Assembly: GCF_003606285.1 (NCBI RefSeq)
Contig: NZ_CP028884.1
Coordinates: 744,001 to 808,000, forward strand
Direction of reading: 5' to 3'
DNA from: Borrelia turcica IST7
GTDB lineage: Bacteria > Spirochaetota > Spirochaetia > Borreliales > Borreliaceae
DNA: 64,000 bases
Below the pieces are notes generated by a model. The model did not search any database. It had not been told where the DNA came from and worked only from the letters and a program-made list of their open reading frames with translations. The position numbers were made by a program, and so were the translations under genes. How positions within the stretch are numbered: position 1 is the stretch's first letter; every line of letters begins with the position of its first letter. Shown one piece after another: positions 1-64,000 of this stretch.

Positions 1-1336
1 TTATCAGATTGAGAGGGCTTATTTGCCAGAAATGGGGTTGGATAACTATTATGCTATGTTACCTGTTAGCAGTAAGCTTGGAGAAGAAAGTGGGTTGTTG
101 CTTGCAAGAATTCCTTATGAAGATATTTATGGGGTTATTGACAGTTTGGCCTTTGGGTTTATTATAACTTCTATTTTAGGGATTATTTCAATAGTAGTTA
201 TTCTTGCAATAAGAATAGATACAATTATTAGTTTTAGGCTAGATTTGATTAGAAATTTAGTAAGAGAAATAGTTCAAGGAAATTTAGATAAAGATCATAA
301 CCTTGATGAGAGATATTCTGATGAGTTGAGTTCATTAGGCATTCAAATTATTAAAATGAGAGATAATATTGCAAGTGCTATTGCGAGTGTTCTTCGTAAC
401 ATTGGTTATGTTAATAAAGCAAGCATTGAAGTTGCTAATTCGAGTCAAAATTTAAGTTCTAGTGCATTGCAGCAAGCATCAACTCTTGAAGAGATGTCAG
501 CAAACATTGAACAGATATCAGCTGGAGTTAAAATGAGTGCTAATAATTCTAGACAAACAGAACAAATTGCTTTAAAAACTAATGAAAATTCACAGATAGG
601 AGGCAAAGCGGTTGAAGAGTCTGTTGTGGCTATGCAGGCTATTGTTGAGAAGGTTAGTGTTATTGAGGAAATAGCTAGAAAAACTAATTTGCTTGCTTTA
701 AATGCAGCTATTGAAGCTGCAAGAGCTGGAGATGAGGGTAAGGGGTTTGCTGTTGTGGCAAGTGAGATTAGAAAACTTGCCGATCTTAGTAAAATTTCTG
801 CTCTTGAGATTGGTGAACTGGTTGAAGAAAATTCGAGAGTAGCAACAGAGGCAGGTTTAATATTTAAGGATATGTTACCTGAAATAGAAGAAACTACCAA
901 TCTTGTTAAGAAAATATCTGAGGAAAGCTCTAATCAGGATGAGCAGATCACTCAGTTTAAAATGGCTCTTGATCAAGTTGGAGAAGTTGTTCAAGCTTCA
1001 GCATCAAGTAGTGAGGAGCTTTCAAGTATGGCCGAAAAAATGCTTGAAAAGTCCAAAGAACTCAAGCATGCGGTATCTTTTTTCAAAATTAAAGAAATGG
1101 ATGTTTCGGATTCTGATGAGTTTAGTTCTAATGATAGTGATGCTGGTTTTGCGACTGAAAGTATTGGTGTTGTGAGTAATGATAATAGTGCATCTTTAGG
1201 AAATAGACAGGATGATGTGTATAGTAATTTAAATGTAAGTGATAATAAGTCTATTAATAAAAGAGTAGATCCTAAGAAAGCTATTGATGTTGTGGATAAG
1301 AAATTAAATTTTGATGAAGATTTTTCAGATTTTTAG
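1..1336 (+). CDS. mcp4: Methyl-accepting chemotaxis protein, 5'-truncated by window edge
   Basis: This is the C-terminal part of a transmembrane chemoreceptor that signals to CheA/CheW. The reading frame is open from base 2, so the gene starts outside the window and the TTG at 23 is not a real start. The visible part has a short periplasmic end, one membrane helix (about 120-210 nt), a HAMP-like linker, and the cytoplasmic four-helix signalling rod. The rod carries the conserved hairpin tip around 667-790 nt, with the [16 protein letters not shown] signature. The C-terminus is a Ser/Asp/Asn-rich tail ending in DFSDF, without the NWETF-type CheR tether seen in enteric receptors. A second receptor gene follows after 30 nt. 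The name comes from recalled synteny with BB0680. Confidence 0.93.
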
Positions 1337-1366
1337 AATTATTTTTGTAGAGGTAGGTGGTAATGT

Positions 1367-3268
1367 ATGAAACTGAGAGCTAGGATATTGCTTCTTGTTA
1401 GTATTCTTATATCGATTTTTATTTCTGTGTTGTTTTTCATATTTGGAATGTTGATTAGTAATAATTTGACAGATCAACAATTAGATCTTATGAAAAATCT
1501 TATTGGGAATGTCAGAAATTCTTTAAGGATTTATGTTTCTTCAATGGAAGAGAGGGTAAAAATTAATTCAATGTATTTAAACTCTTATTCTAAATTTGAA
1601 GCATTTTCTGCTCTTAAGACGAAGAGAATAGAATTTATTATGGAACAAACTGAGATGCTAGCTAGGACAGGTAGTAACATGATGATAACTAATAAGAAGG
1701 GAGAGATAGTATTTACTACTGCTGTTAAAGATAATAGTGATTATGGTATTTCTGTTGCAGATAAAGAATATTTTCTTAAGTTAAAAGAAACCAGTTCTGT
1801 ATATAACTCTTCGGTTCTTTTAGCAGAAGCTGGATCTATTGAAGAAGGTTTAGTCAAGGGCGTTTCTAAGATAAGGAATAAGGCAGGACAAATTCCTTAT
1901 ATATTAATAGGAATTCCTTTAAGAGATTATGAGACTAGTGATATTCTTGGATATTTTATGCTCTTTTATGCAACAGATCATATATATAATTCTTTTAAAG
2001 GTATTAGTTTTGGGGCATTAGGAACTGGACGAGCTATGGTATATGATAAGACGGGTGTGTTTCTTTTGCATCATACTTGGTTGCCAGGTGATAATTTATC
2101 TTCCGCTAATCCTTATTATAGTAATATAGTTAAGTCCACATCTGAGGATTTAATTCAGAAAAATAAAGATCTTATTGTTATGCATTATTTTGACCCTAAT
2201 AACAATGGAAAGCCATATGTTGGACTTGCGCAAAGAATAAAAGGTAGACTATCTAATATCTCCTTTATAGTATTTTTACGAGTTACTGCCGATGATTTTT
2301 ATCATATGAGTAGACTTACTACTTTGATTTTGGGGATAAGTTTTGTAGTTACTTTATTGGCACTTGGTTTGGTTACTGTTTATCTTGTATCAAGACTTGG
2401 TTCTTCTTTGAATGGGATTTTGAACTATTCTGAAAGATTGGCTTCTGGAGATTTTACTGTTGCGGAGAATCCTTTAAAATGGGAGACCTTAGAGCTTTAT
2501 AGACTATATGAAAACTTAGAGCTTTTAAGGACTAGCTTTTCATCTGTAGCAAAGGGAGTTATTGAAAATCTTGACTATCTTTATGAAAATGCAATTCAGA
2601 TAGCAAATGCAAGTCAAAATTTAAGTTCTGGAGCAGTAGAACAGGCTTCTACATTAGAAGAAATGACAGCCAATATTGAGCAGATATCTCAGGGTGTGTC
2701 TGAGAATACTGAGAGTGCATCTACTACCGAGAATATTGCTGTTAATACTAATGAGAGAACAAAGGAAGGGCATAAATCTGTTGTTAAAGCTATTAGGGCA
2801 ATGGAAGTTATTACAGATAAAATAGGAATTATTGATGAGATAACAAGGCAAACTAATTTGCTTGCTTTAAATGCTTCTATTGAAGCTGCTAGAGTAGGCG
2901 ATAAGGGTAAGGGGTTTGAAGTTGTTGCCGCAGAGGTTAGAAAGCTTGCTGATCAGAGTAAGGATTCTGCTAGAGAAATTATTGATATAGCACACAAAAG
3001 CTTGACTATTGCAAGTAGAGCAGGTAATAATTTTGAGCAGATTGTTCCTGGAATGGAAGAGACAGCTAGACTTGTTAAAAATATTACTAGAGAGAGTTCT
3101 AATCAGAGTAATCAAATAGGACAATTTAAGAATGCAATAGAGCAAGTTAGTCAATTGGTACAAACAACAGCATCAAGCAGTGAAGAACTGTCAGCAATGT
3201 CAGAAAAGATGTTGGAGAGTGTTAAAGATTTAAAAGAATCAGTTGATTACTTTAAGGTTGATAAATAA
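1367..3268 (+). CDS. mcp5: Methyl-accepting chemotaxis protein
   Basis: This is a complete chemoreceptor of 633 residues. A membrane helix lies at residues 7-29, followed by a sensory domain of about 285 residues that is probably periplasmic and of the Cache type, judged from size only. A second membrane helix spans about 316-342, followed by a HAMP region and the signalling rod with its hairpin tip at 490-525 ([16 protein letters not shown], then GKGFEVVAAEVRKLA). It starts at ATG 1367, 30 nt behind the preceding receptor gene, with GAGGTAGGTGG upstream, so the two are probably cotranscribed. The signalling halves of the two genes share long near-identical DNA stretches. The ligand cannot be read from the sequence. 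By synteny it is BB0681. Confidence 0.95.
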   Translation: MKLRARILLLVSILISIFISVLFFIFGMLISNNLTDQQLDLMKNLIGNVRNSLRIYVSSMEERVKINSMYLNSYSKFEAFSALKTKRIEFIMEQTEMLARTGSNMMITNKKGEIVFTTAVKDNSDYGISVADKEYFLKLKETSSVYNSSVLLAEAGSIEEGLVKGVSKIRNKAGQIPYILIGIPLRDYETSDILGYFMLFYATDHIYNSFKGISFGALGTGRAMVYDKTGVFLLHHTWLPGDNLSSANPYYSNIVKSTSEDLIQKNKDLIVMHYFDPNNNGKPYVGLAQRIKGRLSNISFIVFLRVTADDFYHMSRLTTLILGISFVVTLLALGLVTVYLVSRLGSSLNGILNYSERLASGDFTVAENPLKWETLELYRLYENLELLRTSFSSVAKGVIENLDYLYENAIQIANASQNLSSGAVEQASTLEEMTANIEQISQGVSENTESASTTENIAVNTNERTKEGHKSVVKAIRAMEVITDKIGIIDEITRQTNLLALNASIEAARVGDKGKGFEVVAAEVRKLADQSKDSAREIIDIAHKSLTIASRAGNNFEQIVPGMEETARLVKNITRESSNQSNQIGQFKNAIEQVSQLVQTTASSSEELSAMSEKMLESVKDLKESVDYFKVDK

Positions 3269-3294
3269 AGGGTCAAGTTCTATACTTGACCCTT
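3268..3294. terminator. Bidirectional hairpin terminator between mcp5 and mnmA
   Basis: There is a perfect 11-bp inverted repeat, AAGGGTCAAGT and ACTTGACCCTT, around the 5-nt loop TCTAT. It begins at the mcp5 stop codon and lies 19 nt from the end of the convergent mnmA gene. T residues follow on the plus strand and A residues precede it, so it can serve both genes. Confidence 0.8.
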
Positions 3295-3312
3295 TGGTCT
3301 AAAATTTATTTA

Positions 3313-4377
3313 TTATACTAATGTTTTAAGAATTTTAGCTCCTCCTAGGCATTCGTCTTCTTGATAAAATATACAGAATTGTCCTGGAGAAATTCCATGG
3401 TCTTCTTCTTGCAAGGAAACTTGCAAGATATTGTTTTCTAGCATTTTTATTGTGCATTGCGTTTTCCTCTCACCGTGTCTTATTTTGACACTTAAATTTT
3501 CAAGGCTTAATGGTTTATTTATCCAGTTTATTTTATGAACTAGAAATTTTTGTTTTCCTTGTTTTAGGTAATTTTTACTGTTCGATATATAAATGGTATT
3601 AGTTTCAATATCCTTTTCTGTCACAAACCATGGACCGTTGCTAAGTTTAATTCCTTTTCTTTGCCCAATTGTAAAAAACCAATAGCCATTATGCGTTCCA
3701 AGTATTTTACCTGTTTCTTGTTCGATGATGTTACCTTTAAGTTCTCCTAAATGATATTTGATAAATTCATCATATTTAATTTTGCCTAAAAAACAGATTC
3801 CTTGGCTGTCTTTTCTGTTTTTATTAGGTAAATCTATTTTTTCTGCTATTTCCCTTATTTCAGTTTTAAGTAGATTTCCTAGAGGGAACTGTAGTTTTGA
3901 TAGTTGTTCTCTAGAGAGATGAGATAAAAAATAAGTTTGATCTTTGACTTTGTCTTTAGCTTGTTTAAGCATGTAATGATTGTTTTTAAGCTCAATTATG
4001 GCATAATGTCCCGTAATAATTAAATCATAATTTTTATTGATTTTCTCAAAGAATGCACCAAATTTGATTCTTGTGTTACAAAATATATCTGGACTTGGAG
4101 TGTTTCCAATTTTTAATTCTTCAATGGCATAAGTTACTACTCTTTTGTAATACTCATCTTGTAGATTGATAATTTCATATGGTATATTAAATTTTTTGCA
4201 TACGGCGTCTACATAAGTAATGTCTTCTCTCCAAGGGCATTCTCCAATGTAGGAAAGTTCATCTTCAAGCCAAATTTTTAGATAAAAGCATTTTATATCC
4301 TTATATCCTTTTTTTATCATTTCATAAAGAGCTACAGAGCTATCTACTCCGCCAGATAAAAGTACTGCTATTCTCAT
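3313..4377 (-). CDS. mnmA: tRNA-uridine 2-sulfurtransferase MnmA
   Basis: MnmA thiolates U34 of tRNA-Glu, tRNA-Gln and tRNA-Lys in the cytoplasm, using ATP to activate the uridine and a sulfur relay for the thiol. The 354-residue protein has the PP-loop motif SGGVDSS at residues 8-14. It also has the two catalytic cysteines of the family, C100 in the FCNTRIKFG context and C195 in the GICFLG context. The length is normal for MnmA. The gene stands alone on the minus strand, divergent from the mevalonate operon and convergent with mcp5. It corresponds to trmU (BB0682) by synteny. Confidence 0.96.
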
Positions 4378-4412
4378 AATTTATTTCTTTTTGAATTATA
4401 ACATATTTGATT

Positions 4413-4441
4413 TTGATGTTTTTTGTAATCTATAGTATAAT
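4413..4441 (+). promoter_or_regulatory. Predicted sigma-70 promoter of the mevalonate operon
   Basis: TTGATG (4413-4418) and a perfect TATAAT (4436-4441) are separated by 17 bp, the optimal spacing. The predicted transcription start is near 4448, which leaves a leader of about 25 nt before the mvaS start codon. The promoter is read from consensus alone. Confidence 0.6.
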
Positions 4442-4462
4442 ATCTGCAAATCCATTTTGGTA

Positions 4463-4470
4463 GGGGGGGG
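4463..4470 (+). repeat. G8 homopolymer in the mvaS ribosome binding site
   Basis: Eight consecutive G residues sit two bases before the mvaS ATG, where the Shine-Dalgarno sequence should be. No other G run this long was noticed in the window. Slippage here would change the length and spacing of the ribosome binding site but not the reading frame. Confidence 0.9.
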
Positions 4471-4472
4471 CG

Positions 4473-5696
4473 ATGAGAGTAGGTATAAGTGATATTAGGT
4501 TTTTTTTGCCTTTAAATTATTTGGATTTTTCTGTTCTTTTAGAAAATTCTTTATATAAGTCTGATGAAAATTTTTTTAGGAAATTTAATAGAGCAATAGA
4601 TTCAACCCTTCAGAAAGGATTTAGATTTACAAGACCTAATGAAGATAGCGTTACTATGGCTAGCGCTGCTGTTAAGTTTATTTTTGATAATAATGATCTT
4701 AATTTAGAAAGGATGAGAGTGTTTTTAGGTGGAACTGAAACTGGAGTCGATTATTCAAAGTCAATATCGTCTTATGTCTATGGAGCTCTTAAAACGGCTG
4801 GTATTTGTTTAAAAGACAATTTTTTGACCTATCAAGTTCAACATGCATGTGCAGGTACCGCACTTTCTTTGCATAGCGCTGCAAGTATGTTGAGTCACCT
4901 GGATAAGTCTGAATATGGAATAGTATTTTCTAGTGATATTGCGCATTACAGCAATCTTACTACAGCTGAAATTACTCAGGGAGCTGGAGCTGTGGCTATT
5001 CTTATTGAGCAGAATCCTAAGGTATTATCTATTAATTTATCTGAATTTGGGGTTTATACGGATGATGTCGATGATTTTTTTAGGCCATTTGGGAGTCTTG
5101 AGGCTAAGGTAAAGGGGCGCTACTCTATTGAATGCTACAATAGAGCAAATGAAGAGGCCTTGTTAAATTTTGCGTATAAGAAAAATATGAGTGTTAAAGA
5201 TTTATTTTCTAAATATAGATTTGTTTTGCATGTACCTTTTGCAAAAATGCCTATAGATTCAATGCATTATATTTTAAAGAAATATTATAGTGAGGACGAG
5301 TCTGTGTGCAATGCTTATTTAGAGTCAATAGATTTTTATGATTCTATTGAGGCTTCTAAGGAAGTTGGAAATTTGTATACAGGTTCAATATTTTTATCTT
5401 TGATGACTTATTTAAAACGAGTATTTTCAAAGAAAGATATTAGTGGAGAAAAAATACTTTTTTGTTCTTATGGTTCTGGTAATATTATGGTTATTTATGA
5501 GCTTACAGTAGAGAATGATGCACATTCTGTTGTTAAAACTTGGAATGTCGATAAAGTTTTATCTATAAGACACAATGCAAATTTTGATGAATATAGGGAT
5601 TTTTTTGAAAATAAGATAGTTCCAGGCGAATCTTATGGATTTTACTTGAAAGAAATCAGAGATGATGGATACCGAGTTTATGGGTATCGAGCCTAA
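4473..5696 (+). CDS. mvaS: Hydroxymethylglutaryl-CoA synthase
   Basis: This enzyme condenses acetyl-CoA with acetoacetyl-CoA to give HMG-CoA, the first committed metabolite of the mevalonate pathway. The 407-residue thiolase-fold protein shows the catalytic set in order: Glu89 (GGTETGVD), the nucleophile Cys126 (QHACAGT) and His253 (LHVPFAKM). It is the first gene of a six-gene mevalonate operon and lies behind a strong predicted promoter. The ribosome binding site is replaced by a G8 run. Its 3' end overlaps the fni gene by 35 nt. No acetoacetyl-CoA thiolase is encoded in this window, so the substrate must come from a gene elsewhere. Confidence 0.95.
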
Positions 5697-6744
5697 TATA
5701 TTAGAAAATAAGAGACGACACATTGAGATTTGTTTAAAAAAGGAAGATGTTAGTAAGAGTGATAATCTTTTAAGTTTTGTTAATTTAAAACATGATGCAC
5801 TCAGCGAACTTGATTTTGATGAGATAGATACTAGTGAGAGCATATTGGGTTACAAAATTGATATGCCTATTTTTATATCATCAATGACAGGAGGTATTAG
5901 AGAAGGGAATAAGTTTAATAAGTCTCTTGTTAATATTTCAAATGATTTAAAAATTCCACTGGGTTTGGGCTCTTTTAAACTCTTATTTAAATATCCTGAA
6001 TATATTAAAGATTTTGCATTAAGGAAATATGCTAATAATATTCCTTTATTTTCAAATATTGGTGCTACTCAGGTAAGAGAATTTGGAATTTTAAAAATAA
6101 TTGAGATGAATAAGAGGCTTGAGGTTGATGCTGTGATTGTACACTTGAATACAGGACAAGAATTAATGAATTCTAAGGGGGAGAGAAGTTTTAAAGGAAT
6201 AAAGGATTCAATAGCTAGGCTTTGTTCTTCGTCAAGTTTGCCGGTAATTGTGAAGGAAACAGGTTTTGGAATGTTACCTGAGACAGTTGTTAGCTTGTTA
6301 AACTTTGGCGTATCTTATGTTGATCTTGCAGGTAGTGGTGGGACTAATTGGGTTTTGGTTGAAGGAATTAAGGAGGGAAATTTGGATGTTGCTTCTTGTT
6401 TCTCTAATTGGGGTATTTCTTCAGTTTTAACATTGATGAGTATTAATGATTCTCTTAAAGATAAAGTATTTGCATCAGGTGGATATGAGAATGGAATGGA
6501 TATTGCAAAAGGAATTGCTCTTGGAGCTAAATTAGTAGGTATTGCATCCGCCATTCTTAAAACTTTTTATGCTGGTGGTGAGGATGCTGTGTATAAGCTT
6601 TTAAGTGATTATAAATATGTTTTAAAAATGTCTATGCTTTTAAGTAATAGTAAAGATATATCAGAATTTAGGTCAAATAAATATTATTTAAGTTATCCTT
6701 TGTTGTTAAATTTAAAACAATTTAAAGATTTTTATGAGACTTAG
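5662..6744 (+). CDS. fni: Isopentenyl-diphosphate delta-isomerase, type 2
   Basis: This is the FMN- and NAD(P)H-dependent isomerase that interconverts isopentenyl and dimethylallyl diphosphate. The 360-residue TIM-barrel protein has the type 2 family features SSMTGG (about residue 73), a conserved NTGQE stretch, the [10 protein letters not shown] flavin-phosphate region and the [10 protein letters not shown] segment. The start at 5662 overlaps the end of mvaS by 35 nt in another frame. The first residues include the conserved-looking N-terminus before the RKRRHI-like segment (here NKRRHIE), so I kept the long start. A start at ATG 5680 is possible. The product feeds prenyl chain synthesis. 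Confidence 0.93.
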
Positions 6745-7987
6745 TGAAAATTTTAGAAATAAAAGTACTACAGAGAAAAGAGAAGAAATAAAGAGTCTTT
6801 TAAAGTTAGGTGTAAGTGATTACTTTTATGATTCTGTTGATGAAGATTTTCTTTTCAGTATGATAGAAAATTATGTTGGTTATTTGTCCTTACCTATTGG
6901 TATTGTTAAGAATTTAAAGATAAATGGCAAATATTATGCTATACCTATTGCCACAGAAGAACCTTCAGTTATAGCTGCATTAAATGGTGCAGCCAAAATA
7001 CTTGAGAATGCTAATTTAGCATATTCTGTAGGTGAGGTATTAGGTATTTCTCAAATATATATCAAGACAAATAAAGATTTAAGTAATATAGTGCTTGCCC
7101 TTTTTGATAAAATTGATATTTGGTCTAAACCTCTTTTATGTAATATGGAAAAGAGAGGTGGAGGACTTAAAAGAATTACAACTAAGTTCATTGGGGAAAT
7201 TGGTATTCAAAAGTTAAATATTTATATTGATACTTGCGATGCTATGGGTTCAAATTTGCTTAATGCAGTGGCTGAGAGAGTAGCACATCATCTTACTTTG
7301 GAGTTTGGATATGAATGTGTTTTAAAAATTTTAAGCAATGATTTAAATGAGTTTATTGTAAAAGCTAATTTTAAATTAAATATTAGTGAAATGCTTGAAG
7401 ATGCAGATGAATCTTTAAACTTGGCTCAAAATATTTCTCTGATATCTAAGATAGGCTTTTTTGAAGAAGAGCGTGCTGTTACTCACAATAAGGGGATTAT
7501 GAATGGAATTACGGGATTATGTGTTGCAACACTTAATGATACAAGAGCTCTTGAGGCATGCATACATAAGTTTGCATCAAGGAGTGGCAAGTATTTACCT
7601 CTTAGTAAATTTTATCTCTTAGGGGATAATTTAGTTGGAGAGATAGAGATTCCTTTACAAGTTGGAGTTAAAGGAGGAGCTGTAAGTACTCATGAAGCTG
7701 GTATATTGAGCTTTAAGATTATGGGCATAGATACTAAAAAGGAATTTATGGGTGTACTCTCTTGTGTTGGACTTGCAAGTAATTTTGCAGCTTTAAGGGC
7801 GCTTGCTCTTGATGGAATTCAAAAGGGACATATGAGATTGCATGCTAATAAGATTTTATATATGCTTGAAAGGGATTATAATATAACTAGTGATGAGAGA
7901 GAAAAAATATTATTGAAAATGAGGCATAATGAAGTTTATTCTCTTGATTTTGGTCTTAATGTTTTAGAGGAATTAAGAGCAAAATGA
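6734..7987 (+). CDS. mvaA: Hydroxymethylglutaryl-CoA reductase, class II
   Basis: This enzyme reduces HMG-CoA to mevalonate with NAD(P)H. At 417 residues it has the size of the soluble bacterial class II enzymes and has no membrane segment. Visible catalytic elements are ENYVG near residue 45, Glu76 in TEEPSV, DAMGSN at 169-174, Lys253 in NKGIMNG, Asp269 in LNDTRA, and the C-terminal flap histidine in QKGHMRLH. The gene overlaps fni by 11 nt upstream and mvaD by 4 nt downstream, so translation is probably coupled. The preferred nicotinamide cofactor cannot be decided by eye. Confidence 0.95.
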
Positions 7988-8922
7988 AGGTTGGATGCAA
8001 GGTTAACGCTAGCTTAGCGTTAATTAAGTATTGGGGGAAAAGGGATATTTTGCTAAATATTCCAGCTACCTCTAGCATTGCTGTAAGTGTTGATAAATTT
8101 TATTCAACAAGTGAACTTGAAATTTCAGATAAGGATGAAATAATTCTAAATTCAAAGAATGTTATCTTGAAGGATAGAGAGACAAGGTTTTTCAATTATG
8201 CAAGAAAAATCTTAAATGAACCAAATGTTGGTTTTAAAGTTAGTAGTAAGAATAATTTTCCAACAGCTGCAGGGCTTGCAAGTTCAAGTTCTGGTTTTGC
8301 ATCTATTTCTGCCTGTATTTTAAAATACTTTAATCAATATTCTCATCAAAAAGCTTCAGAGCTTGCAAGAGTAGGGTCAGCATCAGGAGCCAGAGCTATT
8401 TATGGTGGATTTACAATTTTAAAGGAAGGAGCTAGAAGTGCATTTCATATAAATAATGGCAATCATTTTAATGATTTGTGCATAATATTTGCTATAGTTG
8501 ACAGTAGGGAAAAAGAGATTTCTTCAAGAGTTGCCATGAAGATTTGCATGCAGAATGAATTTTATTGGGATGCTTGGATTAAGTCTAGTCGAAAAATATT
8601 TAAGGAAGCTTTATATTTTTTTTTAAAAGGCGATTTTTATAGGCTTGGACTCAATATTGTAAAGAGTTATCAGGATATGTTTGCTTTAATGTTGTCATCT
8701 TCTATTATTTATTTTAAAAGTAGTACTATAGAATTAATAAAATATGTTGCTACTCTTAGGGGTAGTGGTATTCCTGTTTTTGAGACGATGGATGCTGGTC
8801 CACAGGTGAAGATATTTTGCTTGAGGAAAGATTTAAAATTAATTTTAGATGGACTTAATAGAAATTTTAGGGATGTTAATTTTGTTGTCTCAAAGATTGG
8901 AAGTGGATTGGAATGGATTTAA
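7984..8922 (+). CDS. mvaD: Diphosphomevalonate decarboxylase
   Basis: This GHMP-superfamily enzyme uses ATP to convert mevalonate 5-diphosphate to isopentenyl diphosphate, the last step of the linear pathway. The 312-residue protein has the N-terminal family motif ALIKYWGKRD near residue 12. It also has the phosphate-binding loop region NFPTAAGLASSSSGFAS near residue 95 and a C-terminal TMDAGPQVK segment. The ATG overlaps the mvaA stop codon in an ATGA arrangement, and the 3' end overlaps mvaK2 by 10 nt. Confidence 0.95.
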   Translation: MKVGCKVNASLALIKYWGKRDILLNIPATSSIAVSVDKFYSTSELEISDKDEIILNSKNVILKDRETRFFNYARKILNEPNVGFKVSSKNNFPTAAGLASSSSGFASISACILKYFNQYSHQKASELARVGSASGARAIYGGFTILKEGARSAFHINNGNHFNDLCIIFAIVDSREKEISSRVAMKICMQNEFYWDAWIKSSRKIFKEALYFFLKGDFYRLGLNIVKSYQDMFALMLSSSIIYFKSSTIELIKYVATLRGSGIPVFETMDAGPQVKIFCLRKDLKLILDGLNRNFRDVNFVVSKIGSGLEWI

Positions 8923-9851
8923 TTAATTTTTCTGTGCCTGGTAATTTACTTTTAATGGGCGAATATTCTATCTTGGAAGAAGGTGGTCTTGGACTTTCAA
9001 TAGCAATTAGTGAGAGAGCTTATTTTACTTTTAAAAGGAGTAGTAGGTGGCGTTTTTTTAGTAGGAAAACTAAAATTGAGGATTTTGCTTTAATAGAAAA
9101 TGAAAATGATTTCGTTTTTAAAATGTATAGATATTTACAACAAAAATATTTTGTTAATTTAGAAGATTTTTCTTGTGATGTTTATATTGATACGAGTGGT
9201 TTTTTTTTGAATAGTGGCGTAAAGAAGGGATTTGGGTCTAGTGCAGTTGTTGCTGTTGGAATTGTTTCTGGGATTTTTTTACTATTGAGTAACATTAATC
9301 ATTTTGAAAAAGATAAGATTTTTATGTACTGCCTAGAAGCTTATAGATATGCTCAAGGGGGTATGGGTAGTGGGTATGATATTGCAACTAGCATTTTTGG
9401 GGGTGTTGTTCAATTTAAGGGAGGGAATGTACCTACATATAAACTTTTAGAGAAAATAGATTTTAGTGAGTTTTATTTAATGCAGGGTAGTAAAACAGTG
9501 AAAACTACTAGTTCAATTATTAAATACAATGAACATAGAGCTTCTTTAATTGATTTTATAGAGAATATGAATATTATGATGAGAGAAATTGTTCTTAAAT
9601 CAAATAATTCTTATTCTTGTTTTCTGTCTAGTTTAAAGGAAGCTAAGAATTTGGGATTAGAAATTGGGAAAAGGATAGGGATTTCTGCTGATCTACCTTT
9701 AAGTCTTGCTTATCTTAAGAAGGAATGTTGTTTAATTAAAGCTTTGGGAGCTGGAAATGAAACTTTTTTAGTTTATAAACCAAATTTTGAAGTTTTTAAG
9801 CAATTTGATATTGATTCAATAAATTTAGATTTGGATGGTGTCAGATTTTAA
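8913..9851 (+). CDS. mvaK2: Phosphomevalonate kinase (GHMP type)
   Basis: This kinase phosphorylates mevalonate 5-phosphate to the diphosphate. The 312-residue GHMP kinase opens with the PGNLLLMGEYSILE segment, carries the glycine/serine-rich nucleotide loop KGFGSSAVVAVG near residue 108, and has GGMGSGYDIATSIFGG near residue 149. It sits between mvaD and mvaK1, overlapping mvaD by 10 nt. The assignment as PMK, rather than the neighbouring mevalonate kinase, follows from the GEYSILE and GSGYD features and from the usual gene order. Confidence 0.9.
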   Translation: MDLINFSVPGNLLLMGEYSILEEGGLGLSIAISERAYFTFKRSSRWRFFSRKTKIEDFALIENENDFVFKMYRYLQQKYFVNLEDFSCDVYIDTSGFFLNSGVKKGFGSSAVVAVGIVSGIFLLLSNINHFEKDKIFMYCLEAYRYAQGGMGSGYDIATSIFGGVVQFKGGNVPTYKLLEKIDFSEFYLMQGSKTVKTTSSIIKYNEHRASLIDFIENMNIMMREIVLKSNNSYSCFLSSLKEAKNLGLEIGKRIGISADLPLSLAYLKKECCLIKALGAGNETFLVYKPNFEVFKQFDIDSINLDLDGVRF

Positions 9852-9857
9852 AAGCGG

Positions 9858-10751
9858 ATGTTTGTAATCAAAAAACCTTCTAAAATAATATTCTTGGGCG
9901 AACATAGTGCTGTTTATGGTTTTCCAGTCATTGGTACAACAATGCCCCTTTACATGTATTTAGTCTATATGTTTTCTAATTCTTGGAAGTACTTAGGAGC
10001 TCCTTCTTTAAAAATAGATAAAGTAATACATTTTATTAATAAGAGATTTAATAAAGTTAGGCCTATCGAATTTTTAATATTTTCAGAGGTTCCAGTTGGA
10101 GTTGGTCTTGGCTCTTCTGCTAGTCTTAGCTTATGTTTTGCCGAATATATTATAACGCATAAGGAATATGAAACTTTCGATAAAATATTGCTGGCACGTG
10201 AAATTGAAAATATTTTTCATGGGAAGTCTTCTGGCATGGATATTTTACTAATTGAGTTAAATGGAACTTTTTATTTAGAAAATAATAATAATGCTTTGAG
10301 TGCTCAAAAAATAGAACCTTGTGATTTTTACTTCTTGATAGGAGCGGTAAAAAGGGAAGTTGAAACTAGTAAAATAATATCTGATTTAAATCAAAAAATA
10401 TCTCTTAATAACAGTTTATTTGAAATTGTTGAAGAGTTAGGAGTCATTGCTAAAGATTCTTATTCTGCTTTTTCTAGGCGAGATTTTTGTTCTTTAGTCA
10501 ATAATATAAATATTGCAAATAACTGCTTAAATTCTTTAGATTTATCCTCAGATTCCCTTGATTATATAATAAAAAGAGGGAGAGAATTTAAAGCTCTTGC
10601 TGGTAAATTGAGTGGTGCAGGGCGAGGTGGAGCTTTTATTTTAGCTTTTAAAGAAGAACATGAGGCTAGATTGGCCTTGAAAAAATTGAGTAAAGATTTA
10701 GATAAGAATAATATTAGCTTGATTTTAAAGCTTAGAGTATTTAAAGTGTAA
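9858..10751 (+). CDS. mvaK1: Mevalonate kinase
   Basis: This GHMP kinase phosphorylates mevalonate at the 5-hydroxyl. The 297-residue protein contains the N-terminal FLGEHSAVYGFP motif typical of mevalonate kinases. The nucleotide loop PVGVGLGSSASLS is near residue 78, the GKSSGMD segment near residue 118, and the C-terminal loop KLSGAGRGGAF near residue 255. It begins 6 nt after mvaK2 and is the last pathway gene of the operon. Confidence 0.94.
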   Translation: MFVIKKPSKIIFLGEHSAVYGFPVIGTTMPLYMYLVYMFSNSWKYLGAPSLKIDKVIHFINKRFNKVRPIEFLIFSEVPVGVGLGSSASLSLCFAEYIITHKEYETFDKILLAREIENIFHGKSSGMDILLIELNGTFYLENNNNALSAQKIEPCDFYFLIGAVKREVETSKIISDLNQKISLNNSLFEIVEELGVIAKDSYSAFSRRDFCSLVNNINIANNCLNSLDLSSDSLDYIIKRGREFKALAGKLSGAGRGGAFILAFKEEHEARLALKKLSKDLDKNNISLILKLRVFKV

Positions 10752-10772
10752 GTTTACGATAGGGAAAATATT

Positions 10773-11432
10773 TTGAAGTTAAAGAATTTTATATTAGGTG
10801 AAGCTAGAACTAATGTGTATGTTATTTATAGTAAAGATAAAAGCATAAGAGATGCTTCTATTATTGATATTGGAGAGAATCCCATTAAGTTGATGGATTT
10901 TTTAGAGAGTGAGGAGCTTATTCCTAAAAATTTATTTTTAACTCATACACATTTCGATCATATTGGAGGATTGCCTTTTTTATTAAATAAATATAAAGAC
11001 ATTAAGGTATATCTTCATAAAAATGATTTTAATGGATTTTTTTCACCCAAAGATAATCTTTCTTATTTAAGGGGAGATAATATTTTTTATCTTGAAAAAG
11101 ACATTGTTTTTGAATATAAATTTGTTTGTGAAGGTGATTTGGTTGAATTTTTAGGTAGTAAAGTTGAGATTTTTTTTGTTCCAGGGCATTCTCCAGGAAG
11201 TCTTTCTTATAGAATAGCAGATATGTTTTTTTCAGGGGATGTACTTTTCAGGGGTTCTATTGGTAGGACAGATTTTTTTCATGGGGATTATGGTGTTTTA
11301 TGTTCTAGTTTAAAGAAGATTAATAGCGTAGTGGAGAGTAATTTTAAAATATATCCGGGTCATGGATTTTCTACTAATATAGAACAAGAGAGAAACTTAA
11401 ACATAAGCTTTATTAAAGCACAAAAAACTTAA
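10773..11432 (+). CDS. Metallo-beta-lactamase-fold hydrolase, glyoxalase II-like
   Basis: This 219-residue MBL-fold protein has a full set of metal ligands: THTHFDHIGG near residue 57, GHSPGS near residue 138, SGDVLF near residue 154 and YPGHG near residue 198. The pattern is closest to the GloB/YcbL hydroxyacylglutathione hydrolase-like group, but it lacks the C-terminal substrate domain of classic glyoxalase II, so the substrate is unknown. The only reasonable start is TTG 10773, behind an AGGG. It follows mvaK1 by 21 nt with no terminator between them, so it is likely transcribed with the mevalonate genes. I do not recall a gene at this position in Lyme Borrelia. Confidence 0.85.
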   Translation: MKLKNFILGEARTNVYVIYSKDKSIRDASIIDIGENPIKLMDFLESEELIPKNLFLTHTHFDHIGGLPFLLNKYKDIKVYLHKNDFNGFFSPKDNLSYLRGDNIFYLEKDIVFEYKFVCEGDLVEFLGSKVEIFFVPGHSPGSLSYRIADMFFSGDVLFRGSIGRTDFFHGDYGVLCSSLKKINSVVESNFKIYPGHGFSTNIEQERNLNISFIKAQKT

Positions 11433-11448
11433 TCGTAAAAAAGAATTT

Positions 11449-11522
11449 TGGGTCCAGAGGGAGTCGAACCCCCGACATCCTGCTTGTAAGGCAGGCGCTC
11501 TGACCAACTGAGCTATGAACCC
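11449..11522 (-). tRNA. tRNA-Val (UAC)
   Basis: On the minus strand the sequence folds into a complete 74-nt tRNA. The acceptor stem is GGGTTCA with TGGACCC (one G-U pair), there is a standard D arm, the anticodon loop contains TAC, and the T arm is GGGGG-TTCGACT-CCCTC-like. The discriminator base is A, and the following bases are AAA, so CCA is not encoded. It lies tail to tail with the MBL-fold gene. Confidence 0.95.
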
Positions 11523-11566
11523 CTTTTAATGCTAAGAGTTATTATATAGGATAAGTTTTATTTATG

Positions 11567-12019
11567 TCAATTTGTTTGAAATTTTTCTCCAAAGATGATT
11601 ATGAATATGTATTTATTATTCTGTGTTTGTAAAATATGTCCACCCATCCTACTTGTATCTTTATTTAAAAGAGCTTCTTTGTGAGGTGGGCTTTTAAGCC
11701 AAGCATCTGTTACATCTTTAACATCCATTTCCGCTGCTAGAATTTCTTTTATTCTGCAAAAATATTTGTCGTATTTTTTAACTCTTTGTAGTGGAGTTGT
11801 TCCAAAAAGAGTATGTGTTAATACATTATGTTTACTAAGGTTTGTTATGTATTCTTTTGCTACCATCTCAAGAGTTTCATCTATTTCTAATTTTTTTAAA
11901 TTTAGGCTATCTCTTAATTTATGAATGGAGGAGTACAGAAATTGTAGGTCTTGATCTGCACTTAATGGGATAAATTGAGTTGTAAGAATTAAAATAATGA
12001 AAATGATTTTTCTTTGCAT
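11567..12019 (-). CDS. Secreted CAP/SCP-domain protein
   Basis: This 150-residue protein has a signal peptide of about 20 residues (basic MQRK, a hydrophobic stretch, then a likely cut after SAD) followed by a single CAP (SCP/PR-1-like) domain. Family features are the LHKLRDSLNLKKLEID opening, the HNVLTHT core, the EILAAE segment and the WLKSPPHKEALLN motif. There is no lipobox cysteine. I match it by position to BB0689 of the Lyme agent, which I recall as a structurally studied CAP protein of unclear function. It is transcribed divergently from the dps gene. Confidence 0.85.
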   Translation of the reverse strand: MQRKIIFIILILTTQFIPLSADQDLQFLYSSIHKLRDSLNLKKLEIDETLEMVAKEYITNLSKHNVLTHTLFGTTPLQRVKKYDKYFCRIKEILAAEMDVKDVTDAWLKSPPHKEALLNKDTSRMGGHILQTQNNKYIFIIIFGEKFQTN

Positions 12020-12021
12020 AA

Positions 12022-12050
12022 TTACCTTACCTATAATAAAATGATATTAT
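12022..12050 (+). promoter_or_regulatory. Candidate promoter of dps/napA
   Basis: TTACCT (12022-12027) is followed after 17 bp by TATTAT (12045-12050), which is preceded by TG at -14/-15, an extended -10 form. A second TATAAT-like hexamer lies at 12032-12037 without a good -35. This is a consensus-only prediction. Confidence 0.4.
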
Positions 12051-12088
12051 CATACCATACATCTAATTGATTTTAATAGGGAGGAAAT

Positions 12089-12670
12089 ATGTTAAATCAT
12101 TTAGATTATTTAAAAAAGGATGATTCAGATAAGATAAACTTAAAGCTTCAAGAGCTGTTATCAGGGCTTCATGTTTTTTATTCTAATTTAAGAGGTATTC
12201 ATTGGAATATAAAAGATGTTAATTTTTTTGTGATTCATAAAAAAACACAAAAACTTTATGAATACATTGCAGAGGTTATTGATGTTTTAGCTGAGAGATC
12301 TAGAGCGTTGGGTTATGATTCTGAGTTTAGATATTCTGAATTTGCTAAAAGCTCTTTTATTAAGGAACTTGGTATGGAGTCAACCTCAGATTTTGTTCTT
12401 TCAGTGAACAGTATTGTTCGTGATCTTAGTCACATTCTTAAAAATATTTTTGAAACAAGAGGTATTGTTGATGATGCATCTGATTATGGAACGGCTAATG
12501 TTTTAGATGATATTATGGTAGCTCTTGAAAAATATTTATGGATGTATAAATCTTTGGTAAACCATTGTGAATGCCCATGTCACGAGGGGAAGAAAAGTGA
12601 TTTATGCGAGGATAAGGATTCATGTGAATGTCCGTGTCATGAAGATGAGTGTTGTAAAGATAAACATTAA
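12089..12670 (+). CDS. napA: Dps/ferritin-like protein with Cys-rich metal-binding tail (NapA/BicA)
   Basis: This is a Dps-family four-helix-bundle protein of 193 residues. The ferroxidase-type ligands are present: His38 in HWNIKD, His50, Asp65 and Glu69 in VIDVLAER. It differs from ordinary Dps by a C-terminal extension of about 35 residues with nine cysteines and several histidines, containing the segment CECPCHE twice. In B. burgdorferi the orthologue (BB0690) is described as a metal-storage and stress protein whose tail is linked to copper. The start at 12089 has a strong GGGAGG site. The gene is transcribed divergently from the CAP protein gene. Confidence 0.95.
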
Positions 12671-12753
12671 TCTTTTTGGTATGACATAAAAAATAATTTT
12701 AAAAATTTATTTTTATATGTGTTAATTAATAATATAATTATATTTGATTTAGA

Positions 12754-12780
12754 TAAAGCTATAGTAAGTCTATAGCTTTA
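12754..12780. promoter_or_regulatory. Perfect dyad between dps and fusA2
   Basis: TAAAGCTATAG (12754-12764) and CTATAGCTTTA (12770-12780) form a perfect 11-bp stem with the loop TAAGT. It lies 84 nt after dps and only 20 nt before the fusA2 start. There is no long T run after it. It could be the dps terminator, a hairpin in the fusA2 leader, or an operator. Confidence 0.7.
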
Positions 12781-12800
12781 ATCTTATGTTTGAGGGCTCT

Positions 12801-14804
12801 ATGGAAATTAGGAATATTGGAATTATGGCACATATTGATGCTGGAAAAACTACTACTACAGAAAGGATAATATACTATACTGGCAAAACTCATAAGATAG
12901 GAAATGTTGATTCTGGTAATACAGTTACTGACTGGATGGCTCAAGAACAAGATAGAGGCATTACAATTAGTTCTGCTGCTATTACTTGTTATTGGCGAGG
13001 GCATCAGATAAATATTATTGATACTCCTGGGCATGTTGATTTTACAGCTGAGGTTGAGAGATCTCTTCGTGTTCTTGATGGAGGGGTTGTTATTTTTAGT
13101 GCTGTTGATGGAGTACAGGCACAAACGGAAACAGTATGGAAACAAGCGTCAAAGTATGGAATTCCAAGACTTGCTTATATTAATAAAATGGATAGAGTAG
13201 GCGCTGATTTTTTTAAGGTTGTTGAGGATATAAAAAATAAGTTTAATATTACTCCAATAATCTTGCAGATTCCAATTGGGAGTGAGAATAATTTTGAAGG
13301 AGTAATAGATATTATTGGCAATAAAGAATTGCATTTTGAGCTTGAAGATGGTAAGCCGGTTGTGATTGAGAGGGAGGTTCGTGAAGAGCTTGCTGAAGAT
13401 GTTAAAATTTTTAAAGAGAGGTTAATAGATGCTCTTAGTAATTTTAGTGAGAGGATTACTGAACTTTTTCTTGAAAATACTGATATTGACAATTCTCTTA
13501 TAGTAGAAGAGATTAGAAAGAATACTATTAGCGGATCTATTATACCTGTTTTAATGGGAACTAGTCTTAAAAATATTGGGATAGAACCTTTAATAGATGC
13601 TGTTGTGGATTATCTTCCAGGTCCTTTTGAGAAAAGTTTTAATGCATATTCTTTAAAAGAGAATAAAGACATACTAATTGATCCTAGTCATGAGGGAAAG
13701 TTATCGGCACTTGTTTTTAAAGTTCAATATTTTAGTGCAATTGCTGCACATCTTTATTTTATTAGAGTGTATTCAGGTGAAATTAATTCGTCAAAAAAGG
13801 TTATTAATGTTGCTAAGAATAAGCTTGAAAAGTTTACAAGAATTTTTAGGGTTTTTTCAAATAAAAATGAGCAGATTGATGAGGTTAAGGCAGGAGATAT
13901 TGGAGCAGTTATTGGGCTTAGGCATTCTGTAACGGGAGATACTCTTGTTGAGGAGGGAAATGAAATTTTACTTGAGCCTTTAATATTTCCAGAGCCAGTT
14001 GTATTAATATCTATTGAGCCGGAAAGGACGTCTGATGATTCTAGGCTTAAAGAAGTGCTTGAGATAATAGCTAGAGAAGATCCTACTTTTAGTTATAAAG
14101 AAAGTAAGGAGACAGGACAACTACTTGTTTCTGGAATGGGGGAGTTACATCTTGATATTATTATTACAAGAATTAGAGATGAGTTTAAACTTAATGTTTA
14201 TACGGGAAGGCCTCAGGTAAGTTATAGAGAGAGTTTGAGTTTAGAGATTGATGATGTATTTGAGTTTAGTAATATTTTTGCAGGTAAAGAGCTTAACTTA
14301 AAAATTGGTATGGTTATTAGTCCTTTAAATAGGGGCGAAGGTAATAAAATTGATTTTAAATGTGATATTGATCCTTTGTTTAGAGCTGTAATAGTTAAAG
14401 GAATTACTTCTGCTTTTTCAAGTGGTGTTATTGGATATCCTATTATAGATACAGGAGTTAAGATTACTTCATTAAATTATGATAAAGGCAAGATTAGTGA
14501 GTTTGCTGTTGAGTCAATAGCAGGGCTTGCTTTCCATGAGCTTTTCAAAAGGGCTAATCCTATTAAGCTAGAACCGATAATGATTTTAGAAATTAGAACT
14601 CCTATTGAATATACAGGAGAAGTTGTTTCTACATTAAATTATATTGGTGGAATTATTCATTCTATTAGTAATGTTGAGGATTGTGAGATAATAAAAGCCG
14701 AGGCAGCTTTTGAAAAACTTTTTGGGTATACTTCTACTTTAAGAAGCTCTACTAAGGGGAGGGGAGTCTTTACTATGGAATTTTCTTACTTTAGGGAAAA
14801 GTGA
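12801..14804 (+). CDS. fusA2: Elongation factor G2 (ribosome recycling type)
   Basis: This is a translational GTPase of 667 residues with all G motifs: AHIDAGKTT near residue 9, the switch region DRGITI, DTPGH near residue 76 and NKMD near residue 130. Domains II-V follow. Spirochetes carry two EF-G proteins. From the literature I know that B. burgdorferi EF-G2 works with RRF in ribosome recycling and not in translocation. I chose ATG 12801 over ATG 12786 because GAGGG lies at 12792-12796, correctly spaced only for the later start. The gene lies next to dps and a small membrane protein. Confidence 0.92.
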
Positions 14805-14890
14805 GATTGATTATTGTTGAAAATGTTGTATTTATTAAAAAGAAACTATTTTAGTTTTATTAAAAATAATAAATTAAGGAGCATTTTAAC

Positions 14891-15199
14891 ATGTCAAGTA
14901 AATCATATTTTGATGGGAGTGTTTTTGAATCAGTTTGTGTATATATGGGAGCAGCCTTTATGACTTGTTTTACCCTTGGGTTTTGTTTTCCTTGGGCTTA
15001 TTGTATGGTGTGCAAGTTTCATGTTGATCATACTGTTATTGAAGGACGTCGTTTAAAGTTTAATGGAGATGGAGCAAATCTTTTGGGGCATTGGATTGTT
15101 TGGTGGATTCTTTGCTTTATTACCTTCGGAATTTATACTTTGTGGATAGGAGTTAGGGTTGCAAAATGGAAAGTTGAGCATACACGTTTTGCAGATTAA
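14891..15199 (+). CDS. Small membrane protein, DUF898/YjgN-like
   Basis: This 102-residue protein has two hydrophobic segments, at about residues 15-38 and 63-88. The second is Trp-rich (HWIVWWILCFITFGIYTLWIG), and the protein ends in a short basic tail. The FTFGIYTLWIGVRVAKWKVEHTRF pattern resembles the repeat unit of the DUF898/YjgN membrane family, reduced here to a single unit. Function is unknown. It starts at ATG 14891 after AAGGAGC and is followed by a strong terminator. Confidence 0.75.
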   Translation: MSSKSYFDGSVFESVCVYMGAAFMTCFTLGFCFPWAYCMVCKFHVDHTVIEGRRLKFNGDGANLLGHWIVWWILCFITFGIYTLWIGVRVAKWKVEHTRFAD

Positions 15200-15234
15200 T
15201 TTTTAACGGCAAAAATGTAGGTTCAATTTTCTTA

Positions 15235-15279
15235 TTTTTATTCAGATCCAACTAGTTAAAAGTTGGGTCTGAATAAAAA
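15235..15279. terminator. Bidirectional terminator after the DUF898-like gene
   Basis: A 19-bp stem with one G-U pair, from TTTTTATTCAGATCCAACT to AGTTGGGTCTGAATAAAAA, encloses a 7-nt loop. Its T- and A-runs at the two ends allow termination in either direction. Confidence 0.85.
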
Positions 15280-15524
15280 TCTACATATTTGTTTCATAAT
15301 TTCATTTTTTATTCTTTTAAGATTTTAAACTTTATATTTAAGTGTGTGAGCTCTAATATTTAAACATTTTGTTATTTATATTGTAATAATATTAAAATAT
15401 AATTTTATTCTTTAAAAAAAAGATTTTTTGTCTTTTAAGTTCTACTAGAATATTAGGGTGGTTTTTTGATATCATGTCTTATTATTAATATTTTTTTATT
15501 TTAAAAATAAAAGGAGGTTATGTT
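15280..15524. other. AT-rich intergenic leader before the ROK gene
   Basis: Together with the terminator, this region makes a gap of about 325 nt. It holds long A and T runs and no ORF I can support. The only clear signal is a strong AAGGAGG site just before the ROK start codon. A TTGATA at 15466-15471 lacks a properly spaced -10 box, so no promoter is claimed. Confidence 0.6.
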
Positions 15525-16733
15525 ATGCAAGGTGAGAACATGGTTTCAATTAGAGGTGGCAATAGAAAAAAGATACTCCTTAGCTTAAAAAATATGCAGC
15601 ATTCAAGAACAGATTTAGCTCGTAAATTATCATTAACAAATGCTGCTGTTACAATTCTTACTAATCAGATGATTAAGGAAAGTATTTTAGTTGAAGTTGG
15701 CTCAAAAGAAACGGATATTAAAAAACATGGACGAAAAGAAATACTTCTTGACATTAATAAGGATTTTGCATATTCAATGGGAGTAATTATCTCTAGTAAT
15801 TATTTTCAAATAGGAATTGCAAATCTTAAATGTGAGGTTTTAATAAGTGAAACTTATTCTTTTGAACCTCCAGTTAGTGCTTATGAAATTTTGGAAAAAA
15901 TTAAGGATCATATGATTGAGATTATATGGAAGCATAATTTTTCAAGAGATAAGTTTATTGGACTAGGATTTAGTATTACTGGAATAATTAAGGATAAGGA
16001 ATCTGGTATTGTTAATGATAGTCATGGAGCATGGATTGAAAAGGATGTTCCCGTTAAGGCTATATTAGAGGAATATTTTTCACTTACAGTGTATCTTGAA
16101 AGTTATGTTAAAAACCTTTCTCTTGCTGAATTTATGGGTAAAAATGTAGATAATATCATGTTTTTTGATTATACGGATACTGCTGAGCTTTCTATTTGGT
16201 CTGAGGGTAATGTTTATTCTGGATTTAATAATAAATCTGGCATGGTTAGTCATATGGTTATTGATTATGGAGGTGAGAAAAATTGTCCTACTTGTGGGAA
16301 TAAGGGGTGTGTTAATATGTTGATATCTAATTTTGCACTCCAACGTTTAATATCAAAAGAATTTATGAATGGGGAGATACCTGAGCTTTATGACAAATAT
16401 GAAGGTAGGCTTAAAAAAGTTACTATATATGATATTTTTTCTCTTCATGAAAAATATGAATTTGTACGGAAAATAATGGAGGATACAGTAAAGTATTTAG
16501 CAATAGTTATTATAAATATTCAAAGAGTTCTTGATTTTAATTATTTGGTGCTTTATGGGCAAAGCTTTAAGCTTAAAAGCTTTTTTGACTTATTAAAAGA
16601 GGAAATCAAAAAGTTAAATAAAGAGAGTATCATATTAAAGCTTAGTTCTCTTGATACGGAAGTATCCGTTATTGGCCCTGCATCTAGCGTTATTTTTAAT
16701 AAGTTTTATTTAACAGGAGGAGATATTGATTAA
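15525..16733 (+). CDS. ROK-family transcriptional regulator (NagC/XylR-like)
   Basis: This 402-residue protein has an N-terminal winged helix-turn-helix (about residues 10-70, with SRTDLARKLSLTNAAVTILTNQM) and a C-terminal ROK domain. The ROK zinc site is present as His plus CPTCGNKGC near residue 250. The sugar-kinase residues are degraded: the place of the catalytic NDAN-type aspartate reads ESYVKNLSLAEF. It should therefore be a sugar-responsive regulator rather than a kinase. It starts at ATG 15525 behind AAGGAGG. The effector and targets are unknown. It was annotated xylR-like (BB0693) in B. burgdorferi. Confidence 0.88.
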   Translation: MQGENMVSIRGGNRKKILLSLKNMQHSRTDLARKLSLTNAAVTILTNQMIKESILVEVGSKETDIKKHGRKEILLDINKDFAYSMGVIISSNYFQIGIANLKCEVLISETYSFEPPVSAYEILEKIKDHMIEIIWKHNFSRDKFIGLGFSITGIIKDKESGIVNDSHGAWIEKDVPVKAILEEYFSLTVYLESYVKNLSLAEFMGKNVDNIMFFDYTDTAELSIWSEGNVYSGFNNKSGMVSHMVIDYGGEKNCPTCGNKGCVNMLISNFALQRLISKEFMNGEIPELYDKYEGRLKKVTIYDIFSLHEKYEFVRKIMEDTVKYLAIVIINIQRVLDFNYLVLYGQSFKLKSFFDLLKEEIKKLNKESIILKLSSLDTEVSVIGPASSVIFNKFYLTGGDID

Positions 16734-16792
16734 TATTTTCTTTTTTTGTATTGTATACTTTGTAACATTTTTTCAAATGAGGATAATTTTTA

Positions 16793-18142
16793 GTGTTTGA
16801 TGATCTAGGTGCAGGTTTTAGGAATTTTGTAAAGTATGTTTCTGGAAAATCTGTAATAAGTGAAAAAAATATTGAAGAGGCTGTAGACACTATTAAGAGT
16901 GCTTTAATTGATGCTGATGTTAATTTAAGGGTTGTTAGACGTTTTATAAATTCTGTTGTCGAAGAGGCGAAGGGAATTAAAGTTTTAAGGAATGTTGATC
17001 CTAAGTCTCAGTTTATTAAGATTGTTAATGATAAACTTGTAAGTTTTCTGGGAGATAGGCATTCTGAACTTATTCTAAATCCTGTTAATAAACAATCATG
17101 TATTTTGATGGTTGGTCTTCAGGGTTCTGGTAAAACTACGACTTGTGCAAAACTTGCAATGAGACTTAAAAAAGAGAATAGAAAAGTTCTTCTTGTAGCT
17201 GCAGATACTTTTAGAGCGGCCGCAGTTGATCAATTAAAGATTCTGGGTAGTCAAATTGGTATTTCTGTTTTTGCGCTTGAGGGTGAGGAAAATCCTATTA
17301 GGGTTGTAGAGGAAGCTGTTAAATATGCTAGAGTGGAGCTTTTCGATACTGTGATAGTAGATACTAGAGGTCGTCTTGAAGTTGAAGAGTTATTATTAAG
17401 AGAAATAAAAGAAATTAAGGAAATGTTGGCTCCTGTGGAAACAATATTAGTGGCCGATGCTATGACAGGTCAGATTGCTGTAAATATTGCAAAAGAATTT
17501 AATGATAGAGTTGGAATTACAGGTGTAATTTTCACAAAATTTGATTCTGATGCTAGGGGCGGAGCAGTTATATCGCTTAAGACTATTTGTGGGGCTCCTA
17601 TTAAATTTGTGGGGATTGGAGAGAAGCCGGAAGATCTTGATATTTTTTATCCAGATAGAGTTGCTTCACGCATTCTTGGTATGGGCGATGTTGTTGGTCT
17701 TGTTGAGAAGGCTCAAGCTGTTATAGATAAGGAAGAAGCATTAAAACTTGAAGAGAAGATTAAGAAGGCTAATTTTAATTTTGAAGATTACTTAAGTCAA
17801 TTTAAATACATGAAGGATATGGGTGGAGTCTCTAGTTTAATGGGAATGCTTCCGGGTGTTTCTTCAGAAATGTTGAGTTCTAAAGTTAATGAGAGTGAGC
17901 TTAAGAGAGAGGAGGCAATCATTTGTTCTATGACTAAAAAAGAGAGATTAAATCCTGTTTTTTTAAATAATCCTTCGAGGAAGAGAAGAATAGCTTTGGG
18001 AAGTGGGACAACAGTTTTTGAGGTAAATAAACTTATTAAAAAGTTTAGTCAGACAACTTTAATGATGAAAAAAATGAAAAATAAAAGCTTTCAAAATAAG
18101 ATAGCATCTCTTTTGGGAGGAAAAGGAGGAATGATAAATTGA
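16793..18142 (+). CDS. ffh: Signal recognition particle protein Ffh
   Basis: Ffh binds 4.5S RNA and signal sequences and delivers ribosomes to FtsY at the membrane. The 449-residue protein has the N domain, the G domain with [13 protein letters not shown] near residue 105 and [10 protein letters not shown] near residue 245, and the Met-rich M domain. The M domain contains the RNA-binding [12 protein letters not shown] segment near residue 398. The G3 motif reads DTRGR at residues 190-194, where SRP GTPases normally have DTAGR. The start is GTG 16793 after TGAGGA. It heads an operon-like block with rpsP, overlapping it by 4 nt. Confidence 0.95.
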
Positions 18143-18390
18143 GTGTTAGAATAAGATTGAAAAGGATGGGGGCAAAGAAAAGGCCTTATTATCGAATTGT
18201 AGTGATGGATTCTGCTTCGCCTAGAGATGGACGAGCTATTGAAGAACTTGGGTACTATCATCCTGTTGAAAAACAAAATCAAATTAAAATAAATGAAAAT
18301 AAATTCAAAGATTGGATAAGTAAAGGAGCTATTCCAAGTGATACAGTTAAGAAACTTTTAAATAAAAATGGGTTTAAAGAAGAGAATTAG
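18139..18390 (+). CDS. rpsP: 30S ribosomal protein bS16
   Basis: This is a small-subunit ribosomal protein of 83 residues with the typical bS16 opening ([22 protein letters not shown]) and the [12 protein letters not shown] segment. The start is TTG 18139, which overlaps the ffh stop codon and lies behind the purine-rich AAAAGGAGGA at 18121-18130. No ATG or GTG is available in frame nearby. The order rpsP, khpA, rimM, trmD, rplS is the classical bacterial arrangement. Confidence 0.96.
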
Positions 18391-18399
18391 GAGGACTTA

Positions 18400-18648
18400 A
18401 TGAAAGAATACGGCAACGAAATAGAACTTATAGAGTTTGTAGTAAAATCTCTTGTAGATAAAAGAGATGAGGTTAAATTAAATGTGGTTGAGGGTGAAAA
18501 GTCAACTATTTTGGAATTGAGAGTTTCTACAAGTGATGTTGGAAAGATAATAGGGAGAAGAGGTCGCATTGCAAGGGCTATTAGGACGTTACTTAGTGCT
18601 TGCGCTGCAAAGACAAATAGGAGAGTTCAGCTAGAAATTTTGGACTAA
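18400..18648 (+). CDS. khpA: KH-domain RNA-binding protein KhpA
   Basis: This 82-residue single KH-domain protein has the RNA-contacting GRRG loop in VGKIIGRRGRIARAIRTLL at about residues 47-65. KhpA binds RNA in the cytoplasm and in Gram-positives pairs with KhpB (Jag) to influence cell elongation and division. It lies between rpsP and rimM with 9 and 3 nt spacing, behind a good AGGAGG site. Confidence 0.92.
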   Translation: MKEYGNEIELIEFVVKSLVDKRDEVKLNVVEGEKSTILELRVSTSDVGKIIGRRGRIARAIRTLLSACAAKTNRRVQLEILD

Positions 18649-18651
18649 TTT

Positions 18652-19152
18652 ATGTTTATAAAAGGCGTAATAATGTCGTCTTATGGAATTAATGGATATG
18701 CTAAGGTTAAAAGCATATCCAATGATTTTGATGGGTTTTTAGGGCTAAAGGGAAATAAATTAATTTTAAAGAAAAAATGTTGTTCTTCAATTGAGGTTAA
18801 GGTTGAAAATGTATCCTTAATTAATAATGTGTTGTTATTAAAATTTGAAGAATTTAATTCCCCTGAGAATATTAAAGATTTGATTGGTTTTGAATTATGG
18901 GTGGGTGATGAATTTGCATCTAAGTTGGAGGAAGGTGAATATTATTTTGGAGAACTTATTGGTTATAGCATTGTAAGCAGTGGGGAAAAATTAGGAGTTG
19001 TTGTTTCTTTTTTGGAATGTGGAAATTCTGTTCTTCTTGAAGTTAAGGCAGGGGATAAATTATTTTTTATTCCCTTTTTAGAAATTTATCTTGGTGAGAT
19101 TAATAGAGAATTGAAAACTATTGAGCTTAAAATGTTAGAGCTTTTAAGATGA
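18652..19152 (+). CDS. rimM: Ribosome maturation factor RimM
   Basis: RimM assists assembly of the 30S head by binding uS19. The 166-residue protein has the N-terminal RimM beta-barrel (IMSSYGINGYAKVKS) and the PRC-barrel half (EGEYYFGELIGYSI, then FIPFLEIYLGEI). It starts 3 nt after khpA and overlaps trmD by 4 nt in an ATGA arrangement. Sequence conservation is lower than for its neighbours, and the operon position supports the call. Confidence 0.9.
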   Translation: MFIKGVIMSSYGINGYAKVKSISNDFDGFLGLKGNKLILKKKCCSSIEVKVENVSLINNVLLLKFEEFNSPENIKDLIGFELWVGDEFASKLEEGEYYFGELIGYSIVSSGEKLGVVVSFLECGNSVLLEVKAGDKLFFIPFLEIYLGEINRELKTIELKMLELLR

Positions 19153-19868
19153 AAATTACTATTCTTTCTTTATTTCCGTCAATAATTGCTCCATTTTTTG
19201 AAAATTCAATAATGAAGAAAGTTGTGGATAGAGGTATTGTGAGTTATGAACTTATTTCTATTCGTGATTTTTCTAAAGATAAACATAAAAGGTGTGATGA
19301 TATATCTTATGGTGGTGGTGCAGGAATGGTTTTAAAGGCTCAACCTGTGTCAGATGCTCTTGATTATGTGAATTCAAAAGATAAAACTACAATATTTTTA
19401 AGTCCGTCTGGTTTAAAGTATAATCAGAAATTAGCCTATGACTTGTCAAGGGAAAAGGAACTTGTTATAATTTGTGGAAGATATGAAGGGCTAGATCAAC
19501 GTGTCATTGATTTGTATGTTGATTTTGAAATTTCAGTTGGAGATTATGTACTCTCTTCAGGTGAAGTTGCTGCTCTTGTTTTAATAGATAGTATATATAG
19601 ATTATTAGATGGTGTAATAAATCCAAAATCCTTGATTGAGGAGTCTTTTGGTAGTGAGTATAGTCTTCTTGAATATCCTCATTATACCAGGCCTTATGAG
19701 TTTAAGGGAATGGAAGTGCCTAGTGTACTTCTTTCAGGGCATCATGAAGAAATAAGGAGATGGAGGTTTATTAAGGCTGTTGAAAAAACAAAGAAGAATC
19801 GATATGATTTGTACCTTAAATATTTAGAAGTGAAGGGAGAAGATAATGGATCTAATAAAGCAAATTGA
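19149..19868 (+). CDS. trmD: tRNA (guanine-N1)-methyltransferase TrmD
   Basis: TrmD methylates G37 of tRNAs with a G36 to prevent frameshifting, using S-adenosylmethionine. The 239-residue SPOUT protein shows ISYGGGAGMVLKAQP near residue 54, the knot region LVIICGRYEGLDQRV near residue 107, and SVGDYVLSSGEVAAL near residue 132. The C-terminal part with YPHYTRP and the LLSGHHEEIRRWR motif is also complete. Its 3' end overlaps rplS by 23 nt. Confidence 0.97.
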   Translation: MKITILSLFPSIIAPFFENSIMKKVVDRGIVSYELISIRDFSKDKHKRCDDISYGGGAGMVLKAQPVSDALDYVNSKDKTTIFLSPSGLKYNQKLAYDLSREKELVIICGRYEGLDQRVIDLYVDFEISVGDYVLSSGEVAALVLIDSIYRLLDGVINPKSLIEESFGSEYSLLEYPHYTRPYEFKGMEVPSVLLSGHHEEIRRWRFIKAVEKTKKNRYDLYLKYLEVKGEDNGSNKAN

Positions 19869-20208
19869 AGCTAAGGAAAAGAGAACAGAAGTTTTTGATT
19901 TTAGAGTAGGAGACACTGTGCGTGTTAGCTATAGGATTATTGAGGGAAGTAATGAGAGGACCCAAAATTTTGAAGGACTTGTTATTTCTATTCAAAATAA
20001 AGGTATTGGGCAAACTTTTTTGGTTAGAAAGATTTCTTCGGGGATTGGAGTTGAAAAAATATTTCCAATGCATTCTCCTATTATAGAGAAGGTTCAGGTT
20101 TTAAAGCGAGGAAAGGTAAGGAAGGCTAAGCTTTATTATATGAGAGGTAGAATTGGTAAGGCTGCTATGAAGGTAAAGGAGCGTCTTGACATTAAGAAAC
20201 TTAAATAA
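19846..20208 (+). CDS. rplS: 50S ribosomal protein bL19
   Basis: This is a large-subunit protein at the subunit interface, 120 residues long. It contains the bL19 hallmarks VRVSYRIIEGSNERTQNFEG and the IFPMHSPIIEKV segment, followed by a basic C-terminus. The start codon lies inside the trmD gene, with GGGAGA as a ribosome binding site, and the overlap of 23 nt suggests coupled translation. Confidence 0.96.
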   Translation: MDLIKQIEAKEKRTEVFDFRVGDTVRVSYRIIEGSNERTQNFEGLVISIQNKGIGQTFLVRKISSGIGVEKIFPMHSPIIEKVQVLKRGKVRKAKLYYMRGRIGKAAMKVKERLDIKKLK

Positions 20209-20333
20209 TATAAGTATTTTTCAGATATTAAGTATGTTAAATAATTTAAATTATTTAGGATATTTTCTTGTTTCTATTTTTAGCCTTAAAGAGATTAATG
20301 CTTATTTTTTGGTATAAATGAAGGAGATAATGG

Positions 20334-20870
20334 TTGAAATCTGGGCAAGGCAATGATAATCGAAATAATTTTCAAAAAATTAATAGAGTTCCTTATTGGA
20401 AGAGAAAAAAGACAAGACCTGATATTAAAAAACAAAAGATTGAATCTTTTGGTACGAATAATAAATCTGTTAATACTCATTTTAGCAAGCAGGGAAATCA
20501 TAAGGTTAATAAACCAAAAGAATTAGACAGAGGATTTAGAACGCGAATAATTACTACAAAGATTTGCCCTTTATGTGAGAAACAAATCAAAGAGCTTGCT
20601 TCCTGTATGTCTATGAAATTTGATAATGAAGATAAACCTATACATTTTGATTGTGCCATTAATAAGGTAAGGCTAGAAAATAATCTTTTAAAGAATGAAG
20701 ATCTGGTGTATAGAGGAATTGGTAAATTTTTTGTTGTTAACAAACTTATTAGAGGGAGTAATTTAGCTTTTAAGATAATTAGAGAAATAGATTTTGAAAA
20801 TTTAGAAGACCGTCCTCTTTGGAGAAAAAAAATTCTTGAAGATATGAATAAAGGATTTAAATTATATTGA
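20334..20870 (+). CDS. Hypothetical basic protein with Cys/His zinc-site pattern
   Basis: I do not recognise a named family for this 178-residue protein. The first about 75 residues are strongly basic and Gln/Asn-rich, which suggests nucleic-acid binding. The middle has CPLC at about 83-86, a further Cys in SCMSMKF, and HFDC at about 109-112, which could hold one zinc ion. The start is TTG 20334 behind AAGGAGA. An ATG four bases earlier is in another frame. It lies between rplS and coaD, and its stop overlaps a possible TTG start of coaD. By position it is a conserved Borrelia hypothetical near BB0701. Confidence 0.75.
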
Positions 20871-20872
20871 TT

Positions 20873-21370
20873 ATGAGAATAGCAGTATTTCCTGGTTCAT
20901 TTGATCCTATTACTTGGGGACATATTGATTTAGTGAAGAGAGCTTCACTTATTTTTGATAAGGTTATTGTTCTTGTTGCTAAGAATAGTAGTAAAAGTTA
21001 TTTACTTAGTGATGTTGAGAGGTTTGAACTCACTTGTGAGGTTATAAAGACTTTATCTATTGCAAAAATATTTGTAGATAAGCATAATGGATTAATTGTT
21101 GATTATGCTTTAAAGAATAGTGCTAGGTTTATTGTAAGAGGTATTAGGGCTTTTCATGATTTTGAGTGTGAGTTTGAGAGGTATATCATTAATAGTGAAC
21201 TTAATTCTGAGATAGATACAGTTTTTCTGCCGAGTAGTTCTAAATATTTGTTTGTAAGGTCAGATTTTGTTAAAGAATTAATAAAAAATAAAAATTTTGA
21301 TCTCTCAAGGTTTGTTCCGGAATTAGTTCAAAATAAGTTAAAATCTAAATTTATTGACAAATGGTCTTAA
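20873..21370 (+). CDS. coaD: Phosphopantetheine adenylyltransferase
   Basis: CoaD makes dephospho-CoA from 4'-phosphopantetheine and ATP. The 165-residue protein begins with the nucleotidyltransferase signature [15 protein letters not shown] and has the family segment [10 protein letters not shown] with the substrate-binding ERY nearby. I chose ATG 20873, which gives the usual N-terminus. TTG 20867 would add two residues and is nearer the AAGGA site, so the start is not certain. CoA is also the substrate of the CoA-disulfide reductase encoded at 48010-49341. Confidence 0.94.
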
Positions 21371-21390
21371 TAATATATATATTATTAAGA
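21365..21390. repeat. Perfect 26-bp palindrome between coaD and rpmF
   Basis: TCTTAATAATATA and TATATTATTAAGA join with no spacer to give a perfect 26-bp palindrome. It overlaps the coaD stop codon and ends 30 nt before rpmF. It contains almost no G or C, so an RNA hairpin would be weak. A DNA-level site is possible. Confidence 0.85.
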
Positions 21391-21420
21391 TAAATTTGTT
21401 ATTTGTAAGGAGACAAAGAA

Positions 21421-21603
21421 ATGGCTGTTCCAAAGTTTAAGCCTTCAAAGTCTAGAAGTAGGACAAGGCGTAGTATAAATATGAGGAAAAAAATACCACA
21501 ACTGCAAGAATGTTCAAACTGTGGTAATCTTGGTGTAAGGCATAGGGTTTGCTTAAAGTGTGGTTATTATAGAAATAATCAATATTTAGAATTGGGTTTG
21601 TAG
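21421..21603 (+). CDS. rpmF: 50S ribosomal protein bL32
   Basis: This 60-residue ribosomal protein begins [18 protein letters not shown] and has a complete four-cysteine zinc site (CSNC and CLKC, about residues 29-48). It therefore belongs to the zinc-binding C+ form of bL32. It is followed by acpP, the usual partner in fatty-acid gene clusters. The ribosome binding site is AAGGAGA. Confidence 0.97.
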
Positions 21604-21625
21604 ATTGAACGAGGATTGTGTATTT

Positions 21626-21868
21626 ATGGAACAAAGTGAAATTTTTAAAAAGATTAGGTCTATTATATCTGAGCAGCTTGATAAAAGGGAAGATGAAATC
21701 ACTATGGAGTCTAGGTTTGTTGAAGATCTTGGAGCAGACAGCCTTGATATTTATGAACTTTTATATTTACTAGAGGAAGCATTTGATGATAAGATTCCAG
21801 AAAATGAAGCTAGTGAGTTTGAAACGGTAGGTGATGTTGTTACCTTTATTGAGAAGAGGAAGGATTAA
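21626..21868 (+). CDS. acpP: Acyl carrier protein
   Basis: This is an acidic 80-residue carrier protein that takes a 4'-phosphopantetheine arm on the serine of [11 protein letters not shown], at about residue 38. I chose ATG 21626, behind GAGGA at 21611-21615, because it gives the standard ACP length. A TTG at 21605 would add seven residues. Borrelia lacks de novo fatty-acid synthesis as far as I know, so the role is probably acyl transfer to phospholipid or other products. It lies between rpmF and rnc. Confidence 0.95.
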
Positions 21869-21887
21869 TTAAAAGGAGTCCTATTGG

Positions 21888-22604
21888 ATGAAGTTTGATG
21901 AGGAACGGAAGAAACAATTAGATGAATTTTTAATGAGTTTGCATATTGGTTTTAATGATTTTGATTTGTTAAATACAGCTTTAAGCCATTCATCATATGC
22001 TAATGAACTAGAACAAAAGTCTATTAATAATGAGAGATTAGAGTTTTTAGGAGATTCTGTTCTCAACCTTATTATTACAGATTATTTATATAGATTGTAT
22101 CCTGAGAAGAGTGAGGGTGAGCTTAGTAAAGCTAGATCTTATATTGTAAGTGAAGATTCTCTTTCTAGTCTTGCTCGAGAACTTGACCTTGGAAGTTATC
22201 TTTTACTTGGTCGGGGAGAGGAGAGTAATGATGGACGGAATAAGAAGGGCATTCTTGCTGATGCTATTGAAGCTTTTGTTGGGGCTCTTTATCTTGATAG
22301 TGGGTTTTTAAAAGTTTCGGCTTTTGTGGTAGAGCTTTTTGATGTACATATAAGATTGATGTTTAATCGTGGGGATTTTAAGGATTATAAAAGTCTTTTT
22401 CAAGAATATGTTCAAAAGAAATATAAGATTTCACCAAGTTATAAATTAGCCAAAGAGATAGGTCCTGACCATAATAAGATTTTTTGTGTGGAACTTTATG
22501 TTGATGATAAATTTATATCAAATGGCAAGGGAAAATCTAAAAAAGAAGCTGAGATGAGAGCCGCTGAGATGGCACTTAAGAATGTTGAGAATATTGACCT
22601 TTGA
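21888..22604 (+). CDS. rnc: Ribonuclease III
   Basis: RNase III cleaves double-stranded RNA and processes rRNA precursors. The 238-residue protein has the signature [14 protein letters not shown] near residue 45, the second acidic pair in the [13 protein letters not shown] segment, and a C-terminal dsRNA-binding domain ending in [13 protein letters not shown]. It starts behind AAGGAG at 21873. The last 29 nt overlap the 3' end of the convergent nucleotidyltransferase gene. Confidence 0.97.
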
Positions 22605-23808
22605 TTTGCTTTACCTCTTTTAGTAGAATTTCTTTTTTATTTAATTTAGGATTACTTAGTACTTTATCTAATAAATTGTTTAGTATTTGTCCAATATTTT
22701 TACTTTCTGTTATTTTAAGCTTTTTAATGTCATCACCATTTATTGCTAATTCTTTTAAAGATAATGGATTATTTGTTAATTTTTTGCTTTTGATTTTATT
22801 TAATATGAATTTGAGTTTGTGATCTTTGCCTTTAAGAGCTTTATATATATCAAATATTTCCTTATAATCTTCTTTGGTTGCCTTACTTAGCAGTATTCTT
22901 ATGTCTTTTAATGTTTTGATTTGAGAAGTGTTAATTTCATTAAAAATGCATTTATAGAATAAGATTAATTTTATATCTTTGTTGGAAAATTTAAGTAATT
23001 TTAAAGTATCTCTTAAGGGCAGTGCGTCTTGTTTGATTGTAAGAATAACTATTGCTTTGAGATAAAATTTTTTTTTCTCTAAGAGGGTAATTTTGTTTTT
23101 TAATTTTTTATTTATTTCCATATTAAAGAAATATTTGAAAAAGTTTACTTTTTGTAGATAGTTGATTCCCTTTATTGGATTTTTTCCTTCTAAAAGTTTA
23201 ATAAATTCATTATTTATTCTTTCCTTTGATAAGAGTAAGATGTTTTCTTTTTTGTATTTCATAGAGATTAATGTTTGCTTATCTATTATAAAGTCAAGCG
23301 TAGATGCAAATCTTGATGCTCTTAATATTCTAAGAGCATCCTCTTCAAACCTTTTATTCGCATCACCTATACATTTGATTATTTTTTTATTAAGGTCTCT
23401 TTCCCCATTGTAATAATCTATTATTTTACAGTTGAGTATATTCATTACAATTGAGTTTATTGTAAAATCTCTTCTTTTTAGGTCTTCATTTAAACTTTTT
23501 GTAAATTCTATTTTTTTGGGAAATCTTTTATTTTCATATTCTTTGTCTATTCTATAAGTAGTAACTTCAAAAATTTTTTTATTAAAAATTATACTTATTG
23601 TTCCATGTTTGATACCTGTTTGTATGTTGTTTGGAAATAGTTGCATTATTTCTTCTGGAGTTGCATTAGTTGTAAAGTCAAAATCATAAGGTATCTTTTT
23701 AAGGAGTAAATCTCTTAAAGCACCTCCTACTAGGAAAAAATCATAGTTATTATTATTGAAAATTTTACCAATACTTATTATGTCTTTACTATTAGATCCT
23801 AAATTCAT
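22576..23808 (-). CDS. cca: tRNA nucleotidyltransferase / poly(A) polymerase family protein
   Basis: This class II nucleotidyltransferase most likely adds CCA to tRNA 3' ends. The 410-residue protein has [13 protein letters not shown] near residue 20, the metal-binding DFDF pair near residue 38, the RRDFTINS segment near residue 111, and the Arg-rich [16 protein letters not shown] region near residue 150. The three tRNA genes in this window lack an encoded CCA, so such an enzyme is needed. Family members can also be poly(A) polymerases, and the two are hard to separate by eye. It is convergent with rnc, overlapping by 29 nt. Confidence 0.88.
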
Positions 23809-23930
23809 ACCAAAATATATTATATTGAAATACTGATTTTTCTATAACTAGACTATAATTTTAATTTATCCTGAAATTTATAAAAAAGTATTTGTTAAAT
23901 TTTGGTTTAATTTTTTATAAATGGAGGTTT

Positions 23931-25694
23931 ATGAACAAGATTGAAATTAATATACGTGACTCTATTGCCAAGCTTTCAAAAGAATCAAGGGTTAGACTAA
24001 TAAATGAGATTAAAAAAAATCTAAGCTTAAATTCTTCAGGATTGTTTATGAATAATTCTAGTCGTTTGGACTCAGATTCTGCATTACAAGTTGAAAATTT
24101 TCTGTCAGAGAATTTAAAGGGGGAATCCTTTTTAGTAAGGATATGGATATCTATTTTAAAGTTTTTTCAAAAAGATATTAGTAAGAAAGATATATATAAA
24201 AATTATTATCTAAAAAGCTTGGAAAATGGTATTAACAACATTTACAAAAAGCCTGTAATAGATTTTAGAAAGAGAATTTTATATATGGGTTTTGTAGAGA
24301 TGTTTTTTGGATTGTATCGTTATTCTATGAAACTTAAGAAATTTTTTCAGATTTTAGATGACAGAAATTCTGTTGAGAGGGCAATGTTTGAAGTTATTAA
24401 TAGTAAAATTCCTGATTTTAAGCATAAAATGGAAGATTTTTTAGACTCGGAAGAATATGAGAAATATTTGAAAAAAGATACAAGTCAGAATGATTTAGAG
24501 TATGCTATTAAAACAAACATTAGTGCTTATGTTAATTTAATTCCTTTGCAAACATATAAAACAGTAGAAGATATATTTAAATTTTTTTATGTTCTAAATA
24601 GTGTTGCCTTTTTTCCTTATAAGTCTTTTTTTTCTTTCTTTAACATAGAATTTTTAGATGATAATGAGAATTTAGATATTGTTAACTTTAATGGCTTAGG
24701 TAATGCTAGTTTTGATAGTGTTGATAAATATCTTAATTCTTTCTTTGACATTTTGCATACATTAAGAGATATTGAAGTGAATGAAGAAATCTTAAAAATT
24801 ATTATTAGACATTATTTTTTAACAATAGATTCCAATGAGGATGAAATTTTGGGGGATGAGAGTCTTTTAAAGTTTGACATAATGTATAAAAATGTTTTAA
24901 ACATTATGTCAAACATTATTAGTTTGGCAAAAACTTTGCCTTATATGGAAGTTTTTAAACTTTATTATAAAAATCCAGTTTTACAACCTAAGAAATGTGT
25001 TTCGTATCTAGATCTTAAAAGTTTTTATGAAAATATTTTGTTCTTAAATGTTAGTGGCCAGATTATTAGTAGGCATGATTCGGACTTAAAAATTCTTATG
25101 AATAAAGAGATTAAGAGTTTAATTAAAAATTATAGTATTATTGTGGATTTAAATAATATAATTTTTATAGGCCTTAAAATTGAATATTCTAACTTTAAAA
25201 AACTTTACTTTATGAATGAATTCTTTAAGACCATTTATGATGTAAGAATGATGGAAGTATTAAAAACTGTAGCTAATGTGGTGCTTGTAAATAATGTTGA
25301 ATTGAGAAGTGCTTATGTTGCTCTTGAGAAAAATGTTAATTTGATGAGAAAGGAAATTTATGATTTTTGTTTTGAGATTAATTATAAAAATGAAGAATAT
25401 GAGCGATGTAGTCAGGAAGATAATGATAATTCTTGTAGGGAGAAAATTTTGGAATGGTGCTTGAATGAGAATTGTTATATTGAAAAATTAGTTCTTAATT
25501 TTATAGATTGTTTTATTGACCTTAGGAAAAGGTATTGTATTCTTTTAGAAAACAGTAATACTTTCATACAAAGTGCTTTAAATACTTCTTATAAATTATC
25601 TACAGGAGATAATGAAAGCATTAGCTTAGCTTATGTTATTAGTAATGTTTTATCTCTAATAGACCAAACTCTTTTTATACTTGAGAGTTTATAG
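23931..25694 (+). CDS. Conserved Borrelia protein of unknown function
   Basis: I do not recognise a family for this 587-residue protein. It is rich in Asn, Ile, Lys and Phe, appears mostly helical, and has no signal peptide or clear membrane helix. An NSCREKILEWCLNENC segment near residue 500 holds three cysteines. I chose ATG 23931 because a GGAGG lies at 23923-23927. An in-frame upstream start at 23892 lacks such a site. The gene carries a perfect 14-bp inverted repeat inside its coding sequence (24872-24914). It is followed after 6 nt by a small membrane protein gene. By position it is BB0707. Confidence 0.8.
   Translation: MNKIEINIRDSIAKLSKESRVRLINEIKKNLSLNSSGLFMNNSSRLDSDSALQVENFLSENLKGESFLVRIWISILKFFQKDISKKDIYKNYYLKSLENGINNIYKKPVIDFRKRILYMGFVEMFFGLYRYSMKLKKFFQILDDRNSVERAMFEVINSKIPDFKHKMEDFLDSEEYEKYLKKDTSQNDLEYAIKTNISAYVNLIPLQTYKTVEDIFKFFYVLNSVAFFPYKSFFSFFNIEFLDDNENLDIVNFNGLGNASFDSVDKYLNSFFDILHTLRDIEVNEEILKIIIRHYFLTIDSNEDEILGDESLLKFDIMYKNVLNIMSNIISLAKTLPYMEVFKLYYKNPVLQPKKCVSYLDLKSFYENILFLNVSGQIISRHDSDLKILMNKEIKSLIKNYSIIVDLNNIIFIGLKIEYSNFKKLYFMNEFFKTIYDVRMMEVLKTVANVVLVNNVELRSAYVALEKNVNLMRKEIYDFCFEINYKNEEYERCSQEDNDNSCREKILEWCLNENCYIEKLVLNFIDCFIDLRKRYCILLENSNTFIQSALNTSYKLSTGDNESISLAYVISNVLSLIDQTLFILESL
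24872..24914. repeat. 14-bp perfect inverted repeat inside a coding region
   Basis: GTTTGACATAATGT (24872-24885) and ACATTATGTCAAAC (24901-24914) are exact reverse complements around a 15-nt AT-rich loop, in frame within the 587-residue hypothetical gene. The TTTGACATAATGT core also resembles a compressed -35-like element, but no matching -10 is placed around it. Confidence 0.85.
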
Positions 25695-25700
25695 ATTATT

Positions 25701-26024
25701 ATGAGAGCTTTTAGGACAGATAAATTTAGATTGTTATCAATTTTTATTAGAGGTTTGGTAATAATATTATTTTTAAATTCTTTACTTAGTTTATTTATGT
25801 TTTTGGCAGGTGCTTATAATACTTTTATGTACTCTTTTCAAGAGTTTTCTCTTGATTTTGCGATTGTACTAAGCTCTGTTTCTTTTGGACTTGAGGCTAC
25901 CAGATTAATATTTTTTTATTTGCTTATGAGAAAAAAGATTAGGTATTATGTGATTTTGGTTTCTAGTTTTATAGTTTGTTTTTTTGCTTTTTTTATAAAA
26001 ATTTTTCTTTCTGTTGGTATGTAG
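25701..26024 (+). CDS. Small integral membrane protein, unknown
   Basis: This 107-residue protein has about three hydrophobic segments, at residues 10-33, 45-72 and 80-104, separated by short basic loops (MRKKIRYY). No family is recognised. It follows the preceding hypothetical gene by 6 nt, so the pair is probably cotranscribed and may act together. It is followed by the tRNA-Thr and tRNA-Tyr genes, which have their own promoter. By position it is BB0708. Confidence 0.7.
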   Translation: MRAFRTDKFRLLSIFIRGLVIILFLNSLLSLFMFLAGAYNTFMYSFQEFSLDFAIVLSSVSFGLEATRLIFFYLLMRKKIRYYVILVSSFIVCFFAFFIKIFLSVGM

Positions 26025-26048
26025 CTTGTTGATTTTAAAAACTTACTA

Positions 26049-26076
26049 TTGACTAATATCCTTTATTTATTATAAA
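26049..26076 (+). promoter_or_regulatory. Predicted promoter of the tRNA-Thr/tRNA-Tyr pair
   Basis: TTGACT (26049-26054) is followed after 16 bp by TATAAA (26071-26076), 17 nt before the mature 5' end of tRNA-Thr. Two or three of these promoter positions are non-consensus at most, which suits a stable RNA gene. Confidence 0.6.
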
Positions 26077-26093
26077 CTAGCCATTAGTGTTAT

Positions 26094-26167
26094 GCCGACT
26101 TAGCTCAGCTGGCCAGAGCAGCGGTCTTGTAAACCGCAGGTCGTCGGTTCGAATCCGACAGTCGGCT
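26094..26167 (+). tRNA. tRNA-Thr (UGU)
   Basis: This is a complete 74-nt tRNA with a perfect acceptor stem GCCGACT/AGTCGGC, a standard D arm, anticodon TGT and T arm GTCGG-TTCGAAT-CCGAC. The discriminator is T, and the next bases are TTT, so CCA is not encoded. tRNA-Tyr follows after 4 nt, so both are probably cut from one transcript. Confidence 0.96.
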
Positions 26168-26171
26168 TTTT

Positions 26172-26253
26172 GGGGCGGTACCGAAGTGGTTAACCGGGGC
26201 AGACTGTAAATCTGTTGGCATTGCCTACGTGGGTTCGAATCCCACCCTCCCCA
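26172..26253 (+). tRNA. tRNA-Tyr (GUA)
   Basis: This is an 82-nt class II tRNA with anticodon GTA, a long variable arm (TTGGCATTGCCTACG region) and T arm GTGGG-TTCGAAT-CCCAC. The acceptor stem GGGGCGG/CCTCCCC has a C5-U68 mismatch. The discriminator is A and CCA is not encoded. Confidence 0.94.
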
Positions 26254-26454
26254 ATTTAAGACAGTCTGTTGGTATTGTAAGAGTTTTGGGTTTTCTTTGC
26301 TTTATTTATGTTAAAAGTTGGATTTCTTTTGGTTTTTGATGTTCATTTTAATAATTATAGGTGAGTATTTGTGTTTTATATAGGAGATTTACTTTTTAGG
26401 TTTTTAAGCAAAGTATGTGAGAGTGTTACTCTTGTAAAGAGATTTTAAATTCTT

Positions 26455-27489
26455 ATGAAAATAAAAAATTTTTTTATTTCTTCTTTTGTTTTGATTATTA
26501 TACTTTTTATCTTAGCATTTTTTTTATATTTTTTAAATTCTTCTCCTTTTGAATCTGAATTGTTATATGAATTTGAAGTTCAGAAAGGATGGGGAGTAAA
26601 GAGGATAGCTAGGGAGCTTAAAAGGCAAGGATTTATTAGATCTGAGAAACTGTTGGTAGCTATTTCCTATCTTTTTGATAGTGATAAAAATTTTAAAGAA
26701 GGCAAATATTTAATTAGTAGGAATTTTTCAACCTTTGATGTGTATAAGGAGCTTTTGAAGGGAAGTCCTGCGCTTGACATTAGTGTTACGATACCTGAGG
26801 GATATACGGCCAGAAGGATAGCTTTAAAGCTTAGTAAATTTGGTATTATTGATGATGTTCAGAGTTTTGTTGATTTGATAAATGATGCTAGATTTATTAA
26901 TGAGCTTGGACTTGATTATTATTCTCTTGAAGGGTTTTTATTTCCAGATACTTATAAATTTTATAAGGATATGGACATGAAAGAAATAATTCGAGTTTTT
27001 GTTGGTAATTTTTTTAGTAAACTTATTTCTATGGGAATAGATTATAAGTCTTATTCTAGTGAAGATCTTTATCATAGAGTAATTATTGCTTCTATTGTAG
27101 AGAGAGAATATAGAGTTAAGAGTGAAGCAGCAGTAATGGCTTCTGTTTTTTACAATAGGATAAAGTCTAATATGGCTTTGCAATCTTGTGCTACGGTTGA
27201 GTATATTATTACTGAAGAGTTAAAAAGGCCTCATCCTAGGAGGATTTATTTTTCAGATTTAGAGATTAAGTCTGATTATAATACTTATGTCAACAGAGGT
27301 TATCCTCCAACTCCAATTTCTAATGCAGGTGCTGTATCTTTGCGGGCAGCTTTTTTCCCGGATAAAACAAATTATTTATTTTTTGTTTTAAAAAATCCTA
27401 AGACTGGAACTCATAAATTTTCTTCAGGCTATAGTGACCATCTCTTAGCTGCAAATAGTTATATTTATAATTTTGTTACTAAGGATTGA
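26455..27489 (+). CDS. mltG: Endolytic murein transglycosylase MltG (YceG family)
   Basis: MltG cuts nascent glycan strands at the inner membrane and sets their length. The 344-residue protein has one N-terminal membrane helix (about 7-27), a LysM-like region, and the YceG catalytic domain. The conserved glutamate is in IIASIVEREY near residue 206, followed by SVFYNRIKSNMALQSCATVEY. The usual LQTDPTV element is LQSCATV here. The start is ATG 26455 with weak ribosome binding context. The stop overlaps a possible TTG start of dnaG. Confidence 0.92.
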   Translation: MKIKNFFISSFVLIIILFILAFFLYFLNSSPFESELLYEFEVQKGWGVKRIARELKRQGFIRSEKLLVAISYLFDSDKNFKEGKYLISRNFSTFDVYKELLKGSPALDISVTIPEGYTARRIALKLSKFGIIDDVQSFVDLINDARFINELGLDYYSLEGFLFPDTYKFYKDMDMKEIIRVFVGNFFSKLISMGIDYKSYSSEDLYHRVIIASIVEREYRVKSEAAVMASVFYNRIKSNMALQSCATVEYIITEELKRPHPRRIYFSDLEIKSDYNTYVNRGYPPTPISNAGAVSLRAAFFPDKTNYLFFVLKNPKTGTHKFSSGYSDHLLAANSYIYNFVTKD

Positions 27490-27494
27490 AAAAT

Positions 27495-29273
27495 ATGGAA
27501 CATGCTAAAGTTATAGATTTGATCAGAAATAGAGTAGATATTGTGGATTTTATAGGTGAACGAGTTAAATTAGTCAAATCAGGATCATCTTATAAGGGAC
27601 TTTGTCCTTTTCATGCTGAGAAAACAGCTTCTTTTTTTGTAAATCCTTCTCAGGGGTTTTTTTATTGTTTTGGATGTAAAAGGGGAGGGGATGTTATAAA
27701 ATTTTTGATGGATATTGAAAAATTTAGCTATGATAATGCTGTTAAGTTTTTATGTAGTAGAGTAGGAATTTCGTATGACGATATTAAGAAACCTCTTAAG
27801 CTTAAGGATGGAATTCAGAATAAGGAAATAATTTCAAAAATATATAGCTTGAATGCTAAGTTAGTGAAGTTTTTTTTGGCTTCTTTTTGTAATAATAGTG
27901 AAGTTTTGAATTATATTCTTAGGAAGAGAAGTATATCAGAAAAAGTTATTAATTTATTTAATATTGGATATTTGAAATGTGATGTGGAGGGTGGATTTAG
28001 TTTTTATAATTTTTTAATTTCAAAGGGATATTCTGCTGAAATATTGAGCAAGAGTGGTTTCTTTTCAAGAAAAAAACAAAAGTTTTCAATTTTATCTGGT
28101 AGATTAATTTTTCCAATCAGAGATTTTAAAGGAAATGTGGTGGGATTTGGGGGACGAAGTTTAGGCTTAAATAATGGTCCCAAGTATATCAATTTGAGCG
28201 AAACAGATGCTTTTAAAAAAAGAGAGCTACTTTATGGATTTTATGAAGGGTTTTCTGTGATTAAGGAAAATAAGTCGGTAATATTAACAGAGGGGTATAT
28301 AGATGTTCTTTCTTTTTTTACAGCTGATGTAAGAATTGCGGTATCTACACTCGGTACATCCTTTTCAAGAGAGCATCTTGCTTTAATTAGAAGATATGCG
28401 GATAAAATAATAATATGTTTTGATGGTGATGATGCTGGACTTTTAGCTACGCTTAAGGCATATCAAATTTGTTTGCCCTTTGGCATTGATGTAAGTGTAA
28501 TTAAGATGGAGGATGGACTTGACCCTGCAGATGTTTTGAAGAGTAAGGGGGCATCTTATTTAAGAGGTATGGTTGGTGATAAGTGTGATGCATTTGAGTA
28601 TCTTTTGGAAAAATATTCTGCTAAATATGATTTAAATAAAACATCAGATTTAAATCATATGATTGGTATCTTTATAAAATTAATAAGTTTATCAAGCACT
28701 AATACTCAAAGAGATATTCTTTTAGAAAAAATAGAGAGTAAGGTTGGAGTTAGACTTGAGACCTTAAGAAAAGATTACTATGATATTAGAGAAAGAAATG
28801 CAATTGAGAGCTCTAAGAAAAGTACATATTCTTATCAACCAAATACATATGAGAGGTATTTAGTAATTGCCTTGTTGAAAGACTTTAATTATTTTAATAT
28901 AATAAGGCGTAATATTAGTGATAGTGATTTACATGACATTGATGTAAGAAAAGTTTTTATGTGCTTTGAAAACTTATTTGATAATAATGAGATTTTTTCA
29001 TTGCTTAATTTAAAAGAGTTTTTAAAAGATAGGTATGGTGTTAGTGAAGTTTTTTTTGAAGATATGTTAAGGATAGAATTTGAAGTAGATAATGAGATGG
29101 TTATGCAAATTTTATTTGCAATTAAAAAAAGAAAATTGGAAGACCGCGTTTTGGCTTTTAGGGAAATGAACAGAAATAGTGCTTTAATGGAAATAGATGC
29201 TAAGACTCAAATAAGAGAATTAATGTTTTTGAATATGCAAAGAGAGAGTTTAAGGATATATTTGAATGAATAG
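27495..29273 (+). CDS. dnaG: DNA primase
   Basis: DnaG makes RNA primers at the replication fork. The 592-residue protein has the CHC2 zinc site C37, H40, C58, C61 (GLCPFH and YCFGC) and a Toprim domain with [11 protein letters not shown] and [11 protein letters not shown]. The C-terminal region should bind the helicase. I chose ATG 27495, 10 nt behind AAGG. TTG 27486 would add three residues. It overlaps rpoD by 8 nt in the classical macromolecular synthesis arrangement, with mltG in place of rpsU upstream. Confidence 0.96.
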
Positions 29274-31164
29274 TATAGAAAATAAAGATTTGCAATGCTT
29301 TAGAAAGAAGAATTCAAAAGTAATAAAAGCCATATTGGATTATTTGAGGGGTAGAAAAGAGATTACATTTGGAGATTTATCTACTTTGCTTTCAGAAGAT
29401 ATGTTGGAGCCGGAAAACATTGATTTTATTTATGGAATACTTGAGGATGAGGGAATAAGTTTGATTGATGAAAGAGTAGAGTCTAAGAACTCTAGTGTTA
29501 GTGATAGTTCCGAATTAGAAGAGTCAAGTAAAATGGATAGCCAGTTTATGGTCTTAGGTGATTCTGTTGATGGTGATGATGAGGTTGATGATAAATTAGA
29601 AGAATTTGATGATGATATTTTAGACAAGGAAGATTTTTCAGGGTGCATTAAGAGTGGGTTGTTAAAAGATAACAATACCGAAGATCCAATAAGGCTTTAT
29701 TTGAAAGAGATAGGGAAAGAATTTTTGTTAACTGGAGATCAAGAAGTTGAGCTTGCAAAACAAATGGATTCTGGTGAATCTATAATTGAAAACATTCTTA
29801 AGAGTGAGGGACTTGTTATAGAGAATTATTATAATTTGGTTAATGCTATTTATTCAAGAGTAGATAGAGAAGAATTTTTTAAAAGAGAGAAGGAAAGAGA
29901 AAAGGATAATAACGCTGACTACTATAACAAAAAAAAAAGAATCACATCTTTTTATAAAGCTTCATTAAAGCCATTCCAGGAGCGTTTAGTAAGTTATATT
30001 GAAAATAAGCATAAATTATATGAACTTGGGGAAGATATTTTTGAAGAAAGTATTAATAATGAAAGGCTTTATATAAAAGAGATGCTTAAATCTGTTCCTT
30101 TATATCAGGAGGAGTTAAGAGTTTTTTCAGATGATTATATTGACTCTGCTAGTAAGATAAGGGATTTGAAGAGACAGCAAAAGTCTATATTGGATAGATT
30201 AAAGGTGGACAAAATTAGGAATCTTAGGGTTCTTGGAAGAGATTTAGCTATTCCTGAGAGACGGGAGAGGATAGAAAAATCTTTAAATATACGAGAAGAT
30301 CTTATTAAGGAGCAAATTACAGAAGCTCAGCTTGCTCAAAAAGAGCTTGAAAGAATCGAGATGTATTATGAGTACCCAATAGATAGAATAATAAGGATGT
30401 CGGAAGAAATTCTTAAGGGTAAGCAGATGATGCAACATGCTAAAGATCAGCTTATTAAGGCTAATTTAAGACTTGTGGTAAGTATTGCTAAGAAGTATGC
30501 TAATAGGGGGCTTCATTTTTTTGATCTTGTGCAAGAGGGTAATATTGGTTTAATTAAGGCTGTTGAAAAATTTGAGTATAAGAGAGGGTTTAAATTTTCT
30601 ACTTATGCTACATGGTGGATTCGTCAAGCGATAACAAGGTCAATCTCAGATCAGGCACGCACAATACGTGTTCCTGTACATATGATTGAGCAAATAAATA
30701 GATTGAATAGAGAAACAAGATATTTGGTGCAAGTTTTGGGTAAAGATCCAACAGATGAGGAACTTTCAGTGAGACTTGGATGGGAACTAAAGAAGGTTAA
30801 GACTGTTAAAAATGTTTCAAGGGAACCTGTATCACTTGAAACGCCAATTGGAGAAGAGGAAGACTCTGTTCTTAGTGATTTTATAGAGGATAAGGCAATA
30901 AAAAATCCAGCAAAGCATACATCTTTTGTAGTTTTGCAAGATCAAATAAGATCAATTCTTGGTACTCTTCCCGAGAGAGAGCAGGAAGTAGTTAAGATGA
31001 GATTTGGACTTGAAGATGGATATTCTTTAACTCTTGAGGAAGTTGGACTTCATTTTAATGTTACAAGGGAAAGGATTAGACAGATTGAATCAAAGGCTTT
31101 AAGGAGACTTAAAAATCCTAAGAAGACTCAAAAACTTAAAGATTATTTAGAAGATTTAAATTAA
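29266..31164 (+). CDS. rpoD: RNA polymerase primary sigma factor (sigma-70)
   Basis: This is the housekeeping sigma factor, 632 residues. Region 1.1 is acidic (stretches of Asp/Glu at about 85-130), then region 1.2 reads [11 protein letters not shown]. Region 2 has the [14 protein letters not shown] core and the -10-contacting [12 protein letters not shown]. Region 4.2 ends with the helix-turn-helix [20 protein letters not shown]. It overlaps dnaG by 8 nt and is followed after 10 nt by a zinc-ribbon coiled-coil gene. Confidence 0.98.
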
Positions 31165-31174
31165 TGGGGGATTT

Positions 31175-31933
31175 GTGGAAAGTAATATTGATATATTAAA
31201 AAACCTTGAAGGCATATATAAAGCTAAGTTTAAGCTTGAGGAAAGGCAAAAAAATATTCCTAAGTATTTGCAATCCAAGAAGTCTCAAATTGATGAACTT
31301 ATTGGAGCTCTTGATGAATTACAGATTAAATTTAAAGAATGCCAAAAAGAAGATGCTTCTTTAAAACTAGGCATTCAAGACATTAATGTAAGAAAAACTA
31401 AAGCAGAGGAAAAAATAGATAGTATTAAAACTCAAAGGGAATATGAGGCTCTTGAGAAAGAATTACAGACTATTATTGATGATGAAGTTGCCATTAGGAA
31501 AAAGATGACACATGTTACTGGGCTTAAGACAAGGGTAGATAGAGAAATAGCGGAAATAAAGAGTAAACTTGAGGGAGAACAAGATATATATGCTACTGAG
31601 AGTACTAATCTTGAAAATGAGCTTTTAGAGATTAAACAAAAACTTTTTGATATTGCAAATGAAGAAGAAAAATATGCTTCTCGAATGGATGAGGATTTTT
31701 TGTTTAAGTTTCAGAGGATTATTAGAAATAAATCTAATGGAGTTGTTCCTTTGGTTGAAAATGTTTGTAAGGGGTGTCATATGATACTTCCTGTTGAATT
31801 TGCAAATAAGGTGAGGCGTGAGCCAGATGATGTTAAGTTTTGTCCTTATTGTAGTAGAATACTTTATTATCAAGAGAAATTTGAAGTTGGTTTGGGAATG
31901 ATTCCTGGAAGTTTGGCAGATCTTATTGAATAA
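31175..31933 (+). CDS. Coiled-coil protein with C4 zinc ribbon, FlgZ/CT398-like
   Basis: This 252-residue protein consists of a long Lys/Glu-rich coiled-coil hairpin (about 1-185) and a C-terminal zinc ribbon with CKGCHMILP near residue 198 and CPYCSRILYY near residue 220. This layout matches the HP0958 (FlgZ)/CT398 family. Its studied members bind sigma-54 in Helicobacter and Chlamydia, and some affect flagellar gene expression. The start is GTG 31175 behind GGGGG. It directly follows rpoD, and rnpB follows 12 nt after it. By synteny it is BB0713. Sigma-54 binding in Borrelia is inference only. Confidence 0.85.
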   Translation: MESNIDILKNLEGIYKAKFKLEERQKNIPKYLQSKKSQIDELIGALDELQIKFKECQKEDASLKLGIQDINVRKTKAEEKIDSIKTQREYEALEKELQTIIDDEVAIRKKMTHVTGLKTRVDREIAEIKSKLEGEQDIYATESTNLENELLEIKQKLFDIANEEEKYASRMDEDFLFKFQRIIRNKSNGVVPLVENVCKGCHMILPVEFANKVRREPDDVKFCPYCSRILYYQEKFEVGLGMIPGSLADLIE

Positions 31934-31945
31934 GAATTTAGTTTG

Positions 31946-32283
31946 AGTTAATGCCCAGTCATCGCTTAATTTATGTTAAGGTATTTTAAGAGGAAAGTCC
32001 GAGCTCCAATAAGAGCGTAATGCTAGGTAATGCCTAGGAGTTTTAAACTTAAGAGAGTGTCACAGAAAATAACCGCCTTAGGGTAAGGGTGAAAAGGTGA
32101 GGTAAGAGCTCACCGCTTATTTAGTGATAAATAAGGTCAAGACAAACCTCATTAGGAGCAAAATCAAGTATGCAAGTTTTCTTAGCTCTTGAGGACTTGC
32201 GGGTGGATTGCATGATTTTTCCAGTGATGGAAAAATTAGATAGATGATGACATAAAACAGAACTCGGCTTATGGGTATTAACT
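31946..32283 (+). ncRNA. rnpB: RNase P RNA
   Basis: The conserved 5' core GAGGAAAGTCCGAGCTCC lies near 31990, ACAGAAAATAACCGCC follows near 32062, and the 3' core ends in AGAACTCGGCTTATGGG. The terminal helix P1 is visible as AGTTAATGCCCA (31946-31957) pairing with TGGGTATTAACT (32272-32283), with one G-U pair. The length of about 338 nt suits a bacterial type A RNA. It lies between the zinc-ribbon gene and the TPR gene on the same strand. Confidence 0.95.
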
Positions 32284-32304
32284 TAAATTTTTATAGAGAG
32301 TTTT

Positions 32305-33270
32305 ATGGGAATAAGGTATATAAGACATATTTTTTATTTGATTGTAGTTTTAATACTTTTTTTCTTTATTTTTTATATTTTATCTTATTTTAAAGCCTTT
32401 TCCAATTCTTATTTAAGAGCGGGGCCTACTGAGGTAAATTTACTTGTTCTTTGGGAAAATAAGGAATATAAAGAAATAATAGATTATGCTGAGAATGAAC
32501 TTAAGACAAACAAGTTTGATTTTAATCTAAATTTGCTTCTTGGGTTTTCGTATTTTTATTATTCCTTAATGCTAAATGATAGCTCTTTAAAAACTCATTT
32601 TTTGGATAATTCAATAGAAAGATTAAGGTTTTTAATGTCAATTAATGCTGATATTCCTATGAGTTCGCTTTATTATATTTTAGGTAAAGCTTATTCCCAT
32701 AAGGGTGAATATTATAGTGAGCTTTCTGTTAAATATTTAAACAAAGCCTTATATTCGAATAATTTTGATTTCATGAGTATAAAAGAAGATATTTTTGAAT
32801 ATTTGGGGTATTCTTATCAACTTTTAAGAGATTATAAGTCTAGTTTAAGGTTTTTTATGAAAGCTTATAGCGAGAATAAGTCGGATCTTGTTCTTTGGAG
32901 TTTGGCATATATTAATTATAAAATAGGAGACATTGATAAGAGTATTGAATATATAAGTAAATTTATAAAAGAAGAGAATGAGTCTTTTAACAGTGAAAAA
33001 AGCGATGATAATTTGATGCAAAAGGTGTATTTGTTATATGGCGATATATATTTGGATCAGGGCGTTTATGATGAAGCTTTTAATTGCTATGATAAAGTCT
33101 TAAAAATTAATAGTTTAAATCCCAATGTTTATGTTAAAATAGGGGATATATATAGAAAGAGAGATAAAGATTATCCTAAAGCTCGAAAATATTGGAGAGA
33201 AGCATTGAGCATTAATCCTTATTTAGAGGAAGCAAGGGAAAGGCTTAGAATTAACTTAGAAGATTTTTAG
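32305..33270 (+). CDS. Membrane-anchored TPR protein
   Basis: This 321-residue protein has one N-terminal membrane helix (about residues 9-30) followed by a tetratricopeptide-repeat domain. The clearest repeats are [31 protein letters not shown] near residue 170 and the last two repeats ([30 protein letters not shown], then [31 protein letters not shown]). TPR domains mediate protein contacts, and the side of the membrane is not certain. It lies directly before mreB (10 nt), so it may belong to the elongation-complex operon. By position it is BB0714. Confidence 0.82.
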
Positions 33271-33280
33271 GGGGCTTGAT

Positions 33281-34330
33281 TTGAATTTATTTAAGTCTTT
33301 TTTGATAGATATTGGCATTGATCTTGGTACGTGCAATACTTTGGTTTACATTAAGGATTATGGTGTAGTGATGAGTGAGCCTTCGGTTGTTGCTATTGAT
33401 GTTACTAAGGGTAATAGAGTTGTTGCTGTTGGTCGCAATGCTAAGAAGATGCTTTGGAAAACTCCAGAGAATATTAAGGCAGTAAGGCCTCTTCGTGATG
33501 GTGTTATTGCTGACATTGAAAATACAGAAAAAATGATTAAGTATTTTATAAATCATATTTTTTCTCGAAAAAAATTGTTTTTTAAACCTAGGATGGTAAT
33601 AGGTGTGCCAACTTGCATTACGGAGGTTGAGAGGAGAGCTGTTAAAGAGAGCGCAATGAATGCGGGTGCTCGTGAAGTTAAGGTTATTGAAGAATCTCTT
33701 GCCGCTGCTATTGGGTCGGATATTCCCATTTTTGAGCCAACAGGCCATATGGTATGTGATATAGGGGGAGGAACTACTGAGATATCTGTTATTTCTCTTG
33801 GTGGGATGGTGGTAAGTAGAGCTATTAGAACTGGTGGAGATGAGTTTGATGAGAGTATAATAAAGTATATGAGAAATGCACATAACATTATTATTGGACA
33901 ACAGACGGCAGAAAAATTAAAAATTAAGATAGGTAATGTTTATCCAGATACTCATAATTTGAAGGTAGAAACAATAGATATTAAGGGAACAGATGCTGTT
34001 ACGGGTCTTCCTAGAAAGCAGATTGTTGATTCTATGGAAGTAAGAGAATCTTTAAAGGAGCCTATTAGTACCGTTGTTGATGAGGTTAAGAGAACTCTTG
34101 GTGCAACGCCTCCAGAACTTGCAACGGATATTGTTGAGCGTGGGATTATATTAACAGGCGGTGGAGCCCTTCTTAAGGGACTTAATAGACTTTTATCAAA
34201 AGAAACAGGAGTTCCGGTTTATGTTGCAGACAATCCTCTTCTTTCTGTAGCTGTTGGAGCAGGTTTATTTTATGACTATGCTAATAGGATAGATATTAGT
34301 AAGAATATATATAGTTTTATTAATGAATAG
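33281..34330 (+). CDS. mreB: Rod-shape actin homologue MreB
   Basis: MreB forms membrane-bound filaments that guide lateral peptidoglycan synthesis. The 349-residue protein has the actin-fold phosphate loops [14 protein letters not shown] near residue 13 and [17 protein letters not shown] near residue 158, and the [12 protein letters not shown] adenosine motif near residue 288. The start is TTG 33281 behind AGGGGG at the end of the TPR gene. It leads the mreB-mreC-mreD-mrdA-rodA run, with 2-6 nt spacing or short overlaps. Confidence 0.97.
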
Positions 34331-34332
34331 AT

Positions 34333-35178
34333 ATGAAGTTTCTTGTTAAGTTCAAGAATTTTGTTAAGGTACTAAGTATATTAATACTTGCCGTTGTTCT
34401 TATGGTATATGATTCTAGTGGTCATAGAAAGAAAAGAAAAGATGATTTTTTTGTTTTTACCTTAAATTCATATATTCAAGATAATATGCATGAATTTGTT
34501 AGTTTTATTGCTAGTATTTTTAAGGCAATAAATGAATACAAGGATTATGGCGAGAGAATAGAAGAGTATAAGAAAAGAATACAGCAACTTGAGATAGTTA
34601 CTCAAAATGTTCAAATATTAAGACAAGAAAATTCTAGGCTTAAGGAACAACTTGGTTTTTATTCATCAAATTCTAGTGAGTTTATTCCAGCTGAAATAAT
34701 TTATTTAAATTATTCAAACATTTCTTCTTTAATGGCAATTAACAAGGGTTATAATGACGGTGTTCAAAAAGATATGGTAGCTGTTGCTTATCAAGATGGG
34801 TTTAGTGGTTTGGTTGGAAAAGTTGTTAAAGTTTATGCAAATACTGCTAAAATTTTGCCTTTAACTAGTTATGAGAATTTTGTCTCTGCAAGAATTCAAA
34901 ATAGCAAGTTTATTGGTCTTGTTGAAGGTAAGGGATATGGTGAGTCTCTTGAGATGAACTATGTTAATCGATTAGCTGAAAATGATTTAAAAGTGGGAGA
35001 CTCTGTAGTTACCGCTGGGTTTAGTGATTATCCCGGTGGGATTTATATAGGCAAGATTATTCATTTTAATATTCTTGAATATAATTCGCTTTTAAGTATT
35101 AAAATAGAACCTATAATGGTCTTGGATAAATTGGAATATGTTTTTTTGATTAAAGGCGAAAAGAGGATACAAGATTGA
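34333..35178 (+). CDS. mreC: Rod shape-determining protein MreC
   Basis: MreC is a bitopic periplasmic scaffold that activates the PBP2-RodA synthase. The 281-residue protein has an N-terminal membrane helix (about 7-26), a coiled coil (about 55-100, with QQLEIVTQNVQILRQENSRLKEQL), and a beta-rich domain containing NKGYNDGVQKDM and VVTAGFSDYPGGIYIGKI. It starts 2 nt after mreB and overlaps mreD by 4 nt. Confidence 0.93.
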   Translation: MKFLVKFKNFVKVLSILILAVVLMVYDSSGHRKKRKDDFFVFTLNSYIQDNMHEFVSFIASIFKAINEYKDYGERIEEYKKRIQQLEIVTQNVQILRQENSRLKEQLGFYSSNSSEFIPAEIIYLNYSNISSLMAINKGYNDGVQKDMVAVAYQDGFSGLVGKVVKVYANTAKILPLTSYENFVSARIQNSKFIGLVEGKGYGESLEMNYVNRLAENDLKVGDSVVTAGFSDYPGGIYIGKIIHFNILEYNSLLSIKIEPIMVLDKLEYVFLIKGEKRIQD

Positions 35179-35657
35179 TATCTTTTGTTCTGTATTATAT
35201 TATTAGCGTATTTTTGGGTCAGATTTTTCAGTATTATTTTGCGGTTAATTTTTCTTTTTCAATAGATATATTTTTAATTATTTTAATTTTTAATTCTCTA
35301 AATTTTATTTTTAATGTAGGTTTAATATCGAGTATTTTACATGGTTTTATTATGGAGTATTTTACAGGATTGCCACTTGGGTTTTTTGTGTTTAGTTATG
35401 TTTTAATATTTTATATTCTTGGTAAAATTAAGATTTTAATTCCTAAAAGTATGCTTAGCATGACAATATTTTTTGTTCTGTCAAAATTTATAATTTGGTT
35501 TGTTGCAATGACTTTTTCAGATTTTGTGGATCTTAAAGGATTTAATTATGAAATATTTAATCTTAATCTTATTGTAAATATAGTATTTATAAATTTTTTG
35601 TATCCAATCTTAAGTTATTTTACTCGAAATCTTTATACTTTTAGAGAGGAATATTAA
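35175..35657 (+). CDS. mreD: Rod shape-determining membrane protein MreD
   Basis: This is a hydrophobic protein of 160 residues with about five membrane helices over its whole length. Sequence identity to MreD is not obvious by eye. Size, hydrophobicity, the HGFIMEYFTGLPLGFFVF segment and its place between mreC and mrdA support the call. The start at 35175 is probably TTG, overlapping the mreC stop codon (ATTGATAT context). Confidence 0.85.
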   Translation: MISFVLYYIISVFLGQIFQYYFAVNFSFSIDIFLIILIFNSLNFIFNVGLISSILHGFIMEYFTGLPLGFFVFSYVLIFYILGKIKILIPKSMLSMTIFFVLSKFIIWFVAMTFSDFVDLKGFNYEIFNLNLIVNIVFINFLYPILSYFTRNLYTFREEY

Positions 35658-35658
35658 A

Positions 35659-37458
35659 ATGAAGGTTATCTTTAAGGAAAGATATAGATTTGGGCTACTG
35701 CTTGTTTCTTTGGTGTTTTTTATATATTTTTTTACTTTATTTAAGATGCAGATTGGGAAACACTTATTTTACGATAGAGAAGCAACAGTTCTTTTATCTA
35801 GAGTTGAAAAAATTAATGCTTCAAGAGGTGAAATTTTAGATTCAAATTTAAATGTTATTGCAAATAATATTACGGCATTTGTTTTAAAAATTAGTTTGGA
35901 ACAATATTATGGTATGTCTCTTGAAGATAGAGACGAGATGCTAGATTTTTTATCAAATACTTTAAACATAGATCGAGAACTTATTTTTTCTAAGATTGAA
36001 GCTCCTAGAGGATATCTTAAAGATGTAGAAATAGTTGAACTTAGTCCGGAAATGTTATTTAGAATATCTGAAAAAAGAAGTTATTATCCTGCACTTTTAT
36101 GGTCATATTCTTTTAAAAGAAATTATTTGGTGGATGATTCTTATTCTCATCCTATTGGGTATGTTGGTAGGATTAATCAAAGAGAACTTCGTTCTTTCTA
36201 CAATGTTAAAGGGTATGATAATAATTCTACGATAGGAAAGTCGGGTATTGAACAAATTTATGATAGCTATATTAGAGGCAGGGAAGGTTTAATTAAATAT
36301 AGAGTAGATTCTAAAGAAAGAAAAATAGATAGTGGCTCTATTATAGAGAATATGACTCCTGGGAATAATATTGTTTTAAATATTAATAAAGATATTCAAA
36401 TGCTTGCCAAAAATACTTTAGGGGATAGGTATGGTACTGTAGTGGTATTAAAACCTTCAACGGGAGGTATTCTGGCTCTTCATAATTATCCTTACTATTC
36501 AATGAAAGATGTTTATAATAAATATTCTAGAGAAGATTATTCTTTTCTAAATAGGGCAGTACAGTCAGTTTATCCCCCGGCTTCTATTTTTAAATTGGTT
36601 ATGGCTACCGCAATATTGGAAGAAAAAGTTTTTGATAAGGACAGAAAGATACATTGTCCGGGATATTTTAAGGTAGGTAATAGAATTTTTCATTGTTGGC
36701 AGCGTGGTGGACATGGGTATGTTAATTTAGAAGAAGCTATTGCACATTCATGTAATGTATATTTTTATACATTGGGACTTAAATATCTTGGTGTCGAGAA
36801 AATTTTAAAATATGCAAGAGAATATGGATTTGGTGAGAAAACAGGTATTGATTTGCCAAATGAGGTAGCTGGACTTCTTCCAAGTCCAGAATGGAAGGAA
36901 AAAACTTTTAAGCAACCTTGGGTGGGTGGTGATACTGTAAATTTTTCAATAGGACAAGGATTTTTAAATGCTACTCCTATTCAGATTGCTAATATGATAG
37001 CTATGATTGCAAATGAAGGTGTTGTTTATAAGCCAAGAGTTGTCAATAGAATTTTGGATGGAAATACTAATGAGATTGTTCTTGAAAATTCTCCAGAGGT
37101 TCTTAGAAAGAGTAAACTTATTAGTAAGAATACTTTTAAGCTTTTAAAGAAATATATGAGAGGTGTCATAACTTATGGTACTGCAAGAAATTCAGTCCTT
37201 ACTAAGGCTGTGGCAGTAGGAGGGAAGACAGGAACGGGTCAAACTGGTGTAATTGGATTTGAGAATAGTTCTTTTGTAGGACTTGCTCCTTATAATCATA
37301 CTTCTAATGAACAAGTTATTGTTTTTAGTTTGGTTGAAGGAAGAAGTAATGCTGATATGTGGCCTGCTAAAGCTGTGGATTTAATGATGCAGGGAATTTT
37401 TGCTAAGCAAAGTTATGAGGATATCCTTAGAGGATATAGACCGTGGTATATTAGGTAA
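35659..37458 (+). CDS. mrdA: Penicillin-binding protein 2 (elongasome transpeptidase)
   Basis: This class B PBP cross-links peptidoglycan with RodA during elongation. The 599-residue protein has an N-terminal membrane anchor (about 10-28), a dimerization domain with SRGEILDSNLNVIANN near residue 55, and a transpeptidase domain. The three active-site motifs are present: SIFK in YPPASIFKLV near residue 312, SCN near residue 364, and KTGTG near residue 521. It starts 1 nt after mreD and is followed 6 nt later by rodA. Confidence 0.96.
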   Translation: MKVIFKERYRFGLLLVSLVFFIYFFTLFKMQIGKHLFYDREATVLLSRVEKINASRGEILDSNLNVIANNITAFVLKISLEQYYGMSLEDRDEMLDFLSNTLNIDRELIFSKIEAPRGYLKDVEIVELSPEMLFRISEKRSYYPALLWSYSFKRNYLVDDSYSHPIGYVGRINQRELRSFYNVKGYDNNSTIGKSGIEQIYDSYIRGREGLIKYRVDSKERKIDSGSIIENMTPGNNIVLNINKDIQMLAKNTLGDRYGTVVVLKPSTGGILALHNYPYYSMKDVYNKYSREDYSFLNRAVQSVYPPASIFKLVMATAILEEKVFDKDRKIHCPGYFKVGNRIFHCWQRGGHGYVNLEEAIAHSCNVYFYTLGLKYLGVEKILKYAREYGFGEKTGIDLPNEVAGLLPSPEWKEKTFKQPWVGGDTVNFSIGQGFLNATPIQIANMIAMIANEGVVYKPRVVNRILDGNTNEIVLENSPEVLRKSKLISKNTFKLLKKYMRGVITYGTARNSVLTKAVAVGGKTGTGQTGVIGFENSSFVGLAPYNHTSNEQVIVFSLVEGRSNADMWPAKAVDLMMQGIFAKQSYEDILRGYRPWYIR

Positions 37459-37464
37459 AGTGAA

Positions 37465-38784
37465 GTGGCGGTTTTTAGGAAAGGCTATGATTTTTGGGCA
37501 TTAATTAGTTTGGCAATTATATCTTTTATTGGGATTTTGCTTATATATTCTAGTGACTATACTTCTAATGGTTCTTTGATTAAAATTGAGTATGTTAAGC
37601 AAACTATATGGGTTCTTAGTGGCTTTTTGCTGATTTTTATAATAGGAAGATATGATCTTAAGATAATACAAGGAATGATTTATCCCTTGTATTTTTTATT
37701 GGTAGCTTCTTTGATTTTTACTGCCCTTTTTGGTGTTACTGTTAATGGAGCTAAATCTTGGATTGGAATTTGGAGGTTAGGAGGACAGCCTTCAGAATTT
37801 GGTAAGATTATTAGTATTTTAACTCTTGCTAAATTTTACAGTAGTAGGAGGGATGATAGTAGTATTTTTGTTTTTATTTTTGCTTTTCTTTTAATTTCTC
37901 CTGTTATTTTGCTTGTATTTTTACAACCTGACTTTGGAACTGCTGTGGTTTACTTGAGTATATTTATATTTATTTCCTTTTTTGCTGGTGTGGATGTACA
38001 TTATATTTTGTATTTTACTTTGGTAGGATTTTTTTCGTTTCTCTTCGTAGTGTTACCTGTTTGGTATGAATATAAGTCAGATATGGGGAATATAGTATAT
38101 TTAATTTTTTCAAATAATTTTTATTTTCAAATAGCTTTTTTAGTATTAATTTTAGTGTTTTTAGCCTCTGTTATAGGCTTTTTTATTTCAAAGTACAATC
38201 TGAACATTAGACTTTCTTATTTTTATATTATGTTTATAAGTTCAATTTTATTAATTGCTGCTTTTTCATCTAAGTTTCTTTCTAAAATGATGAAGCCTTA
38301 TCAAATTAAGAGATTTTTAGTTTTTTTAGACCCAAATATTGACCTTAAGGGAGCTGGATGGAATTTAAATCAAGTAAAGATTGCTATTGGTTCTGGCGGT
38401 GTTTTTGGGAAGGGGTTTTTAAAGGGGCCTTATACCCATGCAAACTATGTACCTTCTCAGAGTACAGATTTTATTTTCTCAATTCTTGCTGAGGAGTTTG
38501 GCTTTTTGGGAGTTAGTGCAGTTTTAATATTATTTTTCTTTATTTTCTTTAAGATTTTAATAATAATGGATAAGAGTAAAGATAGGTATATGTCCTTGGT
38601 TTTATCGGGTGTATTGGGCCTTTTATTTTTTCACACTTCTTTTAATATTGGAATGTGTTTAGGTCTCTTACCGATTACAGGAATACCTTTGCCTTTCCTC
38701 TCTTATGGGGGTTCTTCTAGTATTACTTTCTTTTTAGCTATGGCTCTTTATTTTAATATTGAATCTATAGTAACTGTGGATTAA
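37465..38784 (+). CDS. rodA: SEDS peptidoglycan glycosyltransferase RodA
   Basis: RodA polymerises lipid II together with PBP2. The 439-residue SEDS protein has about ten membrane helices, the KSWIGI element near residue 95, QPDFGTAVV near residue 153, and the C-terminal ITGIPLPFLSYGGSS segment near residue 400. At 439 residues it is longer than the usual about 370-residue RodA. The extra length appears to lie in the middle, around residues 185-270. The start is GTG 37465. Confidence 0.95.
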   Translation: MAVFRKGYDFWALISLAIISFIGILLIYSSDYTSNGSLIKIEYVKQTIWVLSGFLLIFIIGRYDLKIIQGMIYPLYFLLVASLIFTALFGVTVNGAKSWIGIWRLGGQPSEFGKIISILTLAKFYSSRRDDSSIFVFIFAFLLISPVILLVFLQPDFGTAVVYLSIFIFISFFAGVDVHYILYFTLVGFFSFLFVVLPVWYEYKSDMGNIVYLIFSNNFYFQIAFLVLILVFLASVIGFFISKYNLNIRLSYFYIMFISSILLIAAFSSKFLSKMMKPYQIKRFLVFLDPNIDLKGAGWNLNQVKIAIGSGGVFGKGFLKGPYTHANYVPSQSTDFIFSILAEEFGFLGVSAVLILFFFIFFKILIIMDKSKDRYMSLVLSGVLGLLFFHTSFNIGMCLGLLPITGIPLPFLSYGGSSSITFFLAMALYFNIESIVTVD

Positions 38785-38938
38785 ATACTTTATTGATTAG
38801 TGTTTGTTTTTTTATCTATTTTTTTAATAAGTTTTTTTGTATATTTTATTTGGGGTTTTTTTATTTATTTTTGGTTATTGTTAGGGATCCAAGATGTAGT
38901 GTTTGTATTTCAAAGGGTAGGGTTGAAAAGGTATTTTT
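38785..38938 (+). other. T-rich intergenic region before thrS
   Basis: This 154-nt gap has T runs of seven to eight and no stable hairpin or T-box-like specifier stem that I can see. An AAAAGG lies about 10 nt before the thrS start. A promoter for thrS is likely here but no good pair of boxes stands out. Confidence 0.5.
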
Positions 38939-40690
38939 ATGAGTAAAGAGTTAGAAAGAGATAGTATTTTATATAAAAAGAGGCATTCAGTTGCTCATGT
39001 TATGGCAGAAGCAGTACTTGAATTGTTTCCAAATACTAAAATTGCGATAGGTCCTCCAATTAAAGATGGTTTTTATTATGATTTTGATTTTGAAAATCAT
39101 ATAACAGAAGATGTTCTTTTATTGATAGAGCAAAAGATGCGAGAAATTTTAAAGACAGGTAGTTCTTTTATAAAGGAAGTAATTACCCAAGAACATGCTT
39201 TAGTTTTGTTTAAAGATCAGCCTTATAAATTAGATTTAATTAGTAACCTTGATATTGAAGAAGAGATTTCGATATATAAGAGTCATAATTTCGTTGACCT
39301 TTGTAGAGGCCCCCATGTTGATGATATGCGTAAAATTGATCCGAAGGCATTTAAGTTAACTAGCATTGCTGGTGCTTATTGGCGTGGCAATGAGAAGAAT
39401 AAAATGCTTACTCGTATTTATGGGACTTTATGGAATAATGAGAAGGAGCTTAAGGCATATCTTAACTTAAGAGAAGAGATAAAAAGGAGGGACCACAGAA
39501 AACTTGGGCGCGAGCTTGATTTATTTTCTGTGCATGAAGAAATAGGTCCTGGACTTATATTTTTTCATCCTAATGGGGCTAGAGTAAGAACTTTAGTAGA
39601 AGATTTTTGGAGAGAAGAACATTTTAAAAATGGCTATGATATTCTTTTTACGCCTCATGTGGGTAAATCTTGGCTTTGGGAAACTTCTGGGCACTTAGAT
39701 TTTTATAAAGAGAGTATGTTTGAGAAAATCGAGATGGATAAGAGTAATTATTATGTTAAGCCTATGAATTGTCCGTTTCATATTGCAATTTATAATGAAG
39801 GGAAGCATTCTTACAAAGATTTACCCTTTAGGTGGGCTGAGCTTGGTACAGTGTATCGTTACGAGAAAATAGGTGCTCTTCATGGCACTATGCGCGTTAG
39901 GGGATTTACTCAAGATGATGCTCATATTATATGTACTTATGAGCAAGTTAAGGCTGAGGTTAAAGAGGTTTTAAGATTTGCACTTTATATGTGGGATAAA
40001 TTTGGTTTTACAAACTTAAAAGCATATCTTTCTACAAAGCCGGAAAAATCTGTAGGGAGCAGTGATGATTGGGATATGTCTGTAAGAGTATTAGAGGAGG
40101 CCTTAATTGATCTTCATATTTCGTATGATATCGATGATGGAGGTGGGGCCTTTTATGGGCCTAAGATTGATCTTAAAATAATAGATTCTCTTGAGAGAGA
40201 ATGGCAGATGAGTACAATTCAGTTTGATTTTAATCTTCCTGAAAGATTTAAAATGACTTATACGGCAGATGATGGTAAGGACAAGAGACCTTTTATGATT
40301 CATCGTGCTCTTCTTGGTTCTATTGAAAGATTTTTTGGAATTTTAGTAGAACATTATGGTGGTGCATTTCCTGTGTGGCTGGCACCTCTTCAAGTTATAA
40401 TTATTCCTGTAAATAATATTGTGGAAGAATATGCCCTTAAAGTATTATCTCTATTTAAGAAAGAAGGTATTAGGATCAAACTTGATAATGATTGTAATAC
40501 AAGAATGAATGCGAAGATTAGAGAATATCAGGTGAAAAAAGTACCTTATATGTTTATAATAGGAGAGAGAGAAGTAGAGACAGAGAGAGTTTCTATTAGA
40601 ACTAGAACTAATGAACAGATTAATGGACTTGGCCTTGAAGAAGCTCTTGAATTTGTGAAATTAAAGATAAATCGTAAGGAAATTTTATAA
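38939..40690 (+). CDS. thrS: Threonyl-tRNA synthetase
   Basis: This class II synthetase charges tRNA-Thr. The 583-residue protein lacks the N-terminal TGS domain of the longer form and opens at the editing region (KKRHSVAHVMAEAV). The editing domain has HNFVDLCRGPH near residue 112. The catalytic core has MNCPFHIAIY near residue 280 and FRWAELGTVYR near residue 302, followed by the anticodon-binding domain (LAPLQVIIIPV). The missing TGS domain is common in spirochetal enzymes as far as I know. The tRNA-Thr gene is at 26094. Confidence 0.96.
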   Translation: MSKELERDSILYKKRHSVAHVMAEAVLELFPNTKIAIGPPIKDGFYYDFDFENHITEDVLLLIEQKMREILKTGSSFIKEVITQEHALVLFKDQPYKLDLISNLDIEEEISIYKSHNFVDLCRGPHVDDMRKIDPKAFKLTSIAGAYWRGNEKNKMLTRIYGTLWNNEKELKAYLNLREEIKRRDHRKLGRELDLFSVHEEIGPGLIFFHPNGARVRTLVEDFWREEHFKNGYDILFTPHVGKSWLWETSGHLDFYKESMFEKIEMDKSNYYVKPMNCPFHIAIYNEGKHSYKDLPFRWAELGTVYRYEKIGALHGTMRVRGFTQDDAHIICTYEQVKAEVKEVLRFALYMWDKFGFTNLKAYLSTKPEKSVGSSDDWDMSVRVLEEALIDLHISYDIDDGGGAFYGPKIDLKIIDSLEREWQMSTIQFDFNLPERFKMTYTADDGKDKRPFMIHRALLGSIERFFGILVEHYGGAFPVWLAPLQVIIIPVNNIVEEYALKVLSLFKKEGIRIKLDNDCNTRMNAKIREYQVKKVPYMFIIGEREVETERVSIRTRTNEQINGLGLEEALEFVKLKINRKEIL

Positions 40691-40691
40691 A

Positions 40692-41315
40692 TTGAATCAT
40701 ATGAGTATAATTAGTCCAAATAAAGTAACTTTTTTTAGGATTATATTGTCTTTCATTATATTATTTTTATTCTTTCTTGAAGATTTTTGGAATCCTTATT
40801 TATTTTTAATTTTGATTTGGTTTTTAATTATTTTGAATGAAATAACAGATGTTGTAGATGGATATATTGCTAGAAAATATGGGTTGATTAGTAATATGGG
40901 AAAGGTTTTAGATCCTTATGCAGATGTGTTACAACACTTAACATATTTTGTTTTTTTCTTTTATAAAGGTATTACTCCGTATTATTTTTTTGTGATCTTT
41001 GTGTACCGTGAAATTTCTATTGGTTTTATTAGAAATTTAATTATCCAATTTAATATAGTTCAACAAGCTAAATTTTCGGGTAAATTAAAATCATTATTTT
41101 ATGCTATTGCAACATTTGCTAGTCTTTTTCTTTATAGTTTAGATAAATTGAAAGTTACTGTGTTGGTTGAAAAATATGTGGGATTTGTTTTAAACATAAA
41201 TTTTAATTTTTCTTTTATTATTGGAGTAATATACGCCATATCTGCCTTTTTAGTTGTTGTATCTTTTATTGACTATGTAGTGGTATTTTTGGATCTCAGA
41301 AAGTATGAAAAGTAA
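40692..41315 (+). CDS. pgsA: CDP-alcohol phosphatidyltransferase (PgsA-like)
   Basis: This 207-residue membrane enzyme has about five or six membrane helices and the full CDP-alcohol phosphotransferase motif from about residue 55. The motif is D-G-x2-A-R, eight residues, G-x3-D-x3-D, seen as DGYIARKYGLISNMGKVLDPYAD. The likely product is phosphatidylglycerophosphate. The start is TTG 40692, 11 nt behind AAGGA. ATG 40701, three codons later, is the alternative. It follows thrS directly. Confidence 0.9.
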   Translation: MNHMSIISPNKVTFFRIILSFIILFLFFLEDFWNPYLFLILIWFLIILNEITDVVDGYIARKYGLISNMGKVLDPYADVLQHLTYFVFFFYKGITPYYFFVIFVYREISIGFIRNLIIQFNIVQQAKFSGKLKSLFYAIATFASLFLYSLDKLKVTVLVEKYVGFVLNINFNFSFIIGVIYAISAFLVVVSFIDYVVVFLDLRKYEK

Positions 41316-42738
41316 GATATTATTATTTTTGTTAATAATTGTTTCTTATTCTTATGCTCAAGAAAAGCAAATGTTAACTGAAATAAGTCCTTTAAGTATT
41401 TCAAGTAAGAGTGGGAAGGGAAGTGTTTATTTAAAAGTTAACAAGTCTTCTAATTATATCTTAACTTTTGATAGTTCTTTAAAATCAGATTTTGTTTACA
41501 TGATTTATGATGTTGTAAAGAAGAAGTATATGACAGATAAGGTGAGAAAGAGAGATGTTAAAATCAAATTAGATAAAGATGTTCTTTATGCGGTAATCTA
41601 TATCACATCTGAAAATGTAAGTATTAATTTTTCTCTTACGGATCTAGATTTATCAATAATAAGTGATGCTTCTTTGAAAGCAAAACCATCTAATATAAAA
41701 ACGCAAGATAAGACTTTTCTATTAAGGGAATTACCAAGTTTTCGTTTGGACTTGAAACTAAAAAAATATATATTAAGAACATATAAAAGCAATATTTATG
41801 TTGCCTATCAGATGGAAGCTAGTGATAATATTAAAGTTTCTGCATTTATTGAAAATATTGGTTGGTTTGATATAGCCTCTGCTGTTAATGAAAATATTAC
41901 TGGTGTTGCTTGCTTTGATTTTGCAATCAATTCTAAAGGAGAGTTATATGTTGCTTTTACTACTAAGGAAACAGATAATTTTTCTGGAGAACTTATAGTT
42001 AAAAAATTTAATAGTAGAAAGTGGATTGATGTTAGTCCTAAGTTTAGAGATAGTATTGGATTTTTGGTAAATATTAGTATTGATAAGAGAGATAATTTAT
42101 ATTTAGCCTATCTAAGAAAAATTGGAAAAGAATATAAAATAAATTTTGTTACAAATAAAGGATATGGAAATATTTGGGGTAGTACTGGGGGTTCTTATGT
42201 TTCTAAGGGAAATGCTAATGTTGACACTTCAAATATTGGTATTATTTCTGAACCTTTCTTAGGAATTTTTTATAATTATCAAATAGATGAGTATATAAAG
42301 TCTGAATTTATTATTGATAAGGGCAAGACTTGGGCAAATACAAATACGCAGTCTGCCAATATGGCAAATTCAATAAAAATTCTTTCTAATACTAAGTCTA
42401 ACCAAGTTGTTTTAAGTTATGTAACAAAGGGTAGACCTATTATTAGTGTATCTACCTTGAAGTGTGATAAATGGCATAATATAAGTCCAAATATTAAGAT
42501 AGATGGGATAAGAAGTGATATTATAGACTATAGAAATAATTTGTTCTTAGCTTATGAAGATGGCAATAATATTAGGGTTATTTACTTTGATGATAATAAT
42601 TGGTATTTTTTGAATGAATCTGAGATTTTCCAGAAATCTGCTCTTAATCCCAAAGTTGAACAGTATGGAGGGGAAGGATTTATATTGTCATATTTGAGTT
42701 TGGATTTTAAGAGTTTATATTTTAAGTTGATTACTTAG
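41305..42738 (+). CDS. Exported protein of unknown function, probably beta-propeller-like
   Basis: This 477-residue protein begins with a signal peptide (MKSKILLFLLIIVSYSYAQ, probable cut after YAQ). The rest is beta-rich with several returning units of the kind LYLAY, VYVAY, LFLAYED followed by WY or W-I-D strands, which suggests a beta-propeller. No catalytic motif or named family is recognised. It overlaps pgsA by 11 nt and the convergent cyaB gene by 24 nt. By position it is BB0722. Confidence 0.72.
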   Translation: MKSKILLFLLIIVSYSYAQEKQMLTEISPLSISSKSGKGSVYLKVNKSSNYILTFDSSLKSDFVYMIYDVVKKKYMTDKVRKRDVKIKLDKDVLYAVIYITSENVSINFSLTDLDLSIISDASLKAKPSNIKTQDKTFLLRELPSFRLDLKLKKYILRTYKSNIYVAYQMEASDNIKVSAFIENIGWFDIASAVNENITGVACFDFAINSKGELYVAFTTKETDNFSGELIVKKFNSRKWIDVSPKFRDSIGFLVNISIDKRDNLYLAYLRKIGKEYKINFVTNKGYGNIWGSTGGSYVSKGNANVDTSNIGIISEPFLGIFYNYQIDEYIKSEFIIDKGKTWANTNTQSANMANSIKILSNTKSNQVVLSYVTKGRPIISVSTLKCDKWHNISPNIKIDGIRSDIIDYRNNLFLAYEDGNNIRVIYFDDNNWYFLNESEIFQKSALNPKVEQYGGEGFILSYLSLDFKSLYFKLIT

Positions 42739-43236
42739 TAGTTCAAAATATGATTTTTTTTCAATATTGTTTTTTAATTGAAAATATTCTATTATCTCAT
42801 AAATTTCTGTTTTGGCTAGAGCTAATTCACTTTTATCTTTAATGATTTTTTCTACTTCTAAGAAGAATCCAAGGTTTTTAATTTCATTGATTTCTATAGT
42901 CAAATTTTCTTTTTTATAAATTAGACTTTTTTTTGTTTTTTTATATAGGATTTTAAAATCCATTTCTTCTAAAAGTAATACAAAATTATTTATATTATCT
43001 ACTCTAAATTCAATTTCTTTATTGACTTCTATATCAGAATCTAAATTTTTGGTTTTAAATGTTACAATTTCTGTTGAAGTATCAAACTTTCTTATTCTAA
43101 TTGTTTTTTTGGTGTTGCAATAATATACATCATCTTTAAGTTCTTCTTTGATAAATTTAAATTTTTGATTAGCTAATTTTAAAATTCTTTTAATTTCATT
43201 TTTTGGAATGAAGGCTTTAGATTCGATTTCTAACAT
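42715..43236 (-). CDS. cyaB: CYTH-domain protein, class IV adenylate cyclase CyaB
   Basis: This 173-residue protein of the CYTH/class IV cyclase family has the diagnostic ExExK motif at residues 3-7 (EIESK) and alternating charged strands (KTIRIRKFD, KEIEFRV, LTIEINEIKNLGFFLEVEK). Such proteins act on triphosphates in a tunnel and may be adenylate cyclases or thiamine or inorganic triphosphatases. In B. burgdorferi the orthologue (BB0723) is treated as the adenylate cyclase. It is on the minus strand, convergent with and overlapping the exported protein gene. Confidence 0.9.
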   Translation of the reverse strand: MLEIESKAFIPKNEIKRILKLANQKFKFIKEELKDDVYYCNTKKTIRIRKFDTSTEIVTFKTKNLDSDIEVNKEIEFRVDNINNFVLLLEEMDFKILYKKTKKSLIYKKENLTIEINEIKNLGFFLEVEKIIKDKSELALAKTEIYEIIEYFQLKNNIEKKSYFELLSNQLKI

Positions 43237-43320
43237 GTATTAAAAATAGTAAAATTGTGATAATATTTCAATGTTTTATAATTATATTTTAAATAGTGTT
43301 TTTATGTCTTTATTGCTTTT

Positions 43321-44640
43321 ATGTTGAAGTTTGAGTTTAGTGATAGATTTTTCCTTTTTAGTTATTTCATCCTAATTATGTTTTTTGGTTCTCTCTTATT
43401 ATCATTACCTATTGCTTGGAAGGGTGAAGAAAAGTTGGAATACATAGATGCTTTATTTACATCTGTATCTGCTGTTAGTATTACAGGTCTTGTTACTGTT
43501 GAAATAGAAAATTTTTCTACTTTTGGATTTACTGTTATCATGTTGTTAATTCAATTTGGGGGTCTTGGGTTTATAACTATTACTACCTTTTATTTGCTTA
43601 TACCTAAGCGTAAGTTGAAGATGACAGATGCCAGGATAATCAAGCAATATTCTCTTTCAAATATTGAATATAATCCCATTAAAATTTTAAAAAGTATACT
43701 TCTTGTAACTTTTTTAATTGAACTGATTGGACTAATATTAATATTAGTTTGTTTTAAACTTCGAGGTGTTAAGATTTCATTGTTTGAGGCTTTATTTACT
43801 GTAATTTCAGCCTTTTGTAATGCAGGTTTTTCTATGCATTCTGAGAGTATTTATGCTTGGCGGGATGTACCTGAGGCAATAGTTGTTATTGCTGTTTTAA
43901 TTATATGTGGAGGGCTTGGGTTTATGGTATATCGTGATGTTAATAATACTATTAGAGATAAAAAAAAACTATCTCTTCATGCTAAAGTTGTGTTTAGTTT
44001 TAGTTTCTTTTTAATTGTTTTTGGGGCAATTATATTTTTTTTATCTGAAATTCATAAAATAAAGGAAGGTTATTCACTTGGAACTCTCATATTAAATTCA
44101 ATATTTTATTCAATAAGTACAAGAACAGCAGGGTTTAATTATCTTGAGAATTCTGTTATTACAAGTAGAACTCAGATGATTACTTTACCCTTTATGTTTA
44201 TTGGGGGTGCGCCTGGCTCAACTGCTGGAGGAATTAAGATAACTACATTTTTTTTAATTATACTTGCAGTAATAAAATCACAAGATGGTAATGGCTATAT
44301 TATAGGTTCATATAAAGTATCAATTGATAGTATAAGGTTTGCTCTTTTATTTTTTGTAAGAGCTATTTTTATTGTATGTTTTTCATTCTTTATGCTTCTT
44401 GCTACTGAGGGTGGAGGCAATTGGAAGGTAATTGATTTAGGATATGAAGTTTTTTCTGCTTTTGGTACTGTTGGTCTTTCAGTAGGGGTTACTCAGGAAT
44501 TGTCATTTTTAGGTAAAATAATTATAATTTTTACTATGTTTGCAGGTAGAATAGGTCTTTTTTCTATGGCAATTTTTGTTTCACGGAAATCTCGTTTTGA
44601 AGAATTTACAAGGCCAAGACAAGATATTCTAGTGGGTTAG
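43321..44640 (+). CDS. ktrB: K+ uptake channel subunit KtrB
   Basis: This 439-residue membrane protein of the Trk/Ktr/HKT superfamily has four repeated membrane-pore-membrane units. Pore loops are visible as SAVSITGLVTVE near residue 52, ISAFCNAGFSMHSE near residue 160, STRTAGFN near residue 264 and FSAFGTVGLSVGVT near residue 380. A gating loop region GGAPGSTAGGIK is near residue 300. It forms a K+ or Na+/K+ transporter with the cytoplasmic RCK protein encoded 7 nt downstream. Confidence 0.95.
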   Translation: MLKFEFSDRFFLFSYFILIMFFGSLLLSLPIAWKGEEKLEYIDALFTSVSAVSITGLVTVEIENFSTFGFTVIMLLIQFGGLGFITITTFYLLIPKRKLKMTDARIIKQYSLSNIEYNPIKILKSILLVTFLIELIGLILILVCFKLRGVKISLFEALFTVISAFCNAGFSMHSESIYAWRDVPEAIVVIAVLIICGGLGFMVYRDVNNTIRDKKKLSLHAKVVFSFSFFLIVFGAIIFFLSEIHKIKEGYSLGTLILNSIFYSISTRTAGFNYLENSVITSRTQMITLPFMFIGGAPGSTAGGIKITTFFLIILAVIKSQDGNGYIIGSYKVSIDSIRFALLFFVRAIFIVCFSFFMLLATEGGGNWKVIDLGYEVFSAFGTVGLSVGVTQELSFLGKIIIIFTMFAGRIGLFSMAIFVSRKSRFEEFTRPRQDILVG

Positions 44641-44647
44641 ATATAGA

Positions 44648-45430
44648 GTGAAAACATTTGTTATTATTGGTCTTAGTAACCTAGGCATACATCTTCTTGA
44701 GGATTTGAGTAAACTTGATTGTCAAATTATTATTGTTGATACATCAAAAGAGTTAGTTGAAGAATATGATGTGATTGCTACTGAGAGCTTTATTCTTGAT
44801 CAATTTACTAAAAATGCTTTGAAAAAAGTAATTCCTGTAGATACGGATGCTGTCATTATTGATTTTGATGATGATCTTGGAAAGAGCGCTCTTGTTACTC
44901 ATTATTGTAATCTTTTAGGTATGAGAGAAATATGTGTTAAAACTGAGGATAGGGATGATGCTGAAATATTAAAAACCCTTGGAGCTACAAAAATTATATT
45001 TCCAAGTAAGGATGCGGCAAGGAGATTAACTCCATTATTGGTTTCTCCCAATCTTTCGACATATAATATTATTGGGTATGATATTATTGTTGCTGAAACT
45101 GTTATTCCTAAAGAATATGTGGGAAAGACAGTTCTTGAGGCTGATTTGAGAAGAGAAAAGGGTATTACTGTGATTGCTGTTAGAAATTTAAGTAATTCTA
45201 GATATGAGTTTGTGGATGGTGATTATTTTTTTTTAAAAGATGATAAAATTGTGATTTGTGGGAAGCCTGATAGTATTGAGAATTTTACAAATAATAAAGA
45301 TTTGATTAAGGACTTAATTGCGGCTTCTAAAGAAGAGGGGGCTTCATACAGGGAAGAGGCTAAGAGGTTGGGGGTTTTAAGGTTTTTTGATTTCATGAAA
45401 AAGTTTAATAAAGATAAGAAGAGCGATTAA
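44648..45430 (+). CDS. ktrA: K+ uptake regulatory subunit KtrA (RCK protein)
   Basis: This is the cytoplasmic gating ring subunit for KtrB, 260 residues. The N-terminal Rossmann RCK domain opens VIIGLSNLGIHLLEDLSK with the acidic end of strand 2 (IIVDTSKELVEE). The RCK_C domain is at about 140-210. The C-terminal extension (KEEGASYREEAKRLGVLRFFDFMKKF) is longer than usual. The start is GTG 44648. It is followed after 11 nt by a ParA/MinD-like gene. Confidence 0.93.
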   Translation: MKTFVIIGLSNLGIHLLEDLSKLDCQIIIVDTSKELVEEYDVIATESFILDQFTKNALKKVIPVDTDAVIIDFDDDLGKSALVTHYCNLLGMREICVKTEDRDDAEILKTLGATKIIFPSKDAARRLTPLLVSPNLSTYNIIGYDIIVAETVIPKEYVGKTVLEADLRREKGITVIAVRNLSNSRYEFVDGDYFFLKDDKIVICGKPDSIENFTNNKDLIKDLIAASKEEGASYREEAKRLGVLRFFDFMKKFNKDKKSD

Positions 45431-45441
45431 AGGATATTAGG

Positions 45442-46413
45442 ATGACTAAGATTATTCCTATTGCAAGCGGAAAAGGTGGTGTTGGTAAGACCTCTTTTGT
45501 TGCAAATATTGGCTATAAACTTTCAAGTTTAGGAAAGACTGTAATACTAGTTGATCTTGACCTTGGTGGTTCTAATCTACATACATGTTTAGGGGTTAAA
45601 AATACTGGGGTTGGAATAGGGTCTTTTATTAATAAGCGTGAAAAAAATTTTTCAAATTTAATTGTTGAAACACCTTATAATAAGCTTTATTTAATTCCAG
45701 GGGATGCTCTTTATGCAGGGACAGCCAATCTTCCTTTTTCTATCAAAAAGAAGATAATTGATTCAATTCAAAGAGATCTTGTTGCGGATTTTGTTTTCAT
45801 AGATTTAGGTTCAGGAACATCTTATAATACGGTAGATTTTTATTTGGTAGCTTACAGTGGTATTATTGTTACTGTACCAGAGACTCCTTCCATACTTAAT
45901 GCATATTCGTTTTTAAAAAATGCACTTTATCGTCTTTTGTATTTAGGTTTTCCCCCAAAGAGCGCTGAGCGTGAATATATTAGTAATTTCTTTAAAGAAA
46001 AAATAGAAGGAGCAAATGTTAAGTTTAAAGATTTAGTTACAGGAATTGAGCTTATATCTTTAAGTTCATCTCTTAAGGTAAAAAAGATGATGAATAATTT
46101 TTACCCTAGAGTTGTGCTTAATAGAATAGAGTCTAGTGAAGAAATAGGTATGTGTGAAAATTTAATAAATGTGGTTAAGAATAATATTAATATACCAATA
46201 GAATTTATTGGATTTGTTCCATTTGCAAAGAGTTTTAGAGAATCTGTTAATAATAGAATTCCATTTATTGATTTTGATAAAAATTCAAAACTCAATAAGT
46301 ATTTCGAGTTTATTGCGAACAATTTGATTAAGTCTCCTCTTGAAGGGTCGCCTTATATTTATGACGACATATACGATATGATTAAGGATCAAAGTCAATT
46401 TATTAGAAACTAG
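45442..46413 (+). CDS. ParA/MinD-family ATPase
   Basis: This 323-residue P-loop ATPase has the deviant Walker A motif GKGGVGKTSF at about residues 10-19, the switch DLDLGGSNLHTCLG near residue 38, and the Walker B segment DFVFIDLGSG near residue 112. The family positions cellular cargo or acts as a scaffold loader (MinD, FlhG, Mrp). It lacks the C-terminal amphipathic helix typical of MinD as far as I can see, so the subgroup is open. It lies between ktrA and pfk. By position it is BB0726. Confidence 0.88.
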   Translation: MTKIIPIASGKGGVGKTSFVANIGYKLSSLGKTVILVDLDLGGSNLHTCLGVKNTGVGIGSFINKREKNFSNLIVETPYNKLYLIPGDALYAGTANLPFSIKKKIIDSIQRDLVADFVFIDLGSGTSYNTVDFYLVAYSGIIVTVPETPSILNAYSFLKNALYRLLYLGFPPKSAEREYISNFFKEKIEGANVKFKDLVTGIELISLSSSLKVKKMMNNFYPRVVLNRIESSEEIGMCENLINVVKNNINIPIEFIGFVPFAKSFRESVNNRIPFIDFDKNSKLNKYFEFIANNLIKSPLEGSPYIYDDIYDMIKDQSQFIRN

Positions 46414-46449
46414 TTGAATTATAATGATTTATGATGGAGGAATAATATA

Positions 46450-47793
46450 ATGTATAGGATTAAGGATAAGGAATTAGATTTTAGAATAGAAAGTTTAGGA
46501 GAATGTAAACAAAATAATCCTTTAATTAATTTTTATGCTAGTGAAAGTCATGTTCATTTTGCTAATGAGATTAATAAAATTAGATTTAGTGTTTATAAAA
46601 ATGAAGAAAGTTGTGATAAATATGAAGATATTCTTTTAGAGAAAGCTGGACCTAGAGATAAGATATATTTTATTCCAAAACATGTTAAGGCGGCTATTAC
46701 TACTTGTGGGGGGCTTTGTCCTGGATTTAATGATGTTATTCGTTCCATTGTGAGGACATTATGGAAAGTGTACGGAGTTCGTAATATTTATGGTGTTAAA
46801 TTTGGGTATCAAGGGCTTTTACCAGAGTCTAACTCGCCTTTTGTTCAACTTAATCCGGATATAGTGGATGATATTAATCAGTTTGGCGGTACAATACTTG
46901 GTTCCTCAAGGGGAGGAATTAAACCTGTTGAAATAGTTGATACTTTAGAGAGAATGAATATTAATATGATCTTTAATATTGGTGGAGATGGAACACAGAA
47001 GGGTTCTATTTTAATTGCTGAGGAGATAGCTAGGAGAAATTTAAAAATTGCTGTTGTGGGAATACCTAAGACAGTTGATAATGACTTTATGTTTGTTCAA
47101 AAATCATTTGGATTTGAAACAGCAGTAGAGCAGGCAGTTTCTGCTGTTGCTGGTGCACATTTTGAGGCAAATAGTGCTTATAATGGAATTGGTCTTGTTA
47201 AGGTTATGGGTAGGGATTCTGGGTTTATTGCTGCTTATACTGCTTTATCTTCGAATGATGTTAACTTTTGTTTAATACCAGAGTTAGATTTTGACATTGA
47301 AGGCCCTAATGGATTTCTTGCGCATCTTGAGAGGAGACTTTTGGAAAAAGAGAGTTTAGATGAAATACCTCATGCAGTAATATTAATAGCAGAAGGAGCG
47401 GGACAAAAATATTTTGATCCTAGTAGTCGCAGAAGAGATGATTCTGGTAATTTGCTTTATGAGGATATTGGGCTTTACCTTAAAGATAAGATTACAGAGT
47501 ATTTTAAGGTTAAAAATATTCCAATCACTCTTAAGTATATTGACCCTAGTTATATTATTAGAAGTTCACCAGCTAATGCTAGTGATTCTCTTTATTGTGC
47601 TCGCCTTGGCTCAAATGCTGTTCATGCTGCTATGGCGGGGAAAACAAAATTATTAGTTAGCTTGTGGAGTACAAAATTTGTGCATATCCCAATAGAAATG
47701 GCAGTAATTGACAGAAATAAAGTTAATATAAATGGTTCTTTTTGGAGAGATGTTCTTGCAAGTACTGGTCAGCCATTTAGTATGAAGAACTAA
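46450..47793 (+). CDS. pfkA: 6-phosphofructokinase, group III
   Basis: This enzyme phosphorylates fructose 6-phosphate in glycolysis, the sole energy route in Borrelia. The 447-residue protein has GGLCPGFNDVIR near residue 87, GGDGT at 178-182 and PKTVDND at 206-212, and the MGRDSGFIA segment near residue 255. The combination of glycine in GGDGT with lysine in PKTVDND is that of group III (plant and trypanosome-like) enzymes, which use ATP. PPi enzymes usually have GGDD. It is separated from its neighbours by terminators. By position it is BB0727. Confidence 0.9.
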   Translation: MYRIKDKELDFRIESLGECKQNNPLINFYASESHVHFANEINKIRFSVYKNEESCDKYEDILLEKAGPRDKIYFIPKHVKAAITTCGGLCPGFNDVIRSIVRTLWKVYGVRNIYGVKFGYQGLLPESNSPFVQLNPDIVDDINQFGGTILGSSRGGIKPVEIVDTLERMNINMIFNIGGDGTQKGSILIAEEIARRNLKIAVVGIPKTVDNDFMFVQKSFGFETAVEQAVSAVAGAHFEANSAYNGIGLVKVMGRDSGFIAAYTALSSNDVNFCLIPELDFDIEGPNGFLAHLERRLLEKESLDEIPHAVILIAEGAGQKYFDPSSRRRDDSGNLLYEDIGLYLKDKITEYFKVKNIPITLKYIDPSYIIRSSPANASDSLYCARLGSNAVHAAMAGKTKLLVSLWSTKFVHIPIEMAVIDRNKVNINGSFWRDVLASTGQPFSMKN

Positions 47794-47837
47794 GATAAAA
47801 ATCTAACAGATTTGATAAAACGTGTGTGGGCTGGACT

Positions 47838-47865
47838 AAAAGGTCTTGCTTGTATAAGACCTTTT
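47838..47865 (+). terminator. Terminator after pfkA
   Basis: AAAAGGTCTT (47838-47847) and AAGACCTTTT (47856-47865) form a perfect 10-bp stem with an 8-nt loop, followed by CTATTATTTT. It lies 44 nt after the pfkA stop codon. Confidence 0.8.
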
Positions 47866-47970
47866 CTATTATTTTACCTATTTTTGAATGTTGATTTTCT
47901 TTTTTATTAATCTTGAGTACCATGAGTAGGATTCTTACTTCTTATTGATAAGAACCAGTCCGTTTAGCAT

Positions 47971-48004
47971 AAAAAGGGGCTTACCGTTTTGCAAGGTCCT
48001 TTTT
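47971..48004 (-). terminator. Terminator after the CoA-disulfide reductase gene
   Basis: AAAAAGGGGCTT (47971-47982) and AAGGTCCTTTTT (47993-48004) pair with one mismatch and one G-U pair. Read on the minus strand the stem ends in a T run. It lies 6 nt after the cdr stop codon and ends the minus-strand operon. Confidence 0.7.
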
Positions 48005-48009
48005 TATAT

Positions 48010-49341
48010 TTACTTTGCTGCGTTACCCGCGACATTTAGAGCATCCCAAGTTTTTGAGAAAGGAGGTGAATATGCAAAATCTAGCATTCCAAGTTCCTTT
48101 GTTGTAATTTTTGAATAAATTGCAAGAGATAGTGCATGCATTCTTAAAGCGGCTCCGTTCTTTCCGATCGCTTGTGCTCCGATTATTTCTTCTGTTTCTT
48201 CATTGTAGATTAACTTAATGTATAGGTCTTCTTGTGTTGGGTAATAATTTGTGTGATTTTTATCTTTTATAAATACTGTTTTATATTTTATACCAAGCCT
48301 TAAAGCGGCTTCTTCCGTAAGACCAGTCCTTGCTGCTTCAAGAGACAAAACCTTAATGGATGCGGACCCTAGCGTTCCTTTAAAAGAAACGCGTTGTCCT
48401 GATAAATTTTCACCTATTATTTTGCCTATTTTGCTAGCTGTTGTTGCAAGAGGAATATAATCATTCTGCTTGCTTACAATATTGTATACTGTAGCACAAT
48501 CTCCTGCAGAGAAAACATTCGCTACACTAGTTTCGCCATATTCATTAATAACTATAGCACCGTTTTTAAAAGTCTCAAGTTGTCCTTCTAAAAATTCAGT
48601 AGCAGGACGTATTCCCGTAGAGAGAATTACAAGGTCTGCCTTATATTCACCTTTGTTTGTAACGATGCCTTCAACTTTTTCTTTTCCTACTAAACTTTTT
48701 ACAAATTCATTTGTATGGAGTAAAACGTTGTTCTTAATTAGTTCTTCTTCCATTATATTAGTAATTTCTTTGTCAAATGATTCAATAAGTATTCGCTTAT
48801 CTAGTTGAATAATTCTTACATTTTTCCCTCTATTTTTAGCGGCATCTACCATTTCAATTCCAATATATCCAGCTCCAATGATTGCTATGTCATTTATTTC
48901 TTTTTTCTTAAAGAGTTCTCTTATTTCTTTTCCGTCTTGCATGTTTCTTAGTGTATAAAAATTACTTAGTTGGATATTACTAATAGGAGGAATAATAGGG
49001 TTACCTCCTGTTGCAATCACTAATTTATCATAAGTATCATTAAATATTTCCCCAGTTTTTAGATTTTTAACTTTAAGAGTACTATTTTTGATGTCTACTT
49101 GAATAACTTCATGTCTGGTACATACAGATATTCCATTTTGCTCAAATTCATCAGGTGTTCTAGCTATCATTTTATTTGCATCATCAAAGAATCCGCCAAT
49201 AAAGTACGGTAGTCCACAAGCTCCGAAAGATGTAGTATCTGTTTTTTCATAAATAGTAATATTTAATTCTTTATTTATTCTTTTTGCTTTAGCAGCAGCA
49301 CTTGTACCCGCAGCAGTGCCTCCGATAATGATTATTTTCAT
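48010..49341 (-). CDS. cdr: CoA-disulfide reductase
   Basis: This NAD(P)H- and FAD-dependent enzyme reduces CoA disulfide. In B. burgdorferi the orthologue BB0728 is known to do this, CoA being the main small thiol of the cell. The 443-residue protein has the FAD-binding IIIGGTAAGTSAAAKA, the single active-site cysteine C42 in SFGACGLPYF, the NAD-binding GAGYIGIEMVDAA near residue 155, and FSAGDCAT near residue 280. The C-terminal YSPPFS tyrosine element of the family is present. It overlaps the symporter gene by 4 nt. Confidence 0.95.
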   Translation of the reverse strand: MKIIIIGGTAAGTSAAAKAKRINKELNITIYEKTDTTSFGACGLPYFIGGFFDDANKMIARTPDEFEQNGISVCTRHEVIQVDIKNSTLKVKNLKTGEIFNDTYDKLVIATGGNPIIPPISNIQLSNFYTLRNMQDGKEIRELFKKKEINDIAIIGAGYIGIEMVDAAKNRGKNVRIIQLDKRILIESFDKEITNIMEEELIKNNVLLHTNEFVKSLVGKEKVEGIVTNKGEYKADLVILSTGIRPATEFLEGQLETFKNGAIVINEYGETSVANVFSAGDCATVYNIVSKQNDYIPLATTASKIGKIIGENLSGQRVSFKGTLGSASIKVLSLEAARTGLTEEAALRLGIKYKTVFIKDKNHTNYYPTQEDLYIKLIYNEETEEIIGAQAIGKNGAALRMHALSLAIYSKITTKELGMLDFAYSPPFSKTWDALNVAGNAAK

Positions 49342-50738
49342 TCAAATTCCTTATTTTCTATTTTATTTTTGTTGTTGTAAATGTTGATGTCTAATTGATT
49401 TAGATTTTTTGCCGTAATTACTCCTGCAACCATTGAGTCACTTACATTAGCAGATGTTCGCCCCATATCAATTAGAGGTTCAATAGATATTAAAAGTCCA
49501 ACTAGTTCTACAGGTAGATTCATTGAAGAGAGAACCATTAAAGATGCCATTGTTGCTCCTCCTCCGACTCCAGCTACTCCAAATGAGGTTATTATTATTA
49601 TTCCTATGAGTTGAAGTATAAATGAGGGATCTGTTGGATTTATCCCTTGAGTAGGGGCAATCATTATTGCTAACATAGCAGGATGGAGTGCCGCACAACC
49701 ATTCTGTCCGATTGAAGCTCCAAATGAACTAGAAAGATTAGCAATACCTTCGCTAACTCCTAATTGTTCAGTTTGTACTTCTACATTAACAGGTATTGTT
49801 GCTGAGCTAGAACGAGATATGAATGCAAATGTTAAAACAGGAAATGCTTTTTTAATGAAAGTAATTGGATTTAGTCTATTAAGGGCAATTAATGTCATGT
49901 GCATTAAAATGGTAATACCAATAGCAACATAAGAAGCAAGTACAAATTTTCCAAGGTTCATTATGCTTGAAATATCGCTTGTTGCCGATATTTTTGTAAT
50001 CATTGCTAATATGGCGTAGGGTGTTAACTTTAAAATTAAAACTAGTATTCCTGAAGTTAAATCTTGTGCTGTTGCCATTATTTGTTTGAAAAATTCTATT
50101 GATTCTGGTTTTTTCCTTGAAACTCTAAGAGCAGCTATGCCTACTAAAGCAGCAAATATTACTACTCCAATTGTTGAGCTTGGTCTCATTCCTGCCATGT
50201 CTTCAAATATGTTTTCAGGAATAAGTTCTGATAGTCTTTGTGTAATTGAAGTATGGTTTAGTCGATCAAGACCTTGGTTTAAATTTTTTCCATATGCAAT
50301 TTCATCTTCACCAAATTGAAGTGATTCTGCTGTTAAATTAAAGAATAAGGATGTGTAAATTCCAATTATGGATGCAATTCCTGCTGTAAATACAAGTACT
50401 AATATTACAGATAAACTCATTTTCCAAACATCTTGGGTGTTTGTTAATTTTATTATTGCAGATATTATTGAGACAATTATGAGAGGTATTACAATCATTT
50501 TAAGAAGTCTTACATAACCAGTTCCTAAAATATTAATCCACTTAACGCTTTCTTTTATTATCATAGGCTCTGATTCATAAAAATATTGCATAGACATACC
50601 AAAAATTAATCCTAGACCTAGCGCTATAAATATTCTTTTTGTAAATGAGATATGTTTTTTATGAAAAAAATAGAGTAGTCCTAGTAGACCAAACATAATC
50701 ACTATGTTTGATAATGTGTATATTATTCTTATATTCAT
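49338..50738 (-). CDS. tcyP: Sodium:dicarboxylate-type symporter, L-cystine (TcyP-like) subgroup
   Basis: This 466-residue membrane protein of the DAACS (GltP/DctA) family has about eight helices plus re-entrant loops. The serine-rich loop reads SRSSSATIPVN. The second hairpin reads SFGASIGQNGCAAL, where glutamate carriers have NMDGT. The N-terminus KKHISFTKRIFIALGLG and the GQNGC element match what I recall of TcyP/YdjN cystine symporters, so cystine is a better substrate guess than glutamate (the older gltP name, BB0729). It lies between pgi and cdr and overlaps cdr by 4 nt. Confidence 0.82.
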   Translation of the reverse strand: MNIRIIYTLSNIVIMFGLLGLLYFFHKKHISFTKRIFIALGLGLIFGMSMQYFYESEPMIIKESVKWINILGTGYVRLLKMIVIPLIIVSIISAIIKLTNTQDVWKMSLSVILVLVFTAGIASIIGIYTSLFFNLTAESLQFGEDEIAYGKNLNQGLDRLNHTSITQRLSELIPENIFEDMAGMRPSSTIGVVIFAALVGIAALRVSRKKPESIEFFKQIMATAQDLTSGILVLILKLTPYAILAMITKISATSDISSIMNLGKFVLASYVAIGITILMHMTLIALNRLNPITFIKKAFPVLTFAFISRSSSATIPVNVEVQTEQLGVSEGIANLSSSFGASIGQNGCAALHPAMLAIMIAPTQGINPTDPSFILQLIGIIIITSFGVAGVGGGATMASLMVLSSMNLPVELVGLLISIEPLIDMGRTSANVSDSMVAGVITAKNLNQLDINIYNNKNKIENKEFE

Positions 50739-50824
50739 TTTTGCCTCTTATATCTAAACTTAAATAATTGTTTAATAATAATGATATTATAATATTTTTT
50801 TAAAATCTTTCTAAATTTTTATCA

Positions 50825-52399
50825 TTACAGTAAGTTCTCGTAAGATGTTATTATTTCGTTTTTGATATCATTTTTATTTAGGATTTGAGTTGCAATTATC
50901 TTCCCAAGTTGAACTCCTTCTTGGTCAAATGAATTTATGTTAAGTAAAAAGCCTTCAAACATTACTTTGTTTTCATAGTGAGCTAGTAGTGCACCCACTA
51001 CATAAGCAGTAAGTTCTTTTGAATATATTAATGATGAAGGTCTCCCTCCTTCAAAGTTTTTATTTCTGTTTATGTCTTCTTTACCTTGAGAGAATGCAAT
51101 GATTTGAGCTATTAAATTTGCTTTTAACTTGTCATTGTTTGACGTTCCCTCTACAATTACATCTTTCTTTAGTTGAGATTCACTAAACCCAATTAAATCC
51201 ATTGGTACAATTTCTGTTCCTTGGTGAAGCATTTGGAAAAATGAATGTTGCACATCTGTGCCAATTCCTCCCCAAATGATTCTGACTGTTTTATAATCTA
51301 TTATTTCTCCAAATCGGTTTACGCTTTTTCCATTGCTTTCCATTTCAAGTTGTTGTAAGTGAAGATAAAAGTTTTCCATTGCTTTTGAGTATGCAACAAT
51401 ACAATTGCTACTATAATTAAGTATATTACTTTCGTATATGCTAATTAGAGCTGCCAGAAGAGGCGCATTTTCTCTTACGTTTTTGTTTAATGCTCTCTTA
51501 TCAACTTCATGAGCTCCTTGCAATATTTCTTTTGTAACATGTTCTGTAAAGCAAAGAGTAATAAGAGTAATTCCAACGGCGGATGTTGGTGAAAATCTTC
51601 CACCAATTGAATCGTGCATAAAGAAGTATTCAAGATATCCCTTTTCAAGTGCTAGCATACTTCCCTTTGAGGTAATGATTATAATTTGTTTTTGGTATTC
51701 TGTAATGCCATTATCTTCTAATTTTTTAATTAAAAATTGCATATTAGAGGCAGTTTCTAGTGTTGTTCCGCTTTTTGATACTATAATAAATAGAGTCTCA
51801 TTAAGGTCTATTTCGCTTAAAACTTCTTCAGATTCGTCTGGATCAACATTTGAAATGAAATAAGCTTTCATTAGATGTAAGTCTTTCTGCTTAGCATAAT
51901 TTTTAATTGCTGTATATAGTGCTTTTGGACCAAGACTTGAACCACCAATACCAATCTGTACCACATTTTTAAATGTCTTGCCTTTTATGCTTTTAATTGA
52001 CCCATTGTGAACTTGTTTTGCAAATTCGAAAATTCTTTTAAGCTCTCTGTTAAAAAATTCTCGCATATTTTCATTATTCTCTGTTACTTCTGTACCCAGC
52101 TGGCCTCTTGTTAAATGGTGTAAAACTTTTCTGTTTTCACTGATGTTAATATTATTCCCATCAATTATTTCTTTATATTTTTCTATTAAGTTTGCTTCAT
52201 CACTTAAATTTTGAAATATTTTTAGATGAGCCTCATTAATTTGTTTTGTAGCATAGTTGTAATGTACATTATTACCGTCTATTTTAATATCGTAGTTTTT
52301 TATTCTATCTGAACTTAAAGTTTGACTTAGTACTTCGGGGTTGATTTTTGTTAGCGCTTGAAAATTTTTAAGTTTATTAAGATTTTGGTAATTGGGCAT
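50825..52399 (-). CDS. pgi: Glucose-6-phosphate isomerase
   Basis: This enzyme interconverts glucose 6-phosphate and fructose 6-phosphate. The 524-residue protein has the family segments VQIGIGGSSLGPKALY near residue 147, FIIVSKSGTTLETASNM near residue 204, and GGRFSPTSAVG near residue 268. It also contains the catalytic glutamate and histidine regions (WGGIGTDVQHSFFQMLHQGT). It is preceded by the ParB-like gene (37 nt gap) and followed by the symporter gene (86 nt gap). Confidence 0.96.
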   Translation of the reverse strand: MPNYQNLNKLKNFQALTKINPEVLSQTLSSDRIKNYDIKIDGNNVHYNYATKQINEAHLKIFQNLSDEANLIEKYKEIIDGNNINISENRKVLHHLTRGQLGTEVTENNENMREFFNRELKRIFEFAKQVHNGSIKSIKGKTFKNVVQIGIGGSSLGPKALYTAIKNYAKQKDLHLMKAYFISNVDPDESEEVLSEIDLNETLFIIVSKSGTTLETASNMQFLIKKLEDNGITEYQKQIIIITSKGSMLALEKGYLEYFFMHDSIGGRFSPTSAVGITLITLCFTEHVTKEILQGAHEVDKRALNKNVRENAPLLAALISIYESNILNYSSNCIVAYSKAMENFYLHLQQLEMESNGKSVNRFGEIIDYKTVRIIWGGIGTDVQHSFFQMLHQGTEIVPMDLIGFSESQLKKDVIVEGTSNNDKLKANLIAQIIAFSQGKEDINRNKNFEGGRPSSLIYSKELTAYVVGALLAHYENKVMFEGFLLNINSFDQEGVQLGKIIATQILNKNDIKNEIITSYENLL

Positions 52400-52436
52400 A
52401 AATTTCCTCCAATAATGTTGTTATATAATTTAAATT

Positions 52437-52835
52437 TTAGTGTGTTTTTGTTCTTTTAAAGAATTTTTTTAGTTTTAAAATAATAAATTTTAAAAATTTT
52501 ATTATTATATTTTTTTCTGAGTAAATTTTTAGTTGCTCTTCTCCAGCATTTGATTCACTTCTTGTAAATGATTTTCTAGCATTATTTTCATCGAGTTCAA
52601 TTTCAAGTAGAGTTTTTTTATCTTCTATGGGTATTACCTTAACTTCAACTTCTTTGTAACCAAGTTCTTTTAAAACTTGATATCTTCTAAATCCTGCTAC
52701 TAAATTTTTGTTTTTGTCTATTATTATTGGATAAATTAAGCCATGCTTTTTTATGCTTTCTTTAAGAGTTGTTGTATCTCCTATATTTTGTCTGATTCTG
52801 CCTTTTATTTTTATTTGTTCTAAGTCTATTAACAT
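52437..52835 (-). CDS. Stand-alone ParB N-terminal domain protein
   Basis: This 132-residue protein contains only the ParB/Srx fold. The phosphate-binding box is GFRRY at 48-52 (GxRR type) and a second box is ENNAR at 83-87 (ENxxR type), the pair that binds CTP in ParB. The helix-turn-helix and dimerization domains of Spo0J are absent. The last about 22 residues (NIIIKFLKFIILKLKKFFKR) form a basic amphipathic helix that could touch the membrane. It starts 5 nt after the PBP1a gene and is probably cotranscribed. Annotated spo0J-like (BB0731) in B. burgdorferi, it is not the chromosome partition ParB. Confidence 0.85.
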   Translation of the reverse strand: MLIDLEQIKIKGRIRQNIGDTTTLKESIKKHGLIYPIIIDKNKNLVAGFRRYQVLKELGYKEVEVKVIPIEDKKTLLEIELDENNARKSFTRSESNAGEEQLKIYSEKNIIIKFLKFIILKLKKFFKRTKTH

Positions 52836-52840
52836 TGTTA

Positions 52841-55546
52841 TTAATCCAATTGAATATTTTCTCCATTTACATCTTTGTTTCCATTTTCGTAAATAAGAGA
52901 ACTTTCTTCCTTAGTATCATTTTCTTTAACATCACTTTCTTTAATACTTGAGGTATTTTCTTCCTCTACCTTATCCGTATTAATATTAGCATTTGTTGTT
53001 GCATCTTGTGTATTCTGAGAATCAACTTTGTTGTTATACTCGCTTTCAAAACTATTATTATTGTCCTTGTTTAGGTTGTTTTGATCTTCTTTTTTTACTT
53101 CATTTAATTTATCAAAATCGTAGTTTAGATACTCAAATTCATGTGTTTCAAGATTTAAGTCATCATTGCTATCAATGTTATCAATTCCATATACATTAAA
53201 TTCCATTTTATTTAAAAAATCAGATTGATTTTCGTAATATTTTGACTTCTCAAATGGTTGAGTGCCTTCTATAAAAATCTCGTTTATTATTTTTTCGTTT
53301 GGAACTCCTTCTGGTAGCAAACCTGTTTCTGCTTGTATATTGACATTGATTATTCCTGTGGGTCTTATGAAAACTTTTTTAGGTAAATTCTTATGATACT
53401 CTGCCATAAATTTACCCCAACTAGGACCGGCAAGGCCTGTCCCTGTTCCAGCGGTTCCGAGTGAATATCCTTTTTTGTCAAAACCAACCCAAAGAGCTGT
53501 TGTTATGTAAGGAGAGTAACCTATTGCCCATCCGTCTGCCCAGTTTTGTGTGGTTCCTGATTTACCGGCAATGTCAGAACTGAAATCCTTAAGGTTTGTA
53601 TATCTTTGGTTTGCTAAAGTTCCGTATTGAATTGTTGATTTCATCATGTCTGTCATAATGTATGCAGCCTGAGGAGATATTATTTGTGCATTAGCTCCCT
53701 TGTTCTTTATTTCGGTTAAAATATCGGATTCTACATTTGCTACTATTTTGCCATTTCTATCTTCAATATACCTTATTCCATATGGCTCTACTTCTTTACC
53801 ACTGTTTCCCAAAATTGCGAATGCTCTTGCCATTTGTATTGGTGATGTTGAGATAACACCAAGTGCAAGAGGATAAACTTTGGGAAATGTTTTATTAATT
53901 TCATTTTGATCTTTTATTCCTAGTAATTTAGCAGAGTAACTAATAGCATCGTCAAATCCTAATGTATCTAATACTCTAAGAGATGGGATGTTTAGGGATA
54001 AAGCTAGCACTTTGCGTGTTAATACATTGCCTCTCCATTTTCCTCCATAATTTTCAGGAGCATAAACATCTCCTGTTTCATTGAAAAAAGCTACTGGAGA
54101 ATCTGAAAACATTGTTGCAGGTGTAATCTTTTTAAGGTCAATAGCAGCTGAAAAGTATAAAGATTTAAATGCACTTCCAGGTTGTATCTTGGCTTGGGTT
54201 GCTCTATTAAATTCACTTCCTTTACTATATCCGCTTCCGCCAACCATTGCCTTTATTGCTCCTGTTGTAGTATCTATTGCGATAAATGCACCTTCCGGTT
54301 GTATTACAGAGTTTGGGTTTGTTTTATTTTTCATTGTGTATTCTTTTGTTGCTTTATCTACTGTGTCAATACCTAAAATTGCAGCAAAGCTTGCAATCAA
54401 ATCAATATTATCTTCATAAAATTTTCTTGTTCTGAGTTTTTTATATTGCCTACCATTTACTCTAGTGCTTGTTATGCCAAACAAATCAGATATTGTATCA
54501 AGAACAGGAACTATCTCTGAATTAATTATTAATGTTTCAGATGATTTTGTAGAATTGTACATTTTGCGAGCTTTCAAAATCATGTCATGGGTAACTTCAT
54601 CCGCACACTTTTGTGCATCAAGGTCAAGTGTTGTATATATTGAATACCCATCTTTATATATGTTTGCTCCAGCTGGAAGATGTTTAACTATTCTCTGTCT
54701 TATGTATTCTGAGAAATAAGGGGCATTGTCTTCCTTGTATGAGATAGCAGATGTGTCTGCCATACGAGTCCAATCATAGTTTTCCCAGTATGCATTAAAC
54801 TCTCTCTCAGCTAGTTCAGGACTTATGATTCCATTGGCTACTACTTGATTTAGCACTGCCTTTTGTATTTTTTTAGAAAATTCGGGATTGTAAAATGGAG
54901 AATAGAGTTTTGCATTAGGTAATTGTATAAGCATTAAAACAGCTTCTGCGGTGTTAATATCTTTAACGCTTTTATTAAAAAAGAAATTAGCTGCTGCAAC
55001 TACTCCGTAGTTTCCATTTCCAAAATAAACCTTATTTAAATATCTCTCAAGTATTTCGTACTTTGATAGCTTTTTTTCAAGTTGTATAGCCCACCAAATT
55101 TCATTTAGTTTTCTTAAAATAGACCTTTTTGCTTGATTGGTGTAAAGGAGTTTTGCTAGTTGTTGTGTTAAGGTGCTTCCCCCTGAGAAATATCTACCAA
55201 GTGCAATATTAAGAGCAGCTCGAAGCATTCCTATTAACGAGAACCCTCTGTGAGAATAAAATTCAGTGTCTTCACGTATTAATAGAGTTTTTATTAGGTT
55301 ATCAGGCATTTCTTTTAAAGAGAGTAATTCTCTGTTCTCATCAGATATAAATTGTGTGATTATTCTGCCATTAGCATCAAAAAGTTTTGAAGGTATTGCA
55401 GGATTTGAATTACCAAAATTTCTGTCTTTTTGTATGTTAATAGTTTCAACTAAAGCAAACGAGAGTAAAATAATAGAAAAGCTAATAGTAAAGTATGTTA
55501 AATAAAGGAGTATATTGCCTTTATTATTTAAATTAAGACTTTTCAA
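52841..55546 (-). CDS. Class A penicillin-binding protein (PBP1a type)
   Basis: This bifunctional peptidoglycan synthase of 901 residues has a membrane anchor at about 12-35. The GT51 glycosyltransferase domain has EDTEFYSHRG near residue 92 and GGSTLTQQLAKLLYT near residue 122. The transpeptidase domain has its serine in QPGSAFKSLYF near residue 455, SLN in LSLNIPSL near residue 513, and KSGTTQNWADGWA near residue 672. The last about 110 residues are an acidic, Asn/Asp/Glu/Ser-rich tail of low complexity. It leads the minus-strand operon with the ParB-like gene, pgi, the symporter and cdr. Confidence 0.94.
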   Translation of the reverse strand: MKSLNLNNKGNILLYLTYFTISFSIILLSFALVETINIQKDRNFGNSNPAIPSKLFDANGRIITQFISDENRELLSLKEMPDNLIKTLLIREDTEFYSHRGFSLIGMLRAALNIALGRYFSGGSTLTQQLAKLLYTNQAKRSILRKLNEIWWAIQLEKKLSKYEILERYLNKVYFGNGNYGVVAAANFFFNKSVKDINTAEAVLMLIQLPNAKLYSPFYNPEFSKKIQKAVLNQVVANGIISPELAEREFNAYWENYDWTRMADTSAISYKEDNAPYFSEYIRQRIVKHLPAGANIYKDGYSIYTTLDLDAQKCADEVTHDMILKARKMYNSTKSSETLIINSEIVPVLDTISDLFGITSTRVNGRQYKKLRTRKFYEDNIDLIASFAAILGIDTVDKATKEYTMKNKTNPNSVIQPEGAFIAIDTTTGAIKAMVGGSGYSKGSEFNRATQAKIQPGSAFKSLYFSAAIDLKKITPATMFSDSPVAFFNETGDVYAPENYGGKWRGNVLTRKVLALSLNIPSLRVLDTLGFDDAISYSAKLLGIKDQNEINKTFPKVYPLALGVISTSPIQMARAFAILGNSGKEVEPYGIRYIEDRNGKIVANVESDILTEIKNKGANAQIISPQAAYIMTDMMKSTIQYGTLANQRYTNLKDFSSDIAGKSGTTQNWADGWAIGYSPYITTALWVGFDKKGYSLGTAGTGTGLAGPSWGKFMAEYHKNLPKKVFIRPTGIINVNIQAETGLLPEGVPNEKIINEIFIEGTQPFEKSKYYENQSDFLNKMEFNVYGIDNIDSNDDLNLETHEFEYLNYDFDKLNEVKKEDQNNLNKDNNNSFESEYNNKVDSQNTQDATTNANINTDKVEEENTSSIKESDVKENDTKEESSLIYENGNKDVNGENIQLD

Positions 55547-55951
55547 GTTATATCCTCTTATGCAATTATACTATAAATAAAATAGAATTAATAATATTTT
55601 TATTTAGATTGTGATAATATAAAAATATTGCTATAGTTTTTATTCATATGTATTATGTAGATTCTATAATGCAAGTTAACAGTAAATAAGAATATGGTTT
55701 TAAAAGTGTTTATTCATTATTATTTTTATTTAGTGCAATTGAGTTTTTTATTATTTTAGAGTAAAAATTTTATTTTTGAGTTTATTGTAGTAACTTATGG
55801 GTGACGGATTGTCCCTAGTATTTTGAATGGAATTATTTTAAATAATTTATGAATGACCTAAGAATTTTGGATTTTGTTTCAATAAGGTTCCTAAATGTCA
55901 TTTTTAATTATTCTGTGTTTTTATTGTTTGTTAGATTGAAAGGAGAGGTTT
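55547..55951. other. Divergent intergenic region between PBP1a and plzA
   Basis: This 405-nt gap separates divergent genes and should hold both promoters. A perfect TATAAT at 55665-55670 lacks a good -35. The stretch at about 55790-55825 (TTATGGGTGACGGATTGTCCC) is less AT-rich than its surroundings, but I see no stable hairpin, ORF of useful length or repeat. The plzA start has a strong AAAGGAGAGG site. Confidence 0.5.
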
Positions 55952-56743
55952 ATGCTTTTGTCTAGGAAAATAAAGGATTATGAGGCTAAGTATAAAGGTA
56001 AAGAAATTAAAATGAGTACTGAGATAAACAGTTTTCTTAATATTAGAAATACTGTTGAGATGAAAGTTGGCAGTTATGTAGCATATGGAGTGATTTATTC
56101 TATTTCTATGAATAGTATTAAGATTATTTTTCAAGAAGATTCAATTTTACGGACCTTATCTAAAAATAGAAATTCAGGAAATATTCAACTTAGAAGATTC
56201 GATGATTTTGAAAATAATTCTTTTTTTATACCATCCTTAACTGTCAAGTTAGCAAATACATCGGATTATCCTTCTCAAGCTCAAGAGAGGAATTATAATT
56301 TGCTAACTTTGGATTTTTTATCTCCTATGCCGGAAGAGTTTGCTATTAAGATTGGTAAACTTCTTGATTTAAAACTTGGGCAAAACCAAAGAATACATGA
56401 GCGTATTATTGTTGATAAGGATTCACTTAGAAAACTTAAACTTGACTCAGACAAGGCTTTTATTGAATTTAATGGAAATAAGCATAAATGTTTAATTAAA
56501 GATTTATCTTATGGAGGGGCGTTATTGATTTCTTATTTTGAATATGAGGAATTGGAAGAAAAGGAAATTAATTTAACTTTGAATTTTAATATTAGAGATA
56601 AGGAAGTGCCTATTAAGGGGAAGGCAAAGAATTTGAGTGTTATTCAGACTCCTAATGGTAAAGTTTTAGCTTTAGGGATTGCCTTTCATGAGGAAGAAAT
56701 TCCTATTGAATATACTATGCTAATTCATGATTATTTTAATTAG
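55952..56743 (+). CDS. plzA: PilZ-domain c-di-GMP receptor PlzA
   Basis: PlzA is the chromosomal c-di-GMP effector of Borrelia, linked to tick-phase gene regulation and motility. The 263-residue protein has an N-terminal PilZ-like domain and a C-terminal PilZ domain. The c-di-GMP motifs are intact: RIHER at 147-151 (RxxxR) and DLSYGG at 184-189 (DxSxxG). It is monocistronic, with its own leader and a terminator downstream. By synteny it is BB0733 (PlzA, called PlzC in some relapsing-fever species). Confidence 0.95.
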   Translation: MLLSRKIKDYEAKYKGKEIKMSTEINSFLNIRNTVEMKVGSYVAYGVIYSISMNSIKIIFQEDSILRTLSKNRNSGNIQLRRFDDFENNSFFIPSLTVKLANTSDYPSQAQERNYNLLTLDFLSPMPEEFAIKIGKLLDLKLGQNQRIHERIIVDKDSLRKLKLDSDKAFIEFNGNKHKCLIKDLSYGGALLISYFEYEELEEKEINLTLNFNIRDKEVPIKGKAKNLSVIQTPNGKVLALGIAFHEEEIPIEYTMLIHDYFN

Positions 56744-56766
56744 TAGGTTATTTCTTTAAAATTTGG

Positions 56767-56804
56767 ACCCCCAATAATTTCAATATTAATTCTTTATGGG
56801 GGGT
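56767..56804 (+). terminator. Terminator after plzA
   Basis: ACCCCCAATAA (56767-56777) and TTATGGGGGGT (56794-56804) form a stem with one mismatch and a 16-nt loop, followed by TTATTC. It lies 24 nt after the plzA stop codon. Confidence 0.7.
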
Positions 56805-56875
56805 TTATTCGAATGTATAAAATGGACAAGAATTTTGAAAGTATTTAAGGTATGAGTAATTTATATATTGTATTT

Positions 56876-57880
56876 TTAAGAAGTAATGAATTTATTTAGA
56901 CTAGCTTTAATAAGTCTATTGTTAATTGAATAACCAAGTTCACTGTTGTGGGTAAATTCGGCAAGTATTTGTTTATATACTCTCTCAGATTCTACAAATT
57001 CCTTGTATATGTTTTTTGCATATTCTTCAAGGGTGTTGTATACGGAAATGTTTTTCATATTCCAAAACCTATTAAACCAATATGAATTAAGAGTATCTCT
57101 CATAATAAGTATTCGTGTATCTTTGTCTGCTGCATATCTTCTTATATTGTCTTGTTTTTTAAATAAATAAACAGGTATTCGAGGTCTGTAATGTTCTAGT
57201 AAGTTGCCAGGAGATGCAGATATTCTTTCTTCATCTACAGCGTAATCTACTCTAAATTCTTCCTTAAGTACTTCTTGTATTTTCTCTCTTGTAATTGAAC
57301 CTGGACGCAAGATTAATACATTCCCTTTATCATCAAAACCTACAACAGTTGATTCTATTCCAATGTTTGAGCATCCATTATGTTTAATTATTCCTTTGAC
57401 TAGCCCATTAAGCTCTCGACTTGCCATTGCAGAACTCGTAGCACTAGGGCGTCTTGACAAGTTGGCGGATGGTGCTACTATTGGAACTCCACTCATCTTA
57501 ATTAGCTTAAGGGCTATAGGTTCTCTTGGTATTCGTACGGCTATGCTACTAAGTCCTCCACTTGCAAATCTAGATATCTTGTCAGCACTCTTTAATACAA
57601 ATGTTATAGGTCCTGGGGTAAACTTTTGCATTAAGAGCAAAGCACTACTGGGAATATATTCTACAAGTTCTCTTATTTTCTCTATTGAGTCAACATGTAC
57701 TATCAATGGATTTGTTATAGGACGCTTTTTAACTAAAAAGATCATCCGAACAGCATCATCACTGTATGCATTAGCTCCAATTCCATAGACTGTTTCTGTA
57801 GGAAATACTACTAATTCTCCCTCTCTTATATACTTTGCTGCTCTCTCTATGTCTTGCCATTCTATTATCTCTGTTTTCAT
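56876..57880 (-). CDS. tsaC: Threonylcarbamoyl-AMP synthase (Sua5/TsaC)
   Basis: This enzyme makes threonylcarbamoyl-AMP from threonine, bicarbonate and ATP for the t6A37 modification of ANN-decoding tRNAs. The 334-residue protein has the YrdC domain with VVFPTETVYGIGANA near residue 24, the KKRP segment near residue 51, and VAPSANLSRRPSATS near residue 136. A C-terminal Sua5-type extension begins after the GSITREKI linker, so it is the long form. It is divergent from rlpA. Confidence 0.94.
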   Translation of the reverse strand: MKTEIIEWQDIERAAKYIREGELVVFPTETVYGIGANAYSDDAVRMIFLVKKRPITNPLIVHVDSIEKIRELVEYIPSSALLLMQKFTPGPITFVLKSADKISRFASGGLSSIAVRIPREPIALKLIKMSGVPIVAPSANLSRRPSATSSAMASRELNGLVKGIIKHNGCSNIGIESTVVGFDDKGNVLILRPGSITREKIQEVLKEEFRVDYAVDEERISASPGNLLEHYRPRIPVYLFKKQDNIRRYAADKDTRILIMRDTLNSYWFNRFWNMKNISVYNTLEEYAKNIYKEFVESERVYKQILAEFTHNSELGYSINNRLIKASLNKFITS

Positions 57881-58032
57881 TTATTTGAACCCATAACCAT
57901 ATTTTATAATTTTATTTATTATTTATTAAATATTTTTTATTAAATCAAAAAATTTACAAATAAATAATTTGTGGTAATGTGTAGTTTAATTTTCCTGTTG
58001 AAAATCTTAAATTTTATATTATAATAAGCAAT

Positions 58033-58815
58033 ATGAGAAGCTTGCTTAATCTTTGTAACTTTGTTCTTATTTTTTCTCTCCTATCTTTTGTTGTTGTTAA
58101 ATTGGATAGTGCTACTGTGGGTCTTGCTTCTTGGTATGGAGAAGCTTTTCATGGGAAGGTTACTGCTAATGGTGAAAAATTTGATATGACAGCTCTTACA
58201 GCTGCTCACAAGGAACTCCCGTTTAATACTGTTGTACGGGTTACTAATTTATTGAATAATAGGGTTGTTGTTGTAAGGATTAATGATAGGGGTCCTTTTA
58301 GAAAAGACAGAATCATTGATTTGTCAAAATCTGCTGCTGAAAAACTAGATTTTCTAGGAATAGGCGTTGCTCCTGTAAAAATTGAGATATTGGAAAAATT
58401 GGATGCAAAGAAAGTTGTGGCACAAGAGAATAAGAAATCTTTAGATACAGTAGATTCTTCTAAGAAAGATTCTGTTATTAGTTCAAAGTTAGATAAAGAT
58501 GTTCTTATAGAGAAAAAGGAAACTAAAGAAAATGCTGTTGCAGAGAAACTTTTAAATGAAACTGAGATGGAACCAGATTTTTATATACAAGTAGGCTCTT
58601 ATAAAATGAAAGATTATGCTGAGAGAGCGTATAAAACATTGCAGAAAGTTGGTTTGAATGTCTTAGTAAATGTTCATGGTCCTTTTTTTACAGTTTTTAT
58701 TCCTACTGCTGCTGATGATGTACATAAAAATGTTGAACTTATTAAATCTACAGGGTACAAGGATGTTTTAGTAAGAAAGACTAAGATTTTGGGAGATAGA
58801 TTAACTATAGAATAG
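58033..58815 (+). CDS. rlpA: RlpA-like septal/lytic transglycosylase
   Basis: This 260-residue exported protein has a signal peptide (about 1-27), a double-psi beta-barrel domain with GLASWYGEAFHGKVTANGE and RINDRGPFRKDRIIDLS near residue 95, and a C-terminal SPOR domain (about 183-255, opening FYIQVGSYK). The SPOR domain targets denuded peptidoglycan at division sites. No lipobox cysteine is visible, unlike E. coli RlpA, so it may be soluble or signal-anchored. The linker is Lys/Glu/Ser-rich. Its end overlaps the convergent helicase gene by 11 nt. Confidence 0.9.
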   Translation: MRSLLNLCNFVLIFSLLSFVVVKLDSATVGLASWYGEAFHGKVTANGEKFDMTALTAAHKELPFNTVVRVTNLLNNRVVVVRINDRGPFRKDRIIDLSKSAAEKLDFLGIGVAPVKIEILEKLDAKKVVAQENKKSLDTVDSSKKDSVISSKLDKDVLIEKKETKENAVAEKLLNETEMEPDFYIQVGSYKMKDYAERAYKTLQKVGLNVLVNVHGPFFTVFIPTAADDVHKNVELIKSTGYKDVLVRKTKILGDRLTIE

Positions 58816-60868
58816 TATTTTGTTCTATTTTTTGAAAAAATATATCTATTTTTAGTTTTATGTTTTCAAACTTTGAATAATAGACTTCTATATTAGGTAA
58901 GGATTTTAGGAAAAGCTCCCCATAAGTTTTCTCGAAAATTCTTTTATCAAAACATACTATAATGCCATAATCTTTTGAATCTCTAATTAGCCTTCCAAAT
59001 CCTTGTTTGAATTTCATGATTGCTTGAGGTAGTGTTTCTTTTCTAAAAAAATTTTCTCCTGTTTGAATAGCCAATTCATTTTTTGCTATTAAAACAGGGT
59101 CTGAGGGAGTTTGGAATGGAAGTTTGGGCATTATTACCATTGTCAATTTATCTCCTTTAATGTCTATTCCTTCCCAGAAATTCTTAATCCCTATGAGTAC
59201 GCTTTTTTTTTGTGATTTTTTAAAAGAATTTATTAACTCATGTTTTGGTAAATCTCCTTGTATAAAAAGATTTATATCATTTTCAAGTAGAAAATCTTTA
59301 ATTGTTTTTTCTGTATATTTTAAGCTTTTAAATGATGTTAAAAGAATTAAAGTTCCGCCTTTATTTAGTAATACAAGTTCTTTAATGTATTTTATTGATT
59401 GACTTAAAAATTTTTCTTCATTATTGGGGTTTTCAATGTCAGATGTAACTGTTAGCATTGATTTTTCTTTGTAAGGAAAAGAATACGGTATTTTTTCCTT
59501 TTCTATGTCTTTATCGCTTAAGTTTAATCCCGTTTGGTTTAGGAAATATGAAAATGATTGATTTATAAGCAGAGTAGCTGAGGTAAAAATTATTCTTTTT
59601 GCTCTTTTGTACATAATTTTATTTAGTCCAGGACCTAAATAAATTTCTGATGTTTTGAATGTGGTTATATTTTTTTTATTTTCTATCCAAAAACAAAGAT
59701 TGTCATCTTTATTTAAAGATATGAAATTTTTAATTAATGTTTCTTTTTCTTCTATATTCCTAACTAGTCTTTCAAGTTCAATTTTTGCTGTTTTATTTTC
59801 AAGTTCTTGTGTTATTGATGACATAGCTGATCGATAATTTTCTAGATTATAGACAATGTCCTTTAAGTGTGTTTTAATTCGTATGTAAAAATCGATTTTA
59901 TGTGTATTACTAGTTATTCTGTAAACGGAGGGAAAATCTTTTTTTGTTCTTATTATATAATCTATATTTTCAAAACTTAGCATTGTTGCAATTTCAAAAT
60001 TTTTCTTGTATATACCACTTATATTTTGTCTTTTGATGATTTTATCTACTTTTGCAAAAAGTTGTTTTAAACCAACTCTTGAAAAATTTTTGCTAAATAG
60101 AGCCCTTGCAGCTTCTTCTAGATAATGAGCTTCATCAATTATTATGTTTTTTATATTAGGCAGAATTAAGTTAAGGTCCTCTTCTATCTCATCTTTTTCA
60201 GAAGTATCTTCATAATTTTCTTTTTCTGTCAATATTTCATTTCTTATATAAAGATCATTTAGGAGTAAATGATGATTGGTTATGATAATATCACATTCTA
60301 ATGCTTTTCTTCTTGCTTTTTTGAAGAAACATTTATTCTCATCAGGGCAGGTAATTCCCGAACATGTTTCAGTGCTAGCTGATACTTCTTCCCAAATTTT
60401 TTCGTCTACAAAATTAAGTTCGTCTTTATCACCAGTTTGTGTATTTTTTGCCCAATGGAATAATGATTCCAGATTGTTTTTATTAAATGTATGTATTAGT
60501 AGACTTCTTTCAAGTTCTTCAAGTCGACGAAGACATAGGTAGTTTCTCATTCCTTTAATGAGTCCAAACTTTATTTTAAAAGGAATGATTTTCTCTAAAG
60601 ATTTAATATCTTTTTTAATTAGTTGTTCTTGAAGATTAATAGAGGCTGTTGAGATTATGACCTTTTCTTGTGTTTTTTGAATGAAATCAATAGCAGAGAT
60701 TAAATAAGCAAGGCTTTTGCCAGTCCCTGTTGGTGCTTCAATAACTAGAAAATTTTCATTATCGAAGGCTTTACTGACCTTCTCTATCATTCTGAGCTGT
60801 GGTTCTCTTTTTACAAATCCTTTGATATTTAGTTCGGCTTTTTTTAGTATGTAATCAATTAAATTCAA
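58805..60868 (-). CDS. dinG: DinG-family ATP-dependent helicase (XPD-like)
   Basis: This is a superfamily 2 5'-3' helicase of 687 residues. Walker A is EAPTGTGKSLAYL near residue 45, and the DEAH box is IIIDEAHYLEEAAR near residue 244. Between them are four cysteines (YLCLRR near residue 110, then CSGITCPDENKC near 170-185) that fit an XPD/DinG iron-sulfur cluster. The C-terminal motifs FWEGIDIKGD and KQGFGRLIRDSKDYG complete the core. It overlaps the purine nucleoside phosphorylase gene by 14 nt upstream. Confidence 0.9.
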   Translation of the reverse strand: MNLIDYILKKAELNIKGFVKREPQLRMIEKVSKAFDNENFLVIEAPTGTGKSLAYLISAIDFIQKTQEKVIISTASINLQEQLIKKDIKSLEKIIPFKIKFGLIKGMRNYLCLRRLEELERSLLIHTFNKNNLESLFHWAKNTQTGDKDELNFVDEKIWEEVSASTETCSGITCPDENKCFFKKARRKALECDIIITNHHLLLNDLYIRNEILTEKENYEDTSEKDEIEEDLNLILPNIKNIIIDEAHYLEEAARALFSKNFSRVGLKQLFAKVDKIIKRQNISGIYKKNFEIATMLSFENIDYIIRTKKDFPSVYRITSNTHKIDFYIRIKTHLKDIVYNLENYRSAMSSITQELENKTAKIELERLVRNIEEKETLIKNFISLNKDDNLCFWIENKKNITTFKTSEIYLGPGLNKIMYKRAKRIIFTSATLLINQSFSYFLNQTGLNLSDKDIEKEKIPYSFPYKEKSMLTVTSDIENPNNEEKFLSQSIKYIKELVLLNKGGTLILLTSFKSLKYTEKTIKDFLLENDINLFIQGDLPKHELINSFKKSQKKSVLIGIKNFWEGIDIKGDKLTMVIMPKLPFQTPSDPVLIAKNELAIQTGENFFRKETLPQAIMKFKQGFGRLIRDSKDYGIIVCFDKRIFEKTYGELFLKSLPNIEVYYSKFENIKLKIDIFFQKIEQNTIL

Positions 60869-61685
60869 TTGTATTGATAATTCCTTTTATTAATTTTTCG
60901 AATTCTTTAGATATTTTTGATGAATTTATCTTAACTTCCTCGTGACTCAAAGGTTCCTTTTGCATACCTGATGCTAGGTTTGTGACATTTGAAATTGCTA
61001 CTGTATTCATTTTAAGATACGCTGCTGTAATTACTTCAGGTACTGTTGACATACCAACTAAATCTGCACCTATTGTTTTAAAAAAGCTTATTTCGGCTGT
61101 TGTTTCATAGCAAGGACCTGAAACGGCAAGATAAACACCTTCTTTAATGTTTTCCTTAAAAATATTCTTATAAACGTTTCTTGTTAATTCCACTAAACTT
61201 GAATTACTGTAAATTGAATTTAGTTCTTGAAATCTTGCTCCCAAGTTGTCATCATTTGTTCCAATTAAGGGATTGATTCCCATAAAATTTATGTGATTGT
61301 TTATTAAAATAAGATCATTTATTTTAAATTGACTATTAATTGCTCCTGAGGAATTTGTAATGATTAAATTTTGAATTCCGATTTTTTTTGCAAGCAGTAT
61401 AGGCATTATTATTTCTTTAGGGTGATAACCTTCATAATAATGAAATCTTCCAGAAAAAATAGCTATGTCTTTATTAATGTTTAATGTACCCTTATGTCCA
61501 TCTACAGTTGATATTGGAAATTCTTTTATGTCTCTATAAGGAATTTCAATACCATGTTCACATATTGAATTTAAGTCGCTAAGTCCAGAGCCAAGTATTA
61601 TTGCTGTTTTGGGTTTAAATTCTGACTTGTCTTTGATTGAATCATATGCTTTATCTATTCTTTTATTGATTTCTTTGAAATTCAT
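60855..61685 (-). CDS. punA: Purine nucleoside phosphorylase (trimeric type)
   Basis: This enzyme splits purine nucleosides with phosphate to free base and (deoxy)ribose 1-phosphate. The 276-residue protein has TAIILGSGLSDL near residue 27, SGRFHYYEGY near residue 78, LIITNSSGAINSQF near residue 108, and VSGPCYETTAEI near residue 185 with the purine-binding GADLVGMSTVPE that follows. Borrelia cannot make purines and relies on salvage. It overlaps the helicase gene by 14 nt and is divergent from the dihydrouridine synthase gene. Confidence 0.94.
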   Translation of the reverse strand: MNFKEINKRIDKAYDSIKDKSEFKPKTAIILGSGLSDLNSICEHGIEIPYRDIKEFPISTVDGHKGTLNINKDIAIFSGRFHYYEGYHPKEIIMPILLAKKIGIQNLIITNSSGAINSQFKINDLILINNHINFMGINPLIGTNDDNLGARFQELNSIYSNSSLVELTRNVYKNIFKENIKEGVYLAVSGPCYETTAEISFFKTIGADLVGMSTVPEVITAAYLKMNTVAISNVTNLASGMQKEPLSHEEVKINSSKISKEFEKLIKGIINTIEFN

Positions 61686-61732
61686 TCTGTGTCCTTCTTT
61701 ACCATGGTGTTTTCTTATTATATATTTATTTT

Positions 61733-62734
61733 ATGAATTTTTTAAACAATGTTAGTCGTCCGGTTATGATTTTAGCTCCGATGGAAGATGTAACAGATAC
61801 TGTTTTTAGGAATTTGATTCATTTAATAGGTAATGGAAAAGAGGGACCTGATATTTACTTTACTGAGTTTATTTCTGCTGCGGGGCTTGTAAGGGGATCT
61901 AGACAGTCAATGCAACATGTTTTAACAAGAAATGATGAATTGACTCGCCCTTTGTTTGCTCAAATTTGGGGTAAGAATCCCGATGATTTTTTTAATGCCA
62001 TAGAAATTTTAAGCAAACTAGGATTTTGGGGAATTGACCTTAATATGGGTTGTCCTAAGAAAAAGATAGTTAAAAAGGGAGTATGTTCTGCTTTAATTTT
62101 AAATAAAACCTTAGCTTATGAAATAGTCATGGCTAGTAAGGAGGCGTGTTTAAAATTTGGATTACCTCTTAGCGTAAAGACAAGACATGGATTTTTTTGT
62201 TCTGAAGTTGAGGATTGGTTAGGATTTTTACTGGAATTGGGTATTGATATGCTGACAATTCATCCAAGGCTTGCTATCAATCAAAGTGAAGGTGCCATAG
62301 ATATTAATGTGTTTGATGAAGTTGTTAAACTTAGAGACAAAATAAATCCTTCTACATTAATTATTGGGAATGGAGATATTTTAAGTTTGGAACAAGCAGT
62401 TCAAATTATAAGAGATTATTCTATTGATGGAGTAATGTTTGGGCGTGGAATTTTTAAGAATTTAAATTTATTTAAAAAAGATTCTCCTAACTTTTTGAGT
62501 AATAATTTAAATTTTAGATTAAATATATTAAAATTTCATATAAAAGATTTTCATTCTACTTGGAGCCTTACTAAGGATTTTAATAAACTTAAGAAATACT
62601 TCAAGATTTATTTTAATGAAAGTGAGAGGAATAGTGAATATTTTCATAATATTATGAGTTCAACTAATTATGAGGAGCTTTTTGAAAATCTAGGTCGAGT
62701 GGATTTTAGGGAGATTATGTTAAGTAATGAGTAG
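61733..62734 (+). CDS. dus: tRNA-dihydrouridine synthase
   Basis: This FMN-dependent enzyme reduces uridines in the tRNA D loop. The 333-residue protein opens with MILAPMEDVTDTVFRNL and has the catalytic cysteine in LNMGCPKKKIVKKG near residue 107. It also has KTRHGF near residue 147, the HPR segment near residue 177, and GNGDI and FGRGIF flavin-phosphate loops near residues 215-245. The usual GxGxAL after the cysteine loop reads GVCSAL. No Shine-Dalgarno site precedes the ATG. It overlaps valS by 8 nt. Confidence 0.93.
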   Translation: MNFLNNVSRPVMILAPMEDVTDTVFRNLIHLIGNGKEGPDIYFTEFISAAGLVRGSRQSMQHVLTRNDELTRPLFAQIWGKNPDDFFNAIEILSKLGFWGIDLNMGCPKKKIVKKGVCSALILNKTLAYEIVMASKEACLKFGLPLSVKTRHGFFCSEVEDWLGFLLELGIDMLTIHPRLAINQSEGAIDINVFDEVVKLRDKINPSTLIIGNGDILSLEQAVQIIRDYSIDGVMFGRGIFKNLNLFKKDSPNFLSNNLNFRLNILKFHIKDFHSTWSLTKDFNKLKKYFKIYFNESERNSEYFHNIMSSTNYEELFENLGRVDFREIMLSNE

Positions 62735-64000
62735 TAAGGTTTCAGAAAAATATGATTCTAAGGTTTTTGAAGATAGAATTTATAAGAAATGGCTAGATAA
62801 TGGGGTTTTTAGTCCCAATGATAGCTTTAAACACAAATTTAGCATGGTAGCTCCTCCTCCAAATGTTACAGGCATTCTTCATATGGGACATGCTCTTAAT
62901 TTTACCTTGCAGGATATTCTTATTCGCTACAAGAGAATGAAAGGGAATAATACACTTTGGCTTTTTGGAACAGACCATGCTGGGATTGCGACTCAATCAG
63001 TTTTTGAAAAACAGCTTAAAGAGCTTGGAAAGAATAAAGATGATTTTACTCGTGAAGAATTTATTGATGAAATTTTTAAATTAAAGGACAAGCATAGAGA
63101 AATAATTGTTAGCCAGATAGAAAAGCTTGGAGCTTCTTATGACCATTCAAGAGAGAGATTTACTCTTGATGAGGAAGCTTGTAGAGCTGTTAATAAAGCA
63201 TTTGTTGATTTGTATAATAAGGGGTTGATTTATAAGGGGGAATATCTTGTAAATCTTGATCCTGGTACTGGAAGCGTTGTTAGCGACGAAGAAGTTGAGT
63301 ATATAGAAATTGTTGGGAAAATTTATTTTATTAAGTATTTATTAGATGATGGTAATTTTATTGAGGTTGCAACTACTAGACCTGAGACTATGTTTGGAGA
63401 TGTAGCTGTTGCTGTTAATCCTATTGATGATAGGTATAAGTCTCTGATTGGTAGAGAGGTTATAGTTCCTATTGCAAATAGAAAGGTTAAGATAATAGGG
63501 GATAGCTATGTTGATATGGAATTTGGTAGTGGTGCCTTAAAAATAACGCCTGCACATGATCCTAATGATTTTGAAATTTCAAAAAGGCATGATATCCCTA
63601 AAATAAATATCTTAAATAAGAATGCAAAACTTAATGAAAATGTTCCCGTTGAATATCAGGGATTAAGTGTAAGAGATGCAAGAGCTAAGATAGAAAAAGA
63701 TTTAAAGAATAAAGGGTTATTAATAGATGTTAAGAGTCATAAACATCAAGTTGGGCATTGTCATAGGTCTGGAGAGGTTATTGAACCTTATTTGTCAAAT
63801 CAGTGGTTTGTGAGAATGAAACCTTTGGCTTGTAATGCTTTAAAGGCTTTAGAAAATGATGAGATTAGATTTTATCCTAAAAAGTGGGAGAATACGTATA
63901 AGCATTGGTTATTAAATATTAGGGATTGGTGTATATCTAGACAGTTGGTTTGGGGACACAGAATTCCTGCTTGGTATGATATCAAGACGGGAGATGTTGT
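62727..64000 (+). CDS. valS: Valyl-tRNA synthetase, 3'-truncated by window edge
   Basis: This class I synthetase charges tRNA-Val. The reading frame is open from ATG 62727 to the window end (424 complete codons), so about half of the enzyme is present. It shows PPPNVTGILHMGHAL near residue 45, with the HIGH-type HMGH, and the Trp-containing FGTDHAGIATQ near residue 80. The editing (CP1) domain has TTRPETMFGD near residue 217 and the GSGALKITPAHD segment near residue 268. The end WCISRQLVWGHRIPAWY marks the return to the catalytic fold. The start overlaps dus by 8 nt. Confidence 0.97.
   Translation, partial: MSSKVSEKYDSKVFEDRIYKKWLDNGVFSPNDSFKHKFSMVAPPPNVTGILHMGHALNFTLQDILIRYKRMKGNNTLWLFGTDHAGIATQSVFEKQLKELGKNKDDFTREEFIDEIFKLKDKHREIIVSQIEKLGASYDHSRERFTLDEEACRAVNKAFVDLYNKGLIYKGEYLVNLDPGTGSVVSDEEVEYIEIVGKIYFIKYLLDDGNFIEVATTRPETMFGDVAVAVNPIDDRYKSLIGREVIVPIANRKVKIIGDSYVDMEFGSGALKITPAHDPNDFEISKRHDIPKINILNKNAKLNENVPVEYQGLSVRDARAKIEKDLKNKGLLIDVKSHKHQVGHCHRSGEVIEPYLSNQWFVRMKPLACNALKALENDEIRFYPKKWENTYKHWLLNIRDWCISRQLVWGHRIPAWYDIKTGDV

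Follow-up and report, generated by a model that had tools for sequence, protein, structure and literature searches.

A gene pair of Borrelia turcica that probably joins cystine import to CoA-dependent reduction, and its recurrence in other phyla

A symporter gene and cdr, the gene for a predicted CoA-disulfide reductase (CoADR), are adjacent in Borrelia turcica and probably form a two-gene unit for the acquisition of cystine, which would be imported and then reduced with NADH, most likely via CoA. The pair lies in the window, which is the whole stretch of 64,000 nucleotides that was analyzed. The features of the locus, with positions counted in the window, are as follows:

46450-47793, + strand: phosphofructokinase gene, named from its open reading frame; downstream of cdr and convergent with it
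48010-49341, - strand: cdr, predicted CoA-disulfide reductase of 443 amino acids, orthologue of BB0728 (NF007123 match)
49338-49341, - strand: overlap of the symporter gene and cdr, ATGA, made up of the stop TGA and the start ATG (from the sequence)
49338-50738, - strand: DAACS-family symporter of 466 amino acids, probably of the TcyP/YdjN cystine type, orthologue of BB0729 (PF00375, tree and motif)
50739-50824, - strand: gap of 86 nt between pgi and the symporter gene with promoter-like sequences (consensus matches only)
50825-52399, - strand: pgi, named from its open reading frame; upstream of the symporter gene

The pair is thus placed between two glycolytic genes. A sequence-only reading of this DNA had given the coordinates, the 4-nt overlap and a GQNGC motif in the symporter, and all were exact when the sequence was read again. 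The cdr ATG is preceded by a ribosome-binding sequence, AAGGA, just 5′ of it and inside the 3′ end of the symporter gene. A promoter and terminator scan of the 50739-50824 region gave promoter-like sites that were not clearly more numerous than in shuffled sequences.

All 36 Borreliaceae genomes, covering both genera, have the symporter gene and cdr side by side on the same strand. Among the 30 Borreliaceae loci that were read, the genes overlapped by 4 nt in four and abutted in three; in the remainder they were 8-64 nt apart, often with a ribosome-binding sequence. The overlap was therefore ruled out as a conserved coupling signal. It is a detail of the species, and the conserved feature is adjacency on a shared strand. 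The symporter is 75-91% identical to those of its own genus and 68-72% identical to those of the other Borreliaceae genus (18 genomes), and the CoADR is 72-74% identical to those of the other genus. These identities suggest that the window belongs to the relapsing-fever genus and not to that of B. burgdorferi.

The pair has a history in Borrelia burgdorferi. As related in PMC12830385, Eggers et al. proposed in 2011 that BB0729 is TcyP and found its gene co-transcribed with bb0728/cdr, and this co-transcription was taken to support the assignment because cystine is needed to make CoA. The sequence-only reading knew of no description of such a coupling; for the pairing this was wrong, going by the same account, and its proviso that the two genes might be transcribed separately is answered for B. 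burgdorferi by the co-transcription reported there. Explicit cystine/CoA exchange chemistry was not found in our literature search. Elsewhere, bb0729 is listed as tcyP (PMC5736914), and both bb0729 and cdr are reported to be transcribed by RpoS and the housekeeping sigma factor (PMC6719511, PMC3280991). Infectivity is intermediate in a mutant with a transposon in bb0729 (PMC4033020). B. burgdorferi lacks amino-acid synthesis (PMC5736914), and the absence of cysteine-synthesis genes is taken from the same paper.

Recurrence of the pair was surveyed by scanning genomes with the symporter alignment and then reading the gene neighbors. A cystine-type symporter adjoining a curated-level CoADR was found in Spirochaetota, Fusobacteriota, Pseudomonadota and Bacillota, with the two genes in either order. 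Paired genes are present in f44 spirochaetes, Melissococcus, Orbus, Gilliamella, an Oxalobacteraceae MAG, Vibrio, Enterovibrio, Photobacterium, Endozoicomonas, Propionigenium, Paenibacillus radicibacter and several Clostridia; they are divergent in C. difficile and convergent in two Brachyspira genomes. All 10 of the 10 neighboring reductases matched NF007123 best, nine of them above its cut-off. Vibrionaceae and Fusobacteriota provided two less biased samples. The 151 Vibrionaceae genomes contain 54 CoADR genes over the cut-off, and at least 51 of these adjoin a cystine-type symporter (47 by table and four by reading the DNA, with three genes outside the reading). One of those four (L173:2615-4023, genome G712) has a symporter frame split into two overlapping open reading frames beside an intact CoADR gene, and the split symporter is either a decayed or a mis-sequenced copy. 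The 98 Fusobacteriota genomes hold 40 over-cut-off CoADR genes, 20 of which are adjacent to a symporter gene, 17 in the order cdr-symporter and three in the order symporter-cdr. Such closeness would be expected by chance for about one gene in a thousand, as estimated from genome size, and genomes within one family are not independent.

The symporter tree shows at least 16-17 changes of the paired state; the count of 17 is perhaps one too high because a GltP-like Photobacterium paralogue beside cdr (L137:7172) was automatically labeled as a pair. Most Brachyspira CoADR genes and half of the Fusobacteriota ones are unpaired. A sample of 226 Clostridia genomes gave no independent support, since an over-cut-off CoADR was present in six of them and only the chosen center was adjacent to a symporter gene. 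The two Brachyspira loci with convergent neighbors (L060 and L061) stand beside most other genomes of the genus in which the genes are apart, as if the pair were forming or breaking up.

Two groups of symporters occur in the pairs. Clade A carries GQNGC and includes YdjN and the Borrelia proteins, and its sister, clade B, mostly carries G[ML]NGC, with the variant GMQGC in Niameybacter, Veillonella and Fusobacterium. Clade B (L055, L077, L080, L178, L157 and others) was seen in spirochaetes, Campylobacterota, Orbaceae, Clostridia, Fusobacteriota and Enterococcaceae, often beside CoADR, and a plasmid copy from this clade is annotated by superfamily name only. An Enterococcus faecium plasmid of 4,093 bases, possibly an assembly artefact, bears an L-cystine transporter gene (NZ_CP066613.1:1259-2617), unusual cargo for a plasmid of this size. 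A search of mostly open-access literature for a general pairing of the symporter with CoADR returned Borrelia papers only. The Borrelia pair is known, and the cross-phylum module is probably undescribed comparative evidence.

Some of the paired loci also contain genes of cysteine breakdown. Paenibacillus radicibacter has five consecutive genes in one direction (L114:1883-7129), for a YheO-type regulator, a CyuA-like protein, a GQNGC symporter, CoADR and RidA, which read like a complete cystine-breakdown operon. A Fusobacterium-type locus (L178) contains a sigma-54 regulator, a CyuA-like protein, CoADR and a clade-B symporter, and many Vibrio loci contain a YheO-type regulator, RidA, the symporter and CoADR. 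CoADR is also found beside a CyuA-like desulfidase, with the symporter not adjacent, in Brevibacillus (L179) and at two Fusobacteriota loci (L160 and L167); eight further unpaired Fusobacteriota loci that were read had no CyuA-like neighbor of CoADR. The CyuA-like proteins are 33-39% identical over their length to E. coli CyuA, an L-cysteine desulfidase, and have four invariant Cys. The natural reading of these gene orders is that cystine would be imported and converted to cysteine, which would be desulfidated to 2-aminoacrylate for removal by RidA, with CoADR as the putative reduction step. The Borrelia locus has the import and reduction genes only. Since the pairing recurs beside cysteine-breakdown genes in unrelated bacteria, these loci provide independent support for a shared role in cystine import and reduction, as the sequence-only reading had suggested for this pair.

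In the proposed mechanism, the symporter would carry extracellular cystine into the cytoplasm, as its homology suggests. Cystine would then most likely exchange with the abundant CoA thiol, so that cystine and 2 CoA would give 2 cysteine and CoA disulfide, and CoADR would use NADH to regenerate CoASH from the CoA disulfide or mixed disulfide. The cysteine would become available for making proteins and CoA in a bacterium that synthesizes neither cysteine nor glutathione. As a side effect, NADH would be re-oxidized to NAD+, in line with published work in which CoADR supplies NAD+ for glycolysis (PMC3280991). Adjacency alone is no proof that CoADR acts on imported cystine. B. burgdorferi has thioredoxin genes (PMC3147059), and its thioredoxin and thioredoxin reductase could reduce cystine instead.

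The presence of these genes suits another account, in which thioredoxin reduces cystine, the pair supplies cysteine mainly for CoA synthesis, CoADR keeps CoA reduced under oxidative stress and the link between the two genes is regulatory. Eggers et al., as related in PMC12830385, reasoned in a closely similar way, and cdr is partly dependent on BosR and RpoS and needed for infection (PMC6454574, PMC3280991). We consider this account unlikely, as it leaves unexplained why unrelated bacteria have the same pair next to genes for cysteine desulfidase and RidA. Those loci share a need to turn imported cystine into cysteine.

The reductase itself was compared with curated models. It scored 740 bits against the NF007123 CoA-disulfide reductase model (cut-off 458) and 575 bits against TIGR03385, just below the cut-off of 578.8. 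The model of H2O-forming NADH oxidase gave 352 bits against a cut-off of 600. A second CoADR model, NF010037, gave 293 bits (cut-off 394), so the window reductase does not belong to the NF010037 subgroup. It has a single active-site cysteine, Cys42, in SFGACGLPY, together with Tyr366 and Tyr424, and it has Ala10, thus lacking the His10 of Nox/Npr; the catalytic residues are kept across the 20 reductases compared. The best PDB match is 3cgb, a CoADR-type enzyme. By family, then, the window reductase is predicted to be a CoA-disulfide reductase.

A second account keeps the link to cystine and changes the substrate: NF007123-type reductases would act directly on cystine or on a CoA-cysteine mixed disulfide, and free CoA disulfide would not be the main substrate. 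In favor of this are the strong link of these reductases to cystine importers, at some loci also to cysteine-catabolic genes, and catalytic Cys and Tyr residues that would suit a CoA-bound mixed disulfide. The signatures in the reductase sequence are, however, all those of CoADR, and the enzymes of B. burgdorferi and S. aureus have been reported to be specific for CoA disulfide, which counts against direct reduction. We regard direct reduction as slightly less likely again than a regulatory link. The B. burgdorferi orthologue carries out NADH-dependent CoA-disulfide reduction (Boylan 2006, as cited in PMC5333916); in that species CoA is regarded as the main small thiol, glutathione being undetected (PMC5333916). 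Both growth in feeding nymphs and needle infection require cdr (PMC3280991).

The symporter was assigned by domain, tree and motif. It matched PF00375 (SDF) with 329 bits over residues 33-444, a full-length domain. The NCBIfam profile search matched no cystine symporter model and only GltP, DctA and SstT, all far under their cut-offs: the GltP equivalog gave 118 bits against a cut-off of 638, and the DctA and SstT models were lower still. In a tree built with IQ-TREE and anchored with proteins from E. coli K-12, the symporter was in one clade with YdjN/TcyP (support 100/99), and GltP and DctA were outside this clade (support 96/100). The tree of BB0729 in PMC12830385 had the same outcome. The motifs GQNGC (residues 344-348) and EPLIDMGRT (with DMGRT at residues 424-428) are common to the window symporter, E. 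coli YdjN/TcyP and annotated L-cystine transporters in the alignment. At the hairpin position of GQNGC, E. coli GltP has NLDGS and the GltP-like Photobacterium paralogue has NMDGT. The symporter is 46-50% identical to annotated L-cystine transporters. It is therefore probably of the TcyP/YdjN cystine type, judging from its sequence relationships. Our literature search found no demonstration of cystine transport by BB0729.

It is very improbable that the symporter is a glutamate/aspartate carrier, for example an osmolyte importer, that stands before cdr by coincidence: the older annotation is gltP, and PMC4985143 treats bb0729 as gltP, with induction by osmolarity and in ticks as they feed, but this identity was rejected on the tree, on the motif, in which GQNGC replaces an NMDGT-type hairpin, and on the assignment by experiment of Asp/Glu carriage in B. 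burgdorferi to a separate, essential protein, BB0401 (PMC12830385). The same three lines of evidence bear out the cystine-type symporter of the sequence-only reading.

A second SDF protein of the same genome (L068, G000:C1:426484-427617) was taken as the BB0401-type Asp/Glu carrier. It is extremely divergent, without the usual hairpin motif, and its branch of 8-10 changes per column is too long to place. Residues 346 and 435 of the window symporter presumably correspond to the sodium-site carboxylates D312 and D405 of GltPh, and the alignment has Asn and Ser at these positions in the symporter and in the cystine group. Sodium coupling of the symporter should therefore not be assumed, and the coupling ion of BB0729 may not be sodium, though this is often stated.

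A wider proposal, which we put forward tentatively, is that the NF007123 group could be dedicated to the reduction step of a module for cystine use that is widespread and has been repeatedly gained and lost, made up of a regulator, a cystine symporter, CoADR, cysteine desulfidase and RidA. Borrelia would have kept only import and reduction, and external cystine would both provide cysteine and accept electrons, so that NAD+ becomes available again for glycolysis. If the import-and-reduction unit is real, it would define what CoADR does in the physiology of B. burgdorferi, which needs this redox enzyme in mammalian infection; so far the enzyme has been seen chiefly in terms of oxidative stress or NAD+ recycling. 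It would also explain the use of cystine by an organism without glutathione. From the recurrent pairing one would expect CoA-based or direct reduction of cystine in fusobacteria, vibrios, clostridia and others, a step for which glutathione or thioredoxin is normally held responsible. The paired species provide tractable laboratory organisms for testing CoADR-linked cystine reduction.

The closest known system is bb0729-bb0728 (tcyP-cdr) of B. burgdorferi, which has the same genes in the same order with co-transcription reported; it differs in species and in the rationale reported for it, which is cystine as a precursor of CoA and not an explicit thiol-disulfide exchange (as related in PMC12830385). 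E. coli YdjN/TcyP, a proven cystine importer with a Km for cystine of ~1.1 μM (PMC4383340), resembles the window symporter in 45% identity, both motifs and membership of one supported clade, but it stands alone, with no CoADR gene alongside in E. coli K-12. The reductase resembles the NF007123 type of CoADR (PRK09564; solved relatives 3cgb and 1yqz) in its score above the cut-off, its single catalytic Cys, its two Tyr residues and its lack of His10. E. coli cyuPA is comparable in that CyuA homologues adjoin the symporter-CoADR pair in Paenibacillus, Niameybacter and Fusobacteriota. In contrast, cyuPA has a cysteine importer and no disulfide reductase, and the Borrelia pair has no adjacent CyuA.
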